Below, in pieces: positions 1 to 64,000 of a stretch of DNA of 64,000 nt. Location: positions 620,001 through 684,000 of the forward strand of contig NZ_FOIZ01000002.1 of NCBI RefSeq assembly GCF_900109295.1, written 5' to 3'. The first letter of the stretch is position 1; the number at the start of each line of letters is the position of its first letter. The notes below the pieces were generated by a model. It was not told where the DNA came from. It made no database searches and was given only the letters and a program-made list of their open reading frames with translations. The position numbers and the translations under genes are program-made. The stretch comes from Cognatiyoonia koreensis (lineage in GTDB: Bacteria > Pseudomonadota > Alphaproteobacteria > Rhodobacterales > Rhodobacteraceae).

Positions 1-1079
1 TCGAATTCGGCCTGACGACGCTTGGATTCTTCTTCTTCAGTTAGAATGTCGATATCAAGACCGGTAAGCTGCGATGCCAGACGCACGTTTTGACCACGGC
101 GACCGATGGCAAGCGAGAGCTGCTCTTCGGGAACGACGACCTCGATCTTGCCAGCCTCTTCGTCCAGAACGACCTTGGACACCTCGGCAGGCTGAAGCGC
201 GTTCACAAGGAACGTTGGCATGTCCTCGTTCCAAGGGATAATGTCGATCTTTTCGCCTTGCAGTTCGTTAACAACAGCCTGAACGCGGGAACCACGCATA
301 CCAACGCAAGCACCGACAGGATCGATGGAGTTGTCATAGGAAATCACGGCAATCTTCGCGCGTGAACCGGGATCACGTGCAACGGCTTTGATTTCGATGA
401 TCCCTTCGTATATTTCAGGCACTTCCATCTTGAAAAGCTCTGCCATGAATTCCGGTGCCGTGCGCGACAGGAAGATCTGGGGCCCACGCTGCTCGCGGCG
501 AACTTCTTTGATGTAGCAACGGATACGATCGTTTGGGCGATAGGCCTCGCGACCGATCTTTTCGTTGCGGCGCAGGATTGCCTCTCCGGCACCGACATCG
601 ACGATGACGTTGCCGTATTCTTCGCGTTTGACCTGTGCGTTGATGATCGTACCGGCGCGATCCTTGAATTCTTCGTACTGCTTGTCACGCTCTGCTTCGC
701 GAACCTTCTGGAGGATAACCTGCTTTGCAGATTGGGCGGCAATCCGGCCAAGTTCGACAGGTGGCACTTCTTCGACATAAGTGTCACCGATCTGCGGATC
801 ATCAAGATACTGCTTGGCCTGCTCGATGGTCATTTCCGCCTGATAGTTCTCAAGCTCTTCTTCATCGACGACTGTGCGCACGCGCGTAAATGTGGCGCGA
901 CCTGTCTTGCGATCGATCGACACGCGAATATCCATTTCCGCGCCGTAACGGGATTTGGCAGCACGGGCGAGCGATTCTTCCATCGCTTCGACAACAAGAC
1001 CAGCTTCAATGTTCTTTTCGCGGGCAACAGCTTCGGCTGTCTGCAAAAGCTCAAGCTGGTTGGCAGAGGTAATCGCCAT
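1..1079 (-). CDS. nusA: transcription termination/antitermination factor NusA (3' end outside window)
   Basis: NusA binds RNA polymerase and nascent RNA and controls pausing, termination and antitermination. The 359 visible codons start at [12 protein letters not shown] and cover the N-terminal polymerase-binding domain, the S1 domain and two KH domains (KH-type stretches GMRGSRVQAVVNEL and GRRGQNVRLASQLTG near the end). The window edge cuts the gene after a Glu-rich segment, so the acidic C-terminal part is missing only from view. The ATG overlaps the rimP stop by one base (TGATG), which implies translational coupling. The order rimP-nusA is the usual bacterial one, with infB expected further on beyond base 1. 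Confidence 0.96.
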   Translation of the reverse strand, partial: MAITSANQLELLQTAEAVAREKNIEAGLVVEAMEESLARAAKSRYGAEMDIRVSIDRKTGRATFTRVRTVVDEEELENYQAEMTIEQAKQYLDDPQIGDTYVEEVPPVELGRIAAQSAKQVILQKVREAERDKQYEEFKDRAGTIINAQVKREEYGNVIVDVGAGEAILRRNEKIGREAYRPNDRIRCYIKEVRREQRGPQIFLSRTAPEFMAELFKMEVPEIYEGIIEIKAVARDPGSRAKIAVISYDNSIDPVGACVGMRGSRVQAVVNELQGEKIDIIPWNEDMPTFLVNALQPAEVSKVVLDEEAGKIEVVVPEEQLSLAIGRRGQNVRLASQLTGLDIDILTEEEESKRRQAEF

Positions 1080-1714
1080 CAGTTCTTCTCCTTTTTCGCC
1101 TTGCTGGGGCGCTTTTTCGATTTGCCTGTTTTGGCAGGGGCAACGTTTTCGTCACTGTCGATGATCGTTTCGATCTCATCGAACTGGGATTCATCAATCT
1201 GGCCGGCGTCCTTGCGGCCCTTCAATACATCGCGGATCAGCTCGTCTGTCAGGATCAGCTTTGCATCGGTCAACCATTCGAACTTGAGGCCGATTGTACC
1301 TTCTTCGATCTCGATCAGCACTTCGTCGCCATCCACACCAGCTAGTTGGCCTTTGAAACGACGGCGGCCATCAATAAGTTGTTCAGTTTCAATCTTGGCT
1401 TCAAACCCTTCCCACTGCGCAAAGTCTTTCAGACGGGTCAGGGGTCGGTCGATACCGGGAGAGGAAACCTCGAGGTTATAAGCATCAAGAATGGGGTCTT
1501 CGACATCGAGCACTGCACTTACCGCGGTCGAGATCTGGCCGCATTCATCGACTTCAATCGTACCATCCGGTTTTTGCGCCATGATCTGAAGGATCGTATC
1601 CTTGCCTGACATCAACCGGATCCGCACGACTTCGAAACCCATGTCTTCGATGACCGGGGTGATGATTTCGGCGATGCGGCGATCAATGGCCGCTTTGGCG
1701 ATCATGTCGTTCAT
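1079..1714 (-). CDS. rimP: ribosome maturation factor RimP
   Basis: RimP helps mature the 30S ribosomal subunit. The protein shows the typical N-terminal half with the stretch [16 protein letters not shown] [18 protein letters not shown] and a C-terminal SH3-like barrel, followed by a Lys-rich tail. I chose the ATG at 1714 ([14 protein letters not shown], 211 residues); an in-frame GTG at 1729 is possible but directly touches the T-run of a terminator hairpin. The gene is first in the rimP-nusA operon. A strong intrinsic terminator lies only 15 bases before this ATG, which is odd for a gene that needs to be transcribed (see findings). Confidence 0.95.
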
Positions 1715-1729
1715 ATCAAGTCCAAGCAC

Positions 1730-1753
1730 AAAAAAACGGGCGCGCGGCCCGTT
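1730..1753 (-). terminator. intrinsic terminator or attenuator just upstream of rimP
   Basis: Read on the minus strand there is a perfect 7-bp stem (AACGGGC / GCCCGTT) with loop CGCGC followed at once by a run of T. It can end transcripts from speD. It is also so close to rimP (15 bases before its ATG) that a rimP promoter must lie upstream of it in 1754-1860, which would make it a candidate attenuator of the rimP-nusA operon. Confidence 0.75.
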
Positions 1754-1860
1754 GCGATTTCGGTGGTGCAGGGGGTGGAAGCCTGCGCCGCTGTGACGTC
1801 TACATACGCATCAGGAACTGAGTCTGCAAGGGGCAGTGTCCGCCAGCGTCAGACTTGGGC

Positions 1861-2256
1861 TTATTCGCCCATCGCCTCTTCCAATACCATCTCCCCCCGC
1901 TTCAGCGTCGTTACGCGTTCAGCACTAGGTGCAAAGAACGCGCGCAATACAGCTAGGCTCTTGAGTGGCTCCGCATCACCGCACATGAATATATCGACGG
2001 CTGCATAGCCATGTTCGGGCCATGTGTGGATCGAAATATGGGACTCTGCGAGCAGCGCGACACCGGTGTAGCCATGCCGCATTCCGAAATCATGGAGTTT
2101 CACATCAAGAACAACCGCACCTGCGGCCCTTGCGGCATCTCGCAAGACCGACGCAGTTTCAGCGCTCTCCGTCAAATGCGTTGCTCCGTGGAATTCAACG
2201 ATCACGTGCTGGCCCAAGGGGCCGGGTGTCAGGTTGGTCTTGGATTGAACGTTCAT
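1861..2256 (-). CDS. speD: S-adenosylmethionine decarboxylase proenzyme
   Basis: SpeD decarboxylates S-adenosylmethionine to give the aminopropyl donor for spermidine synthesis. At 131 residues it has the length of the short (Bacillus/archaeal type, class 1B) family. The proenzyme self-cleaves between Glu71 and Ser72 in AESHISIHTWPE, where Ser72 becomes the pyruvoyl cofactor; His77 and Cys92 (DIFMCG) match the family catalytic residues. The gene stands alone between the rimP operon and the ABC importer, with terminators on both sides (1730-1753 downstream, 2364-2398 for the gene upstream), so it is probably monocistronic with its promoter in 2257-2363. Confidence 0.95.
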   Translation of the reverse strand: MNVQSKTNLTPGPLGQHVIVEFHGATHLTESAETASVLRDAARAAGAVVLDVKLHDFGMRHGYTGVALLAESHISIHTWPEHGYAAVDIFMCGDAEPLKSLAVLRAFFAPSAERVTTLKRGEMVLEEAMGE

Positions 2257-2363
2257 ATCGGGCCGGCAAATCCTTTACGGCTTCAAACTGTCTTATTTGG
2301 TCAGCGAGTGAAACGGATTTCCGACGCCGAGAAGCGAGGGAGACGCAACCTGTGACATATGCC

Positions 2364-2398
2364 ACAAAAAAAGCGCCCCGCCTGACGGTGGGACGCTT
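2364..2398 (-). terminator. intrinsic terminator of the ABC importer operon
   Basis: On the minus strand a 12-bp stem with one mismatch and a GTCA loop (AAGCGTCCCACC / GGCGGGGCGCTT) is followed by seven T residues. It lies 26 bases after the stop of the binding-protein gene and separates that operon from speD. Confidence 0.85.
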
Positions 2399-2423
2399 CG
2401 AATTCACTGGACCTTTTCAGTGC

Positions 2424-3968
2424 CTATGCGACGGACCAACGTTCTGCCATACGAGCGTTGTCCATCTGCCAGAGATTTCCGACCGTGTCTGGAGACATGA
2501 TTCGGTTGTTCACAGCCTGTACGTAATTGGCGAACATCGGTATCAAAACGCCGCCTTCGTCACGCAGGATCTGCTGCATTTCACCATACTGCTCGCGACG
2601 TTTGTCGCTATCCAGCTCGGCACGGGCTGCATAAAGCAGTTCCTGGAAACGTGCATTGTCCCACTGACTGTCATTCCAAGGCACACCTGCCTCATAGGCC
2701 GTCGAGAACATCCAGTCTTCTGTCGCACGACCGGACCAATAGCACGCGCAGAACGGCTTTTGGAGCCAGACGTTCGACCAATAGCCGTCAGCTGGTTCCT
2801 GGATCACGTTCAGATTGATGCCGCCTGCAGAAGCAGACGCCTGATAGAGCTGTGCTGCATCGACCGCACCTTCAAATGCGGCATTGGACGCCGACAGATT
2901 GATGTCGAGGCTATCGAGGCCCGCTTCCTTGAGGTGGAACTTTGCTTTGTCCGGATCATAAGCAAGTTGCTCCATGTCGCTGGCAAAATACTGGTTTGCA
3001 GGACCGATCGGCGTGTCGTTGGCCACTTGTCCATGACCAAACAGGATTTTGTCGACCATTTCCTGGCGGTTGATGCCGTATTTTAGCGCTTTGCGCACGT
3101 TCACGTCGTTGAACGGTGCGGTCTGCGTGTGCATTGGGAAGGTGTAGTGCTGGTTGCCCGTGACTTCCTGAATTCGCAATGCAGGGTTGGCCTTCAAGAG
3201 TGCTTCGGTCGCGAAATCAATCCGGTTGATCGTATCAACCTGACCGGTCATCAACGCGTTCATCCGGGCCGTATTATCGTTGATCGCGATATATTCGATT
3301 TCGTCGAAGAACCCAGCATCTTCACCTTTGTAATGGCTGTCGACGCGCGAGGCTGTCATGCGCACGCCTGGATCGAATGCGGTCACCTGATAGAGACCCG
3401 TACCAATGCCCTGAGCAATCGCTTCTTCGATCTGTCCGGCTGGATACATCAGGATGTGATAGTCTGACATCAGATAGGGGAAATCAGCATTACCGGCGGC
3501 GAGCGTAAACTGGACCTGATGATCGGTGATCTTCTTCATCTCAGCGATATTTTCAACAATCGGCTTGGCAGCAGACTTTGATTCCTCACCAAGGTGCATC
3601 TGAAGTGACTCAAGCACATCGTCAGCACCGAAGGCCTTGCCGTTATGGAACGTCACGCCCTGGCGCAGGTTGAAGGTCCAGGTCTTTGCATCGGCAGATG
3701 CTTCCCAGCTTTCAGCCAGCTCGCCAACAAGCGAACCGTCTGCTGCAACTTCGGTCAGGCAATCGAAGACTGTACCGTGCGCAGAAGCAATCATGAAGAT
3801 GTCCGAATGCGTGCGCCCATCCCAGCTGTCGGATGTGTTTGCACCACCCAAACCAGCGGTCAACTTTCCGCCACGCTTTGCTTGCGCGCGCAGTGGCATG
3901 CCCGTCAGGCTGAGTACACCTGCAGCGGCACCCGTTTTGAGCAAGCCGCGTCTACTAATTCCATACAT
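2424..3968 (-). CDS. ABC transporter substrate-binding protein, SBP_bac_5 family, Tat-exported
   Basis: This is the periplasmic binding protein of a peptide/opine/nickel-type importer. It begins with a twin-arginine signal (SRRGLLKTGAAAGVLSL, then an AQA cleavage site near residue 30) and has the family layout: an N-terminal lobe with ELAESWEASADAKTWTF and LRQGVTFHNGKAFGADDV, and the characteristic C-terminal lobe. The 514-residue length is normal. A GGGAG ribosome site lies 8 bases before the ATG. It is the last gene of the leftward operon permease-permease-ATPase-SBP, and a terminator follows. The family is certain; the substrate cannot be read from the sequence, and a peptide is only the default guess. 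Confidence 0.9.
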   Translation of the reverse strand: MYGISRRGLLKTGAAAGVLSLTGMPLRAQAKRGGKLTAGLGGANTSDSWDGRTHSDIFMIASAHGTVFDCLTEVAADGSLVGELAESWEASADAKTWTFNLRQGVTFHNGKAFGADDVLESLQMHLGEESKSAAKPIVENIAEMKKITDHQVQFTLAAGNADFPYLMSDYHILMYPAGQIEEAIAQGIGTGLYQVTAFDPGVRMTASRVDSHYKGEDAGFFDEIEYIAINDNTARMNALMTGQVDTINRIDFATEALLKANPALRIQEVTGNQHYTFPMHTQTAPFNDVNVRKALKYGINRQEMVDKILFGHGQVANDTPIGPANQYFASDMEQLAYDPDKAKFHLKEAGLDSLDINLSASNAAFEGAVDAAQLYQASASAGGINLNVIQEPADGYWSNVWLQKPFCACYWSGRATEDWMFSTAYEAGVPWNDSQWDNARFQELLYAARAELDSDKRREQYGEMQQILRDEGGVLIPMFANYVQAVNNRIMSPDTVGNLWQMDNARMAERWSVA

Positions 3969-4040
3969 ATGTCTTCTCCCTAGTTTTCTTTTTCGGACGA
4001 TACTTCGCCCGCTTCGCCGCCCTTTGGCAGGTGATTCGCG

Positions 4041-5687
4041 TTACATCTTATCAACAGCAGCGTCGCCGATGTTATCAACTCCGCGTTCTGCGAGCAGATA
4101 AGTGAGCCAGTCCGGGTCCATTTCGGGGACCGAGGACAAAAGCAGATCTGTATAGGCGTGATGTGGTGGCGTGAACATGTCGTCTTTCATCCCTTGTTCT
4201 ACAACGCGCCCATCTTTCATCACCACAACTTCGTCAGCGATCGCTTTCACGGTCGCAAGGTCATGGGTGATAAACATATAGGATAGCGATAGTTGATCCT
4301 GCAATCGCGCCAGCAGTCGCAAGATACCCTCGGCGACCAACTGATCGAGTGCAGACGTTACTTCGTCGCAGATGATGAACTTAGGGTCCGCGGCAAGCGC
4401 GCGCGCAATACCGATCCGTTGCTTTTGTCCGCCCGAAAGCTCTGAGGGAAGGCGGTCGTAGTACGTCGCCGGGTCTAGTTCGATCTGATCCATCAATTCA
4501 TCGACGCGACGGCGTTTTTCTTTCCCGCGCAAGCCCAGATAGAACTGAACCGGGCGCGCAATGATATCGCCTACGCAGACACGCGGGTTTAGCGCAGTAT
4601 CGGCCATCTGATAAATCATCTGCACTTGCCGCAACTGGTCCTTAGACCGTTTGCGATAATCCGCAGGAACAGCTTCACCGTCGAACGCGATGTGCCCCGA
4701 TGTAGGTGGCAACAGACCTGTGATGCAGCGCGCGGTCGTTGATTTACCTGATCCAGATTCACCTACGACTGCGACAGTCCGACCCGCATGCATATCGAAA
4801 CTGACATCATGCAGTACAGGGACCTTTCCGTAGGCGGCATCGACATTGCAAACGCTAACCACCGGCACGGCACCTGCGACAACCGGTGTTTTCAATGGTC
4901 GCTGGAAACTGCGTACTGCCCAAAGCGATTTTGTATAGTCTTCTTGTGGGTTCTGAAGCATCGAACGAGTATCCGACGTTTCAACCTCGTCGCCCTTTAA
5001 CAGAACCTTTATGGTGTCGGCCATCTGCGCCACGACAGCGAGGTCATGTGTGATGTAAATCGCTGCGGTATCATATTCTTCGACGATCTGGCGGATCGCG
5101 GCAAGAACTTCGATCTGGGTCGTGACATCAAGCGCAGTGGTTGGTTCGTCGAAGATAATCAGATCAGGCCGGCAGGACATGGCCATAGCCGTCATCGCTC
5201 GCTGCAACTGTCCACCTGATACCTGATGCGGATAGCGGAACCCGATTTGGTCGGGATCGGGCAAACGCAATTTGCGATAAAGCTCTTGCCCGTCTGCCAT
5301 ACTCTCTGCCTTTGACATGACGCCGTGCTGCACCGGACCTTCGATATGCTGGTCGATGATCTTATGCGCGGGATTGAAGCTGGCGGCGGCAGACTGCGCA
5401 ACGTATGCAATCCGCTTACCCAACAAGTCGCGTTTTACTGCTGCGGAAGCTGTCAAAAGATCGATACCGTCGAAGAAGACAGACCCCTTCGAGATACGTA
5501 CACCGTCACGGGTGTAACCCATTGCCGCCAGACCCAGCGTTGATTTGCCAGCACCGGACTCACCGATTAGGCCCAACACCTCACCACGTTTGAGGTCAAG
5601 ATCCACTCCATTGATGATCGGGTTCCAGTTTTCATCAGATCGGCCTTCGAGCCAAATATCTCGGATTTTAACAAGCTGATCGGTCAT
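4041..5687 (-). CDS. ABC importer double ATPase (DppD-DppF type fusion)
   Basis: The protein powers uptake by the importer and carries two complete ABC domains in one chain, as in YejF or GsiA. Domain 1 has Walker [10 protein letters not shown] (about residues 42-50), signature VSGGQLQR and Walker [13 protein letters not shown]. Domain 2, from about residue 285, has [17 protein letters not shown] and [12 protein letters not shown]. The second half also has the oligopeptide-type C-terminal extension. Its start overlaps the stop of the permease gene before it by 4 bases (ATGA), so the two are translationally coupled. It belongs to the four-gene importer operon. Confidence 0.93.
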
Positions 5688-6886
5688 TCTTTCAGCCCCG
5701 ATGATTTATGCAGCATCCAGTCCACGACGAAGTTAACCGCAATGGTCAGCAAAGCAATGGCCCCCGCCGCCAAGAGCGGCGGAGTGGCACCAAGCGGTGC
5801 GAAGGTTGCAAATGAAATCAACGACGCACTGTCGCGTACCATTGTGCCCCAGTCGGCCAACGGTGGCTGAATACCGACACCCAAAAAGGACAGTGCGGCG
5901 ATGGTCAGAAATACAAAGCAGAACCGCAGGCCGAATTCGGCAAGCAATGGTGCGGTGGCATTTGGCAGGATTTCTTTGAAGACGAGATATCCAAGCCCCT
6001 CACCACGTAGTTTGGCTGCTTCGATATAGTCCATGACGACGATGTTTTGACCGACCGCACGGGCCAAACGATAGACGCGCGTACTGTCGATCACAGCGAT
6101 GATAATCACCATGAAAACAGTTAATGGAACACCAATCTGCGGAGCCCAAACGCTTGCAATTGTCATGAGCAGCAAGGCGAAGATAAGTGATGGGATCGCC
6201 ATGAGCACATCGACCGCACGCGAGAGCAGTTGATCAAGCCAACCGCCAAGCGTCGCTGCAAGAAATCCAAGCGTGCCACCAAGGAAAAATGCCAACAACG
6301 TCGTCACGAAGGCGATCCCGACAGTATTCTGCGCCCCGTAGATAAGGCGCGAGAGGATATCTCGCCCGATTTTGTCAGTGCCAAGCAAGTAGTCCGGGTT
6401 GCCGCCCATCGCCGGATCTCCACCGGCGATGACGTTCGCCGCAACACCCTGAAGAATCTCGTCTTGACCATGGGGTGCAATGGCACCCGCAAAAACGGCC
6501 AAAATAATATATACGATGATTATCAGAATGCCGAATGCAGCTGTTAGTGGCATCGTCCGGAACAGCTTTCGCGTCGCCTGCGTTCCGACCTGACGTCCCA
6601 GCAGACGAAACACCCAAGCAGCTGCTGCTGACACCAAAAAGAACTGGATCAGAAAACCAAGGAAGAAGAACTTGTTCGCGACGGCTGGATCATCGCTGCG
6701 TGATTGCAGGAATGCCCAGACCAGCCAAGACAGCAGCGCAGCACCAAGGACATAACCGAACGCGACGCCAAATGGCATGTCACGGAAACGTGGGGCGTTC
6801 GACGTAGCCATTTGACCTGCATAGCGCAGCACCCAAGCCGTGCCTGCCATGAGAAAAAGTGCGCCTGCGAGCCACAATACCGTCAT
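5684..6886 (-). CDS. ABC importer permease, DppC type, with extra N-terminal membrane segments
   Basis: This is the second inner-membrane subunit of the importer. The C-terminal 280 residues are a normal DppC-type permease with a membrane segment before FAGAIAPHGQDEI, the GTDKIGRDILSRLIYG motif and the EAAKLRGEG coupling loop. In front of it are about 110 residues with three additional predicted membrane segments and short loops, making the protein 400 residues against a usual 280-310. The ATG overlaps the stop of the preceding permease gene by 4 bases. The transported substrate is unknown. Confidence 0.92.
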   Translation of the reverse strand: MTVLWLAGALFLMAGTAWVLRYAGQMATSNAPRFRDMPFGVAFGYVLGAALLSWLVWAFLQSRSDDPAVANKFFFLGFLIQFFLVSAAAAWVFRLLGRQVGTQATRKLFRTMPLTAAFGILIIIVYIILAVFAGAIAPHGQDEILQGVAANVIAGGDPAMGGNPDYLLGTDKIGRDILSRLIYGAQNTVGIAFVTTLLAFFLGGTLGFLAATLGGWLDQLLSRAVDVLMAIPSLIFALLLMTIASVWAPQIGVPLTVFMVIIIAVIDSTRVYRLARAVGQNIVVMDYIEAAKLRGEGLGYLVFKEILPNATAPLLAEFGLRFCFVFLTIAALSFLGVGIQPPLADWGTMVRDSASLISFATFAPLGATPPLLAAGAIALLTIAVNFVVDWMLHKSSGLKE

Positions 6887-7872
6887 TTCGGATGCCTCAA
6901 TCTTGGATTGGACAGGATCGACATGATGTCAGCCGTCAGGTTTAGTAGAATGTAGGCTGACGCGAAGATCAGGCAGCAGGCTTGAACAACAGGGATATCC
7001 CGAATCTTAACGCTATCGACAAACAGTTGGCCGATGCCAGGATAGACGAAAACCACTTCGACCACGACCACACCCGTGATCAGATAGGCAAGGTTCAAAG
7101 CAATTACATTGATGATCGGGGCCAAGGCATTCGGCAGCGCGTGTTTGACGATAACGCGTATTGGCGACAAACCCTTGAGCCGAGCCATCTCGATGTACGG
7201 ACTTGCCAGCAAATTGATGATTGCAGCGCGGGTCATCCGCATCATGTGGGCCGTGACCACCAAAGTCAGCGTCAATGCCGGCAACAGCGTTTTTTCAAGC
7301 CGCTCACCAAAAGGCATCCCATCATAAATATTGGACAGAGATGGAAGGATCGGGTTCAGGACCGCCAGAAAGAGGATCAGCAAGTATGCCATAAAGAATT
7401 CAGGCGAGCTTATCGAACTGAGTGTCAGGACGTTTGCAGCCCGGTCAAAAACCGTGTTCCGGTACAGCGCGGCCAAAATGCCCAAAGTGACTGCGACAGG
7501 TACAGCGATTGCGGCGGTCACACTGGCCAGGAAAATCGTATTCGCGAAACGTGGTGCAATCTGCTCGGCCACCGTGACGCTGCCAGCCCCACCCATCGCA
7601 TTGGCAAAATTCAACTGTGCAAAACTAGTGCCCAAATCACCGGTGAGCATGCCACCGAGCCATGTGAAATAGCGGGTGTAAAGTGGCTCATCCAAACCAA
7701 GATCACGTCGGATCGCTGCGACAGATTCAGGCGTTGCACCCTGCCCCAAGATGAGTTCAGCAAAGTCACCGGGCAACGCATTGACGGCAATAAAAATAAC
7801 GATGGAGATGACGAAAAGCGTAAGGAGCCCAAGCAGAAGGCGTTTGAAAATAATTGAAAGTACGTTCTGCAA
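6883..7872 (-). CDS. ABC importer permease, DppB type
   Basis: First gene of the importer operon and the first membrane subunit. It has the family N-terminus (short cytoplasmic start, first membrane segment LLLGLLTLFVISIVIF, ALPGDFAELILG), six membrane segments and the coupling motif EMARLKGLSPIRVIVKHALPN. The reading frame opens with TTG at 7872, which fits the usual start of the family; the ribosome site before it is weak. Sequence 7873-7984 upstream should hold the operon promoter, but I could not identify one. Confidence 0.92.
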   Translation of the reverse strand: MQNVLSIIFKRLLLGLLTLFVISIVIFIAVNALPGDFAELILGQGATPESVAAIRRDLGLDEPLYTRYFTWLGGMLTGDLGTSFAQLNFANAMGGAGSVTVAEQIAPRFANTIFLASVTAAIAVPVAVTLGILAALYRNTVFDRAANVLTLSSISSPEFFMAYLLILFLAVLNPILPSLSNIYDGMPFGERLEKTLLPALTLTLVVTAHMMRMTRAAIINLLASPYIEMARLKGLSPIRVIVKHALPNALAPIINVIALNLAYLITGVVVVEVVFVYPGIGQLFVDSVKIRDIPVVQACCLIFASAYILLNLTADIMSILSNPRLRHPK

Positions 7873-7984
7873 CGGTTCTTCAGTCCCTCGTAGCTTCAGT
7901 TACCTTAACGGTTGATGGCACCCTGTAAAGCCTAGGCAGCTAGCGCTGACGGAAAGTGCGGGCATCCGACAGATTATCGGAAGG

Positions 7985-8974
7985 TTAAAGCCCCAACAGC
8001 TTACGCTGGCTTGCAAACCGGTCCATAGCATTGACCAATTCCGCACTGATCCGCGGTTCAGAAAGCGCGTGTCCGGCACGCGGGATCATGCGCAACTTGG
8101 CTTCGGGCCATCTTGCAGATAGTGCATATGCCGATTCCGGGGGGCAAATCATGTCAAACCGACCCTGCACAATCACGCCGGGGATATGCGCGACGCGGTC
8201 CATCCGATCAAGAATCTGCTGGTCGTCTGCCAAAAAACCGCCGTTTTTGAAGTAGTGGTTTTCAATTCGCGAGAATGCACGCGCGTATTCAGCAGGGCTT
8301 TCGCCGGTAACCCCATCACTATCAATTGACGCCAAAGCGTTTTCCCAAGCCGCCCAAGATCGGGCAAAGCGGGTTTCCTGCGTCAGATCACCGGAAAAGA
8401 GCCGTTTGTGATAGGCCCCGATCATGTCGTCACGCTCATCCTCGGGAATGGGCTTTGTAAATTTGGCCCAAAGATCCGGCCAGAACCGACCGGCACCTCC
8501 ACCATAGAACCAGTCCAGCTCGCGTTTTGTCATCAGGAATACGCCGCGCACGACCATGGCCGCGGTGCGATCCGGATGGGATTGCCCGTAAATAAGCGAG
8601 AGCGTCGCCCCCCAGCTACCACCAAAAACGATCCAGCGGTCGATCCCAAGCACATCGCGGATATGTTCGATGTCACGAACCAGATGCCATGTTGTATTTT
8701 GTTCAACCCGCGCGTGCGGTCGCGATCTTCCACATCCGCGCTGGTCAAAAAGAACGATCCGATAGTGCGCGGGGTCAAAGTATCGGCGCATGGCAGGGCT
8801 GCAACCACCTCCCGGCCCACCGTGAAATACGACAACGGGCATCCCATCGGGATTACCACATTGTTCGACGTAGATACGGTGGCCGTCTCCGACATCCAGC
8901 ATCCGTTGATCAAACGGATCAATGCTGGGATATAAATGCGCCACCGCGCTCTTTTGGCTCACCATTTTGTCCAT
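7985..8974 (-). CDS. pip: prolyl aminopeptidase (proline iminopeptidase), alpha/beta hydrolase
   Basis: The enzyme removes N-terminal proline from peptides in the cytoplasm. It has the family hallmarks: [19 protein letters not shown] near the start, the oxyanion motif [32 protein letters not shown], the nucleophile elbow [10 protein letters not shown], and a catalytic His in RAGHALSEP near the end. I chose the ATG at 8974 ([17 protein letters not shown], 329 residues); 8965 is nearly as good, and longer versions would run through the divergent ubiG start. Only 52 bases separate it from ubiG on the other strand, so both promoters must be packed into or around that space. Confidence 0.93.
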
Positions 8975-9026
8975 GATCGACCTATATAGCCTTACAACTG
9001 CAGAAACCATGACCCGGAGCCAACAA

Positions 9027-9779
9027 ATGCAAGCGCAAGCCACGAATACGGTAGACCCCGGAGAGATCGCCAAATTCGAAGCCATGGCTGCCGAATGGTG
9101 GGATCCTGCTGGCAAGTTCAAACCATTGCATATGATGAACCCTGTGCGTCTGGAATACATTACAAATCAGATCTCGGCGGAATTCGATCGTAACCTGAAA
9201 GCGGATAAGCCGTTCGAAGGGTTGCATATTCTGGATATTGGTTGCGGCGGGGGGTTGCTTTGCGAGCCCATGGCCCGCCTTGGGGCCACCGTCGTCGGGG
9301 CCGACGCAGCTGAGCGTAACATCCCCGTCGCGCAGATCCACGCCGAACAATCCGGTCTGGATATCGACTATCGCCACACCACTGCCGAAGCGATGGCGGA
9401 CGCAGGAGAGCAGTTCGATGTGGTCCTAAACATGGAAGTTGTAGAACACGTCGCTGATCCGCTGGGCTATCTGACAGCATGTCAGCAACTACTGAAACCG
9501 GGTGGGTTGCACTTATGTTCGACGATCAACCGGAATCCGAAGTCATTCGCGATGGCGATTGTCGGTGCCGAATGGGTGATGCGCTGGCTGCCAAAGGGGA
9601 CCCACGAATGGAAGAAATTCATTACCCCTGATGAGCTATTCAATCTGATTTCGAAGGCCGGAATGGAGCCTGTGGATCGCAAAGGCTACGTATTCAATTT
9701 CGCTAAGTTCACGTGGTCGATTTCGGATCGTGACCTGTCGGTCAACTATGTAACAGCTGCCCTGAAACCGGCTGATTAG
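9027..9779 (+). CDS. ubiG: ubiquinone biosynthesis O-methyltransferase UbiG
   Basis: UbiG carries out both O-methylations of ubiquinone synthesis using S-adenosylmethionine. The protein shows [15 protein letters not shown] near the N-terminus, motif [19 protein letters not shown], and [14 protein letters not shown], followed by the UbiG-specific C-terminal part with [14 protein letters not shown]. The ATG at 9027 is set by a GGAG ribosome site 7 bases upstream and gives 250 residues, normal for the family; the upstream ATG at 9009 lacks such a site. It converges with the histidine kinase gene at 9787. Confidence 0.95.
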
Positions 9780-9786
9780 GTCCAAC

Positions 9787-11595
9787 CTATGCTGGCGATG
9801 TGTTCAGCCACGTTGCCAGTCGATCCCGACTGATTGGCTTTTGCGCGAACGTTACACCGATCGCAGACAAATGCGCACGCACGCCTGCATCGGCATATTC
9901 TGAAATCACCAGCGTCCGTCCGTATATGTCTTTGCCAGCCGCGCGCAGTATGTCGAGCGCCGTCAGATCCGGAAGAAGCGACACGTCCAGCAAGAGCCGG
10001 TCGTACCCGGTGAGTGTCATATCAGTGAGTTTGCGGAGACCCGCTTCTGTCGTAGGTGCCGTTACCTGATATCCCAGTTGCCGCAGCATCAAGGAAAGAT
10101 GTTCGCGCAGACCTGGCTGGTCTTCGGCCAAAAGGACGTGGCCGCGGGCCTTTCTGGGGAATTGTTTCGCTTTAGTAGGCTCCGAGCGTCGGAGCCGTAT
10201 TTCAAAGAGGCTGCCGTGTTCTGGCGCGCTCTTCAAGACCGCCTCCCCGCCCATGGCCTGCGTCAGGTCACGCACGATGGCAAGCCCCAGACCCACATGA
10301 GACCGGTCCTGATCGTTTTCTGCAGTATTGCGAAAATATGCGTCAAAGACACTGTCATGCTTGTCCTTTGGAATTCCGCGACCTGTGTCCGCGACAATAA
10401 TACCAGTCGTTTCACCACGCTTTTTGGCACCCAGCAGAACTTTTCCGCTGTCTGTGTAGTCTATCGCGTTGAACGCCAAATTCCGCAGAACACGCCGGAG
10501 CATGTTCACGTCGGCCTTGACTGCTTGGCTGGTCGCGACATAGCGGAGCGCGAGCCCCTTTTGTTCCGCAACCGGATTCAGTTCATCGACAATGCGTTCG
10601 AAGAGCGGGCCAAGCGGAATATCCTCAATTTTCGGCAATGGACGTTCGCCCTTGCGCTGGGCGACGTCAGTGACATCCCGGATCAGGGACTTCGCGGTTT
10701 GTAAACACTTGCGCGCGGCATTCAGCGGGCCACGTGTATCTGGTGGCATCCCGGCAGATTGATCGAGCGTATACAAACACATACCCAATCCGCTTAGTGG
10801 TTGCGACAAATCGTGATTGATAGCATGTAGAAAGCGTTCGCGCAGCTGCGCCTCTTCCAGCAATTGTTCTTGCGCTTGTCGTTCCTGTTTTGCGGACCGT
10901 TCCAGTGTTTTCGATTGTTGAACTAAAAGCGCGTTCGTATCCCGCATGCGCAAGACCAGATTGGCCTCATTCAGCAACTGGATGTGCACCGCATAACCGA
11001 TACCAACTGACATGGCCGCCCCGACCATCAGCGTTGCAATCAGCAGAGGCCAGAGGATCGGTTGGGTCCAGGCGACAAAAAACATCGCCGGACCGAAAAG
11101 TGTAATCCGCCCGAACAACAGTGTCGGGAGCGTTTTTGCATTCAGCGCAGCTGAGGAGATACCCGCGACGGCCATCAGTAATACCAGCATCAGTGAGCGA
11201 TCATCGTCTTGTGGTATAAAGAACAGCGCAAGCCCCAATCCCCAGCCGCACATAACCAATATGTCGTTGAAGCAGAGACCGCGTTCGGTCGCATCCAGCG
11301 AAAGCTCTCGACCCATCTGACGGCGTAACTGTAAAAGAAGATAAACGATCATTGCAGCGGTTGTCGCGGACAGGTGTATCACGAGGAAAGTCAGCGATTG
11401 GGTTGCACCGAACCCGGCTGTCAACGCTGTCATCCCAACAAAGATCGAAATATTCATGTTGATGACAAGCGGCATCCAACCGTCTGTCAGCGCAGTGTTG
11501 ACGAGGATTTGGCGCACTTCTGCGGGGCGGATCGCCTGAGACAGGAGATAGATTCGATCCGGTAATCCTGTAGGCTGTGCGCCATCTTGTTTCAT
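9787..11595 (-). CDS. membrane hybrid sensor histidine kinase / receiver
   Basis: The protein senses an unknown signal and carries both kinase and receiver. Residues about 40-205 hold roughly six membrane segments with almost no periplasmic domain, so the signal is probably in or near the membrane. A coiled-coil linker (about 210-250) leads to the H box FLHAINHDLSQPL with phospho-acceptor His261, the N box NLAFNAIDY, G boxes DTGRGIPKD and GLGLAIV, and a C-terminal receiver (from about 486) with acidic pocket AED, phospho-acceptor Asp537 in LLLDVSL and Lys586. The ATG overlaps the stop of the small membrane protein gene by 4 bases. Possible partner: the response regulator at 15731. Confidence 0.9.
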   Translation of the reverse strand: MKQDGAQPTGLPDRIYLLSQAIRPAEVRQILVNTALTDGWMPLVINMNISIFVGMTALTAGFGATQSLTFLVIHLSATTAAMIVYLLLQLRRQMGRELSLDATERGLCFNDILVMCGWGLGLALFFIPQDDDRSLMLVLLMAVAGISSAALNAKTLPTLLFGRITLFGPAMFFVAWTQPILWPLLIATLMVGAAMSVGIGYAVHIQLLNEANLVLRMRDTNALLVQQSKTLERSAKQERQAQEQLLEEAQLRERFLHAINHDLSQPLSGLGMCLYTLDQSAGMPPDTRGPLNAARKCLQTAKSLIRDVTDVAQRKGERPLPKIEDIPLGPLFERIVDELNPVAEQKGLALRYVATSQAVKADVNMLRRVLRNLAFNAIDYTDSGKVLLGAKKRGETTGIIVADTGRGIPKDKHDSVFDAYFRNTAENDQDRSHVGLGLAIVRDLTQAMGGEAVLKSAPEHGSLFEIRLRRSEPTKAKQFPRKARGHVLLAEDQPGLREHLSLMLRQLGYQVTAPTTEAGLRKLTDMTLTGYDRLLLDVSLLPDLTALDILRAAGKDIYGRTLVISEYADAGVRAHLSAIGVTFAQKPISRDRLATWLNTSPA

Positions 11596-12083
11596 TTCTC
11601 AGGCTCCATACCCAGATGGACATGATAAAACCACGTGAACGCACCAAGGAAGACGGGGACAAGGATCACAGCCCTGGCCAGCCGGATATAGATCGTCAGC
11701 GCGATAGCGTGATGGTCCGACGCGGTTTCTGAAAGCCATGGCAGTGCGATCGTATTGCCGAACAACTGGGCAACCGGGATAAACGACAAGATTGCGATGG
11801 GCGCCATGATCGTGAATGCCCCAAGCATGTATTGCGGAAAAGTCACCAAACCCATTCGCCAGAAAAGGCGCGCCACAAAAAAGGATACGACGACCCCGAC
11901 GAACGCGCTCCAGAATGCTTCGAACCAAGGCGCAATGCCGATGCCGAACGCGCGCAAAACACTGTCGAATCCAAGACCAATTAGAAAAAGAACAAGACCC
12001 GCAAAACAAAGTGCTGAGACGTACCCGCGCATCGTGAATGGTTGTTTCTGTGGTGGCAGCTTTTTGGGTATGGGATCGGGCAT
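11592..12083 (-). CDS. small integral membrane protein of unknown function, partner of the histidine kinase
   Basis: I do not recognise this 163-residue protein. It has a Pro/Lys-rich cytoplasmic start (MPDPIPKKLPPQKQ) and four clear membrane segments at about residues 20-42, 52-75, 82-105 and 130-155. It is transcribed first and overlaps the start of the histidine kinase by 4 bases (ATGA), so the two are translationally coupled. A role in signal perception or kinase control in the membrane is the natural inference, but nothing in the sequence itself proves it. Confidence 0.75.
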   Translation of the reverse strand: MPDPIPKKLPPQKQPFTMRGYVSALCFAGLVLFLIGLGFDSVLRAFGIGIAPWFEAFWSAFVGVVVSFFVARLFWRMGLVTFPQYMLGAFTIMAPIAILSFIPVAQLFGNTIALPWLSETASDHHAIALTIYIRLARAVILVPVFLGAFTWFYHVHLGMEPEK

Positions 12084-12348
12084 TGTATGCGTTCAAACGA
12101 AGTTCTGCAGGAATGAGCGTTTTGAAGGAAACTTCACGCAAGTCTGGCTGCAGATGATCGCAGAGTCCAATCATCCGCAAAGTGACCGTGACAGGTCGGG
12201 AAGAATGAACCCGTGCATGAACGCACTTCTAAGACATTTTAAACTGATTTCGACAGGGGCACAGATTGATGCAGGATGTAGAGGATTTGCTGTCGACCCC
12301 TGTGTTTCAAAGACCGGATGACACACCGTCTTCATGGCTTTTCCTGTT

Positions 12349-12379
12349 GTGCGAGGCATAGGTGACCCATGCCTCGCAC
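12349..12379 (-). terminator. stem-loop after the serralysin/RTX gene
   Basis: A perfect 11-bp inverted repeat (GTGCGAGGCAT / ATGCCTCGCAC) with a 9-base loop starts 7 bases after the stop of the RTX gene. There is no T-run, so it may be a 3'-end stabilising hairpin rather than a classical terminator. The rest of the 302-base stretch 12084-12385 holds no gene that I can support; its left part must contain the promoter of the membrane protein/kinase pair. Confidence 0.6.
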
Positions 12380-12385
12380 CCTTCA

Positions 12386-15300
12386 TTAGAGAAGGAAGTC
12401 GCTTGCAGTGTAACTGCTTGCCAGAACACTTCCGTCTTCGATCAGGAACGAAAAGTCGACCGTGCGACCATTGTCTATGTAACCTTCGACTACGGTGAAC
12501 CCGTTCACGCTATCACGCAAAGTCAGACGCCCGACACCCGGAGCCGTTCCAAGGATAAAGGCTTGATTGCCAGCAATCGTTTCGTTGGCGTCAATGCCCG
12601 CAACACTAATTACATCAACGCCTTGTTCGAAAGCGACTGCTCCGAAATTGCCCGGACGCAGGGTGTCGCGGTTGACTCCACTTGATTCATCAGTGTTCAG
12701 GAAGATAAAGATATCAGCGCCGTCGCCGCCGATAAGATCATCGCGACCGATACCGCCGACCAGACGATCATTACCGCCTGAACCTGACAGCCTGTCATTG
12801 CCATCATTGCCCCACAACCAGTCATTACCGGTGCCCCCGGACAATGCATCGTTCCCATCACCGCCATACAGCCAATCGTGGTCAGATCCACCTTCGAGAT
12901 TGTCCGATCCATCACGCCCGTAAAGACGGTCGTTTCCAGTTCGTCCGATCAGGTGGTTATCGCCATCGGTACCATAGATCGTATCTGCGCTGCCTCCGCC
13001 GATAACATCTTCGAAGTTCTGTATCGACTCTACCGTACCTGTTGCCGCAGTTGCCGATTCGCTTTCCAGATCAATGGACCACGACACATTAGAGTAGCTA
13101 TAATCAACAGTATCAGATCCGCCGCTACCATCCATGCGATCCACACCAATACCGCCAGAGATCGTGTCGTGGCCGCGGCCTCCGATGAGGTAGTCATCGC
13201 CACTCCCGCCTTCGATGCGGTCATTTCCCCGATCACCGCGGATAATGTCATCACCATCGAGGCCCTGCAGGTTGTTTGCACCTATCGTTCCCGAAATGAC
13301 GTCGTTACCGCCAGCGCCAAGCACATTCTCGAAAAACAGAATTGTTTCTGTTCCGCCACCGCTACGGGTCGCCTCAGCTGCTTCAAGATCGATTGTCCAG
13401 TCTGCATTTGAATAGGAATAGTCGATCGTATCGATGCCCTCCTCGCCGTTCATGCGGTCAGTGCCTTGACCGCCAGAGATAAGATCATCGCCCAACCCAC
13501 CGGATATACTGTCGTTGCCACGTCCGCCAAACAGCATGTCGTTACCGCCACGGCCAAGCAACGCATCATTGCCGCCCCGTCCACTGATCCGATTGGCATT
13601 CTCATCGCCCAGAAGACCGTCGATACCACGTGATCCGGCAATATTCTCGATTCCATATAGCGCGTCTCTCTGGTTGAAACCTTGACGGGCTTCACCGACA
13701 TCAAGATCGACAGTCCATGGTCCGGACGTATTACCCAGATCAAGCGTATCTGATCCGGCACCACCTCTGATTTCGTCATCTCCGGCACCACCAAAGAAGA
13801 CATCGGAGCCGTAGCCACCACGCAGATCATCTGCACCATTACCACCTGCTATCCGGTCCGCGCCATTACCGCCATAAACGCGATCGACGCCACTGCCTCC
13901 GTACATGGTGTCACTGCCTTGATTGCCACGCAGTAGGTCATCGCCTCCACGCCCGACAATCAAATCGTTGCCGCGCAAACCGATGATTTCATTCGCCAGA
14001 CCATTGCCGCGAAGTTCATCGTCAAAATCGGTGCCGATGATATTTTCGATGTTGAATATCTGGTCTTCGTTTCCAGTCGCGACAAATGCCGTTTCAGCGT
14101 CGAGGTCGATGTCGACGTTGCTGCTTGTCGTAGTGTAATCGATAGTATCAATTCCACCATCGCCAGAAATGAGATCCAGACCATCGCCACCTACCAGTGT
14201 GTCAGCACCCTGGCCCCCGAACAGGAAATCGTCGCCCCGCCCGCCATAAAGGAAGTCAGTTCCGGCCTGTCCTCTCAAGAAATCGACACCATTACGACCG
14301 CTTATCAGATCATTGCCCTGATATCCTTCGAGGGTATTGTTCCCCGATGTACCGCGAATGATGTCGGCACCTTGCCCGCCAACGGCATGTTCAATGCTGA
14401 GAAGTTCTTCTGTTGCTCCACCAGACTGGCGCCGCGCTGTGCCAGCTGCGAGATCAATTTGCAGATCTGCCTCGGCATAGTTGTAGCTGACGCGATCCTC
14501 ACCAGCACCACCGTAGATGGTGTCAGTGCCCGACCCGCCATAGAACAGGTCATTCCCTTCCTGACCGATCAACAGATCGTCGCCGTCGCGCCCGACAATC
14601 GTGTCGTTTCCAAAGTTTCCGACCAAGCGGTTGCCAACGCTATTGCCCGACAGCCAATCGTCGCCTGTGCCACCCGTCGCGTTTTCAATGACGCTACCAT
14701 AGGCAATCGACAGATTGAGATCCCATGGACCGGTAGAGGAATAGTGTCCTTCACGCAGATCAATCCGACTGTCGCGCCATTCTTCTTCGAGATTGATCCT
14801 GTCGATACCACCCGTATCCCAGATCGCCCCGAACATGTGGTCGTCGTTTCCGTCCATTGTCCAAGTCGCACGATCCGTGTTGGAGTAGAACCCGTAGATC
14901 GTGTTGCCCGAAAACGCGGTGTCGTTCGCTCCATAGAGCTTTTGCATCGCCATCACATCATGCAGCTGCAACGTTCCCTCGCCAGCGCGGTTGTAGTTCG
15001 CACCTGACTCGGATGCAGCAAAATAGCTCATCAGTGTATATTGGTTGGTGTCTTGAAAATAGGCTGCGTCATTTTCGTAGGATGTATTGTTTTCCCCGTC
15101 GTCAAGGTCGTACGCACCGGGATGGTTTGCACCGATCCCGTGCATAATTTCGTGAATCGCGTGTCGTTGACTGAATGTGTCATCTGCGTCAGTGCCGGTC
15201 GCGAGCGAAATGGTTGTTGGTCGCAGCTCATCAGCTTCTCCGTCGCGCTCACGATAGCGTGGAGGCGCGTTGCCCCAATTGTCGTCGCGCGCTTGAACGC

Positions 15301-15601
15301 GCAGCTGGCCGTCGCTGCTCCAACCGAAAATCGGCACTCGCACAAAATCTATGTCGATGACATCTTCGATCATTTGCAGCGCATCTTCGAACTGATCCCA
15401 TTCATCAAGAGTGAGCGGGCGCATCTGATCTTCGTCATCTGGATCGTAAAGATCCCCGGGGCCACGGAAAGAATATGTCACGGTTGCGCTGGTCCCAAGA
15501 TCTGAATCGCCGAACTTCCGGGCGTTCAATGTCGAGACCGACCCATGGTTCCAATCAATAATCTGATCTGCCGCCAAAGCGTCAGAGAACACGGGTTTCA
15601 T
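12386..15601 (-). CDS. secreted serralysin-type metalloprotease with large RTX calcium-binding repeat region
   Basis: The 1071-residue protein is a probable type I secreted zinc protease. The catalytic domain (about residues 1-230) has the metzincin zinc motif HEIMHGIGANHP (His150, Glu151, His154, His160) and the Met-turn TLMSYF (Met191, Tyr193), as in serralysins. Residues about 305-960 are GGxGxDxLx nonapeptide repeats that bind calcium, broken by recurring beta-rich linkers. The last 110 residues are non-repetitive and end in ASDFLL, typical of a C-terminal type I secretion signal; there is no N-terminal signal peptide. The ATG at 15601 has a GGAG ribosome site 7 bases before it. No secretion ABC transporter/HlyD pair is in the window. 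It lies divergent to a response regulator. Confidence 0.92.
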   Translation of the reverse strand: MKPVFSDALAADQIIDWNHGSVSTLNARKFGDSDLGTSATVTYSFRGPGDLYDPDDEDQMRPLTLDEWDQFEDALQMIEDVIDIDFVRVPIFGWSSDGQLRVQARDDNWGNAPPRYRERDGEADELRPTTISLATGTDADDTFSQRHAIHEIMHGIGANHPGAYDLDDGENNTSYENDAAYFQDTNQYTLMSYFAASESGANYNRAGEGTLQLHDVMAMQKLYGANDTAFSGNTIYGFYSNTDRATWTMDGNDDHMFGAIWDTGGIDRINLEEEWRDSRIDLREGHYSSTGPWDLNLSIAYGSVIENATGGTGDDWLSGNSVGNRLVGNFGNDTIVGRDGDDLLIGQEGNDLFYGGSGTDTIYGGAGEDRVSYNYAEADLQIDLAAGTARRQSGGATEELLSIEHAVGGQGADIIRGTSGNNTLEGYQGNDLISGRNGVDFLRGQAGTDFLYGGRGDDFLFGGQGADTLVGGDGLDLISGDGGIDTIDYTTTSSNVDIDLDAETAFVATGNEDQIFNIENIIGTDFDDELRGNGLANEIIGLRGNDLIVGRGGDDLLRGNQGSDTMYGGSGVDRVYGGNGADRIAGGNGADDLRGGYGSDVFFGGAGDDEIRGGAGSDTLDLGNTSGPWTVDLDVGEARQGFNQRDALYGIENIAGSRGIDGLLGDENANRISGRGGNDALLGRGGNDMLFGGRGNDSISGGLGDDLISGGQGTDRMNGEEGIDTIDYSYSNADWTIDLEAAEATRSGGGTETILFFENVLGAGGNDVISGTIGANNLQGLDGDDIIRGDRGNDRIEGGSGDDYLIGGRGHDTISGGIGVDRMDGSGGSDTVDYSYSNVSWSIDLESESATAATGTVESIQNFEDVIGGGSADTIYGTDGDNHLIGRTGNDRLYGRDGSDNLEGGSDHDWLYGGDGNDALSGGTGNDWLWGNDGNDRLSGSGGNDRLVGGIGRDDLIGGDGADIFIFLNTDESSGVNRDTLRPGNFGAVAFEQGVDVISVAGIDANETIAGNQAFILGTAPGVGRLTLRDSVNGFTVVEGYIDNGRTVDFSFLIEDGSVLASSYTASDFLL

Positions 15602-15730
15602 GGCGTTTCTCCTTAAATGGACTAGTTTAAAATTGTTCCCGGTGCTGCCGGGTGCTGACAGCGTAGAAAGCCAGACAAATCCTGTCGTTCCCCCGGATGG
15701 GGGAGCGGGTGAAGTGGGCAGGAGGTGGAA

Positions 15731-16336
15731 ATGCCACGAACCATCGTCGTACTCGACGACCACGCATTGTTCGCAATGGGTGTAGAAATGATGATCGGAA
15801 CGCTGGCGGAGCCATTCGTTTGCATTGCCCGCGCCGATGCAGACATCGCTGTTCAGGAAGTCGAATCCGGTCAGTTGGCGGCAGCGCTCTTTATTGTGGA
15901 CTATTTTATTCCCGGAAGCTACGCGCCGGATCTGGTGCGGCGTCTGCGCGGAGCATCCCCAAAATCAACCGTCCTTGTCGTATCGGCCAGTCACAACCCT
16001 TCAGACCAGAAGAACGCCTTAGAGGCGGGCGCAATGGCCTACGTCAACAAATCCGAACGCCCCGAACATATCCTTGCAGCCATACAGTCTGCCTTGCGTG
16101 GTGAGGAAATCCAGCAGGGATCATCCACCGATGTTCTTGCGCAATTCGATCTGACACAGCGCCAGCTCGACATTGTTGTTCTTGTTTCAAAGGGATTAAC
16201 GAACAAGGAAATTGCACAGATGTTGGACTTGTCGCCCGAGACCGTCAAAACGCATCTAAGCAACGTTTTTCGCAAGCTAGGCGTTGCGGGCCGTGTGGAG
16301 GCGATTGATCAATTACGTGGCATGGGACTCGCATAG
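15731..16336 (+). CDS. LuxR/NarL-family response regulator
   Basis: A two-component DNA-binding regulator of 201 residues. The receiver has the acidic pair in VVLDDHALF, the phospho-acceptor Asp in FIVDYFIPG and Lys in YVNKSE. The LuxR-type helix-turn-helix is LTQRQLDIVVLVSKGLTNKE followed by IAQMLDLSPETVKTHLSNVF. A perfect AGGAGG ribosome site 5 bases upstream selects ATG 15731 over GTG 15725. It is divergent from the protease gene (129 bases apart) and has no kinase directly beside it; the hybrid kinase at 9787-11595 is the nearest candidate partner, and the protease the nearest candidate target. Both links are inference. Confidence 0.93.
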   Translation: MPRTIVVLDDHALFAMGVEMMIGTLAEPFVCIARADADIAVQEVESGQLAAALFIVDYFIPGSYAPDLVRRLRGASPKSTVLVVSASHNPSDQKNALEAGAMAYVNKSERPEHILAAIQSALRGEEIQQGSSTDVLAQFDLTQRQLDIVVLVSKGLTNKEIAQMLDLSPETVKTHLSNVFRKLGVAGRVEAIDQLRGMGLA

Positions 16337-16340
16337 GAAC

Positions 16341-16778
16341 CTATTCCGACAGAAGGCCGCGCAATTCCCGCAGAACAGGTAACGCCATGCGCACCTTTTC
16401 CTCGCCAACCTGCGCAACGATATCTTCGATTACTGGCGCAATACCCGCGATTGCCGCATCACGGGCGGCTTGACCTGACGGGCTGATCGCCACTTTTTTG
16501 CGCCGCGCATCATCCCAATCCGGTCTGACATGCACCCAACCCGCCCATTCAAGCTTGTTGAGCGTGTTCGTCATCGCCCCCCGAGTGAGATGAAAGGACT
16601 TTGCCAACTGACCGGGCGATTTCTCGGAAGCCGACTGCGCGAGATGGTTCAGTACGACGAAATGCGACAGCTCCATCCCGCGCGGCATGACTTTGGCAAC
16701 GCTGGCCCGGGTTAGCTGGTCAAGCGTCAGAAGTTCACTGAACAATGCGACCGCTAGGTTCTGGGTTTTGTCGGACAT
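16341..16778 (-). CDS. MarR-family transcriptional regulator
   Basis: The 145-residue protein has the MarR winged helix: SHFVVLNHLAQ, the recognition region SPGQLAKSFHLTRGAMTNTL, and the wing WVHVRPDWDDARRKKVAIS. Such proteins are usually dimeric repressors that respond to small ligands. A GAGGG ribosome site lies 6 bases before the ATG. Its 5' end overlaps the 3' end of the nitrilase-family gene by 25 bases, so it is the last gene of the leftward comF-grxC-nitrilase-marR run. No ligand or target can be inferred. Confidence 0.92.
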   Translation of the reverse strand: MSDKTQNLAVALFSELLTLDQLTRASVAKVMPRGMELSHFVVLNHLAQSASEKSPGQLAKSFHLTRGAMTNTLNKLEWAGWVHVRPDWDDARRKKVAISPSGQAARDAAIAGIAPVIEDIVAQVGEEKVRMALPVLRELRGLLSE

Positions 16779-17596
16779 GCGGGGCCCTCGTAAGCACGAT
16801 CATGTGTTAGCGCAGGAATGCGCTGACGTGCTTTTGCCACTTCCGCAAGGTCAATATCAATAACCGTGGCACCCGTTTCGGTCCCCGCGTCAACCAAAAC
16901 GTGGCCCCAAGGCGATACGACAAGCGAATGCCCATAAGTCGCGCGCTTTGGGGAATGTTGACCGGTTTGCGCCGCCGCGATCACAAAACACCCCGTTTCG
17001 ATTGCACGCGCGCGCAGCAGCGTTTCCCAATGGGCAGCACCTGTGACTGTCGAGAAAGCCGCCGGCACCAGCAGGATTTCGGCACCGGCTTTGGCGAGGT
17101 CTCGGTGCAGATGTGGAAACCGGACGTCATAGCAGATTGTAAGTCCGACTGTCGCAAAGGGCGTCTGCGCAACGACGGCCTCGTTTCCGGGACGATACCC
17201 CTTTGATTCAGCATAGGTCTCGGCGTCGTTCACCTGGACGTCAAACATATGGATCTTGTCGTATCGTGCCACGATATCGCCTGTGTCCGAAATCAGAAAA
17301 GACCGGTTTGCAAAGCGCCCATCAGCTGCGTTGGTTTTCAACCCGATCGATCCAATAGAAAGCCAGACTCCCAGCTCTTTCGCTTCCGCACGCAACCCAG
17401 CTAGGGTCAGATCTTCCTCCTCATGCTGTAGAACATCTACGAGCTTCGACCGGTTCAGCGAAATGCAATTTGTAACCTCAGGAGTCGCAATGAACTTTGC
17501 GCCTTGAGCCGCCGCATCACGCATCATCCCGCTTGTTATTTCCAGATTAGCGGCAGGATCGCCGCCGGACGTCATCTGGAGAACGCTGATTTTCAT
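16754..17596 (-). CDS. carbon-nitrogen hydrolase (nitrilase superfamily, Nit1-like amidase)
   Basis: A 280-residue cytoplasmic amidase of the nitrilase superfamily. The Glu-Lys-Cys triad is visible: Glu in FIATPEVTNC, Lys in ARYDKIHMFDV, Cys in LTICYDVRFPHLHR. The HMFDV and RFP contexts resemble Nit1/NitA enzymes, which are known as deaminated-glutathione amidases; location directly after a glutaredoxin gene fits that reading but does not prove it. The ATG overlaps the grxC stop by 4 bases. Confidence 0.9.
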   Translation of the reverse strand: MKISVLQMTSGGDPAANLEITSGMMRDAAAQGAKFIATPEVTNCISLNRSKLVDVLQHEEEDLTLAGLRAEAKELGVWLSIGSIGLKTNAADGRFANRSFLISDTGDIVARYDKIHMFDVQVNDAETYAESKGYRPGNEAVVAQTPFATVGLTICYDVRFPHLHRDLAKAGAEILLVPAAFSTVTGAAHWETLLRARAIETGCFVIAAAQTGQHSPKRATYGHSLVVSPWGHVLVDAGTETGATVIDIDLAEVAKARQRIPALTHDRAYEGPACPTKPRT

Positions 17597-17850
17597 GCGG
17601 CTAACAAGGGGTCAAGTTTGCCCGACTGTTCCAGCGCAAACAGGTCGTCACAACCACCAACATGTTTTCCATCAATGAATATCTGCGGGACGGTTGTGCC
17701 GCCGTTCGCCCGCTGGACCATTTCCGACCGCTTGTCAGGTTGCGCAGTGATGTTCGTTTCTGCGTAGCTAATCCCTTTGGAATTCAGCAATCGCTTAGCC
17801 ATATGGCAAAACCCGCAGGTTGGCTTGGTATAAATCTCGACAGTTGCCAT
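17593..17850 (-). CDS. grxC: glutaredoxin 3
   Basis: A glutathione-dependent dithiol oxidoreductase of 85 residues. It starts MATVEIYTKPTCGFCHMAKR with active site CGFC, and carries TTVPQIFIDGKHVGGCDDL, where the cis-Pro and the GG pair bind glutathione. An AGAGG site 9 bases upstream selects ATG 17850; a second ATG at 17859 is possible. The gene overlaps the nitrilase-family gene after it by 4 bases and follows comF by 32 bases, so the three are co-transcribed. Confidence 0.95.
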   Translation of the reverse strand: MATVEIYTKPTCGFCHMAKRLLNSKGISYAETNITAQPDKRSEMVQRANGGTTVPQIFIDGKHVGGCDDLFALEQSGKLDPLLAA

Positions 17851-17882
17851 CTGTGGCATCCTCTTGTTGGTTTGGATGCAAT

Positions 17883-18599
17883 CTAGGCATCTTTCACCAC
17901 CCTTGCCAGCGTAAGAACGCAGACAGACTGAGCGCAAGATAACAGACAAGCATCGCCACATGCGGCAAGTGTCGCCCCGGAAGTCATGACATCGTCGATA
18001 AGCACGACATGCCGGTCAGCGATCAAATGCTTTCGACGCGGATTGACCGAAATTGCACTTTCAAGGGCCGCAAATCGATCTTCGCGCGTGTGTCCGTCAA
18101 GCGCTTTAGTTCGTCGTGTACGCTGCAGGCCATCCGGCAGAACGTCGGCACAGGCCAGCTTTGCTATGCCCTTAGCAAGGTCGGCCGCCTGATTATAGCG
18201 TCGCCGCAGCAAGCGTGTCCAATGAAGCGGCACCGGAATCAGAAGGCTGTCGTCGTTAAGAAAATCGCGACCCGCGTGCGCCATCCAGCCGGAAACTGAC
18301 GGTACAAGATCAAGCCGATCACCATGTTTCAAACCTAGTACCAACCGTCGCCCGACGTCTTTGTAGACCATGGCGGCCCGACCTCGATCCCACGGCCGCG
18401 CGATTACCATACAATCATCGCAACGCAGATCGCTGCCATCACCTGGCAAAGGCGTGCCGCATTGATCGCAGCATGTCCCATGAATAAACCAAGTGTCTCG
18501 CCAGCATCCCGAACAAAGCCCATGTTCCACTTCGGTCAATGCCTCGCAAGCGACACATTGCGCCGGATAGATCGCACGGATCACGCTTTGCATAATCAT
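17883..18599 (-). CDS. comF: ComF-family phosphoribosyltransferase-like protein
   Basis: A 238-residue ComF homologue. The N-terminal part has a zinc-finger-like set of Cys pairs (CVAC, CSGC, CCDQCG, CDDC). The C-terminal half is a phosphoribosyltransferase fold with the PRPP motif VVLIDDVMTSGATL. In competent bacteria ComF is needed for DNA uptake; in Alphaproteobacteria the role is not settled. A GGGGA site precedes the ATG. Its start is only 22 bases from that of a divergent methyltransferase gene. Confidence 0.92.
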   Translation of the reverse strand: MIMQSVIRAIYPAQCVACEALTEVEHGLCSGCWRDTWFIHGTCCDQCGTPLPGDGSDLRCDDCMVIARPWDRGRAAMVYKDVGRRLVLGLKHGDRLDLVPSVSGWMAHAGRDFLNDDSLLIPVPLHWTRLLRRRYNQAADLAKGIAKLACADVLPDGLQRTRRTKALDGHTREDRFAALESAISVNPRRKHLIADRHVVLIDDVMTSGATLAACGDACLLSCAQSVCVLTLARVVKDA

Positions 18600-18621
18600 C
18601 GCAGTCCCCTACATGATCCCC

Positions 18622-19428
18622 ATGAATGCACCGACACTCACTGACCGCGCTGCCTTGCTGCGCAACCGCCAACGCGCCACATCCAACGCGCTGTTCTTGC
18701 ACGACCAGATTGCGGATGAGCTTCATGAAAGACTGGACGAGGTTAACAAATCGTTTCCATCAGTAGCGGTCGTCACGGGATTTCCTGATCATTGGAGTCA
18801 GTATTTCCCACATGCAACGACCGTTGCTGACGAAGAAACTCTCGAACTTGCCCCGGGCAGCTATGATCTTGTGTTGCATGTTATGGCGCTACACTGGGCA
18901 AACGATCCTGTAGGGCAACTGGTGCAGTGCCGCCGCGCGCTGAAACCGGATGGGCTGTTGATATGCAGCTTTCTTGGCGGCCAAACGCTGCACGAACTGC
19001 GCTCGGCACTCGGGCAGGCAGAAGCGAATATTACGGGTGGGCTATCGCCTCGAGTCGCGCCGATGGGTGAAATCCGAGATCTTGGTGCATTGCTGCAACG
19101 AGCTGGATTCGCACTGCCTGTTGCAGATGCCACACCTTTGTCGGCGTCTTATGAAACCGCATATCATCTGATGCACGATCTTCGTGCGATGGGCGAGGCC
19201 AACGCCCTAGAATCGCGATTGCGCCATCCGACAAAACGAAAGGTCATCGCCGAGGCTGCCCGGATTTACGCTGATACTTTTGCAGACGGCGACCTAGTTA
19301 AGGCGACCTTTGAAATTATTACGCTGACAGGCTGGGCTCCTGCAGAAAACCAGCCAAAGCCGCTTCGCCCCGGCAGTGCAACGACACGTTTGGCCGACGT
19401 ACTGAATACCAAAGAAACCAAGTTATAA
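18622..19428 (+). CDS. SAM-dependent methyltransferase-fold protein (BioC/NDUFAF5-like)
   Basis: A class I methyltransferase-fold protein, 268 residues from ATG 18622 (18613 is an alternative). It has LTDRAALLRNRQRA at the start, YDLVLHVMALHWANDPVGQL and LKPDGLLICSFLGGQTLHEL, as in BioC-like proteins and in mitochondrial NDUFAF5. Motif I is degenerate (VAVVTGFPDHW in place of the usual Gly-rich loop), a feature I also associate with the NDUFAF5 branch, whose human member is reported to hydroxylate an arginine of complex I. The exact reaction here is unknown. It precedes ferrochelatase on the same strand by about 70 bases. Confidence 0.85.
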   Translation: MNAPTLTDRAALLRNRQRATSNALFLHDQIADELHERLDEVNKSFPSVAVVTGFPDHWSQYFPHATTVADEETLELAPGSYDLVLHVMALHWANDPVGQLVQCRRALKPDGLLICSFLGGQTLHELRSALGQAEANITGGLSPRVAPMGEIRDLGALLQRAGFALPVADATPLSASYETAYHLMHDLRAMGEANALESRLRHPTKRKVIAEAARIYADTFADGDLVKATFEIITLTGWAPAENQPKPLRPGSATTRLADVLNTKETKL

Positions 19429-19501
19429 GTGGTCTGCCAATTGACCTCGCCCGTATTCCTTTTATCTGACCTATTTTCCGGGTTACTGTGAGGTGATGAA
19501 C

Positions 19502-20584
19502 ATGTTTGATGCACAAAAAGCTGATACGCCACGCGAAGCCGTGTGCCCGATCCATGCACCTGCCGACCACCCAAAGGTGAAACCTGCGAAAGTGGGCATC
19601 TTGTTGGCCAACCTCGGCACGCCTGATGCGACCGACTATTGGTCAATGCGCCGTTACCTGAACGAATTTTTGTCAGACAAACGCGTTATCGACTATTCCG
19701 CGTGGCTTTGGCAGCCACTGCTGCAACTTGTGATCCTGACAAAGCGACCATTCTCATCGGGCGCCGCATATAAATCGATTTGGAACGAGGCGGACAACGA
19801 AAGTCCGCTGATGACCATCACCAAAAAGCAGACGGCAGCCATCAAGGCGGAAATGCAGGCGCGCTACGGCGACGATGTGCACGTCGATTTTTGTATGCGT
19901 TACGGCAACCCGTCGACAAAATCCAAGGTCCGGGAAATGACTGAAGCCGGCTGCCAGAAGATCCTGTTTTTCCCGCTGTATCCACACTACGCTGGAGCGA
20001 CGTCAGCGACAGCGAATGACCAATTCTTCCGCGCTTTGATGGCAGAAAAGTGGCAACCTATCGCCCGTATTGTTGAACCCTATTTCGAAGACCCAGCCTA
20101 CATAGACGCGTTGGCACAGAGCATCGAAAACGCCTATGCCACTGCGGAAACAAAGCCCGAAATGCTGATCTGTTCTTATCATGGCGTTCCAGAGCGGTAC
20201 TTGCGCGAAGGTGATCCCTACCACTGCCAGTGCCAGAAAACGACGCGACTACTCAAGGAACGGCTTGGGTGGGACGATACGCAGATAAAAACGACGTTCC
20301 AATCACGGTTTGGCCCCGAAGAGTGGTTGAAACCCTACACTGTGAAAGAAGTTGCCCGGCTAGCAGAAGAAGACGGTATCAAAAACATCGCCGTCTGCGC
20401 CCCAGCCTTCTCAGCCGATTGCATCGAGACGCTTGAAGAAATTAACGAAGAGATCAAAGAATCCTTCGAAGAAGCCGGTGGCGAGCACTTTACCTACATC
20501 CCATGTTTGAATGATGACGCTGCACATATTCACGCACTGTGCGGGGTGATTGACCAAAACCTGCTTGGGTGGGTGAACCGCTAG
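19502..20584 (+). CDS. hemH: ferrochelatase
   Basis: HemH inserts ferrous iron into protoporphyrin IX, the last step of heme synthesis. Family motifs are VGILLANLGTPDATDYWSMR at the N-terminus, the metal-site region SYHGVPERYLREGDPYHCQC with its conserved His, and FSADCIETLEEI near the C-terminus with the conserved Glu. The gene can start at GTG 19493, ATG 19496 or ATG 19502; the GAGG site at 19490-19493 is spaced best (8 bases) for 19502, giving 360 residues. Heme supply fits with the cbb3 oxidase and hemN elsewhere in the window. Confidence 0.95.
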   Translation: MFDAQKADTPREAVCPIHAPADHPKVKPAKVGILLANLGTPDATDYWSMRRYLNEFLSDKRVIDYSAWLWQPLLQLVILTKRPFSSGAAYKSIWNEADNESPLMTITKKQTAAIKAEMQARYGDDVHVDFCMRYGNPSTKSKVREMTEAGCQKILFFPLYPHYAGATSATANDQFFRALMAEKWQPIARIVEPYFEDPAYIDALAQSIENAYATAETKPEMLICSYHGVPERYLREGDPYHCQCQKTTRLLKERLGWDDTQIKTTFQSRFGPEEWLKPYTVKEVARLAEEDGIKNIAVCAPAFSADCIETLEEINEEIKESFEEAGGEHFTYIPCLNDDAAHIHALCGVIDQNLLGWVNR

Positions 20585-20593
20585 GCGAAGCAC

Positions 20594-20779
20594 TTAGCCC
20601 GTCTTTGTCGCTGAAATCTGGTTTGGCATCGGGGCCGCACCGGGAAGTACTGGTGTTCCGCTTGCTGCCTTGATCCGATCAATTAAATCAAGCAGCACGG
20701 CTGGGTCAGCGCGCGACCGGCATGACATCGCACCGAACTCGCAACGAGCGGAAGAATTTGGGATAGGCGGACGGGACAT
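20594..20779 (-). CDS. small protein of 61 residues, unknown function
   Basis: I do not recognise this protein. It has a Pro/Ser/Arg-rich start with two Cys (RCEFGAMSCRSR), a short amphipathic helix candidate (DPAVLLDLIDRIKAAS) and no membrane segment. A perfect AAGGAG ribosome site 8 bases before the ATG argues that it is really translated. It ends 10 bases from the convergent hemH stop. Its start faces a perfect Crp-type palindrome (20829-20846) whose centre is 58 bases upstream of the ATG. Confidence 0.6.
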   Translation of the reverse strand: MSRPPIPNSSARCEFGAMSCRSRADPAVLLDLIDRIKAASGTPVLPGAAPMPNQISATKTG

Positions 20780-20828
20780 GTTCTTTTCTCCTTGTTGCGT
20801 CCGTTATTTCCTGAATTCGGTGTGTGCG

Positions 20829-20846
20829 ATGTGATGAGCGTCACAT
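20829..20846. promoter_or_regulatory. perfect Crp-type binding site (ATGTGA-N6-TCACAT)
   Basis: The sequence ATGTGATGAGCGTCACAT matches the Crp consensus half-sites TGTGA/TCACA with a 6-base spacer on both sides, extended by one more symmetric pair. It lies between the divergent 61-residue ORF (minus strand) and the unknown gene starting at 20983 or 21097 (plus strand). A Crp-family gene whose recognition helix keeps the RExxxR pattern lies 0.9 kb away. Apart from this site and the small ORF, the stretch 20780-21096 shows only the possible N-terminal extension of the next gene. Confidence 0.6.
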
Positions 20847-21096
20847 TCTTCCAAGCTTTTTTCTGCGATGTCTTATGGAGTGTCGCATCCGAAACGACAC
20901 CGCACCGCGTCCCGCAAAGGGGACTATTCCAAAGCTCTTTGCCCCAGCTTGTGTGACAGCATCGAAAGAGGAGGGCCCCGGTTTGACTAGCAAAACGCCA
21001 CCTGATCTGCGGATCATAGACAGTGATCAACCTCCTCATTCTGTAAGCAAGTCATCGAAGAAACCTCGGCTGAGAATCAAGGAAGGGGGCAAAGAT

Positions 21097-21759
21097 ATGA
21101 CGCAGGTGGTTGAAGCGATGTCCGGCCAAAATGATCCGCCAGACGGTGTCAAAGTAGCGTTCCAAACCGTCGAAGCGTCATTGCGCGCAGAAAACTGGTT
21201 CTTTGAAACTGTGCGCGCCGAACTGGAGAAGACTGCCCCACTTTGCGAGTTTCCCACGATCATGGGTAGCAACGGGCATGATTATCTACTGCATTTTACT
21301 CAATTTCTGTTCTTTCTAAAAGCCTTGGATTGCACAGACGCAGACGCGATTGCGCACTATATCGAAACCCATAACGCACGCATCGAAAGCTTGCTGAAGG
21401 ACCCAAATTTCGCGAAGTCCAAGAACGAATTCAGAAAGGCGATCTTTCGGCCCGAACGCAAGGCCAAGGTGCTGGACACGGTCCGAACGCTTAGCGCGCC
21501 CGTTTTCGCAATCTACGAATTCGCACATCTTCTGATTGATGAAATGTCGCCGAAAACGACAGAAAAACTGATTGAAGATCTGCGCTTTGGTGGATTGTTG
21601 TCACGTAGAACGGATAACCGGATGTCGGCCGATCAAAAAAGAATACTCATTTCATCGACAGGGTTCTTAGAGAATACATACAGCATGTCATTGCTGATGC
21701 AGCGCAGGATGGTCGCGCTCACATTAAGCGAAGATGAATTCCGTAGGGCGAAGGCCTAG
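21097..21759 (+). CDS. hypothetical protein, unknown function
   Basis: I do not recognise this protein. From ATG 21097 it has 220 residues, is soluble and mostly helical, with a conserved-looking core (AENWFFETVRAEL, FLFFLKALDC) and no known motif. An alternative TTG start at 20983 has a stronger AGAGGAGGG ribosome site and would add 38 residues rich in Pro, Ser and Lys; the frame is open well before that. It converges with the Crp-like gene, the two stop codons sharing the bases CTAG at 21756-21759. The Crp-type palindrome upstream suggests cyclic-nucleotide-linked control. Confidence 0.75.
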   Translation: MTQVVEAMSGQNDPPDGVKVAFQTVEASLRAENWFFETVRAELEKTAPLCEFPTIMGSNGHDYLLHFTQFLFFLKALDCTDADAIAHYIETHNARIESLLKDPNFAKSKNEFRKAIFRPERKAKVLDTVRTLSAPVFAIYEFAHLLIDEMSPKTTEKLIEDLRFGGLLSRRTDNRMSADQKRILISSTGFLENTYSMSLLMQRRMVALTLSEDEFRRAKA

Positions 21760-22448
21760 ATATCAGCCAGTGCTGCCAGTCGTCCACGATCAAGCAGGAA
21801 AAGCTGCCGGCGTTCGACAATGACAATTCCTTCATCTGCCCATGCCTTGATGTGTCTGTTAACGTTTTCCCGTGCCAGCCCACTGAATTCACCAATTTCG
21901 GCCTGTGAAAACCGTTCCGACAAACGCAAACGGCCATTATCGCGCTCACCCCACTTATCAAAAAGCCTCAGTAGAGCGCGGGCAAGTCGGGTACTGCCTT
22001 CCGGTGCGGACTGGGTGGTGAACATGTCGGATGCATTGCGCACCTTGCGGCACAGTTCGGTTATGATGGCCTGCGCCACATCCGAGCGCTCTGCAACGAA
22101 AGCGAGGATATTTTGCCGCGACACAACCAGGCCCTCTACGGCACTTGCGGCAACCGTATCGGCACTGCGTGTTCCACCATCAAGTGCAGCGATTTCTCCC
22201 AAGACCTCGCCTGGTCCCATATGGGCCAAAACAGACTTCCGACCAGATAAAGAGGTGACCGAGACTTCGACACGCCCCTTTTCAATCAGCATGACCATAT
22301 CGCCTGGCTCACCTTCGGCAAATAACATCTCGCCTGCGGCAAAACTTCGTCGCTTGGCATCGGCAAAAAGATCGCGGCTATCCGCAGGATCCATTGCAGA
22401 CAACAGGATAGAACGACTTGGAGGCAAAGAAATGTCAAAACCGGGCAT
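21756..22448 (-). CDS. Crp/Fnr-family transcriptional regulator with likely cyclic-nucleotide site
   Basis: A 230-residue regulator. The N-terminal cyclic-nucleotide-binding domain keeps the phosphate-binding cassette PGEVLGEIAALDGGTRSADT, with Gly84-Glu85 and Arg94-Ser95-Ala96 at the positions that bind ribose and phosphate in Crp. No Fe-S cysteine set is present, so it is not an oxygen-sensing FNR. The C-terminal winged helix has SQAEIGEFSGLARENVNRHI, in which Arg193-Glu194-Arg198 match the RExxxR residues with which Crp reads TGTGA. It is divergent from the metallophosphoesterase operon (98 bases) and near a perfect Crp-type site at 20829-20846. Confidence 0.92.
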   Translation of the reverse strand: MPGFDISLPPSRSILLSAMDPADSRDLFADAKRRSFAAGEMLFAEGEPGDMVMLIEKGRVEVSVTSLSGRKSVLAHMGPGEVLGEIAALDGGTRSADTVAASAVEGLVVSRQNILAFVAERSDVAQAIITELCRKVRNASDMFTTQSAPEGSTRLARALLRLFDKWGERDNGRLRLSERFSQAEIGEFSGLARENVNRHIKAWADEGIVIVERRQLFLLDRGRLAALADI

Positions 22449-22546
22449 ATCTTCATAGGGGCCGGATGCGCACAGGGGGTCAACCTGTCTTTCTGACTTG
22501 TTGACAGAGTGGAAGATCAGCCTCCAGAATTGATGCGGGGGGAGCC

Positions 22547-23947
22547 ATGCTGAAATATATCTGCATTTCGGACTTGCACTGCGGTGCGCCCACCAGCCTC
22601 CTGATGCCGCCGCCCAGCCGTTTCAGTGCAGATCCAGAACCTGTCGCCACAACTTTCGCTGAGGCACTTGGGAGATTCCTGAGTGTGGCTGACGCAAGCC
22701 CCCAACTGATCCTGCTTGGAGATATTCTTGACCTGCAGTTTTCGAACCGATCACATGCATATCAAAACGCAGTTTCGTTCCTGAAGCCTATTGCAGACAC
22801 AGGACGGATCGCACGCGAAGTCATCGCTACAGCGGGAAATCATGATCATGCTCTCTGGACAGATGCACGCCTGTCGTTAGAGGCCGATACCTTTTCCCGC
22901 CAGCCGGACACGCCGGAGTACCGCGGCGCGACCAACGCGTTCTGCCCTACTTACAGTGCTGATAGCCGTTTGCTGACGTCATTAATTAAGCAATCCGGCT
23001 TCAAGGGCGTCGATCTGCGGTATCCAAATATTGGATTCGCCAACAAAGAGCGGGCCGTTGTTTTACATCATGGACATTTTATCGAGGAAGAATACCGCCT
23101 TGTGACTCGTATCAAGGAAAAGCTGATTGGCGATCATGCGTCTTTGCCCACTGTTGAACAAATCGCCGTCGAAAACGCCGGCTGGATCGATTTCTTCTGG
23201 TCTACGACGGGTGACTCCGGTGTCGGAATTGAGTCCAGCAGCCTCTACCAAAATGTCCTGACCAGCACTGGTTTCCGCCGGCTCGCAGGGAAGCTCGCCG
23301 ACGAAATTCGTGACACGCTGCGGGACAAGCTACCCTTTGCGGGCAATATCAACGTGCAAGAAATCATCCGGTCGTTCGCAATGGCCGGTCTTGATCTTGG
23401 CCTTGGGCGGTTCCGCGATACGGAAAGGTACTCCGAAGTTACCGCACTTACGACCAAAGGGTATGAGGGCGTGGCATGGTATCTGAATGGTCCTGTGAAG
23501 AACCAGATTCAATCTGAGTTGAAAGCGGTTTTTGCAGAAACGACCTTTGTTTGCGGCCATACGCACAAGCCATTTGCTGAACGGATCGTCGCATCCGGCT
23601 TTGCGAAACCCGTAAAGACATACAACACCGGTGGTTGGACCCTGAACGGACCGAGGCTGGACAGTGCAGAGGGTGCTTCGATGATACTCATTGATAATAA
23701 GTTGAACGTTGCATCTGTGAATCTGTTTTCGACACCAAAAGGTGGCATTGTTCCGGCGGCCCGTGTCCAGATGTTGTCCGACGGGCCCGACGCCACCGCA
23801 TTTCGGGATCAAATCGCAGGATGGCTGGCTCAAAGTGAAACAGAGTGGACAAGGTTGGCCGAAGTAGCTTGCAAAGCGTATTTCGAACGTCAGGAATACC
23901 TGCTTGATCTTACAGCAGATCATATTGACCGGCAGGCTGCTAAATGA
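22547..23947 (+). CDS. metallophosphoesterase (calcineurin-like)
   Basis: A 466-residue phosphoesterase with all metal-site motifs: SDLHCG (Asp9, His11), GDILDL (Asp59, Asp62), AGNHDH (Asn98, His99, Asp100), HHGH near residue 173 and GHTHKP (His338, His340). There is no signal peptide, so it acts in the cytoplasm. It is longer than simple cyclic nucleotide phosphodiesterases (about 270 residues) because of an insert between residues 180 and 330. It is first in a three-gene set and overlaps the next gene by 4 bases (ATGA). The substrate is unknown; a cyclic nucleotide or a phosphorylated lipid are options suggested by the neighbours. Confidence 0.9.
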   Translation: MLKYICISDLHCGAPTSLLMPPPSRFSADPEPVATTFAEALGRFLSVADASPQLILLGDILDLQFSNRSHAYQNAVSFLKPIADTGRIAREVIATAGNHDHALWTDARLSLEADTFSRQPDTPEYRGATNAFCPTYSADSRLLTSLIKQSGFKGVDLRYPNIGFANKERAVVLHHGHFIEEEYRLVTRIKEKLIGDHASLPTVEQIAVENAGWIDFFWSTTGDSGVGIESSSLYQNVLTSTGFRRLAGKLADEIRDTLRDKLPFAGNINVQEIIRSFAMAGLDLGLGRFRDTERYSEVTALTTKGYEGVAWYLNGPVKNQIQSELKAVFAETTFVCGHTHKPFAERIVASGFAKPVKTYNTGGWTLNGPRLDSAEGASMILIDNKLNVASVNLFSTPKGGIVPAARVQMLSDGPDATAFRDQIAGWLAQSETEWTRLAEVACKAYFERQEYLLDLTADHIDRQAAK

Positions 23948-26900
23948 AGGCAGCTTTTCCGAAGATATCCAAGCCATTCGCCGAAGCAGAGACAAAAAAC
24001 CAGATCATCGTCATCGGGTCCGGCTATGGCGGTAGTGTTGCCGCTTCACGTTTGGCGCGGGCTGGCCAAAGCGTCACGGTTTTGGAGCGGGGTCGCGAGA
24101 TAAGGCCCGGCGAATACCCCAACGACTTACCATCGGCCAATGATGAAATACAGGTCACGCTGTCAAAGACCGGGAAGACCATCGGGAAAACTGATGGTCT
24201 GTATGATTTTCGGATTGGCGATGACATGAACGTTTTTGTCGGCTGCGGTCTAGGTGGAACGTCGTTGATCAATGCGAACGTCGCAATCGAGCCGGACCGG
24301 CGCATTTTCAGCCAATGGCCGGATCCTTACAAAAGCGACCCAAAGATTCTTGACCCCTACTTTGACCGGGCGCGTGCGATGTTGGGATCAAACCCGCTTC
24401 CTTCTGATCAGAACCCACCGAAACTGCGCGCATTTTCACACGTTGCCAAAGGACTTGGTGTCTCGTTGGAACGACCCGACTTGAACGTTACTTTTACCGA
24501 CGGGCTGAACGCGGCCGGAATCCACCAATTCGCTTGCAACCACTGCGGCGATTGCGTGTCCGGTTGCAACTATGGTGCAAAAAACACTGTCCTGATGAAT
24601 TATTTGCCTGATGCGGTGGCGCATGGAGCCAGCCTATTTACGGGTGCTGAGGTCACGCATCTGATCCAAGGCGATGGGATTTGGCAGGTGCACACGACAT
24701 CAAGGAAAACACCATTGACCGCTGATATTGTCATCCTCGCGGCAGGCTCCCTTGGAAGTACCGAAATCCTGCTACGATCTGATACGCTGGCACTAAGCAA
24801 TCGCCTGGGGCAGCGGTTTTCCGGCAACGGTGACGTCTGGGCCTTTGGTTACAACGCGAATATCAAAGATGCGGACCAAATCAATGCAGTGGAGAACCGT
24901 TCCAATGTTTATGGCGTTGGCGCGGGCCCACACCATCCGGACGAAGGTGAAGCCTACGCGCCCGGTCCCTGCATCACTGGCATGATCCGGTTGCAAGGCG
25001 ATACTCTGTCAGAGGATATGCTGATAGAAGAAGGCGTGATGCCAGGGGCCTTGGCGGCAGGATATGCTGCGGCATTCCCTGTGATTGACGCGCTAATGGG
25101 CGACCCATTCAGGTTTGGCGATGCGGCCCAGCGCTTGCAAGACATGGCCGATGTTGCAAATGCAAAATCGCTTGCCGACTCCGCCTATGACGGCCCTGTC
25201 GCTCGAACGCTTCCATTTCTCGTTATGAGCCACGATAGCTCTGCCGGCGTCTTGGAAATGAAAGCGGACCGGATCAGTGTGAGGTGGAAAAACGCCGGAT
25301 TAGACCCTGCGATTGTTGCCGATGGTGCCGCAATCAGTCGCGCCAGTGATGCCATCAAGGCCGAATACCTGCCAATGCCCTTTTGGCAGGACGCTTTTGG
25401 AAACCGCTTGATTACGGTTCATCCAATTGGTGGCTGCGCAATGGGGAAGGACCACAAATCCGGTGTCGTGAATTCAGATTGTCAGGTGTTTCGACATGAT
25501 GGCGGGCTCTACGAAGGGTTGTTCGTATGTGACGGTGCCTCGTTGCCCGGCGGTGTCGGCGTAAATCCACATCTGACGATTACAGCTGTTGCCGAACGGG
25601 CGATGGACGAGCTGGTGAAAGCGCAGGGTTGGCAGACGGATACAACACCTGCAAAGCCGCTTAACCAATCTGTCCCATCAAAGCCGGCCAAGTTGGGGCT
25701 ATCCGATCTAGAAAAACTTCATCAGGCACTTTCTGAACTGGTCCATGCGATCACCGAAGGCGATCTGCCTTTGTCGAAAAGCAAAATTAGCAATGTCTGG
25801 TTAATGCTGAGCATTGCTTACGCGAAGCTAGTCCCGGTTGATCTGAAGAAAAGATATCCGATAGCGAGCCAAGAAACACTTTTTGAAGTGTTAAAATCAG
25901 ACACCGACTATACGGCAATCGTACTTCCAATTGCTGAACAAATGCTCGATCTTCTCATCGCGTCGAAACCAACCGGGTTGAGAGAGAGACTTAAAAACCT
26001 AGAGACGCTGACAGGTGATTTTTCACCGGGCGGCGGATTTGATGAAATCATGCGCGGGCGCATTTCATCTCTCGGACTGACAGACAATCCGGCTTCACGC
26101 GATCCTTTCCGGGTCGCGGCGAAAGCGGGCGCAAACTGCACGTTCACGGCCAAAATCAGGACGGAAAAAATACGTCGCGCGACGACGCCACCAGACGGCT
26201 TTCTTTCAATCGAATCTGGCACATTTCATTCGGAAGCAATCGGCGGTTCCTTTTTCATCAAGGACGGCAAGTTCCGCTTTATGATGCCTGATCCGGAAGT
26301 CGTCGAAAAATGGGAAATGACCTATGCTGGCAATCTTATGTCGGCGGGAAGCAAAGACGAACAACTACGATTTGAATGCTTCAAAACAATTCAACGCCGT
26401 GAAGGTTCACATTGGTGGCGTGATCTGACGGAATGCCGGGTGAAGGTGTTTAAAGACAACGTGGAGATAGCACGCGGATTATTGGAACTTGAGCTGCAAG
26501 ATCTGATTGAACAGGCCGTAAATTTGGATATTTCCTATACGACCAAGGCACTGATGCAGGGTTTCATAGACGCGTACGAGGTGATTAAGGGCGCTGGCCT
26601 TGATGCTCCAAGCACACTGCCAGATGTGTTCGACAACCCAGCTTTGCGGGCAAATCTTGTGTTAGGGGTCGCGCATGTTCTGAACGAAAACGGCCAACAA
26701 GCTGAGAAGGCGCTGACCGACTTCTACAAAGCGCAGGTGCTCGGAAAGTTTGGGGAGTTCGCGTTGCGGACCTACGGCGGTGTGTTCAGCTACGCATCGA
26801 ACTTTCAAGAACGGGACAGAAATGAAAGTCTTGTTAAAGACCCGTATTTGAATGCCGCGACCTACCAATTCGAGTCTGAACCGGGCGTATGGCTTCAGCT

Positions 26901-27954
26901 GACCCACTATCCTGGCACCAAGGGACCGATCGTGCTTGCTGGCGGGTTTGGCACATGCGCATCTTCTTTTGCGCTTCCAACGGTCGATCAAAACCTCGTG
27001 CAAGCGCTAATGGCAGAAGGCTATGACATTTGGCTGTTCGACTACCGTGGTAGTGGTGCGATAACAGCAAGCCAGATACCTTTCACCCTCGATCAGGTTG
27101 CCCAGTACGATTGGCCAACCGCGATCGACGAAGTACTTAAACGAACCCCTGTCAAGAATGCATCAGACGTGCAAGTTCTGGTCCATTGCATCGGATCAAT
27201 GTCATTATTCATGGCGTTGCTTTACCAGCGCTTGCCAGTTCGCCAAGTCATCGCATCCGCAACTGGTCCATTTGCAATCACAAATTGGTACAACTATGCA
27301 AAGTCAGACGTGGAATTGTCGCGCTATGTGGCCGAAGGATTGCCGCGACAGATGTGGGGGTTGATTGATATGCTCGATCTGGCCCCAGATGTTGCAGAGG
27401 CTGCGAAACATGGTCTTGCGGTCTTTGATCCGCGCGCACCAAGCCCGCATCCCTTCTATTCGAAAGACATCGATAACGCGCTTACCGGACTTGCCTGGAA
27501 AGTCCCGGGTTTCGCGCCGACGGAATGCTACAGTCCGACGTGCCACAGGATTACATTCGGATTCGGCCCAAGTTACCTGCATGCCCAGCTCAATCAGGCG
27601 ACCCATAATACAATTGCTGACTTGTTCGGCCCGGTCGCATCGCGATCCTTCATCCATATCGCGAAGATATTTGAGAGAGGCACTGTCATCGATGTGAACG
27701 GCGCAGACATTTACATGCCAAATGTCGCTAATTTGGATATGCCGATCCATTTTATTGTCGGTGCGCTTAATCAAGAGATGCTGCCGGAGGCGACACTACG
27801 GGCGCAGCACTGGTTGCAGCAAAATAATGGCAATCCGGAGCGTTACACACGCCATGTCTATCCCAATTATGGGCATATGGACTGCTTCATCGGAAAAGAT
27901 GCCGATAAGCATATCTTCCCCAAATTGCTTGATATGCTCAGTTCAAGGGCCTAG
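23944..27954 (+). CDS. GMC oxidoreductase / alpha-beta hydrolase fusion protein
   Basis: A 1336-residue multidomain protein. Residues 20-560 are a GMC (cholesterol-oxidase-like) flavoenzyme: FAD motif IIVIGSGYGGSVAASRLARA, GCGLGGTSLINANV, HPIGGCAMG (His493) and GVNPHLTIT (His543). Cys197, 200, 203 and 207 form a CxxCxxCxxxC set inside it. Residues about 570-960 are an unrecognised middle region. Residues 970-1336 are an alpha/beta hydrolase with PIVLAGGFGTCASSF, DIWLFDYRGSG, a nucleophile elbow VHCIGS in which Cys1082 replaces Ser, and His1311 in YPNYGHMDCF. There is no signal peptide. It is coupled to the metallophosphoesterase gene by a 4-base overlap. Oxidation plus ester or thioester cleavage of a hydrophobic alcohol or sterol-like compound is the natural guess. 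Confidence 0.88.
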   Translation: MKAAFPKISKPFAEAETKNQIIVIGSGYGGSVAASRLARAGQSVTVLERGREIRPGEYPNDLPSANDEIQVTLSKTGKTIGKTDGLYDFRIGDDMNVFVGCGLGGTSLINANVAIEPDRRIFSQWPDPYKSDPKILDPYFDRARAMLGSNPLPSDQNPPKLRAFSHVAKGLGVSLERPDLNVTFTDGLNAAGIHQFACNHCGDCVSGCNYGAKNTVLMNYLPDAVAHGASLFTGAEVTHLIQGDGIWQVHTTSRKTPLTADIVILAAGSLGSTEILLRSDTLALSNRLGQRFSGNGDVWAFGYNANIKDADQINAVENRSNVYGVGAGPHHPDEGEAYAPGPCITGMIRLQGDTLSEDMLIEEGVMPGALAAGYAAAFPVIDALMGDPFRFGDAAQRLQDMADVANAKSLADSAYDGPVARTLPFLVMSHDSSAGVLEMKADRISVRWKNAGLDPAIVADGAAISRASDAIKAEYLPMPFWQDAFGNRLITVHPIGGCAMGKDHKSGVVNSDCQVFRHDGGLYEGLFVCDGASLPGGVGVNPHLTITAVAERAMDELVKAQGWQTDTTPAKPLNQSVPSKPAKLGLSDLEKLHQALSELVHAITEGDLPLSKSKISNVWLMLSIAYAKLVPVDLKKRYPIASQETLFEVLKSDTDYTAIVLPIAEQMLDLLIASKPTGLRERLKNLETLTGDFSPGGGFDEIMRGRISSLGLTDNPASRDPFRVAAKAGANCTFTAKIRTEKIRRATTPPDGFLSIESGTFHSEAIGGSFFIKDGKFRFMMPDPEVVEKWEMTYAGNLMSAGSKDEQLRFECFKTIQRREGSHWWRDLTECRVKVFKDNVEIARGLLELELQDLIEQAVNLDISYTTKALMQGFIDAYEVIKGAGLDAPSTLPDVFDNPALRANLVLGVAHVLNENGQQAEKALTDFYKAQVLGKFGEFALRTYGGVFSYASNFQERDRNESLVKDPYLNAATYQFESEPGVWLQLTHYPGTKGPIVLAGGFGTCASSFALPTVDQNLVQALMAEGYDIWLFDYRGSGAITASQIPFTLDQVAQYDWPTAIDEVLKRTPVKNASDVQVLVHCIGSMSLFMALLYQRLPVRQVIASATGPFAITNWYNYAKSDVELSRYVAEGLPRQMWGLIDMLDLAPDVAEAAKHGLAVFDPRAPSPHPFYSKDIDNALTGLAWKVPGFAPTECYSPTCHRITFGFGPSYLHAQLNQATHNTIADLFGPVASRSFIHIAKIFERGTVIDVNGADIYMPNVANLDMPIHFIVGALNQEMLPEATLRAQHWLQQNNGNPERYTRHVYPNYGHMDCFIGKDADKHIFPKLLDMLSSRA

Positions 27955-28000
27955 CCTTTTCTGCGGACGTCGGGAGAGTGTCCGGGGGACAGAAAAACAT

Positions 28001-31000
28001 ATGCTGACAACGCCGACGGGTGAAAAGAGATGGACGGCCATTCTGTCCACCGACATGGTCGGATCTACCCGTATCACACAGGAAATCGGCAACGAGAAGG
28101 TCTACGAACTGCTGCAGCACGTGTTGGGCCTGGTTCGCGAAGAAGTCGAAGCCCACGGCGGCCATGTTGTCGATACTGCAGGCGACGGTATCCTCGCCGC
28201 TTTCGGCGCACCTCGCGCATTGGAAAATGCGTCCGTGCAAGTTTGTGCTGCTGCAAACGCCTTTCGAAGGCGTTTGAACGCAGAAAGACAGACACTAGCC
28301 AAGCGTTTCGGTGTCATTCCAAGCTTCCGTACGGGAATCGCAGGTGGCAACGCAATGATCGCCCATGAGAACGATGATTCGATCAAGGTCGTTGGCGATC
28401 CCGTCATTCAAGCGACACGTTTACAAACGATTGCAGGTCCGGGTGATGTCCTCGTAACGCTGGATATTCAGCGAGAGATCGACGGCTTTGCGACTACGAC
28501 CGATCTGGGCTTTCAGCCAATAAAGGGTTTCGATGATCCCGTTCATATCCATGCGCTTGGCGAAATGCTGGAGGCAATTACGCGTTTTGACGGAACACGG
28601 CGGCGTGGAATGGTCGGATTTGTCAGCCGCAAAAAAGAGCTGGATCAAGCAGTTAGTTCTGTACTGAGTCAAGAACGTCCTCGTATTCTCTTAGTGTCAG
28701 GCGTCGCCGGTGTTGGGAAATCACGTTTGGTGCACGAAGTAGTTGCGAAGGTCCCGGACGACCGAACAGTCTGTTTTGGTCAGTGCATCCCAACGGGCCA
28801 AACGCCATTTGGACCAATCTACGAAATATTGCGACAGGTGATTGGTCATGCTGGACCACCAGACGCTGTCTTGAGGAAACTTACCGACTATTGTGATGCA
28901 GAGAACCTGCGCGTTGTGCTGGATCCGAAGACTGACGCACTCACCCGAGCGCTGCAGGAACGCGAAATCCTGACAGAAATCTTGCGACAGCTATCCAAAC
29001 AAAAGGCAATTATCTTCGTTATTGAAGATATCCACTGGATAGACTCTGCGTCGAACGATCTACTGGCTGGGCTTGCGTGTGAACCTTTGCCGCTGATTGT
29101 CACCGCCCGACCAACTTACGCGGCGGAATGGGCACGCGACGACGGCGTTTCAAAGGTTGTACTGTCGCCGCTGTCAGATAGCGAAATTGGAGAGATCGTA
29201 GTAGCGCGCTTTGCATCACCGGTTTCGCCGGAATTAAACGGGTTGGTCGCTCGGAAATCGGAAGGCATCCCGCTCATCGCCGAGGAAATTATTCGCGCCC
29301 TGAAATCCGGTAGTCAGCTGGTCGAAACTCCTGACGGACTCGGTCTGGGAGAAGGCGAAACCGGATTTGTCACCGGGAACCTCCAGCACCTTGTTCTTGC
29401 GCGAGTCGACAGGCTTTCGGCCTCACAAAAGGCAGCCTTGCAGCTCGCTTCTGTGATAGGCCGGGATTTCTCGACCAGCCTTCTCAAGAAAGCGATGAAC
29501 ACTCACGTCGATCTCGCCGGTCTGGGAGACATAGTTGAGCAGAAAGATGATGACCACTTTCGGTTTGTCCATGCTTTGATCCGTGATGCGGTTTACGGAA
29601 GTTTATTGTCGTCAGAACGGCGCATGGCGCATGGGCGCGTGGCACAGGCTCTAGAGTCTCTGGCGGACACAGAAACATTTGCACGCCTTGCTGACCATTT
29701 CACGCAAGCGGAAAACGCCGCAAAAGCCGTCAAATACTTGGTACAGGCCGCGCAACAGAGCCTGCAATCCTATGCTTTGCGGGATGTTGATATCCTATTG
29801 GAGCAAGCAATGCAGTACATCGAAGCGGATCCCACCCTTATTGAACCCGAATCCTTTGCCAGCCTCGCAATGACGTGGATCCGTGCTCTCGATCAGCTTG
29901 GCAGTTTCGGTCAAGTGCTGGACGTCGGGACGCGGTTGCTGCCACACCTTCAGACACATTCGCTAGGACACGAAGCTAATATGGTTCGGAACTTGAGCGC
30001 GATTGCTCTGACCCATACTCGTGACTACGCAGCCGCCGAACAACTGGCACAGAAAGTGCTCGCGGAAGCCGAGACAACACATGATGCGCTAGGCGCTGCA
30101 TGGGCGAAATTGGCGCTTTTGCGGACGTACGAAGAGACCTATTGGCGTCCGCCAGATTGGATCATTGATCTTGCAGATCAAATCATCCCCGTTGCCGAAG
30201 CCGAAAACGACACGCACCTCGCCATGATGACACTCTACCAGAAATCCGCCGTTTATCGGTCATCAGGAAGGCGCAGATTGGCGCTCGAAACCGCAGACAA
30301 AATCGCGTCATACTCAAGAACGCATAATGATCGGCGCGGTAGATCGTACGCACTTTGGGCGCGCGCTCTTGTGAGCATCGTTGAAGGCACGCCAGAGCAG
30401 GCCTACCAGACCGTTCAAGATGGCCGAAAGCATGTCATCCCCGGATCTGCCGATGCTGTCGTCGTCAATATGGTCGAACTTTATTGCCGCATATTCCGCG
30501 ATCCGCCGTCCGTTATGAAACCCTTGCTTGAAAGGTATCGCGCTGCGGTAATAGGTCGACCCGACTATAACCTGATCCATAGTGCAGATCTGTCACTTAT
30601 CCTAATCGCATTCAAGGAACGCCGGCTCGCAGATGGATGGCGTATGATCAACCAGATCATGCCTGAGATTGCACATTCCGGGAACGTCAACATGTGGCGG
30701 CAATACCTGCATCTGCGGGCGGAACTGTTACTAATCTTAGCCGGGCTGGTAGATCCTGAACTTGAGAACCCGACTCCGAATGGTCCATTCGAGACGAAGA
30801 AGCCGGGAATGCGGGATGCCATCACATTTGCATTTCTGCGTCTGCGCTGGAAGAAGATTGCAGAACGCGACTTACACAAGGCTATCGCGCTCGACCCACT
30901 CAAATGCGGGGCGCATTTCGCTCGGGCACATATCGGACTTGGGCTGATCGCCAAATCGCGCGGACGCACGTCTGATGCAATTAAACACCTTGAAACAGGT

Positions 31001-31105
31001 TATCAAAGTGCCGCTGAAGAAGGACTGACCCTTTTGCTTTGTCGCGCTGAACGTGCGCTGTCGTCATTTGGCATCTCGACACAAAAAGAAAAAGACGGCA
31101 GGTAA
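28001..31105 (+). CDS. class III cyclase-domain / STAND ATPase / TPR-like protein
   Basis: A 1034-residue signalling protein starting at ATG 28001. Residues 10-190 form a class III nucleotide cyclase domain with metal Asp18 (STDMVGSTRI) and Asp62 (GDG), but the substrate Lys position is Asp58 and the transition-state Asn is Ile136 (PVIQATRL), while Arg140 is kept. Residues about 205-600 are an AAA/STAND ATPase with Walker A GVAGVGKS (234-241) and Walker B AIIFVIEDIHWIDSAS. The rest is helical and TPR-like. Such proteins are known as adenylate cyclases with LuxR-type ATPases, but here no LuxR helix-turn-helix is seen at the end. It follows the oxidoreductase/hydrolase gene by 46 bases. Confidence 0.88.
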   Translation: MLTTPTGEKRWTAILSTDMVGSTRITQEIGNEKVYELLQHVLGLVREEVEAHGGHVVDTAGDGILAAFGAPRALENASVQVCAAANAFRRRLNAERQTLAKRFGVIPSFRTGIAGGNAMIAHENDDSIKVVGDPVIQATRLQTIAGPGDVLVTLDIQREIDGFATTTDLGFQPIKGFDDPVHIHALGEMLEAITRFDGTRRRGMVGFVSRKKELDQAVSSVLSQERPRILLVSGVAGVGKSRLVHEVVAKVPDDRTVCFGQCIPTGQTPFGPIYEILRQVIGHAGPPDAVLRKLTDYCDAENLRVVLDPKTDALTRALQEREILTEILRQLSKQKAIIFVIEDIHWIDSASNDLLAGLACEPLPLIVTARPTYAAEWARDDGVSKVVLSPLSDSEIGEIVVARFASPVSPELNGLVARKSEGIPLIAEEIIRALKSGSQLVETPDGLGLGEGETGFVTGNLQHLVLARVDRLSASQKAALQLASVIGRDFSTSLLKKAMNTHVDLAGLGDIVEQKDDDHFRFVHALIRDAVYGSLLSSERRMAHGRVAQALESLADTETFARLADHFTQAENAAKAVKYLVQAAQQSLQSYALRDVDILLEQAMQYIEADPTLIEPESFASLAMTWIRALDQLGSFGQVLDVGTRLLPHLQTHSLGHEANMVRNLSAIALTHTRDYAAAEQLAQKVLAEAETTHDALGAAWAKLALLRTYEETYWRPPDWIIDLADQIIPVAEAENDTHLAMMTLYQKSAVYRSSGRRRLALETADKIASYSRTHNDRRGRSYALWARALVSIVEGTPEQAYQTVQDGRKHVIPGSADAVVVNMVELYCRIFRDPPSVMKPLLERYRAAVIGRPDYNLIHSADLSLILIAFKERRLADGWRMINQIMPEIAHSGNVNMWRQYLHLRAELLLILAGLVDPELENPTPNGPFETKKPGMRDAITFAFLRLRWKKIAERDLHKAIALDPLKCGAHFARAHIGLGLIAKSRGRTSDAIKHLETGYQSAAEEGLTLLLCRAERALSSFGISTQKEKDGR

Positions 31106-31149
31106 CATATATCCGCCGCCATGAATCCAGTCTTGTTGAACGATCGTTC

Positions 31150-31746
31150 CTAGATCAACAGAACCTGCGTTCCAACGCTTGCCATGCTGAAGAGTTCAGC
31201 AATGTGTTCGTTGTATAGGCCGATACACCCATTTGAGGAACGGCGTCCGATTTTGCGTGTGTCGTGCGTACCGTGGATACGATAGTACGTCCAAGACAGG
31301 TAAAGCGCATGTGTACCAAGTGGATTTTCTGGTCCAGGTCCGATGAACTCGGGCCACTCGGGATTGCGTTCACGCATGGATGGTGTTGGCCGCCAACTTG
31401 GCCCTTCGACCTTGCGGACAACTTCCGTACGCCCCTTGCGGGTCAAATCTTCGGTCAGTGGTACGCTGGACGGATACAATTTGTAGACCGACTGATCTTC
31501 GGACCAGAAATGCACGGCACGCGATTGCAGATCGCACAGGATCGCACCACCAGCCAGATTGCTGAAATAGGGCTGCCAGTCCAAGGAACGGAAGCTGGAT
31601 GTATTGCGCTGCACGCTGGAGGAGATGTTCGATTCGACTTCGGTGCTATTCGCGGTCGCCTGCGCTATTGCGCTGCTACCCATCATCGCGGCGGATGCTG
31701 CGAGGAACCCGCGTCGGGACAATGCGACTGTTGTCTTTTTGGTCAT
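31150..31746 (-). CDS. L,D-transpeptidase (YkuD), Tat-exported
   Basis: A periplasmic peptidoglycan cross-linking or anchoring enzyme. It begins with a twin-arginine signal (LSRRGFLAASAAMMGSSAIA) and carries the YkuD catalytic stretch YRIHGTHDTRKIGRRSSNGC, with catalytic Cys in SSNGCIGLYN and His in IHGTHD. The 198-residue length fits single-domain alphaproteobacterial enzymes. It is divergent from the CAP lipoprotein gene (170 bases) and ends 44 bases from the convergent end of the cyclase/ATPase gene. Confidence 0.93.
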   Translation of the reverse strand: MTKKTTVALSRRGFLAASAAMMGSSAIAQATANSTEVESNISSSVQRNTSSFRSLDWQPYFSNLAGGAILCDLQSRAVHFWSEDQSVYKLYPSSVPLTEDLTRKGRTEVVRKVEGPSWRPTPSMRERNPEWPEFIGPGPENPLGTHALYLSWTYYRIHGTHDTRKIGRRSSNGCIGLYNEHIAELFSMASVGTQVLLI

Positions 31747-31916
31747 CTGTAGCGCCCTTCAAAGAAGATCTCTGCCTAGTTTGCCCTCTCCTATGATGCC
31801 AATTGAGCGCAAGCAAATCAAACAAATGTCAGATCGGCACTTGTTTGCGCAACACCGTTTGAAGTGTGGCCTCTTTGCCGCTAAGCACAGCCAACAACAC
31901 AGCGACGAGTTTAAAG

Positions 31917-32489
31917 ATGCTTAGACGTGAAATCCTTCTCGGTGGTACGGCACTTGCGTTGACAGCATGTGCACGGTCAAATGCACGGGTCGGGCCAGAT
32001 GGCCTCCCCTTGCCGCAAGTCTACAATATTGGACCGGGTGACAAGGATGACATTCAATTCCGTATGCTGGACAGCGTGAATACCCTGCGGCAGGCCGCAG
32101 GTGTACCCGCGGTCGAATTGGACGCTTCATTGAATGCCGCCGCAGAAACCCATTCACGTGATATGTCCGTCCAAAACCGGCCTTGGCTATTCGGCTCTGA
32201 TGGTTCATCGCCCATTGATCGTGCGCAACGCGCAGGTTTTCAGGGGCGGTTGCTAGGTGAAAACATCTCCGAAAGCTACGAGACAGAGCTGGAGACGCTT
32301 GCCGCCTGGATGAAAGATCCAGACACGCGCAGTGTGATCCTTGATGCGAATGCACGTCGGATGGGTCTTGGCTGGTTCCAGGAACCGGCAGGAAAGTTGT
32401 GGTGGACAATGAATATGGGTGGTGATCCTGCCGCGTCCAGGCCGATCCCGTCAGTTCTACCAGGCATTACGCCAGTCAGCGGCCGTTAG
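31917..32489 (+). CDS. CAP-domain (SCP/PR1-like) lipoprotein
   Basis: A 190-residue envelope protein. The N-terminus is a lipoprotein signal with lipobox LTAC (ALALTACARS), so it is probably anchored to a membrane. The CAP domain shows MLDSVNTLRQAAGVPAVELD, LNAAAETHSRDMS, GENISESYE and WMKDPDTRSVILDANARRMG, with the usual His and Glu of the CAP cavity. The function of bacterial CAP proteins is mostly unknown. The ATG at 31917 directly precedes the signal sequence. It ends convergent to a second L,D-transpeptidase, sharing four bases (TTAG) of the two stop codons. Confidence 0.9.
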   Translation: MLRREILLGGTALALTACARSNARVGPDGLPLPQVYNIGPGDKDDIQFRMLDSVNTLRQAAGVPAVELDASLNAAAETHSRDMSVQNRPWLFGSDGSSPIDRAQRAGFQGRLLGENISESYETELETLAAWMKDPDTRSVILDANARRMGLGWFQEPAGKLWWTMNMGGDPAASRPIPSVLPGITPVSGR

Positions 32490-32980
32490 GGATAGATGTA
32501 AATCGGCGTTCCGACATTCACCATCGCGTAAATGTCTTCCATCTCGCGGTTGGTGACAGCGAGGCATCCCCATGTCCAATCCGGTTTGCCAGCGTACACC
32601 TTTGGCGTTCCGTGAATGAATATGTCCCCGCCGGGGCTTTTTCCCATCCGCTGCGCATAGGCGATGTCCCTCGCGTTCGGATAATCGACTTTGATTGAAA
32701 GATGAAAGCGGCTGTCCGGGTTCTTGAACGAAATGCGGTACGCTCCTTCAGGCGTCTTGCCGTCGCCTTCAAACTGCTTATGCCCTTCAGGGGCAAATCC
32801 AAGATCGAAGCGATAGGATTTCAATACTTGATCGTTGTGAAAAAGGTGTAGCCGTCGCTGGCCCTTGTTTACCTGAATCTTGGTAATGACAGGGCCGCGA
32901 TAGACGCGGAACTTGCTCGCGCATGCTGATAGAAAAGTGCCGATGGCACCCAGTAGAACAAAACGTCTTGAATAACCCAT
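32486..32980 (-). CDS. L,D-transpeptidase family lipoprotein
   Basis: A 164-residue YkuD-domain protein. The start has an SRRF pair and a lipobox LSAC (GTFLSACASK), so it may be lipidated. Catalytic His is in IHGTPKVYAGK and the Cys in WTWGCLAV; the usual Ser of SxGC is replaced (DWTWGC), as in YafK-like branches. ATG 32980 follows an AAGGG site. It is the last gene of the long leftward run from hslO, 64 bases after the RNA methyltransferase. Confidence 0.9.
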   Translation of the reverse strand: MGYSRRFVLLGAIGTFLSACASKFRVYRGPVITKIQVNKGQRRLHLFHNDQVLKSYRFDLGFAPEGHKQFEGDGKTPEGAYRISFKNPDSRFHLSIKVDYPNARDIAYAQRMGKSPGGDIFIHGTPKVYAGKPDWTWGCLAVTNREMEDIYAMVNVGTPIYIYP

Positions 32981-33044
32981 ACTGCCCTTTGCCCCGGTCT
33001 TTGCCGATTTCCGAACCCTTAGCACATTGTCCTGGTCAAGGACA

Positions 33045-34247
33045 TCACAGACGTGTGAACGATGCCACCATTTCCACATGGCTTGACCAACGGAATTGAT
33101 CAACGACGCGAACCCATTTCAGATCATAGCCCGCGCCAACAAGTTGGGCCGCATCACGCGCAAACGTCACGGGATTGCAAGACACCATGGCAATTGTTCG
33201 CACGCTGGATTGCGCAAGTGTCGCAATCTGCGCCTCGGCCCCCGCGCGAGGTGGATCGATCACTGCGGCATCAAAGCGAGCCAGCTCGTCGGGTTCGAGC
33301 GGACGTCGAAACAGATCTCGAGTCTCTGTCGTGACCCGCTTGAGCCCATGCGCCAGCCGCCAACCCTTATCAAGTGCTGCCAGCATGGGTTCTTCGCCCT
33401 CGATCGCATGCACTTCTGCTGTTTCCGCAAGCGGAAGCGTGAAAGTGCCACAACCGGCAAAAAGATCCACGACTGTCTTGGCTCGCTCCGAGATCTCTAG
33501 CACATCGGTGACGAGCGCATTTTCTCCTTCCAGCGTCGCCTGCAAGAACGCGGCCGGCGGCGGCACGACACGGGCTTTGCCAAACTGCTGAAAAGGTGGT
33601 GCCATTTCCACAACGGGTTCGTCCAGCCACGTCAGCCGTGACACGCCATATTCACGGGAAAATTCCGCGAGATTCATGCGCATTTCAGAAGTCAGCTTCT
33701 GTTCGGTCTGTATGTGGATATCTGTTCCGACAGTTGTGTCGGTTACAGTCAGGGCGATTTCCTCTTTCCGGCTTGCAACAAGCGTAGTGAGGATTTCCAG
33801 CGCGGGGATCGCGTCGCCCAAGCGCGGCGTCAGAAGTTGGCAGTCAGGTACAGGTATGAGGAGATTCGAAGCTCTTGCGTGAAACCCAACAGTTGCCCCT
33901 TTCTTCGTACGTCTTGCAGAAAGCTTCGACCTGCGTCTGGACTTGGCGGGCGATGTATGCGTGGTACGAAAATTAGGCTCTAATCCATGGGCTTGCAGTG
34001 CTTTACGCACGATGCCGGTTTTCCATTCTGCTACAAATGGATCAGATGCGTGTTGCATCGCGCAACCGCCGCAGGATTTGAAATGTCGACATGGCGCTGC
34101 AACGCGATCGCCAGACGGTGTGATGATCCGCAATGTTCCTTCCTGTGTGACCTCGACAACTTCACCTGGAAGTACCCGTGGCACTAGCGATCGCCCATCG
34201 TCCAGCTTTCCTAACCCCAGATGAGTCAGGCCCTCAATTACACCCAT
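33045..34247 (-). CDS. class I SAM-dependent RNA methyltransferase (RumA/TrmA family, 23S rRNA m5U type)
   Basis: A 400-residue RNA uridine C5-methyltransferase. An N-terminal TRAM-like region is followed by an iron-sulfur cysteine set (CRHFKSCGGC, C-x5-C-x2-C), SAM motif I VVDLFAGCGTFTLPLA, the DPPRAG motif and catalytic Cys in MVSCNPVTFARD. The precise uridine methylated cannot be told. The start lies 3 bases after the stop of the ABC exporter gene, so it belongs to the leftward operon. Confidence 0.92.
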   Translation of the reverse strand: MGVIEGLTHLGLGKLDDGRSLVPRVLPGEVVEVTQEGTLRIITPSGDRVAAPCRHFKSCGGCAMQHASDPFVAEWKTGIVRKALQAHGLEPNFRTTHTSPAKSRRRSKLSARRTKKGATVGFHARASNLLIPVPDCQLLTPRLGDAIPALEILTTLVASRKEEIALTVTDTTVGTDIHIQTEQKLTSEMRMNLAEFSREYGVSRLTWLDEPVVEMAPPFQQFGKARVVPPPAAFLQATLEGENALVTDVLEISERAKTVVDLFAGCGTFTLPLAETAEVHAIEGEEPMLAALDKGWRLAHGLKRVTTETRDLFRRPLEPDELARFDAAVIDPPRAGAEAQIATLAQSSVRTIAMVSCNPVTFARDAAQLVGAGYDLKWVRVVDQFRWSSHVEMVASFTRL

Positions 34248-34250
34248 GGA

Positions 34251-36083
34251 CTATTCCGCCGCATCCTGAACATTGATAAAACCACCTGACTGCCGGTTCC
34301 AATAGCGCGCATAAAGACCGTCTTGCGCCAGCAAGTCAGCGTGTGTGCCTTGTTCTACAATGCGCCCAGCGTCAAGCACGACAATCCGGTCCATGCGAGC
34401 AAGCGTGGACAGACGATGCGCGATGGCGATGGTCGTTTTGCCATCCATGACAGTCTCTAACGCTGCCTGAATTGATGCCTCAACCTCTGAATCGAGCGCA
34501 GATGTCGCCTCGTCCAGCACAAGGATCGGAGCGTCCTTCAGAATGGCACGTGCAATGGCAATCCGTTGGCGCTGGCCGCCCGACAGTTTGACACCACGCT
34601 CGCCAAGGTGGGCATCATAGCCCTTGCGGCCCTTGAAATCAGCCAGTTCACAGATAAAGTCGTGGGCCTCAGCGCGTTTGGCTGCCTCTACCACCTGATC
34701 CTGAGTGGCATCTGGTGTGCCATAGCTGATGTTCGCACTTGCAGACCGGTTGAACATGGCCGTTTCCTGCGTGACCATGCTGATCTGGCGGCGCAGGCTT
34801 TCCTGCGTCACTTCGGAAATGTCTTGTCCGTCAATCCGCAAAACACCCCGTTCCGCATCATATAGCCGCAAAAGCAAAGCAACCAACGTCGATTTACCAG
34901 CCCCAGAAGCACCAACAATCCCGAGCTTTTCACCGCTGTTGACCGTCAAACTGACTCTATCCAAACCACCGGGCCCGCCGCCATAGGTAAAGGTCACGTC
35001 CTCCATTGTGATGTACCCGTCTGTGACAACAAGCGGTTTGGCATCAGGCTTATCGACCAATTGGTGTGCTGGGGACAATGTGCGGGCCGCGTCCTCGACC
35101 TCGCCTATGTTGGAGTACATGCCCATTAAGGTGAAGCTGACCCAGCCGGTCATTTGAGCGAGACGCAGTCCAATTGTACCCGCAACCGCGATCGCACCGG
35201 CTGTCGTCGCGCCCTGCGTCCACAATACCAGCGTCACACCGACAAGGATCAGCGGCAGGACTCCGGCAAGCGCCATAAGCCAGAACCGGAAAGAGGCCGA
35301 CACCCAGCCCCACGCAATCCCCTTGATCCGGAAATCGTCAATTGCTGCATTGGCCGCCTGATCTTCGTGGTTATCGTGGGCAAAAAGTTTTACTGTTTTG
35401 ATGTTCGTGACCGTATCGACGATTTGCCCCGTCACCATCGCACGTGTTGACGCGCGTGCCATCGAAGCTTTGCGGATGCGCGGCATGAATACGCGGATAA
35501 AGCCGATATACGCCGCAATCCAAATCAGGAGGATCGCCGCAGACCACGCATCAATCGTCAGAACAAGCACAACAGATCCGACGAGAGATGCCAAAGCGAA
35601 CATGACGGTATGAACAAATTCAACAACAACATCAGTCAGGGCCCGTGCCGCTTGCATCTGCTTGGCAGCGATGCGTCCCGCGAAATCGTCATCAAAGAAG
35701 GTGACCCCCTGCCCCAGTGTATGCTTGTTTAAACGCGAAAGGATCAGAGAATAGACCTGTGGTGCTAAAATCACCGACTGCATGACGCCCGACAGGCCAA
35801 GCCATGCCGGACGGAAAACTAGAAAAAACACCACGATGCCCAGTATCAGACCCGTATTATCTGTAAAAAACGTGGCTGGTGTGCCCGCCAGCGCTGCATC
35901 GATGACCCAGCCAAGTATCAGCGCCGAAGCGACTTCGATCAGGCCTGAAACAATAGAGATGAACGAACCTGCAAAGATGACTGAAAAGCTGCCGGTCAAC
36001 GCCCAGCGCATGAAGGCAAGCAGCGTGGCCGGCGGCGGGCCATCGGCTGGCTGAAATGGTGGAATCCATCTGCTTGGGCTCAT
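34251..36083 (-). CDS. ABC exporter half-transporter (second gene of pair)
   Basis: A 610-residue membrane-ATPase fusion of the MsbA/MdlB type. The membrane domain (about 25-330) has six segments; the ATPase domain has Walker [11 protein letters not shown], signature LSGGQRQRIAIARA, Walker B ILVLDEATSALD and the switch His in AIAHRLSTLARM. Its ATG overlaps the stop of the other half-transporter by 4 bases, so the two probably form a heterodimeric exporter. The substrate (lipid or drug) is unknown. Confidence 0.93.
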   Translation of the reverse strand: MSPSRWIPPFQPADGPPPATLLAFMRWALTGSFSVIFAGSFISIVSGLIEVASALILGWVIDAALAGTPATFFTDNTGLILGIVVFFLVFRPAWLGLSGVMQSVILAPQVYSLILSRLNKHTLGQGVTFFDDDFAGRIAAKQMQAARALTDVVVEFVHTVMFALASLVGSVVLVLTIDAWSAAILLIWIAAYIGFIRVFMPRIRKASMARASTRAMVTGQIVDTVTNIKTVKLFAHDNHEDQAANAAIDDFRIKGIAWGWVSASFRFWLMALAGVLPLILVGVTLVLWTQGATTAGAIAVAGTIGLRLAQMTGWVSFTLMGMYSNIGEVEDAARTLSPAHQLVDKPDAKPLVVTDGYITMEDVTFTYGGGPGGLDRVSLTVNSGEKLGIVGASGAGKSTLVALLLRLYDAERGVLRIDGQDISEVTQESLRRQISMVTQETAMFNRSASANISYGTPDATQDQVVEAAKRAEAHDFICELADFKGRKGYDAHLGERGVKLSGGQRQRIAIARAILKDAPILVLDEATSALDSEVEASIQAALETVMDGKTTIAIAHRLSTLARMDRIVVLDAGRIVEQGTHADLLAQDGLYARYWNRQSGGFINVQDAAE

Positions 36084-37924
36084 TCTGCGGCCTCGCTTTG
36101 GCCAAGAAATCCGCCGGACTGCCGCGCCCAGAACCGTGCATATTGCCCGTTTGCTTCCAACAGGCCCTGATGATCGCCGTCTTCAATAATACGACCATTT
36201 TCAAGCACGATAATCCGGTCCATCTGGGCAATCGTCGACAAGCGGTGCGCGATCGCAATGACAGTCTTACCTTCCATCATCGTGGACAACGTGTCCTGAA
36301 TCGCCGCTTCGACTTCTGAGTCGAGTGCAGACGTTGCTTCATCCAGCATAAGGATGGGCGCGTCCTTTAGCATGACACGAGCAAGCGCGATCCGCTGTCG
36401 TTGACCACCGGACAGCTTTACGCCGCGCTCTCCGACCCGCGACGCGTAACCCTTATTTCCTTCCGCGTCTTCCAGCGTCTGTATAAATTCATGCGCCTGT
36501 GCCTTTTTCGCAGCCGCGATAATCTGATCATCGGATGCGTCTGGATTACCATAGGCAATATTCTCACGCACAGACCGATGCAGAAGTGCCGAGTCCTGCT
36601 GAACCATACCGATCGCGCTACGCAAGGAATCCTGCGTCACGGATTGCGTGTTCTGCCCATCGATCAGAATTTCGCCTAGCTCAGCGTCATAAAACCGCAA
36701 GAACAGCTTTACTAGTGTCGATTTTCCGGCACCAGATTGCCCGACAAGTCCGACCTTTTGACCAGCAGGTATTGTCAGGTTGATCCTATCCAACCCACCC
36801 TTTTTCTTACCGTAGTGATGCGACAGCTCTTTGATTTCGACCTTGCCCGCGCGCACCTCCAAAGGCTTCGCACCTGGCTTGTCGAGGAGCGTCACTGGCT
36901 GCGCGATCGTTTCCATGCCTTCAGCCACGACACCAAGGTTCCGAAAGAAATTCGATACTGCCCACATGATCCAGCCGCTCATTCCGTTCAAGCGTAGGGT
37001 TAACGCAGAAGCGGCGGCCACGACACCAAGTGAAGCCGCTTCCTGGGTCCACAAGAAAATAGCGTAGCCCACAACGCCTACAACAAGGATGCCATTCAAA
37101 AGGATCAGCGCCAGATCCATTATCGAAAACAGGCGCATCTCGACCTGAAAGGTTTTTCGCGCGGTTTCTATCGCTTCCTTGGCGTAGTCCACTTCGCGGT
37201 CATGATGGGCGAACATCTTGACCGAGTGGATATTTGTATAGCTATCTACGACCCGTCCAGTGACCGCGCTGCGCGCATCCGATGCGGCCTGAGATGCAGG
37301 GGCGACCTGTTTGATCACCCAACGAAGCAGAAAAAGGTAAGGAACGAACCATGCCAGCATGGGAACGATCAACCGCACGTCCGCTTCGCCCAAAAGGACA
37401 AGCGCGCCGATCAGATAGGCCAGAGCGAATGTAATTGCATCGAAGATTTGAAAGACGACCTCGCCTACGGCGGGCGGAGTTTGCATGATGCGGTTCGCGA
37501 TACGCCCTGCAAAGTCATTCTCGAACCAACCCACGGACTGCCGCAGGACGTGGCGATGCGCCCGCCACCGAACCATAGTCCCGATATTCGGCAGGATCGT
37601 GTTATTCAATAAAGCGACCTGCGCCATACCCAGCGCGGGACGCAATGTCAGGATGAAGATCGCAACGATGATCAGTTCGAAACCGTGGGTTTGCCAGAAA
37701 CTGCCCGGTGTACTGTCACCCATTACATCAACGAGGCGACCCAGATAATAAAGAAGATAAATTTCGACGGACGCCACGATTACGGACATCAATCCGGTCA
37801 GCCAGAAAATCCCAGCGAATGGTCGCGCGTATTCCAGCAGAAACGGTGTCAACCGCTGCGGAGGTGCGTCGTTTTCCTTATACACCACATAAGGATCGAC
37901 CAGATTTTCGAAGAATCGAAACAC
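36080..37924 (-). CDS. ABC exporter half-transporter (first gene of pair)
   Basis: Partner of the following exporter gene, 614 residues. Motifs are Walker [37 protein letters not shown] and AIAHRLSTIAQM. I place the start at GTG 37924 (reading MFRFFENLVDPYVVYKEND), which matches the usual N-terminus of the family and the length of the partner; the open frame continues upstream to 38104, but that part would overlap lysE and looks non-coding. The gene follows lysE by 46 bases. Confidence 0.9.
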   Translation of the reverse strand: MFRFFENLVDPYVVYKENDAPPQRLTPFLLEYARPFAGIFWLTGLMSVIVASVEIYLLYYLGRLVDVMGDSTPGSFWQTHGFELIIVAIFILTLRPALGMAQVALLNNTILPNIGTMVRWRAHRHVLRQSVGWFENDFAGRIANRIMQTPPAVGEVVFQIFDAITFALAYLIGALVLLGEADVRLIVPMLAWFVPYLFLLRWVIKQVAPASQAASDARSAVTGRVVDSYTNIHSVKMFAHHDREVDYAKEAIETARKTFQVEMRLFSIMDLALILLNGILVVGVVGYAIFLWTQEAASLGVVAAASALTLRLNGMSGWIMWAVSNFFRNLGVVAEGMETIAQPVTLLDKPGAKPLEVRAGKVEIKELSHHYGKKKGGLDRINLTIPAGQKVGLVGQSGAGKSTLVKLFLRFYDAELGEILIDGQNTQSVTQDSLRSAIGMVQQDSALLHRSVRENIAYGNPDASDDQIIAAAKKAQAHEFIQTLEDAEGNKGYASRVGERGVKLSGGQRQRIALARVMLKDAPILMLDEATSALDSEVEAAIQDTLSTMMEGKTVIAIAHRLSTIAQMDRIIVLENGRIIEDGDHQGLLEANGQYARFWARQSGGFLGQSEAAE

Positions 37925-37970
37925 TGAGTTGGCCTGCCGTTGGGATAAAGCAGACCTAACGCGGTTTAAG

Positions 37971-38558
37971 CTAAAGGAAAACCATGATGGCGAAGACCCC
38001 CAATGCAAAAGCCATGATCCGCATGAATGTCCGCCACGCAGTTTCGTTCTGCAGGAGGTAGGACAAGAGGTGGCCTGCACTTGTCCAGAAAAAGCAGACC
38101 CCAAGATTGATCCCTGAAAACGCTATCGCGAGATGCGCCATTTGGGTGGGAATGCTGAGATCAGCAACAAAAGTGGACGCGCTGAACGCGACAGCCCAGA
38201 CCTTCGGGTTCACCCATTGAAACAGAACTGCCTCGACAAAGGTGAACGGTTTGTCAGTCGCTTTCTGTGTCGCCGGGTTCGCGTTCCACAAATTCCACGC
38301 CATGTAGATGATCCACACAGACGCAATGATCTGGAGGCCGAGCTTAAGCGCAGGAAGCGCATCAAGAAGCGCACCGATGCCAAGTCCCGTGATCCCTGCC
38401 GTGATCCCGACCCCAATCGCGACACCCAGGATATGTGGCATGGTCGGCCCCAGCCCGAAACGGGCACCAGATGCTGTCAGAAGAATTACATTTGGTCCCG
38501 GCGAAAACAGTCCAAAAAAGACAAAAAGCAACAGTGCTGTATCAGGCAAGAAGATCAT
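37971..38558 (-). CDS. LysE-family amino acid exporter
   Basis: A membrane exporter of about 195 residues with six membrane segments and the family motif FSPGPNVILLTASGARFG at the start. Such proteins export basic amino acids, homoserine or threonine; the substrate here is unknown. ATG 38558 overlaps the end of cca by 17 bases; a TTG at 38549 (LPDTALLL) or ATG 38585 are alternatives, as the ribosome site is unclear. Confidence 0.9.
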   Translation of the reverse strand: MIFLPDTALLLFVFFGLFSPGPNVILLTASGARFGLGPTMPHILGVAIGVGITAGITGLGIGALLDALPALKLGLQIIASVWIIYMAWNLWNANPATQKATDKPFTFVEAVLFQWVNPKVWAVAFSASTFVADLSIPTQMAHLAIAFSGINLGVCFFWTSAGHLLSYLLQNETAWRTFMRIMAFALGVFAIMVFL

Positions 38559-39672
38559 CCTTGCCCAGCGTGAATCCGGAAGCAATCCACCTTTGCTCAG
38601 CGTCTTTCAATGCCTTGCCAAGCGCTGGACCTTTATAGCGATCCATCAGATCGGCAGCTTTTACGGGAAAGCGCTGCTTGCCCGCGTGGCGGACAGTCGC
38701 GATGTCGTCTTCCGAAACCCCAATGCCGCCAGCCGCTGCTTCGATTACCAGCCGGTCGATGCCTACTTCCGATCCATGGCGATACGCATAATCCATCATG
38801 TTAGACACTGTTTGACAAAGAACTGCCAATCTTCTCGCCTGCTCCTTTGACAGACGAAGATTGTTTTGCGCGTCTTCCCCGCCGATCACAGCAAGCCGGC
38901 GGATCGGGTCTATCGGCAAACCGAGAATTTCTTCGAGATGGACCAAAACCGCCAGAGGCTGATGATCCGCGCCGGGCAATATTCGCAGCAGCGCTCCGAT
39001 GGACGCCATGCTTGCGGTCGCCAGTGCAGGGTTGGGGGCAGCAAGCAGCTTCAACAATTCACTGCCAATCCGCTCCTTCGACAATAGATCGATTCCATCG
39101 ACATTTGCGGCACAGGCAGCAAGCCCCTCTTCATCCAATCCATCCGCACCATACCAAGCATGAAACCGGAAAAAGCGTAGGATACGCAGATAGTCTTCTT
39201 TGATACGCTGATCGGCATCTTCTATGAACCGAAAGCGCCTGACTTTCAGGTCAGACAATCCATCAAGCGGATCCACAAGAACACCATCAGGCTGCGCATA
39301 GATAGCATTCATCGTAAAGTCGCGGCGCAGCGCGTCTTCTTCTAGTGTATCTGCATAGGCGACCACCGCACGCCGTCCATCTGTAGCGACATCTTTGCGC
39401 AGCGTTGTCACTTCATAAGCAGTCCCGTCCGCGACAACCGTGACCGTGCCATGATCGATACCTGTCGGCACGGCCTTGAAGCCAGATGCCTCGGCAAGGT
39501 CAGTTACCGTGTCAGGTCTGGCAGAGGTGCTGATATCAATATCCGTAACCGGCGCACCCAAGAGCGTATTTCGAACGCATCCGCCAACAAACCAAGCCTG
39601 AAATCCTGCCTCGGTCAGCATGGCGCAAATCGGCGCGGCTTGTTCGACCCAGGGCGCAAAGATCTGCTTCAT
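38542..39672 (-). CDS. cca: CCA tRNA nucleotidyltransferase (poly(A) polymerase family)
   Basis: The enzyme adds or repairs the 3' CCA of tRNA. Class II nucleotidyltransferase motifs are present: FVGGCVRNTLLGAPVTDIDI with the DxD pair, RRDFTMNAIYA, the DPLDGLSDL segment and DYLRILRFFRFHAWYG. ATG 39672 lies in an ATGA overlap with the NUDIX gene stop, giving 376 residues; ATG 39684 is an alternative. Its position after a NUDIX gene is a common arrangement in Rhodobacteraceae. Confidence 0.94.
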   Translation of the reverse strand: MKQIFAPWVEQAAPICAMLTEAGFQAWFVGGCVRNTLLGAPVTDIDISTSARPDTVTDLAEASGFKAVPTGIDHGTVTVVADGTAYEVTTLRKDVATDGRRAVVAYADTLEEDALRRDFTMNAIYAQPDGVLVDPLDGLSDLKVRRFRFIEDADQRIKEDYLRILRFFRFHAWYGADGLDEEGLAACAANVDGIDLLSKERIGSELLKLLAAPNPALATASMASIGALLRILPGADHQPLAVLVHLEEILGLPIDPIRRLAVIGGEDAQNNLRLSKEQARRLAVLCQTVSNMMDYAYRHGSEVGIDRLVIEAAAGGIGVSEDDIATVRHAGKQRFPVKAADLMDRYKGPALGKALKDAEQRWIASGFTLGKDDLLA

Positions 39673-40265
39673 TTGTTCATGCATTCCGCGAGCCCGCGCA
39701 AGATGCGTGCCGTCGCACCCCAAATGTAATAGGGTCCATACGGAACGGTGTAATAATGACGTATATCTCCCTGCCAACGCCGTCCTTCGACACGAAAATT
39801 TGCCGGATTGGTTATGTGGAACAACGGGGCCCGAAATATCTCTGCAACCTCGCCCGCTTCGGCTATTTCACGGAAATCCCCTTGAATCAGTGCCACAATC
39901 GGTGTGATCTTGTAGCTCGTAACCGTTTCATGCGGTGGTAACGCACCAAGCGGTTTGACATTCTCCACGGGCAAACCGATTTCTTCATTGGCTTCACGCA
40001 ACGCTGCGTCTGTTAATGTCGCATCGGTGGGGTCTTGCTTGCCGCCGGGAAACGCCACCTGCCCTGGATGATGCTTCAACCTTGCAGAGCGTTTCGTCAG
40101 GATGACATCCGCATTTTCCGTGACACCGATCAGGACCGCTGCCGGTTTCAACACCCTGCCCTTCGGCAACTGAATACCTGCGTTGAGGTCGAAATCAGAC
40201 GATGCGCTGCCAGCTTTAGACAGCGCATCTGTCAGGATCATTTGAAGATCAGGATTCCGAGCCAT
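39669..40265 (-). CDS. NUDIX hydrolase, CoA pyrophosphatase (NudL-like)
   Basis: A 198-residue NUDIX enzyme. The box GGKQDPTDATLTDAALREAN followed by EEIGL and the upstream LKHHPGQVAFPGGK match the family that cleaves coenzyme A or other nucleoside diphosphate derivatives; the stretch LPPHETVTSYKITPIVAL is also typical. ATG 40265 overlaps hslO by 17 bases and its stop overlaps cca by 4, so it sits in the hslO-NUDIX-cca run. Confidence 0.92.
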   Translation of the reverse strand: MARNPDLQMILTDALSKAGSASSDFDLNAGIQLPKGRVLKPAAVLIGVTENADVILTKRSARLKHHPGQVAFPGGKQDPTDATLTDAALREANEEIGLPVENVKPLGALPPHETVTSYKITPIVALIQGDFREIAEAGEVAEIFRAPLFHITNPANFRVEGRRWQGDIRHYYTVPYGPYYIWGATARILRGLAECMNK

Positions 40266-41247
40266 CTGTTGCCTCGAAACCAAGGGTTTCGGGTTGAAAG
40301 ACGTAGTGCGCACCACAGAACTGGCAGTCTGCTGTGACAGTGCCGTCGTCCTTCGTCATGGTTCCGATATCCTTTGCCGAATATATCGACAGACTTTGGC
40401 GTACCCGAGCTTCTGAACAGGTACAGCCAAACTTGATCGGCTGAGCGTCATAAACGCGCGGTGCTTCCTCGTGAAACAACCGTACCAGAAGTTCGGTTGG
40501 CTGGACTGTGGGACCGATCAACTCGATCTGTTCCACTGTATCCAACAGGGCGTTTGCCCGGATCCAGTTCTCACCTTCATCCTCGTCAAGAATATCCGCT
40601 GCATTCAAAAGTCCATCATCACCCGATGGGCCATCCTGTTGTTGCATCAATGGCGACGCTTTTGGCATGTGCTGCAGCATGATACCCCCTGCACGCCATT
40701 GCACTGGCTCGCCTGGTTGCTGGTTGCGGCCATAAGTCAGCGCGAACCGTGTCGGCAACTGTTCGGACTGCGCGAAATAGGTTTCGGCACATGACGACAG
40801 CGAACCCCCGGCGATTGGTGTCACGCCCTGATACGGAGCCATGTGCTCGCCCTGATCGATGAGTATTGCGAAATAGCCTTGTCCGATCTGGCTGAACGGA
40901 TCTGCAGAATGATCAAGCTTATTATCGTCATAGCTTGCATAGGCACGGATACGGGCCGGTGCGCCGTCTTTTGTCGGTCCGTAATAGTCGGTCGCAATTA
41001 GTCTTGCCGGTCCGGATCCGCGCACCTGCAAGGACAGCTTCCAATGCGTCTTGACCGATTGCCCGATCAGGGCAGTCAGCAACGCCATTTCAGCAACCAG
41101 ACCTTCGATCATTGGCGGATAGTCATGCTGTTTCAGAACGGACTCCAGCACCCCATCCAGACGCGCGACGCGTCCGCGAATGTCGGATCGGTCCAGTTGG
41201 AACGGCAATACTGTGTCGTCCCAGGCGATTTGGCTGCCAAGGGTCAT
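40249..41247 (-). CDS. hslO: redox-regulated chaperone Hsp33
   Basis: Hsp33 is a holdase switched on by oxidation. The 332-residue protein has the N-terminal core with VAEMALLTALIGQSVK and the C-terminal zinc switch with CTC (GCTCSEARV) and CxxC (DCQFCGAHYVF). It opens the leftward run that continues through the NUDIX, cca, LysE, two ABC exporter, RNA methyltransferase and L,D-transpeptidase genes. It is divergent from another NUDIX gene at 41326. Confidence 0.95.
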   Translation of the reverse strand: MTLGSQIAWDDTVLPFQLDRSDIRGRVARLDGVLESVLKQHDYPPMIEGLVAEMALLTALIGQSVKTHWKLSLQVRGSGPARLIATDYYGPTKDGAPARIRAYASYDDNKLDHSADPFSQIGQGYFAILIDQGEHMAPYQGVTPIAGGSLSSCAETYFAQSEQLPTRFALTYGRNQQPGEPVQWRAGGIMLQHMPKASPLMQQQDGPSGDDGLLNAADILDEDEGENWIRANALLDTVEQIELIGPTVQPTELLVRLFHEEAPRVYDAQPIKFGCTCSEARVRQSLSIYSAKDIGTMTKDDGTVTADCQFCGAHYVFQPETLGFEATDGSES

Positions 41248-41325
41248 GGCGTTTCCTCACTTGTGCGGAATTGTGTTATCGCGCCTATATAGGCAGAACA
41301 AGTGCTGGTCCAAGGGGTAGCAGTC

Positions 41326-41766
41326 ATGATCAGACGGTATGGCGACGTGCCACGGGCCGAACAACGGTATCGGGTGCGCGCCGGGGCCTATGGTATTCTG
41401 ATGCGCGGCCAAGAGATTCTCCTGGCATGGCAGGGAGAGCCCTACAACGACCTGCTTCTACCTGGCGGTGGTATCGACCTCGGAGAAGGGGCGATACAGG
41501 CGCTGCACCGCGAAGTGTACGAAGAAACCGGTTGGCGGATTGGTAACCCTAAGAGGTTAGGGGCGTTCCGCAGATTTACCTTTATGCCCGAGTACGAAAA
41601 ATGGGCCGAAAAGGTGTGCCATGTGTATACTGCACGGCCTATTGTTCGTTTGGGCCCGCCGCTTGAACCAGATCACACGGCAATCTGGATGAACGCCGCA
41701 GAGGCCATTCCACTGCTGTGCAACGAAGGAGACGCAGACTTTCTTTCCAGCCGAATACTTCGGTGA
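41326..41766 (+). CDS. NUDIX hydrolase of unknown specificity
   Basis: A 146-residue NUDIX enzyme with box GGGIDLGEGAIQALHREVYE followed by ETGW, which fits GX5EX7REUXEEXGU. An AAGGGG site 8 bases upstream selects ATG 41326 (MIRRYGDVPRAEQRYRVRAG). The nucleotide-type substrate cannot be told. It is unrelated in subfamily to the NUDIX gene after hslO. The 198-204 bases between it and argG hold no supportable gene. Confidence 0.9.
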   Translation: MIRRYGDVPRAEQRYRVRAGAYGILMRGQEILLAWQGEPYNDLLLPGGGIDLGEGAIQALHREVYEETGWRIGNPKRLGAFRRFTFMPEYEKWAEKVCHVYTARPIVRLGPPLEPDHTAIWMNAAEAIPLLCNEGDADFLSSRILR

Positions 41767-41970
41767 CATGGCGCTTGGAAAATCTCACATAACAAGCAGA
41801 AGCAGCCGCCACGGAAGCTTCGGCGACAGTTTAATGACCAGGTATTTCAAGCACCTTCCGTCGTTGTGGAGTTGTGCCAGCAGCAAACTGCCAACGCGCA
41901 AACCTTGCCCCCTTTTGCAAAAGCCGTTATCGCGCGAAGAACATTCATGTTTGCATAAAGGCCTATGCCC

Positions 41971-43191
41971 ATGTCCTCCCCAAAGAAAGTTGTGCTCGCC
42001 TACTCTGGCGGTTTGGATACCTCGATCATTCTGAAATGGTTGCAGACTGAATATCAGTGCGAGGTCGTCACATTTACTGCAGATCTTGGACAGGGCGAAG
42101 AACTGGAACCTGCGCGCGCCAAGGCTGAAATGATGGGTGCAAAGAGTATCTACATCGAGGATGTACGCGAAGAATTCGTGCGTGACTTCGTTTTTCCGAT
42201 GTTTCGCGCGAACGCGCTCTACGAAGGGCTCTATCTTTTAGGGACATCTATTGCCCGGCCACTTATTTCCAAAAGACTTGTTGAAATCGCGGCAAAAGAA
42301 GGTGCCGATGCGATTGCACATGGTGCCACAGGCAAAGGCAACGATCAGGTACGCTTTGAACTGGCAGCTTATGCGTTGAACCCAGATATTAAGGTAATTG
42401 CACCTTGGCGCGATTGGGATCTGACCAGCCGCACCAAATTGCTGGAATTCGCTGAACAGCATCAGATTCCCGTTGCCAAAGACAAGCGTGGCGAAGCGCC
42501 GTTTTCTGTGGATGCCAACCTGCTCCACACCTCATCTGAGGGTAAAGTGCTGGAAAACCCGGCAGACGAAGCACCGGAGTACGTCTACCAACGCACCGTC
42601 GCGCCCGAAGATGCACCGAACGCGCCGGAAATGGTCGAAATCGGTTTCGAGAAGGGCGATGCAGTGTCTATCAACGGGGAATCGATGTCCCCCGCGACGA
42701 TCCTGACCAAGCTGAATGAGCTTGGGGGCAAACACGGGGTCGGCCGTCTGGACCTTGTCGAAAACCGGTTTGTCGGAATGAAATCACGCGGCATCTATGA
42801 AACGCCTGGCGGCACCGTACTGCTAGAAGCACATCGCGGCATTGAACAGATCACGCTGGATTCCGGTGCTGGGCATCTTAAAGACTCGATCATGCCGCGC
42901 TACGCAGAGCTGATCTACAATGGCTTCTGGTTCTCGCCAGAACGTGAGATGTTACAGGCACTCATCGACAAGTCGCAAGAACACGTCACGGGAACCGTAC
43001 GCGTGAAGTTGTATAAAGGTAGCGCAACAACGGTGGCACGTTGGTCCGACCATTCGCTTTATTCCGAAGCACATGTGACATTCGAAGACGACGCAGGTGC
43101 TTATGACCAGACCGATGCGAAGGGGTTCATCCAGCTAAACGCGTTGCGGCTCAAATTGCTTGCGGCGCGGGACCGGCGCCTGAAAGGCTAG
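41971..43191 (+). CDS. argG: argininosuccinate synthase
   Basis: ArgG joins citrulline and aspartate with ATP in arginine synthesis. The N-terminus [20 protein letters not shown] carries the PP-loop SGGLDTS, and [22 protein letters not shown] and [18 protein letters not shown] are family-specific. The ATG at 41971 is spaced 9 bases from an AAAGG site and matches the family; ATG 41965 is only 3 bases from it. The GNAT gene follows by one base. Confidence 0.96.
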
Positions 43192-43192
43192 A

Positions 43193-43654
43193 ATGGCAGT
43201 CTTGCTCAAAGCGATCACTTCGGCGGATATCGGTCCACTCTCGCAGATTAACGTGCGCGAGGATCAAAAGGATTTCATCGCACCGAACCCGATCACTATC
43301 GCACAAGTACGTTTTGAGAAAGGCGCATACGATTTCTGTATTTGGGACGGCGAAACACGCGTTGGGTTGATCGCAGTAATTGACATCTGCGAAAACGATG
43401 AACCCGAAGAAATAGATCACCCAGAAGCCGTTTATGTCTGGCGTTTGCTTATCGGGGCCGGATTTCAGGGTAAGGGCTATGGCACAGCCGCAATTGGACA
43501 AATCGAAGATTGGGCAGCCAAACGCGGCCGTCCGCTGGTTCAAATTCAGGCAGTGGCCGAAAACAATGCTGCGATACGACTTTATGAAAAGCTCGATTAT
43601 AGGCGCACTGGAAAGATGTCTGACGGCGAAATACAACTGGAAAAGTGGCTCTAG
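43193..43654 (+). CDS. GNAT-family N-acetyltransferase
   Basis: A 153-residue acetyltransferase with motif A VWRLLIGAGFQGKGYGTAAI (QGKGYGTA binds acetyl-CoA) and motif B AENNAAIRLYEKLDY. It follows argG by one base and probably shares its transcript. Substrate unknown. The stop converges with that of the sulfotransferase-like gene; both stops share CTAG at 43651-43654. Confidence 0.91.
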   Translation: MAVLLKAITSADIGPLSQINVREDQKDFIAPNPITIAQVRFEKGAYDFCIWDGETRVGLIAVIDICENDEPEEIDHPEAVYVWRLLIGAGFQGKGYGTAAIGQIEDWAAKRGRPLVQIQAVAENNAAIRLYEKLDYRRTGKMSDGEIQLEKWL

Positions 43655-44346
43655 ATCGCGTCCTTTGCCATCTCCTCATAAGCGGGCATTACAGATTGCA
43701 AAAGATGGTGATCCTCGCCCACATCAGGTAACGGCCCCTCAGCCCCTGCAAATCCGGTGCTCTTATGGACGGCATCATACCAATGGGTGGCCCAAACGCC
43801 ATCAAATGGTCTAGGACCTGAGGGCCATGAAAGCATCGCGTCATCGAAGTCCAGACCGATGATATCACACAGGATCTGTAGCATCTCTTTGGGGTTTTTG
43901 CGGATGTCGGCGCTGTCGATGACAACGCCACCAAACGCGCGATAAAGTGCTAGCTGCTGCTGAAACCCGATATCTTCGCTCGTGATCTGCGCCCGTTTGT
44001 TCCCATAACTTGCAATGACGCGGGCAGGGTGTCGGATCAAATGGACGTTCACACATGACCTGATCCAGTCCCGCGGAAACGGGTCGAGCATATGATGTGG
44101 CATATGCTTCATGTAAAAATGCGGTTTTTGATCCGGAATAGAGTCCAAACAAAGGGAAGCAACGGTTTCAGCGTTTGCTTCATGGGATGCGATGATTTCG
44201 TCCTTCATCGGATGGTCGTAATCTGATGTAGCCAGATAGGGCGCGTAGAACGGTTCGTCCCAAACAGCGAAGTCAGCACGATTACCAAAGCTGTACATCA
44301 TTGCGGTCGACAGATTGCGCGGGCCAGACCACATCGCAATCCTCAT
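43651..44346 (-). CDS. sulfotransferase-like protein
   Basis: A 231-residue protein of the P-loop sulfotransferase-like fold. The N-terminal phosphosulfate-loop-like motif is MWSGPRNLSTAMMYSF and the second binding segment is LIRHPARVIASYG. It lacks an obvious signal sequence. ATG 44346 lies in an ATGA overlap with the aminotransferase gene and has GGAAG 7 bases upstream. From memory, some animal proteins named branched-chain-aminotransferase-like join the same two domains, which supports a shared pathway; the substrate is unknown. Confidence 0.8.
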   Translation of the reverse strand: MRIAMWSGPRNLSTAMMYSFGNRADFAVWDEPFYAPYLATSDYDHPMKDEIIASHEANAETVASLCLDSIPDQKPHFYMKHMPHHMLDPFPRDWIRSCVNVHLIRHPARVIASYGNKRAQITSEDIGFQQQLALYRAFGGVVIDSADIRKNPKEMLQILCDIIGLDFDDAMLSWPSGPRPFDGVWATHWYDAVHKSTGFAGAEGPLPDVGEDHHLLQSVMPAYEEMAKDAI

Positions 44347-45248
44347 GCGCATTCTTCCATGATCATATCTTTGTAGAGGCTGCGCAAGCGTTCTGTCACC
44401 GGACCCATCCGCCCATCGCCTATTTGCCGCCCGTCAATGTGGCAGACAGGGGTTTGCGCGCCGAAAGTTCCCGTCAGAAAAGACTCATCCGCGCCATAGG
44501 TATCGACAAGCGAGAAGTTGCGTTCGAAAACCGGGATGCCATTCGCGCGACACAGGTCAATGACCTTCTGGCGCGTGATGCCATTCATGCAGTAATCGCC
44601 CGTACTGGTCCAGACTTCGCCTTTGCGCACAATAAAGAAATTGCAAGCGTTTGTCGTATTCACGAACCCATGTACATCCAACATCAGCGCCTCATCCGCG
44701 CCTGCTTTTTCGGCTGCTATGCAAGCAAGGATACAGTTCAGTTTAGAGTGACTGTTGAGCTTTGGATCTTGCGTCATCGGCAAACCACGCAGATGGGGGA
44801 CCGTAGCAAGTCTAATCGGGCGCGGAATCTTTGGCCGGGAATGCTCCATTATGATCACGAAGGTCGGACCACTTCGGGAGAGACTGGGGTGCTGGAACGG
44901 ACGGATCTTCGTCCCTCGCGTAATCATCAGACGCGCATGGGCGTCCGTGGTCATATCGTTCGCAGTTTGCGTTTCGAACAGTGCGTTCTTAACGCCGTTT
45001 CGATCGTGACCTATATTCAGGTCGACCGCTTTCGCTGCTTCAAACAACCGATCTAGATGGGCGTCAAGAAACGCCCATGTCCCGTTATAAAGGCGCAGAC
45101 CCTCCCAGACACCGTCCCCGAGCATGAACCCACTATCATAGACGCTCACCGTCGCCTCTGATTTTGGAACAAGCTTTCCGTTCACGTAGATCAGGATGCT
45201 TTCATTCCTGGCATCATCCTCTGCCTGATGTGTCGTGACAGTGGTCAT
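44343..45248 (-). CDS. class IV aminotransferase (D-amino acid / branched-chain type)
   Basis: A 301-residue PLP enzyme. It has YDSGFMLGDGVWEGLRLY at the N-terminal side, the catalytic Lys in KLNSHSKLNCILA, and DEALMLDVHGFVNTTNACNF with the phosphate-binding GFVNTTN segment. Whether it acts on branched-chain, D-amino or other acids cannot be decided. It overlaps the kinase gene before it and the sulfotransferase-like gene after it by 4 bases each, so the three are translationally coupled. Confidence 0.9.
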   Translation of the reverse strand: MTTVTTHQAEDDARNESILIYVNGKLVPKSEATVSVYDSGFMLGDGVWEGLRLYNGTWAFLDAHLDRLFEAAKAVDLNIGHDRNGVKNALFETQTANDMTTDAHARLMITRGTKIRPFQHPSLSRSGPTFVIIMEHSRPKIPRPIRLATVPHLRGLPMTQDPKLNSHSKLNCILACIAAEKAGADEALMLDVHGFVNTTNACNFFIVRKGEVWTSTGDYCMNGITRQKVIDLCRANGIPVFERNFSLVDTYGADESFLTGTFGAQTPVCHIDGRQIGDGRMGPVTERLRSLYKDMIMEECA

Positions 45249-46111
45249 GGGCGAAAATCCTGCACTTCAAGCAAATCGGGAATGACATCAGCGGTGCCAT
45301 GACGTGTTACCATTAATGCTGCTGCCTTGGTCGCGGTCTTGATCGCTTGTGCCATTGGCTGCGTCCGATCCAGACACGCAAGGAGGTATCCGGTAAACGT
45401 GTCCCCTGCCCCTGTCGTATCGACAGGATCGACTTTGATCGCGTCGAAATGTAGTTTTCCGTTTGGACCGTACCAATCCGCACCTTCTGAACCCAAAGTA
45501 ACGATCACATCAGTCACAGGTAATTCTGCTGGCGTTTTGCCCGTAGCGGTTTGCAGTTGTTCGGCTTCGACGGCATTCAGGATCAGGAAATCAAGGTAAC
45601 CAAGCACGGCTTCCACCCGGTTGACCGAAAACGGCGCAGCGGCATAGGCAACTTTCAAACCCATCTTACGTCCCATTTCGGCAGCAGTGCGTTGCAGATT
45701 TGTTTCATTCTGCATAACCAGCCAGTCTCCCGTTTCAGCCTCGGCCAACGCGGATTGAAGAACAGCCTGCGGAATCTCATGATTTGCACCCGGATGCAGC
45801 ACAATCGCGTTTTCGCCATGCGTGTCGACAAGAATGATGGCTTGCGCACTTTCGGTGTCTATTTCAGCAATATTCCGGGTATCAACACCATATTCGAGTA
45901 ACCGCTGCACCAATTCACGTCCATCCGAACCGACAGCACCGATATGCCGGACCTGTGCGGCGGCGCGGGCAGCGGCGACCGACATATTGGCTCCCTTCCC
46001 ACCCAGAAACGATTGCCGCGCCGTTGATGCCAACGTTTCGCCAGGCGCGGGGATATGTGGCACGGAATAGACGACATCCGCGTTGATTGAGCCAAGGTTC
46101 CAGATCGTCAT
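45245..46111 (-). CDS. PfkB-family carbohydrate kinase (ribokinase-like)
   Basis: A 288-residue sugar kinase with the N-terminal GGKGANMSVAAARAAAQV and the C-terminal PfkB signature DTTGAGDTFTGYL, where Asp is the catalytic base. Sequence is ribokinase-like, but no rbs transport genes are nearby, so the sugar is uncertain. It starts 3 bases after the malic enzyme stop and overlaps the aminotransferase by 4 bases. Confidence 0.9.
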   Translation of the reverse strand: MTIWNLGSINADVVYSVPHIPAPGETLASTARQSFLGGKGANMSVAAARAAAQVRHIGAVGSDGRELVQRLLEYGVDTRNIAEIDTESAQAIILVDTHGENAIVLHPGANHEIPQAVLQSALAEAETGDWLVMQNETNLQRTAAEMGRKMGLKVAYAAAPFSVNRVEAVLGYLDFLILNAVEAEQLQTATGKTPAELPVTDVIVTLGSEGADWYGPNGKLHFDAIKVDPVDTTGAGDTFTGYLLACLDRTQPMAQAIKTATKAAALMVTRHGTADVIPDLLEVQDFRP

Positions 46112-46114
46112 GGC

Positions 46115-48370
46115 TTAACCGACCTCGCACGCCGCGATAACGGCCATATTAAGGATGTCATTTACCGTCGAAACGGTTGAGCAGATCTGTACCGGATGAC
46201 CGACCCCCGTCAGAATTGGGCCAATGACTGTCGCGCCAGCCATTTCTTGCATCAACTTGACCGAAATCGAGGCTGAATGACGCGCTGGGACAACAAGGAT
46301 ATTGGCCGGGCCCGTCAGACGGGAAAACGGGTAGTGTTCTCTCGCCTTGGGATTCAAGGCGACATCAACAGCCATTTCGCCCTCATACTCGAAATCCACG
46401 CCTCGCCGGTCAAGAACATCAGGCGCAATGTGCATTTTCTCTGCGCGTTCAGAAACAGGGTATCCGAATGTCGAAAACGAGACGAATGCGACTCTTGGCT
46501 CCAGCCCGAGATCGCGCGCTACGGATGCACTTCGCTCTGCGATATCTGCAAGATCGTTCTCGTTCGGCCACTCATGGACAAGCGTATCAGAGATCAGAAC
46601 AATCTTGCCTTTGTTGAGAACAGCCGTAACGCCCACTGCACCATGATGGGGCTCTGCATCGAATACGTGATTGATTAATTCGAGAACGTGCGCGGATTTC
46701 CTGGTCGCCCCGGTGACCATTCCGTCGACATGGCCATGTGCCAGCATCAGCGCCGCAAATACATGACGATCTCGCGCGGCGAGACGATGAACGTCCTGGC
46801 GGTCGAAGCCTTTTCGCTGCAATCTCTCGTAAAGAAACGTTTTGTAAGTGTCTAAATGGGGTGTTTTGGCTGCGTTGATCACTTCAAGCTCTGCGAAGGC
46901 GTCAGCCAAACCTTCAGCCTCGAGTCGTTGTTCGACATCTGCATCGCGGCCGACAACCAGCGCCTTACCTAGCCCTGATCTCTGATAGAGCACTGCAGCT
47001 CGCAATACCCGCGGATCATCGCCTTCGGCAAAGACGACCGTCGATTGGGCAGCGCGCGCTCTAGCGTTGAGACTGCGCAACATTGATGCAGTAGGATCCA
47101 TCCGGGACTTGAGCGAGAGTTCATATCCCTCCATATCCACGATCGGGCGCCGTGCGACACCTGTTTGCATTCCGGCTTGCGCAACAGCTGTGGGAATTCG
47201 GTGGATCAGACGCGGATCGAAAGGGGTTGGAATAATGTAATCTCGACCAAATGTAAGCTTGCGCCCATATGCCATTGCAACTTCGTCCGGGACATCCTCG
47301 CGGGCCAGATTGGCCAACGCGTGCGCACAGGCAATCTTCATCTCATCGTTGATTGCGCGCGCATGAATATCGAGCGCGCCGCGAAACAGGTAGGGGAACC
47401 CAAGGACGTTATTCACCTGATTTGGATAATCCGATCTACCGGTCGCAACAATTGCATCTTCGCGGACTGCGTGCGCGTCTTCGGGTGTGATTTCGGGATC
47501 AGGGTTCGCCATGGCAAAAATAACCGGATTTTCCGCCATATTAGACACCATTTCCGGTGTCACGGCGCCTTTTGCGGACACACCTAAAAAGACGTCACAT
47601 CCCTTCATCGCGTCATCAAGACTGCGGGCTTCTGTGTTGGCGGCGTGCGCCGATTTCCACTGGTTCATGCCTTCTGTGCGGCCTTGGTAAATGACGCCCT
47701 TTGTGTCGCACATGATACAATTATCATGGCGGGCACCCATCGCCTTCAGAAGTTCGAGACACGCAATGCCGGCAGCACCGGCACCGTTTAGTACAATTTT
47801 GACGTCCTCAATTTTCTTACCAGAAAGATGCAAGGCGTTGATGAGTCCTGCAGCACAAATCACGGCAGTGCCGTGTTGGTCATCGTGGAAGACGGGTATA
47901 TCCATCTCTTCCTTTAACCGCTGCTCTATAATGAAGCATTCTGGTGCCTTGATGTCCTCAAGATTGACGCCGCCGAAAGTTGGTCCCATCAGTCGTACCG
48001 CATCGCAGAATGCATCGGGATCTTCAGTGTCCAGTTCAATATCGACGGAGTTCACATCGGCAAAACGCTTGAACAGCACGGATTTGCCTTCCATCACCGG
48101 CTTGGAAGCGAGGGCACCTAGATTTCCCAAACCCAGTACGGCAGTTCCGTTCGAAATTACTGCAACAAGGTTACCTTTGTTGGTGTAATCATAAGCTGTT
48201 GCCGGGTCTGCATGGATTTCTTCGCACGGCACCGCAACACCGGGAGAGTATGCAAGTGACAGATCGCGCTGCGTGGTCATTGGGACCGTTGCGGCCACCT
48301 CCCATTTTCCCGGCGTCGGATGAAGATGGAACGTGAGCGCATCTTCGCGGCTCATCTTGGTTCTGGCCAT
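46115..48370 (-). CDS. maeB: NADP-dependent malic enzyme with phosphotransacetylase-like C-terminus
   Basis: The enzyme decarboxylates malate to pyruvate. The 751-residue protein has the long MaeB layout: malic domain (about 1-160, SLAYSPGVAVPCEEI), NAD(P)-binding domain (LNGAGAAGIACLELL) and a C-terminal phosphotransacetylase-like domain (about 430-751) that is usually regulatory. GGGAGG before ATG 48370 fixes the start. It heads the leftward run that includes the kinase, aminotransferase and sulfotransferase-like genes and is divergent from mutS. Confidence 0.95.
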   Translation of the reverse strand: MARTKMSREDALTFHLHPTPGKWEVAATVPMTTQRDLSLAYSPGVAVPCEEIHADPATAYDYTNKGNLVAVISNGTAVLGLGNLGALASKPVMEGKSVLFKRFADVNSVDIELDTEDPDAFCDAVRLMGPTFGGVNLEDIKAPECFIIEQRLKEEMDIPVFHDDQHGTAVICAAGLINALHLSGKKIEDVKIVLNGAGAAGIACLELLKAMGARHDNCIMCDTKGVIYQGRTEGMNQWKSAHAANTEARSLDDAMKGCDVFLGVSAKGAVTPEMVSNMAENPVIFAMANPDPEITPEDAHAVREDAIVATGRSDYPNQVNNVLGFPYLFRGALDIHARAINDEMKIACAHALANLAREDVPDEVAMAYGRKLTFGRDYIIPTPFDPRLIHRIPTAVAQAGMQTGVARRPIVDMEGYELSLKSRMDPTASMLRSLNARARAAQSTVVFAEGDDPRVLRAAVLYQRSGLGKALVVGRDADVEQRLEAEGLADAFAELEVINAAKTPHLDTYKTFLYERLQRKGFDRQDVHRLAARDRHVFAALMLAHGHVDGMVTGATRKSAHVLELINHVFDAEPHHGAVGVTAVLNKGKIVLISDTLVHEWPNENDLADIAERSASVARDLGLEPRVAFVSFSTFGYPVSERAEKMHIAPDVLDRRGVDFEYEGEMAVDVALNPKAREHYPFSRLTGPANILVVPARHSASISVKLMQEMAGATVIGPILTGVGHPVQICSTVSTVNDILNMAVIAACEVG

Positions 48371-48493
48371 GTCGTCCTCCCTTGGCGTAAGGGGCACTTT
48401 GCGCCAAGCAATGCCGCGCTGCAACGGGTTCGTTTTCGACTTTCGTCGCTAACATTGCATGGGTAGTGTCACCAGCGAAGGACCGGGGGATAT

Positions 48494-51136
48494 ATGAGCG
48501 GGAAATCGACAGTTACGCCGATGATGGCACAATATCTGGACCTGAAAGCGGGCTATCCGGATGCGCTCTTGTTTTATCGGATGGGCGATTTTTACGAGAT
48601 GTTTTTTGACGATGCCGTCGAAGCCGCGGCCGCGCTCGACATCGCGCTGACAAAGCGCGGCAAGCATGAAGATGAAGACATTCCGATGTGCGGCGTTCCT
48701 GTACACGCTGCCGAAGGGTATCTGCTGACATTGATACGCAAAGGATTCCGGGTCGCCGTCTGCGAACAGATGGAAAAACCCGAAGAGGCGAAAAAGCGAG
48801 GCTACAAGTCTGTCGTCAAACGCGATGTCGTTCGGTTGGTGACACCTGGAACCCTGACAGAAGAGTCTCTGCTTGATGCAAGGAGCCACAATTTCTTGGC
48901 AGCGTTCGCGGAAATCCGGGACGAAGGGTCGCTTGCATGGGTCGATATTTCGACAGGCGCTGTACACGTTATGCTTTGTCCCCGTGTGGCACTTGGTCCC
49001 GAATTAGCACGTCTCGCCCCGCGTGAAGTCATCGTTGCCGATGGAGAAGAACAAAATTTCGCTGAATTAGTGTCTGATTCTGGTGCGGCCCTCAGCACAT
49101 TGGGAAAAGCTGCCTTTGACAGCACTGCCGGTGAGAAGCGCCTGACCGACCTTTATGGGGTTAGGTCACTTGATGCTTTTGGAACATTTTCGCGGGTCGA
49201 GATTGGGGCGCTGTCCGCGATTGCCGAATATCTGGAAATCACGCAGAAGGGGAATCTGCCGCTATTGCGCCCACCCGTCCACGAAAGGCGCAAATCGGTC
49301 ATGCAGATCGACGCACCTACGCGTAAGTCGCTGGAACTGACACAAGCCATCACAGGCGGTCGAGCCGGTTCATTACTTGCCACGATCGACCGGACTGCAA
49401 CGGCTGGAGGCGCACGTCTATTGGAACGTCGATTGTCGAGCCCCGCGTGCGATCTTTCTGTTGTCGCCAACCGACAAGCCGCCGTAACTTTCTTCGTATC
49501 CGATGTGCGCCTCGCAGATGATATCCGCGACCTTCTGCAGGGTGTTAGCGATCTTGATCGTGCGTTGTCCCGGCTGGCGCTGGGTCGGGGCGGGCCAAGG
49601 GATATGACGGCGATCCGCAATTCGCTTGCTCAGGCAGTCCGTCTCTCTGGGTTGTTATCAGAAAGCGTGTTGCCAGAAATCTTGACCGACGCTTTTCAGG
49701 CTCTGTTCGGCCACGCTGACCTTGCGGATCTTCTCGAAAGGTCGCTTGTAGCCGAACCGCCGCTACTTGCGCGCGATGGTGGATTTATCGCGGCGGGCTT
49801 TGATACTGACCTTGATGAAGCACGGACTCTGCGTGACAAAGGTCGGGGCGTCATCGCCAAAATGCAGGCCGATTTTGCAGAGCTTTCCGGGATTTCGTCG
49901 CTGAAAATCAAGCACAATAACGTGCTCGGCTATTTCATCGAAACGACCGCCACCCATGCAGAACGCATGATGACACCGCCGCTGAACGAAACCTTCATTC
50001 ACCGCCAGACAACAGCCAATCAGGTACGCTTCACAACAGTCGAATTGAACGAAATCGAAACCCGTATTCTAAATGCAGGTGGGCGGGCGCTCGACATTGA
50101 GAAGACTCATTTCGAGGGTCTAATACAGGCAATTGTTGCCCATTCCGGTCCTTTAGGCGCGCTTGCCCGCGCCTTGTCGGAAATTGATCTAGCGGTGTCC
50201 TTGGCATTTTTGGCGCGTGCAGAAGATTGGTGCGTACCGAAATTGGATGACAGTCGGGCCTTCCATATCTCTGGTGGACGTCACCCCGTCGTTGCGGCAG
50301 CTCTCGAAAAATCCGGAACACCATTCATCGCGAATGATTGTGACCTGTCAGACAGCCCTATCTGGCTGTTGACGGGGCCGAACATGGCGGGCAAATCGAC
50401 ATTCCTGCGGCAGAACGCTTTGATCGCCATTCTTGCACAGATGGGATCCTACGTTCCGGCCAAGTCGGCACATATCGGGATAGTCAGCCAGATCTTCAGC
50501 CGTGTCGGTGCATCCGATGATCTTGCGAAGGGCCGTTCAACATTTATGGTCGAGATGGTCGAAACGGCCGCCATCCTTAACCAGGCCGACGACCGCGCCC
50601 TCGTCATTCTTGATGAAATCGGGCGGGGCACGGCAACCTATGACGGTCTATCGATCGCTTGGGCCACGCTTGAACATCTACACGATGTGAACCGGTGTCG
50701 TGCATTGTTTGCCACGCATTATCACGAAATGTCAGCGCTTTCGGCGAAGCTGGATGGCGTCGACAATGCGACGGTCTCGGTCAAGGAATGGGATGGCGAC
50801 GTCATCTTTCTGCATGAAGTACGCAAGGGCACAGCAGACAGGTCGTATGGGGTGCAGGTCGCGCGGCTCGCCGGACTTCCGCGGGTTGTCGTTGAACGGG
50901 CCAAGATCGTATTGGAAGCACTGGAAAGGGGAGAGCGGGAAGGGGGGTCTGGTCGCAAGGCAATCATCGATGATCTGCCACTTTTCGCAGCAACACCCAC
51001 GGTCGCCCCGCAGAAGCCAAAAGAGAGTCAGGTTGAAAAGCGCCTCAAAGGCGTTTTGCCTGATGATCTGACCCCGAAAGAGGCACTATCCCTGATCTAC
51101 GAACTCAAAGACGCACTTCAAGATACACGTGAATAA
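48494..51136 (+). CDS. mutS: DNA mismatch repair protein MutS
   Basis: MutS recognises mismatches. The 880-residue protein starts with the mismatch-recognition segment ALLFYRMGDFYEMFFDDA (Phe-x-Glu in DFYEMF), and has Walker A TGPNMAGKSTFLRQNALI, the Walker B region LVILDEIGRGTATYDGLSIA and the FATHYHEM motif. A GGGGG site is close before ATG 48494. Its 3' end overlaps the convergent hemN by 19 bases. Confidence 0.96.
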   Translation: MSGKSTVTPMMAQYLDLKAGYPDALLFYRMGDFYEMFFDDAVEAAAALDIALTKRGKHEDEDIPMCGVPVHAAEGYLLTLIRKGFRVAVCEQMEKPEEAKKRGYKSVVKRDVVRLVTPGTLTEESLLDARSHNFLAAFAEIRDEGSLAWVDISTGAVHVMLCPRVALGPELARLAPREVIVADGEEQNFAELVSDSGAALSTLGKAAFDSTAGEKRLTDLYGVRSLDAFGTFSRVEIGALSAIAEYLEITQKGNLPLLRPPVHERRKSVMQIDAPTRKSLELTQAITGGRAGSLLATIDRTATAGGARLLERRLSSPACDLSVVANRQAAVTFFVSDVRLADDIRDLLQGVSDLDRALSRLALGRGGPRDMTAIRNSLAQAVRLSGLLSESVLPEILTDAFQALFGHADLADLLERSLVAEPPLLARDGGFIAAGFDTDLDEARTLRDKGRGVIAKMQADFAELSGISSLKIKHNNVLGYFIETTATHAERMMTPPLNETFIHRQTTANQVRFTTVELNEIETRILNAGGRALDIEKTHFEGLIQAIVAHSGPLGALARALSEIDLAVSLAFLARAEDWCVPKLDDSRAFHISGGRHPVVAAALEKSGTPFIANDCDLSDSPIWLLTGPNMAGKSTFLRQNALIAILAQMGSYVPAKSAHIGIVSQIFSRVGASDDLAKGRSTFMVEMVETAAILNQADDRALVILDEIGRGTATYDGLSIAWATLEHLHDVNRCRALFATHYHEMSALSAKLDGVDNATVSVKEWDGDVIFLHEVRKGTADRSYGVQVARLAGLPRVVVERAKIVLEALERGEREGGSGRKAIIDDLPLFAATPTVAPQKPKESQVEKRLKGVLPDDLTPKEALSLIYELKDALQDTRE

Positions 51137-52464
51137 ATCGCATCCGTTTCCTTGTAAGCATCGAGATACTGAGCAACTACTCGCACAAACGGCTTTGACG
51201 CCTCTTTCAGGCGCAAAACATCACCCTCCAGCGTGACGTGATCATTGAATTCGGCGGCAGAAGACATCAGATCGACCGCGAAATCGCCAAGCGGGCCGCA
51301 GTCTTCGCGTAGTTGACGCATATCTATTTTGAAATCGCAAAGCAGCATTTCAATCGCGCGCCCGCGCAACCGGTCGTCAGCAGTCCACACATGTTGGCGC
51401 GCGATTGGCAGGTTGCCAGTCGCAATGATTTTTCTGTAGTCCGCTGTGCGGGTCGCATTCTGAAAGAAACCACCGATCCGCGAAATGGCAGACGCCCCAA
51501 AAGCAAGCAGTGACGGACAGTTGTCGGCGGTGTAGCCTTGAAAATTCCGTTTCAGGCGGCCTTCCCCTAAACTTTTTACAAGGCTGTCGGTTGGTTTGGC
51601 AAAGTGATCGATCCCGACAGCTACGTAATTTGCCGCTTTGAATGCCTCGGCAGCCTTACCGAACAACTCAAACCGTCCGCGATCACCTGGCAACGCTTGC
51701 TCTGCAATCAGGCGTTGCCGCTTGGCCATATGCGGGACGTGTGCGTAGCCAAACAGAGAGAATCGATCTGGATCGAGCGAGATCGCCTCATTTAGGGTCT
51801 TTTCAAAGGTCTTGGTTGTCTGATGTGCCAACCCGTAGACAAGATCGATATTTACCGATTTCACTCCCGCGGCCCGCAAATCAGCTACGCAGTTCTCTGT
51901 CTGAGCGAAGGATTGCTCTCGCCCAATGGCGGCTTGTACAGTGCTATCAAAATCTTGAACGCCGATGCTGGCGCGGGTCATTCCATGATCCGCAAGGCAC
52001 CTGATCTTATCCACGTTCACTAGTGTCGGATCGATTTCGACCGAGAACTCGAAATCCACAGCGCGATCGAAGACGTCATCAATGCCAGACATGACGCGTG
52101 TTATCAAATCTGGCGACATGATCGTCGGCGTTCCGCCACCAAAGTGAAGACGGCCCATCTGCATGCCCTCAGGCATGACGTCTGCTGCGAGCGCGACTTC
52201 CGCAAGCAGCGTTTCGATATAGGCCTGAACTGGCGTCAGACTGCGCACGCCTTGGGTCCGGCACGCACAGAACCAGCAAAGCCGTTCGCAGAATGGAATA
52301 TGGACATAAATGGAAAGAGGTTCCGTGGGGTCCAGCTTTGCCAGTTGCGACCTGAAGACGCTGTCGTCTCTTGCCGTTTCAAAGGCCGTCGCCGGTGGAT
52401 AACTGGTATAGCGCGGAGCGCGAATCTGGAAAAGACCAGTCTTTGCGAGTTCTTCGTATGTCAT
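51118..52464 (-). CDS. hemN: oxygen-independent coproporphyrinogen III oxidase
   Basis: A radical-SAM enzyme that makes protoporphyrinogen IX without oxygen. The 448 residues include YVHIPFCERLCWFCAC with the CxxxCxxC cluster, FGGGTPTIMSPDL, and the HemN-specific C-terminal domain. It lies 20 bases after ccoS on the same strand, so it looks like the last gene of ccoGHIS and under the FNR box before ccoG. Its 3' end overlaps mutS by 19 bases. Confidence 0.95.
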   Translation of the reverse strand: MTYEELAKTGLFQIRAPRYTSYPPATAFETARDDSVFRSQLAKLDPTEPLSIYVHIPFCERLCWFCACRTQGVRSLTPVQAYIETLLAEVALAADVMPEGMQMGRLHFGGGTPTIMSPDLITRVMSGIDDVFDRAVDFEFSVEIDPTLVNVDKIRCLADHGMTRASIGVQDFDSTVQAAIGREQSFAQTENCVADLRAAGVKSVNIDLVYGLAHQTTKTFEKTLNEAISLDPDRFSLFGYAHVPHMAKRQRLIAEQALPGDRGRFELFGKAAEAFKAANYVAVGIDHFAKPTDSLVKSLGEGRLKRNFQGYTADNCPSLLAFGASAISRIGGFFQNATRTADYRKIIATGNLPIARQHVWTADDRLRGRAIEMLLCDFKIDMRQLREDCGPLGDFAVDLMSSAAEFNDHVTLEGDVLRLKEASKPFVRVVAQYLDAYKETDAIYSRVS

Positions 52465-52484
52465 GGTCCCAGATTAGGTGCGGT

Positions 52485-52646
52485 TCAGTCTCGTTTTCCT
52501 TGATCTGGATCATCCTCGGACAGAATTCGCCATGCGTCCCCGCTCAAGTCTTCGTATTGGTTCGCTTTCAGACTCCACAGGAAAGCAGCGAGTCCAAGAC
52601 CGCCAAGGATAAGAGACGCGGGGATCAGGATGACAAGAATATTCAT
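52485..52646 (-). CDS. ccoS: cbb3 oxidase maturation protein CcoS
   Basis: A 53-residue protein with one membrane segment (MNILVILIPASLILGGLGLA), then FLWSLKANQYEDLSGDAWRI, the family signature, and a short acidic tail. CcoS (FixS) is required for cofactor assembly of cbb3 oxidase. The ATG at 52646 overlaps the ccoI stop by 4 bases. It is too short to be called easily but is clearly real. Confidence 0.93.
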   Translation of the reverse strand: MNILVILIPASLILGGLGLAAFLWSLKANQYEDLSGDAWRILSEDDPDQGKRD

Positions 52647-54796
52647 GATGTTCCTTTCAGGCGCAACGCGTTGAGCACGACCATGATCGAGGAAGCGGAC
52701 ATCGCGATTGCGGCAAGCAATGGGGTCGCAAATCCGGCAAGCGCGACGGGAATCGCAATGGCATTATAGCCAGCTGCGATGCTGAAGTTCTCGATGATGC
52801 GCCGCTTCGCCGACCGTGCGACAACAGGTAGCTCGATCAACGGTTCAAGGGTATCATGCAAGAGAACGATATCAGATGCCGCTCGCGATGCATCGACCGC
52901 AGAAGCTGGCGAAATGGAAGCGAATGCGGCGGCAAGCGCGCCAGTGTCGTTCATCCCGTCTCCGACCATCAGAACCTTTTTGCCTGATTCAGACAGGGCG
53001 GTGACATAGGCAATCTTGTCGGCAGGATGCGTTTCCGCACGCCATTCTTTGATGTTCAATGCGTCGGCCACGGATTGTGTGGCCGCCTCACTATCGCCAG
53101 ACACCAGGTGAATTTCCAGACCAAGTGCCTTCCAGCCGTCGATCAGCGCTAGGGCACCATCACGTAGCATGCCACCGACTTCAATCTGTTTCGGTGGGTT
53201 CTCACCGAACTGGAAACCAGTACCACTGCCTTGTCCAAGCCACGCCATCGCGCCAAGTTGAACCGTTATACCTTCGAACTCACCTGATATGCCTTTGCCC
53301 GGCTGTTCCTTGATGTTGTCGATTTTGGCAGCGTTTGTCGTGGGCAGACCAACCTTGATGGCCCGGGCCACAGGATGCGTAGAACTGGACGCAAGCCCGC
53401 AGATGATTTCCTTCTCGGAATCCGTCAGCGCAATACCGGAATCCGCCAAACGCGGCTGGGTCAGTGTGCCGGTCTTGTCGAAGACAACCGTGTCGACCTC
53501 TGCAATCCGTTCAAGCGCTGTTCCGTCTTTGACCAAGAGGCCGCTCCGAAACAGCCGGCCTGCGGCTGTTGTCGATACAGCTGGGACGGCAAGGCCCAGC
53601 GCGCAAGGGCAGGTGATAATCAACACGGCGATCGCAATGTTGATTGCCAACCGCGCATCACCCGTCGCATAGAGCCAGCCAAGGAACGCGAAAAATGACA
53701 GAAGGTGAACGACAGGCGCATAGACCTGAGCCGCACGATCCGCGATAGCATTGTACTTGTTACGTACGCTTTCAGCCTCGTCGACCATACTGACCATACG
53801 CCGCAGCGTCGTGTCCTCGCCGACAGTTGACGCGCGGATCTGCAAAAGACCATCTGTATTGATTTCGCCGGCGGTAACACAATCACCGGCGTCGATCGCG
53901 ATTAGATCGCTCTCGCCAGTCAACATGGATCTGTCCAGTAGGCCAGAACCTTCGACTACAGTTCCATCGACCGGAATGCGCCCCCCGGGCAGGACGATGA
54001 CCGTATCGCCGACGTTCAATTCGGCGAAATCGACAAGTTCCTTTACCCCGTCCGACACGCGCTGCACGCGAGGTGTTTCCAGCGCGGCGAGTTGCGCCGC
54101 AGCAGAAACAGCCGCAGCCCGGCTTCTGTGATCAAGGTATCGTCCAAGCAGAAGAAAAAATGTCAGCGACAGCGCGGCATCAAAATATGCATGTTCGCCA
54201 CCAACCAGTGCCTCATAGGTGGACATACCCCCGGCAAGGATGATCGCAAGCGAGATTGGCACATCCATATTCAAACGCCGCCCACGCAGTGCGGCCATAG
54301 CGTTCAGAAAAAACGGTTGTGCAGAAAACAAGAGCGCAGGGAGCGCAATCGCTGCCGAGATCAAATGGAACAACGTCAGTGTCGCACCGACTGCCCCAGA
54401 CCAGACGGCAACTGACAACAGCATCACGTTCATCATCGCAAAGCCAGCAACGGCAATGCGGGTCAACAGTGTGCGCCCAACAGTGTCCTTCTCTGCGCCC
54501 AGCAATGATCCATCAAGCGCGCGCGCTTCGAATCCTGCTAGCTCCAGCGCGTCGATAAGTGATTCCGGTGTCGTGCTGCGATCTGCGGTGACGCTAACGC
54601 GTTTTAAAGACAGATTAACTCTCGCAGATGAAACGCCTGGACACTGCAATAGAGTCTGTTCCACTCCGTTTATGCAGGCAACGCAATGGATGCCCGGCAG
54701 TGAAATCTGATGCGTGTGATGGTCCGCCTTTGTCGCATTTTTCAGCGAGGTTCCCGGCAGGCCAACACAGGCAGGACAGAAGGCAGCGTCGCTCAT
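52643..54796 (-). CDS. ccoI: copper-transporting P1B-type ATPase CcoI (FixI)
   Basis: CcoI supplies copper for cbb3 oxidase. The 717-residue protein has an N-terminal CPAC pair, a heavy-metal-associated domain with CVAC (GIHCVACINGVE), the membrane CPC motif TCPCALGLAVP, phosphorylation site DKTGTLT and the hinge GDGMNDTGAL. ATG 54796 overlaps the ccoH stop by 4 bases, so it is translationally coupled. Gene order ccoGHIS is canonical. Confidence 0.95.
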   Translation of the reverse strand: MSDAAFCPACVGLPGTSLKNATKADHHTHQISLPGIHCVACINGVEQTLLQCPGVSSARVNLSLKRVSVTADRSTTPESLIDALELAGFEARALDGSLLGAEKDTVGRTLLTRIAVAGFAMMNVMLLSVAVWSGAVGATLTLFHLISAAIALPALLFSAQPFFLNAMAALRGRRLNMDVPISLAIILAGGMSTYEALVGGEHAYFDAALSLTFFLLLGRYLDHRSRAAAVSAAAQLAALETPRVQRVSDGVKELVDFAELNVGDTVIVLPGGRIPVDGTVVEGSGLLDRSMLTGESDLIAIDAGDCVTAGEINTDGLLQIRASTVGEDTTLRRMVSMVDEAESVRNKYNAIADRAAQVYAPVVHLLSFFAFLGWLYATGDARLAINIAIAVLIITCPCALGLAVPAVSTTAAGRLFRSGLLVKDGTALERIAEVDTVVFDKTGTLTQPRLADSGIALTDSEKEIICGLASSSTHPVARAIKVGLPTTNAAKIDNIKEQPGKGISGEFEGITVQLGAMAWLGQGSGTGFQFGENPPKQIEVGGMLRDGALALIDGWKALGLEIHLVSGDSEAATQSVADALNIKEWRAETHPADKIAYVTALSESGKKVLMVGDGMNDTGALAAAFASISPASAVDASRAASDIVLLHDTLEPLIELPVVARSAKRRIIENFSIAAGYNAIAIPVALAGFATPLLAAIAMSASSIMVVLNALRLKGTS

Positions 54797-55251
54797 TCTG
54801 CAGCCTGAACGGTTAAGGGAAAACGCCGACGAAACATCGTGCCATCTGGGGCTTGAAGGACAAGCCGCAGGTTCCAATACCCGGGGTCTTGATCGACAGA
54901 CGTATGAAGCGCGTTTCCTGTCCAGGTGAAATCCGGAAAACTGTCTGCCCCGGCATATGTCGCACGACCAAGTATCGCGGACACGACTTTCGGTTTAACT
55001 GTGCCATTCGCATCTGTGATTTCAATCGTCAGGTCAGTTTCAGTTAGCGCGACCGCAACGTCCCAGCCCAGTGCGTCTTGTGCGGCGCGGTCTTTGTCGA
55101 AATTCTGGCTGACAACATAGGAATTCTTGGTCTCAAGTCCTGGAAACGTCGCCACAGCATTGAAAGCGAGCGTCAAGTTTACGGCAATGATGATTCCAAA
55201 TCCGCCGACCATAAGGGCCAACATGTGCCAACCGGTAAATTCGCGTGTCAT
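54793..55251 (-). CDS. ccoH: cbb3 oxidase assembly protein CcoH (FixH)
   Basis: A 152-residue FixH-family protein with one N-terminal membrane segment (HMLALMVGGFGIIIAVNLTL), the TFPGLETKNSYVVSQNFD motif and a periplasmic beta domain. It is needed for assembly of the oxidase. ATG 55251 overlaps the ccoG stop by 4 bases. Its own stop overlaps ccoI. Confidence 0.93.
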   Translation of the reverse strand: MTREFTGWHMLALMVGGFGIIIAVNLTLAFNAVATFPGLETKNSYVVSQNFDKDRAAQDALGWDVAVALTETDLTIEITDANGTVKPKVVSAILGRATYAGADSFPDFTWTGNALHTSVDQDPGYWNLRLVLQAPDGTMFRRRFPLTVQAAE

Positions 55252-56660
55252 TGCTGGGTCCTTCCATGAAAAATTGTATCTACATGCGCACGTTCCTGCG
55301 ATTGCAGGTCCTCTACCCAAAAACGCAACGCGGTAGTGTCTGCAGAACTTGCATCGTCTTGCGGACGAGCACTGACGTAGACCCGTTGCAGCAGCGATTC
55401 ATTCGCAGGGACCGTCACGGTACGTTCGTCTGTACCTTCCAAATCGATCCGCAGGATTGCATCAGAGGTCAGTGACAGATGGAACACGCGATCATCGCCT
55501 TGTTTGTTGCGCAAACGGATGTCGTAGATATTCCGGATGGTTCCGTCGCTGAGTGTAACGAATGTTGGATTGCGGACTGGCGAAACAGTCAGGTCGATAT
55601 CGGCCCGAATGAACAGCGCAAAGACAAGCCCAAAACCGATCAGTGACCAAAGCGCGGTGTAAAGAATGGTCCGCGGGCGCAGGATATGCTTCCAGACCGG
55701 CTTGACAGGTTCGCCTGCGCGTTCCGCCGCTTCGTCCGACAGGGCGAGGTAATCAATCAGACCACGTGGCTTGCCGATCTTGTCCATGATGTCATCACAG
55801 GCGTCGATGCAAAGTGCGCAAGTGATGCATTCCATCTGCTGACCATCCCGGATGTCGATCCCGGCGGGGCAGACGTTCACGCAGGCCATGCAATCGATGC
55901 AATCACCTGTCGTATTGTCATGTTTCTTGCCCCGCGGTTCACCACGCCATTCGCGATAAGCAACTGTGATTGTGTCATCATCCATCATTGCCGCCTGAAT
56001 GCGCGGCCAAGGACACATGTAATTGCAAACCTGTTCCCGCATGAAACCGCCGAAGACAAAGGTCGTGGCGGTCAAAATGGCGATGGACGCATAGGCAATG
56101 CTGGCTGCTTGGAAATTGATCAAATCATGCAAAAGCGTCGGTGCATCAGCAAAATAGAATACCCAGGCACCACCAGTTGCAACCGCAATCAAAAGCCAGA
56201 CGATCCACTTGGTGATCCGCAAGCGCCATTTTCGCAAATCCCAGTTTGATTTCCAAAGCCGGAGACGGGCATTGCGGTCGCCTTCAATCCAGCGCTCAAC
56301 GAGTATGAAAAGATCGGTCCAAACCGTCTGCGGACAGGTATAGCCACACCAGACTCTACCCAATGCAGAGGTGAACAGGAACAGGCCAAGACCCGCCATG
56401 ATGAGCAGGCCAGCCACGAAATAGAATTCATGTGGCCAGATTTCGATCCAGAAAAAATAGAACCGGCGGTTCGCCATATCGACCAGAACTGCTTGATCAG
56501 GTAGGGCAGGGCCCCTGTCCCAGCGGATCCAAGGCGTCAGGTAATACACCCCCAAGGTCAAAAACATGACCCACCATTTCAGGTTGCGGAATGTGCCTTT
56601 GACCCGTTTTGGAAAAATCGGTTCCCGCGGGGCATAGAGCGGTTGGTCAGCTGAAGACAT
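55248..56660 (-). CDS. ccoG: cbb3 oxidase accessory protein CcoG (FixG/RdxA)
   Basis: A 470-residue membrane ferredoxin-like protein. Five membrane segments surround two 4Fe-4S cysteine sets (CIDCMACVNVCPAGIDI and CITCALCIDACDD), and the C-terminal Ig-like domain follows. It acts in copper delivery to the oxidase. It is first in ccoGHIS-hemN, with an FNR box at 56729-56742 about 70 bases before its ATG. Confidence 0.95.
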   Translation of the reverse strand: MSSADQPLYAPREPIFPKRVKGTFRNLKWWVMFLTLGVYYLTPWIRWDRGPALPDQAVLVDMANRRFYFFWIEIWPHEFYFVAGLLIMAGLGLFLFTSALGRVWCGYTCPQTVWTDLFILVERWIEGDRNARLRLWKSNWDLRKWRLRITKWIVWLLIAVATGGAWVFYFADAPTLLHDLINFQAASIAYASIAILTATTFVFGGFMREQVCNYMCPWPRIQAAMMDDDTITVAYREWRGEPRGKKHDNTTGDCIDCMACVNVCPAGIDIRDGQQMECITCALCIDACDDIMDKIGKPRGLIDYLALSDEAAERAGEPVKPVWKHILRPRTILYTALWSLIGFGLVFALFIRADIDLTVSPVRNPTFVTLSDGTIRNIYDIRLRNKQGDDRVFHLSLTSDAILRIDLEGTDERTVTVPANESLLQRVYVSARPQDDASSADTTALRFWVEDLQSQERAHVDTIFHGRTQQ

Positions 56661-56728
56661 AAAGCATCTCGAATCTGGAGTTTGTTCTGTTCGCAGTATC
56701 TTTCTGGCAGTCTCTTTCGGATAGGTCC

Positions 56729-56742
56729 TTGACCCAGATCAA
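56729..56742. promoter_or_regulatory. FNR box upstream of ccoG
   Basis: TTGACCCAGATCAA matches the FNR consensus TTGAT-N4-ATCAA at nine of ten fixed positions. It lies about 75 bases before the ccoG ATG, in the ccoP-ccoG gap, and fits FnrL control of ccoGHIS-hemN. Confidence 0.85.
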
Positions 56743-56748
56743 TAAGGA

Positions 56749-56774
56749 AGAGGCACCCTTTTCAAGGTGCCTCT
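56749..56774 (-). terminator. terminator-like stem-loop after ccoP
   Basis: A perfect 9-bp inverted repeat (AGAGGCACC / GGTGCCTCT) with an 8-base loop lies 55 bases after the ccoP stop. It is followed only by a weak T/C run. It probably separates ccoNOQP from ccoGHIS. Confidence 0.6.
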
Positions 56775-56829
56775 CGCGGGCCGCGGGCGGTGTGCAAAAG
56801 TGCGAACAGACGCACACGTTCCGTTGACC

Positions 56830-57699
56830 CTATTCGCCACCACCAAGTTGATGAACATAGGCTGTCACAGCGTTGATCTGCGCATCCGTCAGGCGTTCAC
56901 TCCAAGGTGGCATGACGCCAAACCTGGCGTTCTGGACCGTCTCGGTCAGTGAGGCCACATCGCCGCCATATAGCCAGACAGCATCCGTTAGGTTTGGTGC
57001 ACCCAAATCGCGATTTCCTGTGCCGTCATCCATATGGCAGGACGAACATTGATCCAGAAAAACCTCTTCACCGGCACTTGCAAGCGCGGCATCATGTTCG
57101 TCACCCGAAATGGCAATCACATGCTGGACGACTGCATCGATCTCGTCGCTTTCTAGGATATCCGCAAAGGCTGGCATCTCTGACCAACGTGCGTCCCAGT
57201 CAGCTTCGTTCCGAATGCCGTGTCGAATGGTATAGGCAATGTTTTCAACATCACCACCCCAAAGCCAGTCATCGTCAAGCAGGTTCGGGAAACCTGCACT
57301 ACCGGCCGCACCGGACCCGTGACACTGGGAACAGTTGTTCGCAAAGACAGAAGCACCTGCTGCAGAAGCAAACCGCTGAAGGTCGGGGTTGTCAGCAAGC
57401 GTCGTCAGATCCGCCGCTGCAAGTTCTGCATTCAGCGCGGCATTGGCATCTTCGACCAAAGCAATTTCCGCAGCGACTTCAGCGCGGGTCGAATATCCAA
57501 GAAGACCGGATGTTGCGCCAGAGATCATTGGCCACGCAGGGTAGGCGATGGTATAGCCAACGCCCCAGATGATCGTCAGATAGAAAGACCAGAGCCACCA
57601 GCGGGGAAGCGGGTTGTTCAGCTCTTCAATACCGTCCCAGGAATGCCCCGTCGTCTCGGTGCCTGTGACGTCATCTACCTTGTTCGTATTGTCGCTCAT
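56830..57699 (-). CDS. ccoP: cbb3 oxidase diheme subunit CcoP
   Basis: CcoP carries electrons into the cbb3 oxidase. The 289-residue protein has an N-terminal membrane segment (WLWSFYLTIIWGVGYTI) and two c-type heme domains with CSQCH and CSSCH, plus the partner Met ligands. Its ATG overlaps the ccoQ stop by 4 bases. Gene order is ccoN-O-Q-P. Confidence 0.96.
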   Translation of the reverse strand: MSDNTNKVDDVTGTETTGHSWDGIEELNNPLPRWWLWSFYLTIIWGVGYTIAYPAWPMISGATSGLLGYSTRAEVAAEIALVEDANAALNAELAAADLTTLADNPDLQRFASAAGASVFANNCSQCHGSGAAGSAGFPNLLDDDWLWGGDVENIAYTIRHGIRNEADWDARWSEMPAFADILESDEIDAVVQHVIAISGDEHDAALASAGEEVFLDQCSSCHMDDGTGNRDLGAPNLTDAVWLYGGDVASLTETVQNARFGVMPPWSERLTDAQINAVTAYVHQLGGGE

Positions 57700-57926
57700 G
57701 ATGACATCTCCTCGAACTTGAGCGCCACAGACTTACAGTTGCAGTCGGGGCAGTTGTTGTCGCACGCTGGGGCGTCTTCGTTGCGAAAAGGAATCTGCGC
57801 GATATCCCTGTGCACCTTGTTGCTGCCAGGCCGAATGACCCAAAGCATGACGCCGACAAAGAACAGAAAAAGCGCGAGCAGTGCCCAGCTATCGGCAAAT
57901 TCGCGCAAGAGTGAATATGTATCCAT
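57696..57926 (-). CDS. ccoQ: cbb3 oxidase subunit CcoQ
   Basis: A 76-residue subunit with one membrane segment (SWALLALFLFFVGVMLWVI) and a cytoplasmic tail with Cys residues (CDNNCPDCNC). CcoQ stabilises the complex. The Cys-rich tail is longer than in many CcoQ proteins. A GAGAGGG site precedes the ATG. It overlaps ccoP by 4 bases. Confidence 0.93.
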   Translation of the reverse strand: MDTYSLLREFADSWALLALFLFFVGVMLWVIRPGSNKVHRDIAQIPFRNEDAPACDNNCPDCNCKSVALKFEEMSS

Positions 57927-57939
57927 GATCTATCCCTCT

Positions 57940-58707
57940 CTAACGGCTTGCATCGGGGGTGAAGGTCGAAAAGTCGACCAGTGTGCCCAGCATCTGAAGA
58001 TAAGCGACGAGTGCATCCATTTCGGAAACACCATCCTGCCCGTCGAAGTTACGGATCTGTGCACCCGGATACCTTTCCAGAAGATCGTCATAGGCTTCCG
58101 TGTCCGGATCAGCTTGCGCCAAGACGTCGGATGCAGCCACTTCCAGCATTTCTTCGGTATATGGCACGCCAACAAAGGCATTCGTGGCAACAACGTCGGC
58201 GATCATATCCGCATCGACTTCTCGATCCATGAGAAACGCGTACGGTGGCATAATCGACTCTGGGACGACAGATTGCGGATCCATCAGGTGACGGACATGC
58301 CAATCGTCAGAGTATTTGCCGCCAACACGGGCAACGTCCGGCCCTGTCCGCTTTGATCCCCACTGGTGCGGGTGGTCATATTGGGACTCTGCCGCAAGAG
58401 AGTAATGCCCATAGCGTTCGACCTCGTCCCGCATCGGACGGATCATCTGGCTGTGGCAGACATAGCACCCCTCGCGAACATAGATTTCACGCCCGGCAAG
58501 TTCGAGGGGAGAGTAGGGTCGCATCCCCTCGACGTCCTCGATCGTGTTTTCGAGGTAGAAGAGTGGCGCGATCTCAACGATTCCCCCGATCAGCACAACG
58601 CCAAGTGAGGCTGCAAGCAGCAGGATCGGGCTGCGCTCAAGAACACCGTGGCGTGACAGAAAACTGCCTTTCTTGACGCCGACTTCATTGTCAGATGTAT
58701 CAGTCAT
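57940..58707 (-). CDS. ccoO: cbb3 oxidase monoheme subunit CcoO
   Basis: CcoO is the membrane-anchored monoheme subunit. The 255 residues have one N-terminal membrane segment and the heme motif [18 protein letters not shown] with CxxCH, typical of FixO. ATG 58707 follows AGGAAAA and is 16 bases after the ccoN stop. The longer frame to 58770 would overlap ccoN. Confidence 0.95.
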
Positions 58708-58723
58708 TTTTCCTGATCCTTTG

Positions 58724-60319
58724 CTATTCAGCCGGGACGCCGACGGCGGCCAGTTTCGGTTCTGCACCACGAATGGTCATGATCATATTCCATGCCATGA
58801 TCAGCGCACCGGTGAGGTAAAGGACCCCGCCCAGACCGCGAACCACATACATCGGGAACTTGGCTTCGACCGTGTCGACAAAGGAATTCACGAGGAAACC
58901 TTGTGCGTCGACTTCGCGCCACATCAGGCCTTCCATGATCCCGGTGACCCACATTGAGGCCGCGTAAAGGATGATACCGATCGTCGCCAACCAGAAGTGC
59001 CAGTTGATCGCAGACATCGAATACATCTGCGCGCGCCCCCAAAGTTTCGGTGTCAGGAAGTAAAGCGCAGCGAAGGTGATCATACCGTTCCAACCAAGGG
59101 CGCCAGAGTGCACGTGGCCGATGGTCCAGTCCGTATAGTGTGACAGGCTGTTGACAGCGCGGATCGACATCATCGGACCTTCAAAAGTCGACATGCCGTA
59201 GAAAGCGAGGCTGATCACCATCATCCGGATGATCGGATCGGTGCGCAGTTTGTCCCATGCACCCTGCAAGGTCATCAGCCCGTTGATCATGCCACCCCAG
59301 GACGGCATCCAAAGAATGATCGAGAACACCATGCCCAAGGTCGATGCCCAGTCAGGCAGCGCCGTGTAGTGCAGGTGGTGTGGACCAGCCCAGATATAAA
59401 GAAAGATCAGTGCCCAGAAGTGGATGATCGACAGCTTATAGGAAAATACGGGTCTACCGGCCTGTTTCGGCACGAAATAGTACATCATTCCAAGAAAGCC
59501 GGCCGTCAGAAAGAACCCGACCGCGTTGTGACCATACCACCACTGCGTCATCGCATCCTGCACACCGCTGAACACTTGAACTGACCGGCTACCCCAGATT
59601 GAAACAGGGACCGACAGGTTATTCACGACGTGCAACATTGCCACCGTGATGATGAAAGAGAGCAGAAACCAGTTGGCGACGTATATGTGCTTCTCTTTGC
59701 GATTAAATAGCGTGCCAAGGTAAACGAGCAGGAATGCGACCCAGACGATCGTCAACCAGATGTCGACGTACCATTCAGGCTCTGCGTACTCTTTGGACTG
59801 CGTCGCACCCAGAAGATAGCCGGTTGCCGCAAGAACAATGAACAGGTTGTAGCCCCAGAAAACGAACCATGCGAGGTTGCCGCCCCACAGCCGAGCCCCA
59901 CATGTACGCTGCACGATGTAGAACGACGACATAATCAGAGCGTTGCCGCCGAACGCAAAAATTACCGCCGAAGTATGAAGCGGGCGAAGTCGTCCAAAAT
60001 TCGCGTAACCCTGCGCCCAATCGAAGTTGAGCTGGGGGAAGGCAAGTTGAAATGCTATGTAAGTGCCTGCAAGAAATCCAACGACACCCCAGAACCCGGT
60101 CGCAATGACTCCTGCCCGGATAACACCGTCCATGTACCCATCCGGCGTTGCAGCGACAGGTTCATCGATCTGCCGGAGCACTCGAATAAACATGAAGGCC
60201 GAAACGCCCATAATTATCGCAGCATGGACTTGATATGCCAAATCGCGACCCCAGCTCAGTGCCAGTGCCGCAAACAGCGTGATCAAACCGAGTGCGATGA
60301 GCTTTACGTAGTTCGCCAT
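58724..60319 (-). CDS. ccoN: cbb3 oxidase catalytic subunit CcoN
   Basis: CcoN holds the heme b and heme b3-CuB centre. The 531-residue protein has 12 membrane segments and the ligand His in [39 protein letters not shown] and [13 protein letters not shown]; the Tyr-rich segment MMYYFVPKQ follows. AAAGGG precedes the ATG. FNR box 60406-60419 lies 87-100 bases before the start. Confidence 0.97.
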
Positions 60320-60405
60320 TGCGTTCCCTTTCGATTCGTCGACTCGCCCACCAATAGCGGGGAGTGTTATGGGGGCCTTTTTTCCAGCAATGCATTCCGG
60401 CGTCT

Positions 60406-60419
60406 TTGACTTGGATCAA
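60406..60419. promoter_or_regulatory. FNR box upstream of ccoN
   Basis: TTGACTTGGATCAA matches the FNR consensus with one mismatch. Its centre is 94 bases before the ccoN ATG, so a class II promoter would give a leader of about 52 bases. It shares the divergent gap 60320-60512 with a second box for usp. Confidence 0.85.
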
Positions 60420-60437
60420 TGAACGGCAACGACCTTC

Positions 60438-60451
60438 TTGAGCGGGATCAA
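60438..60451. promoter_or_regulatory. FNR box upstream of the universal stress protein gene
   Basis: TTGAGCGGGATCAA is an FNR-type palindrome with one mismatch in the left half. It is centred about 69 bases before the ATG of usp at 60513. With the neighbouring box 32 bases away, it suggests divergent FnrL-activated promoters. Confidence 0.75.
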
Positions 60452-60512
60452 TGTGGTTACCTGAAATACGGGGCAGGGTGTTCGAGAAAGCATCATCAAG
60501 AAGGAACGCCTG

Positions 60513-61352
60513 ATGTCATACAAAGTGATTTCGACACTCGTTACTGCTGACTCTGCGAACACGACTGCCGCCGAGGCAGCAATCTCTCTGGCTGACAGAA
60601 CCGGTGCACATCTGGATTTCTTTGCGCTCGGGCTCGAACGGACAGAGGCCAATTTCTATTATGCGGGCGCAGAAGCCGTCGTCATGGCTGAAAACGCGAA
60701 ACATGCGAAGGAAGATCGCGACGCGGCAGAAGCATGGGTGGCAAACCGGATGAGAGGCGAAATCATCCCGTTCACTTGTTTTCCGGCGATCGTGCCAAAT
60801 TCCGCCCTGCAACGCTTTCTCGCGTTACGCCTTCGCTTTACGGACTTGGTTGTTCTCCCACAGCCATCCGGCGGTGCCACGTCACGCCAGGACTCCATAA
60901 TACTTGAAGCCTGCCTGTTCGAAGCAGAGCGACCCGCACTGATCATACCGGACAGCGTTGCGGGACCAAAGCCAGGCGGGCGCATTGTTCTTGGTTGGAA
61001 CGAAGGGGCAGAAGCAATGTCCGCTCTCCGCGCAGCGCTACCGTTCCTGCAACAAGCCAGGCAGGTAGATATCTGCATTATTGATCCACCAAAACATGGC
61101 GAGAACCGGTCAGACCCCGGTGGGCTTGTCGCGGAATACCTTGTGCGTCACGGTGTCAAAGCGCAGGTTGACGTTCTGGCAAAGACAGAATCCAACATTG
61201 GCGCGATCCTGATCCGCAAGGCGCAAGAAATCGGTGCGGAAATGATCGTCACCGGGGCCTATGGCCATTCACGTCTTCGCGAAGCCGTTTTTGGGGGTAC
61301 AAGTCGTGAACTGATCGAGAATTGTCCATTGCCGTTGTTCATGGCGCGCTGA
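60513..61352 (+). CDS. tandem universal stress protein
   Basis: A 279-residue protein of two Usp domains (about 1-140 and 150-279). The second keeps the ATP-binding pattern G-x2-G-x9-G-[S/T] in TGAYGHSRLREAVFGGTSRE; the first lacks it. Start ATG 60513 has an AAGGA site. It lies in front of fnrL with an FNR box upstream, so it is probably induced at low oxygen. Its stop abuts the convergent fnrL stop with no gap. Confidence 0.93.
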   Translation: MSYKVISTLVTADSANTTAAEAAISLADRTGAHLDFFALGLERTEANFYYAGAEAVVMAENAKHAKEDRDAAEAWVANRMRGEIIPFTCFPAIVPNSALQRFLALRLRFTDLVVLPQPSGGATSRQDSIILEACLFEAERPALIIPDSVAGPKPGGRIVLGWNEGAEAMSALRAALPFLQQARQVDICIIDPPKHGENRSDPGGLVAEYLVRHGVKAQVDVLAKTESNIGAILIRKAQEIGAEMIVTGAYGHSRLREAVFGGTSRELIENCPLPLFMAR

Positions 61353-62093
61353 TCAATTCAGGAAACCACCGTCTGAATCGTCCCCGGTCTCAGCAAGCAA
61401 CGCTTCCAGATCAGGGACGATAATCTGGCGTTTACCATCGAATGAAATCAAACCGTCTTTTTTCAAGGCGGACATCTGGCGGCTGACAGTTTCGATAGTC
61501 AAACCAAGATAGTTGCCCATTGCCTCACGGGTGATGGGCAGTATGAACTCTGTCCCTTCGGTAGGCTTACGCATCTGAAGGGAAGCAGTCCGCATCGCAA
61601 TCATGGACAGCAGGCTTGCGATCTTTTCACGGGCTGTTTTGCGGCCAAGAACCAACATCCATTCCCGCGCTGCATCCAGTTCATCAAGGGTCATTTCAAG
61701 CAGGCGCTGACCAACGTGTGGTGTGGATTCAATCAGTTTTTCAAAGGGACGCCGGCGGAAACAGCACAACATCACATCGGTTTCTGCAACGATATCGCTT
61801 TCGATGGTTGTTCGGTTCGGGCGACCCATAAAATCAGACGGCAGCAGAAGGCCAACCATTTGCACCCGCCCGTCCGGCATCGTTCGCGTCAGGCTGGCGA
61901 CGCCGGACACGATTGACCCAACAAATTCGAGATCATCCCCAGCAAAAAAAATCGTCTGACCAGCATCGTAAGTCCGGTAATATTTGATTTCTTCAAGCTC
62001 GGACAATTCGGCTTCGTCGCACTTCGAACAAACGGCATTGTAGCGAATTGGACAATCAGAGCAGTTCTTCATTTTTGGCAGGGTTATGTTCAT
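61353..62093 (-). CDS. fnrL: oxygen-responsive regulator FnrL (FNR family)
   Basis: FnrL is the 4Fe-4S oxygen sensor of Rhodobacteraceae. Three or four N-terminal Cys are seen in CSDCPIRYNAVCSKC and a further one in DVMLCCF. The HTH (ITREAMGNYLGLTIETVSRQ) contains ExxSR, which reads TTGAT. ATG 62093 follows GGAG; ATG 62105 is an alternative. The FNR boxes at 56729, 60406 and 60438 are its likely targets. Confidence 0.95.
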   Translation of the reverse strand: MNITLPKMKNCSDCPIRYNAVCSKCDEAELSELEEIKYYRTYDAGQTIFFAGDDLEFVGSIVSGVASLTRTMPDGRVQMVGLLLPSDFMGRPNRTTIESDIVAETDVMLCCFRRRPFEKLIESTPHVGQRLLEMTLDELDAAREWMLVLGRKTAREKIASLLSMIAMRTASLQMRKPTEGTEFILPITREAMGNYLGLTIETVSRQMSALKKDGLISFDGKRQIIVPDLEALLAETGDDSDGGFLN

Positions 62094-62198
62094 CGCACTC
62101 TCCATAACCCTAACTCAATCGGGATTAGATCGCAGAATCAATCGTCTGCGCTGCAACATATCACCACAGTGCCGGATTGGCAGACGTAAGTTGACGGA

Positions 62199-62750
62199 TC
62201 AGCTGGCAGGTGTTGAAGAAACGCCCACCTGCGCGGGGCGCAGCAAACGATCATGTAACATGAATCCTTCAGCCGCAACTTGGATGATTTCACCTGCCTT
62301 CGTGCCGGGCAAAGGTGCTTCGAACATCGCCTGATGAAGCTGCGGATCAAACTTATCGCCTATTTCCGGTGTAATAGGGTCGATTCCGTGCTTCTTGAAA
62401 ACGCTGATTAGCTCGCGCATGGTTAACTCAACTCCCTCCAAAAGGGCGGCGTTTACCTGCTTCTCAGATTCTTCCACAGCCTGAAGCGCGCGACGCATGT
62501 TGTCGTACACGGGCAACATATCCCGCGCGAGTTTTGATCCACCATAGTTTTCGGCTTCTTTTCGATCTCGTTCGGATCGTTTGCGCATGTTTTCCGCATC
62601 AGCAAGGGCACGCATAAATTTGTCTTTGAATTCATCACGTTCAGCCTGCAGCGCGGCAATTTCTTCGAACGCGCCCTCACCTGCCTCCATTGCGTCGCCT
62701 TCGGCGGCAAGTTCATCAAGGCTCATTGGTTCAGCTTCGTGGTCAGACAT
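62199..62750 (-). CDS. grpE: nucleotide exchange factor GrpE
   Basis: GrpE exchanges nucleotide on DnaK. The 183-residue protein has an N-terminal coiled coil (EEIAALQAERDEFKDKFMRA, then LADAENMRKRSERDRKEAEN) and the C-terminal beta domain with QLHQAMFEAPLPG. GGAG lies before ATG 62750. It follows hrcA by 16 bases, so the two form an operon. The gap to fnrL (62094-62198) holds no gene. Confidence 0.95.
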   Translation of the reverse strand: MSDHEAEPMSLDELAAEGDAMEAGEGAFEEIAALQAERDEFKDKFMRALADAENMRKRSERDRKEAENYGGSKLARDMLPVYDNMRRALQAVEESEKQVNAALLEGVELTMRELISVFKKHGIDPITPEIGDKFDPQLHQAMFEAPLPGTKAGEIIQVAAEGFMLHDRLLRPAQVGVSSTPAS

Positions 62751-62766
62751 TTCAGCTCCGGTCTTC

Positions 62767-63831
62767 TTATGAGCGGTCGGCGATCATACGCCCGACGCGC
62801 TGTGCAGTGTAATTCACAATAGGCACAATCCGCCCGTAATTCAGCCGGGTCGGCCCAATGACGCCAACAGCGCCGATAATCTTTCGGTCGGCGTTCATAT
62901 AAGGGGAAACAACGAGAGAGGAACCCGATAAAGAGAACAATTTGTTTTCTGAGCCGATAAAAATGCGCACACCATCTCCGTCTTCGGCCAAATCAAGGAA
63001 ATGAGCGATGTCTCGCTTGCGTTCAAGGTCGTCAAACAGTGTCTTGATGCGGTCGAAATCAGCCTCAGTCCCATGTTCGCTCAGTAGATTTCCCCGACCT
63101 CTGACGATGAGGCGTTCATTCGATTCGCCTTCGTTCTCCCATAGGGCGAAGCCGCTTTCGACAAGATCGGCGGCAAGTTTATCGATTTCTTGCCGGCGTG
63201 CCGCGATTTCACGAGCGATAATGGCACCAAGATCGGACAGTGTGTGACCTTCGGCAATCGCGTTCAGGAAATTTGCGGCTTCGCGCATTGAGGACGGCGT
63301 TTGTCCTGCAGGTGGCGAAAAGAGACGGTTCTCAACATGACCATCGGCAAAAACCAGAACGACCAATGCCCGTTCCGCTGAGAGAGAAACGAACTCGATA
63401 TGCTTTATTGCGGCCTCATGTTTCGGGGTCAGGACCAGACTTGCGCCTTTGGTCACACCCGACAGGGCCGAACCGACCCTGTCCAGAAGGGTCGCAACAT
63501 CCTGTTCGTTGTTACCAAGCGTCTGATCAATACGATCACGGTCCTCGCCACTCAGGTCACCGACCTCCAGAAGACCGTCAACAAACATGCGCAAGCCAAG
63601 CTGTGTCGGGATCCGTCCGGCACTGACATGCGGGCTATCCAGCAAACCAAGGTATTCAAGGTCTTGCATAACGTTACGGACTGTCGCCGCGCTCACCTGC
63701 TCCGAAAGGGTCCGGGTAAGTGTACGCGAACCGACGGGATCACCGGTTTCCAGATATCCTTCGACAACGCGGCGAAAGACTTCGCGCGATCGGTCGTTTA
63801 GATCTTCCAGTTTTTGTTTCGTGTCGCTCAA
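62767..63831 (-). CDS. hrcA: heat-inducible transcription repressor HrcA
   Basis: HrcA represses chaperone genes by binding CIRCE elements. The 354-residue protein has the N-terminal winged helix (NDRSREVFRRVVEGYLETGD, then PVGSRTLTRTLSEQVSAATV) and the HrcA core. I place the start at TTG 63831 (reading SDTKQKLEDLND), as in the family; a longer frame to 63888 is open. A sigma70-like promoter lies at 63860-63888. No CIRCE element is seen upstream, so autoregulation is not supported. Confidence 0.92.
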   Translation of the reverse strand: MSDTKQKLEDLNDRSREVFRRVVEGYLETGDPVGSRTLTRTLSEQVSAATVRNVMQDLEYLGLLDSPHVSAGRIPTQLGLRMFVDGLLEVGDLSGEDRDRIDQTLGNNEQDVATLLDRVGSALSGVTKGASLVLTPKHEAAIKHIEFVSLSAERALVVLVFADGHVENRLFSPPAGQTPSSMREAANFLNAIAEGHTLSDLGAIIAREIAARRQEIDKLAADLVESGFALWENEGESNERLIVRGRGNLLSEHGTEADFDRIKTLFDDLERKRDIAHFLDLAEDGDGVRIFIGSENKLFSLSGSSLVVSPYMNADRKIIGAVGVIGPTRLNYGRIVPIVNYTAQRVGRMIADRS

Positions 63832-63859
63832 TCGAACCACCCATAGGCACAGCGTCAGC

Positions 63860-63888
63860 AATAAATGCGAGGACGGGTGAAAGGTCAA
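63860..63888 (-). promoter_or_regulatory. candidate sigma70-type promoter of hrcA-grpE
   Basis: On the minus strand TTGACC (63888-63883) and TTTATT (63865-63860) are separated by 17 bases, and the -10 box ends 29 bases before the hrcA TTG. It is a pattern match only. Confidence 0.5.
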
Positions 63889-63952
63889 TCAGGGTTGGAT
63901 TTATGACATGGGCAGCGTATGCCTCGAACTCAACCCACGAAGGAGATGACAA

Positions 63953-64000
63953 ATGCGCCCATCTGGCCGCCAAACTGACGAAATGCGTTCAGTGACAATC
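63953..64000 (+). CDS. rph: ribonuclease PH, first 16 codons (continues past window)
   Basis: RNase PH trims tRNA 3' ends. The window ends after 16 codons (MRPSGRQTDEMRSVTI), which match the strongly conserved N-terminus of RNase PH. An AGGAG site 7 bases before ATG 63953 fixes the start. A gene for rph divergent from hrcA is a common alphaproteobacterial order, which supports the call despite the short visible part. Confidence 0.85.
   Translation, partial: MRPSGRQTDEMRSVTI

Follow-up and report, generated by a model that had tools for sequence, protein, structure and literature searches.

The window analysed here, a stretch of 64,000 nucleotides in full, comes from the 3.65 Mb genome of Cognatiyoonia koreensis, a member of a Rhodobacteraceae-like family. 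Five genes lie between hemH and YkuD in this region. From the hemH side they encode a hypothetical protein (about 20983–21759, + strand), a Crp-family regulator (CRP; 21756–22448, – strand), a metallophosphoesterase (MPE; 22547–23947, + strand), a GMC oxidoreductase/hydrolase fusion (GMCH; 23944–27954, + strand) and a cyclase-STAND-TPR protein (CYC; 28001–31105, + strand). The first-pass annotation had described a four-gene set at 21756–31105, and all four genes were found at those positions; the hypothetical protein is a fifth gene that the account of the gene content had omitted. The first 4 bases of GMCH overlap the end of MPE. CRP and MPE are transcribed divergently, from start codons 98 bp apart, and a predicted divergent promoter region (22449–22546) containing TTGACA at 22501–22506 separates them. 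The listed CYC reading frame opens at 27722, inside GMCH; homology begins at about 28001 (MLTTPTGEKRW), which is most likely the true start.

The five genes are held by a 10.57 kb block (20580–31151) that is absent from both same-genus genomes searched (G001 and G002). At one empty site (L177), the alignment runs to window position 20579 and resumes from 31152, with about 76 bp between the two in that genome; at the other (L178), it runs to 20572 and again resumes from 31152, with about 18 bp between. In both congeners hemH adjoins a CAP gene, with YkuD-homologous DNA in between. Only weak matches to CRP (26–32% identity) were found in these two genomes, and no match to the hypothetical protein. 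Because the block is missing between hemH and YkuD in two congeners, the genes at 20580–31151 look like one cassette, gained together. Acquisition fits the empty sites better than loss in both congeners, which is possible. No repeat joining the two block ends was found among those listed for window positions 20400–31400 (at least 14 bases).

The hypothetical protein is conserved (162 relatives) and has no Pfam match. In G463 and G713 its gene shares a contig with the module, about 21–22 kb from the module edge, and in L042 it adjoins CRP. In all three it stands at the end of a Tad-pilus-like/caspase block. We therefore dropped it as a part of the module and treat it as a probable passenger from such a block.

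GMCH is an unusual two-part enzyme. Its N-terminal half (23944–25659) is a GMC oxidoreductase, with GMC_N and GMC_C both above cut-off, and is closest to cholesterol oxidase; the NCBIfam cholesterol oxidase match stays below its cut-off. The FAD glycine motif GSGYGG, His493 and Asn541 align to cholesterol oxidase, and the latter two, which we take to be catalytic as in that enzyme, are invariant in 11/11 aligned sequences. A CxxCxxCxxxC motif occupies residues 198–208. The middle region (25660–26805) consists of a helical and a β-rich part and has no Pfam match. The C-terminal part (26806–27954) is an acid-lipase-like α/β hydrolase, closest to gastric/lysosomal acid lipase, with the acid-lipase fold present in the prediction and an Abhydrolase_1 match below cut-off (5.6e-4) in the window protein. 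Cys1082, His1311 and Asn1276 stand at the triad positions, and the nucleophile position holds Cys in place of Ser in 21/21 sequences, so that a Ser nucleophile is lacking throughout.

Both halves thus resemble known enzymes, cholesterol oxidase on one side and lysosomal acid lipase/PHA synthase on the other, by sequence and by predicted fold. GMCH differs from these in being fused, in its Pfam-less middle region, in the CxxCxxCxxxC motif and in the replacement of the triad Ser by Cys and Asp by Asn. The earlier guess of a sterol-like alcohol or ester as the target fits a cholesterol-oxidase-like half joined to an acid-lipase-like half; such a compound is a candidate substrate.

To describe the conservation of the set, 83 loci were compared, comprising the best 80 of 350 confirmed GMCH relatives from a contig scan, the window, L037 and L039. 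A CYC relative was counted if it scored above 150 bits. Gene calling was mechanical in L041–L120 and some calls were antisense in GC-rich Variovorax loci, hence tblastn was used there. MPE immediately precedes GMCH in 56/83 loci; 14 of the other 27 fall short of the full fusion in the search used. In L089 about 500 bp separate MPE from GMCH, and in L098 MPE is located at another place in the locus. CYC stands beside the pair in 16/83 loci, all within the 56, either downstream of GMCH or divergent beyond MPE (L039, L045, L046, L080). Among the best 80 of 350 relatives, it is found at 12/12 loci that were identifiable as Rhodobacteraceae and have the full fusion. L054 and L056 almost duplicate one another, and L061 is filed as a Saprospiraceae metagenome-assembled genome. 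The first description of the locus would have been refuted by a gene order conserved in no relative; these counts show otherwise.

GMCH is rare. At E 1e-40 it occurs in 8/394 family genomes, including the window's own and a fragment in G544, and in 2/385 genomes of a class-wide draw, the second being a partial, GMC-only match. MPE was found in 4/149 family genomes, all four of which also contain GMCH. CYC-like proteins are common (29/149 family genomes at 1e-25), and the only matches above 450 bits are the four in GMCH genomes. Over 15 loci, the distance matrices of MPE, GMCH and CYC correlate with r of 0.77–0.88, with 0/5000 permutations as high. Other genomes repeat the order MPE-GMCH-CYC amid mostly unrelated flanks; because of this recurrence and the empty-site block, the gene set is more than a chance assembly. 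We conclude that this is a real conserved module, whose messenger and substrate are as yet predictions.

MPE matches PF00149 just above cut-off. Its metal motif (D9xH11, GD58-59, GNHD97-100, H175/H177 and GHxH337-340) is invariant in 23/23 aligned relatives, and the model (pLDDT 85.5) predicts a large helical insertion at about residues 181–325. LpxH (UDP-2,3-diacylglucosamine pyrophosphohydrolase) comes first in both structure match lists and is the best structural match, from which MPE differs in its length of 466 residues, its 17% identity and its gene neighbour GMCH. Across the loci, MPE does not track with the cyclase: of the 56 MPE-GMCH loci, the fetched flanks contained CYC in 16, and in 40 MPE sits directly 5' of GMCH with no CYC match in the fetched flanks. 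MPE is probably metabolic, because it follows GMCH rather than the cyclase and because its model is closest to LpxH.

The same observations weigh on the role first proposed for MPE, that of the enzyme degrading the signal. A full signalling loop, in which MPE would terminate the signal as a cyclic-nucleotide phosphodiesterase, could draw on the intact metallophosphoesterase motif and on the presence of Rv0805 at rank 19 of the Foldseek list. It could also draw on SpdA, encoded at an analogous locus of Sinorhizobium meliloti; according to the available portion of that paper, SpdA acts on 2',3'-cAMP, with undetectable activity on 3',5'-cAMP (PMC4222275), which at the same time cautions against taking MPE for the off-switch. 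Against the loop, MPE accompanies GMCH even at loci without a detected cyclase, and both structure lists are headed by LpxH rather than by a cyclic-nucleotide phosphodiesterase. We consider this role for MPE extremely unlikely, and the proposal was lowered for these reasons.

CYC contains a class III cyclase-homology domain (about residues 8–185), an AAA_16/STAND ATPase and a TPR-like C-terminal part; Guanylate_cyc and AAA_16 are above cut-off, TPR_2 is below. Its best NCBIfam match is TIGR03903 (TOMM kinase/cyclase; 6.2e-57), far below the cut-off of that family. The metal-binding Asp18 and Asp62 are kept, as is the transition-state Arg140, and the two Asp and the Arg are present in 16/16 module cyclases. 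The transition-state Asn is present in 14/16, being replaced by Ile136 in the window and by Val in L048. The adenine-selecting Lys site, assigned in part from alignments, is occupied by Asp58, and the partner Asp/Thr site by Lys129. The selecting Lys is found in 0/16 module cyclases versus 6/16 other STAND-cyclases of the family. The Asp/Lys pair, with the usual charges exchanged, occurs in 6/16 (the window, L041–L044 and L047). The CYC gene of L044 has an internal stop further on.

Judged from these residues, the window cyclase may be weak, inactive or making another nucleotide. Activity is doubtful in the window copy, because the catalytic Asn is missing, but plausible in the relatives, because non-canonical selectors are known in active cyclases. 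Rv0386 of Mycobacterium tuberculosis, for example, is active with non-canonical base-selecting residues. The same is described for pyrimidine cyclases in the accessible part of PMC11224242. The cyclase step is the weakest link in the window copy.

Two alternatives arise at this link. The unit could be real with a catalytically dead cyclase in the window, serving as a nucleotide-binding or dimerisation module, while CRP would read a cyclic nucleotide made elsewhere. The Ile136 and Val substitutions for Asn, the lack of the adenine-selecting Lys in all 16 and the degenerate cyclase-like part next to a winged helix in Aquincola L085 speak for such a loss; the metal Asp pair and Arg in 16/16 and Asn in 14/16 suggest catalytic selection in most relatives. 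We regard a dead window cyclase as rather unlikely. Alternatively, the enzyme could make a non-adenine cyclic nucleotide, the Asp/Lys exchange re-setting base recognition as in pyrimidine cyclases. This would suit the exchange shared by the window and its close relatives (6/16), in which Asp replaces the selecting Lys and Lys replaces its partner, as well as the weak PADLOC matches of CYC to PycC (best 6.6e-8). As far as the source is available, BcPycC takes UTP via Tyr50, Asp94 and Arg97 (PMC11224242), and by analogy with EaPycC Arg142 and Asp146 in that paper we tentatively place Asp94 at the same site. On the same register by analogy, however, Tyr50 and Arg97 appear unmatched in the window, and the module CRPs keep the Ser/Thr adenine contact, which the accessible text calls typical of cAMP recognition (PMC11224242). 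A non-adenine product seems quite unlikely.

CRP, the putative receptor, carries PF00027 (E 5.5e-21) and HTH_Crp_2 (PF13545; 1.4e-13), both above cut-off, and among solved structures it is closest to CRP/Fnr-family regulators (E 5e-29). The pocket positions, assigned in part following PMC11224242, are all kept in the window (Gly-Glu, Arg and Ser). Among the aligned module CRPs, Arg and Ser/Thr occur in 9/9 and Glu in 8/9, with Asp in L044. The pocket therefore appears intact and cyclic-nucleotide binding is predicted, in agreement with the original description of a Crp-like regulator with an intact pocket, divergent from the operon. PADLOC gives a weak match of CRP to PycTIR (3.3e-10). No CRP-type palindrome turned up in the window's divergent promoter region, and none is shared upstream of MPE or CRP by the window, L041–L044, L047 and L048; a scan of the same seven loci for a CRP-like pattern gave one match, in L044 only. 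A TTGACA-type –35 element within 150 bp of the MPE start is present in 7/16 CYC loci, as TTGACA in the window, L041–L044 and L047 and as TTGACT in L048. These loci coincide precisely with those that carry the main CRP type; since the seven are also closest relatives, the coincidence proves nothing.

A cyclic-nucleotide-binding protein adjoins the module in 10/16 CYC loci. The neighbour is a CRP-family gene in 9/16 (the window, L041–L044, L046–L048 and L078). L039 has three proteins with a cyclic-nucleotide-binding domain (cNBD), one of them SulP-STAS-cNBD and two with hydrophobic N-terminal parts, and L046 and L078 have, in addition to their CRP, a cNBD protein with a hydrophobic N-terminal part and a BCCT transporter; membrane segments of these proteins were judged by eye. 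No receptor was found beside CYC in the other 6/16, where L037 and L080 were checked at genome level by PF00027 and L045, L054, L056 and L061 by tblastn with CRP and cNBD queries. Kangsaoukella pontilimi carries all four genes; next to the others in Shimia abyssi, no CRP was found. Seven module genomes have 6–14 cNBD matches each, and 5/7 have at least one beside the module. The chance of such adjacency is about 2.5e-6 (10-kb flanks) if the genomes are treated as independent, which they are not, and the adjacency may partly reflect shared descent. With CYC beside the pair in 16/83 loci and a receptor in 10 of these 16, the proposed grouping of a cyclase-type STAND protein and a receptor around one odd enzyme is borne out as a conserved unit.

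When 25 CRPs were placed on a tree (leaving out L039, whose row was empty), the module CRPs needed 4 changes compared with a shuffled mean of 7.5, and 3 of the 4 are forced by well-supported branches. The window groups with L042, L043 and L044, and L041 with L047, while L046 and L078 belong to a different subfamily. This placement in several parts of the tree suggests that module CRPs were recruited repeatedly; one gain followed by several losses is possible.

One could also read the locus as a metabolic MPE-GMCH cassette that merely lies beside unrelated regulators, the adjacency resulting from shared descent and not from function. The 40 MPE-GMCH loci with no CYC match in the fetched flanks point this way, as does the single CRP match among them, in L051, about 7 kb from MPE. 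CRP relatives also occur apart from the module, with matches in 15/149 genomes at 1e-25, the window included, and in G530 (L080) a related CRP is on another contig than the module. Two observations speak against this reading: CYC keeps to the pair whichever way it is oriented and amid mostly different flanks, and receptors drawn from several CRP subfamilies, as well as other cNBD proteins, are found repeatedly beside the module. We find mere adjacency very unlikely.

Loci lacking CYC show other versions of the arrangement. In ten Variovorax-type loci (L049–L053, L055, L057, L077, L082 and L087), a winged-helix STAND-TPR protein lies beside GMCH; it is further off in L089, L090 and L086, and tblastn found none in L088, L091, L092 and L094. 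The Variovorax STAND protein has no match to CYC at E 1e-8. In Aquincola L085 a single protein combines a winged helix, a degenerate cyclase and AAA_16. Erythrobacteraceae-type loci have a beta-lactamase-family protein ahead of MPE, L063 excepted; none of the STAND queries matched there, and neither STAND type nor CYC was seen.

The enzyme pair is constant and the control part varies, since the STAND type differs or is absent across loci. By inference, a STAND protein with a fused DNA-binding domain would need no CRP, and a cyclase would need a separate receptor, usually an adjoining one (10/16). Such a swap of outputs is an analogy, except in L085, because the Variovorax STAND protein lacks a match to CYC at the threshold used. 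More speculatively, and with considerable doubt, the whole could be a transferable cassette with exchangeable outputs. An LpxH-like phosphoesterase and a cholesterol-oxidase/acid-lipase fusion with a Cys-His-Asn triad would be served by STAND sensors that either carry a DNA-binding domain or make a cyclic nucleotide, read by local CRPs, membrane cNBD proteins or a cNBD transporter-like protein. Given the exchanged Lys/Asp pair that selects the base, the messenger in the window's close relatives would perhaps differ from cAMP.

The explanation that we narrowly favour is that of a horizontally acquired, self-regulated lipid-metabolism cassette with signalling from CYC to CRP. MPE and GMCH would be the constant enzymatic core of one pathway, acting on a hydrophobic phosphorylated or esterified alcohol, MPE as an LpxH-like phosphoesterase and GMCH as an FAD alcohol oxidase fused to a Cys-nucleophile acid-lipase-like domain. 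CYC would be the sensor, whose STAND ATPase/TPR part may detect the substrate or a partner protein and control the cyclase domain. The neighbouring CRP would then read the cyclic nucleotide and act at a putative site in the divergent CRP/MPE promoter region. Gene content, the empty sites, the kept gene order and the recurring receptor neighbours are observed, and the folds are predicted; the substrate, the STAND ligand, the cyclase activity, the CRP site and the direction of this regulation we infer.

When comparing the module with known systems, the STAND-cyclases, such as Rv0386 and the TIGR03903 TOMM kinase/cyclase proteins, share the cyclase-ATPase architecture of CYC. Rv0386 has a LuxR-type HTH within the protein, whereas DNA binding in the window lies in the separate CRP, and unlike TIGR03903 proteins CYC has no kinase match. 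Pycsar likewise places a cyclase (PycC) beside a cyclic-nucleotide receptor, a cNBD-TM or cNBD-TIR effector, and the hydrophobic N-terminal parts seen by eye in cNBD proteins of some module relatives are reminiscent of it. The window differs in that its receptor is an HTH transcription regulator with neither TM nor TIR part, its core enzymes are metabolic and the PADLOC matches are weak.

The S. meliloti cyaD1 locus, as described in the available part of its paper, comprises CyaD1, Clr, SpdA and the target smc02178 (PMC4222275). Like the window, it brings together a class III cyclase, a Crp-like receptor and a metallophosphoesterase (PMC4222275). The S. meliloti cyclase is receptor-like (PMC4222275), whereas CYC is a cyclase-AAA_16 protein with a TPR-like C-terminal part. 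In the window, moreover, MPE follows GMCH. The first-pass annotation knew of no described system with this composition; that statement does not hold for the cyclase, Crp-like receptor and metallophosphoesterase, which the cyaD1 locus already has, and stands for the GMC fusion and the STAND protein, which are not named in the text available (PMC4222275). The Xanthomonas campestris pair XC_0250/XC_0249 is alike in that a class III cyclase is linked to a cyclic-nucleotide-binding protein, and differs in using cGMP, in its other partners and in that lipid enzymes are not mentioned in the accessible sections (PMC3770947, PMC11224242). A few wordings searched in open-licence PMC full text returned no description of the system, no relevant one of a GMC-hydrolase fusion and nothing pertinent on STAND cyclases; one paper on M. 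abscessus appears unrelated.

According to the S. meliloti study, little is understood of what class III cyclases do in bacteria (PMC4222275). Here, conserved gene order ties a cyclase-STAND protein to a single enzyme pair and, in most cases, to a receptor nearby, which makes input, messenger and target testable together.

Directly 5' of the metallophosphoesterase and GMC oxidoreductase/hydrolase (GMCH) genes, the Erythrobacteraceae-type loci and Aquincola encode a beta-lactamase-family protein (loci L058-L060, L062, L064-L076, L079, L081, L083-L085 and L093). In three close relatives, the module is adjoined by a gene block that combines RcpC, T2SSE and T2SSF, all Tad-pilus-like, with FGE-sulfatase, caspase-type proteins and OmpA (L041/L036 of genome G713, L047/L035 of genome G463, and L042, whose fetched stretch covers only the FGE-to-hypothetical end). 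The end gene of this block is the hypothetical gene located at 20983-21759 (+) in the window.

Near the module in three further loci (L039:86-3736, L046:14319-17617 and L078:17687-21157) are found cyclic-nucleotide-binding domain (cNBD) proteins whose N-terminal parts are hydrophobic, along with BCCT transporters and a SulP-STAS-cNBD protein, possibly hinting at transport under control or at a charged substrate. The window itself carries a second cNMP-binding domain match at 61725-61976 on the minus strand (G000:C2:681725-681976), distant from the module. The cyclase-STAND-TPR gene of the L044 metagenome-assembled genome contains an in-frame internal stop (L044:15081-15083), reflecting either decay or an assembly error.

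Within the cholesterol-oxidase-like GMC half of GMCH, residues 198-208 (window 24535-24567) form a CxxCxxCxxxC motif that is retained in all 11 of the 11 aligned sequences. This pattern resembles that of 4Fe-4S ferredoxins. The motif is a candidate iron-sulphur cluster site; such a cluster, if present, would be unusual in a cholesterol-oxidase-like enzyme.
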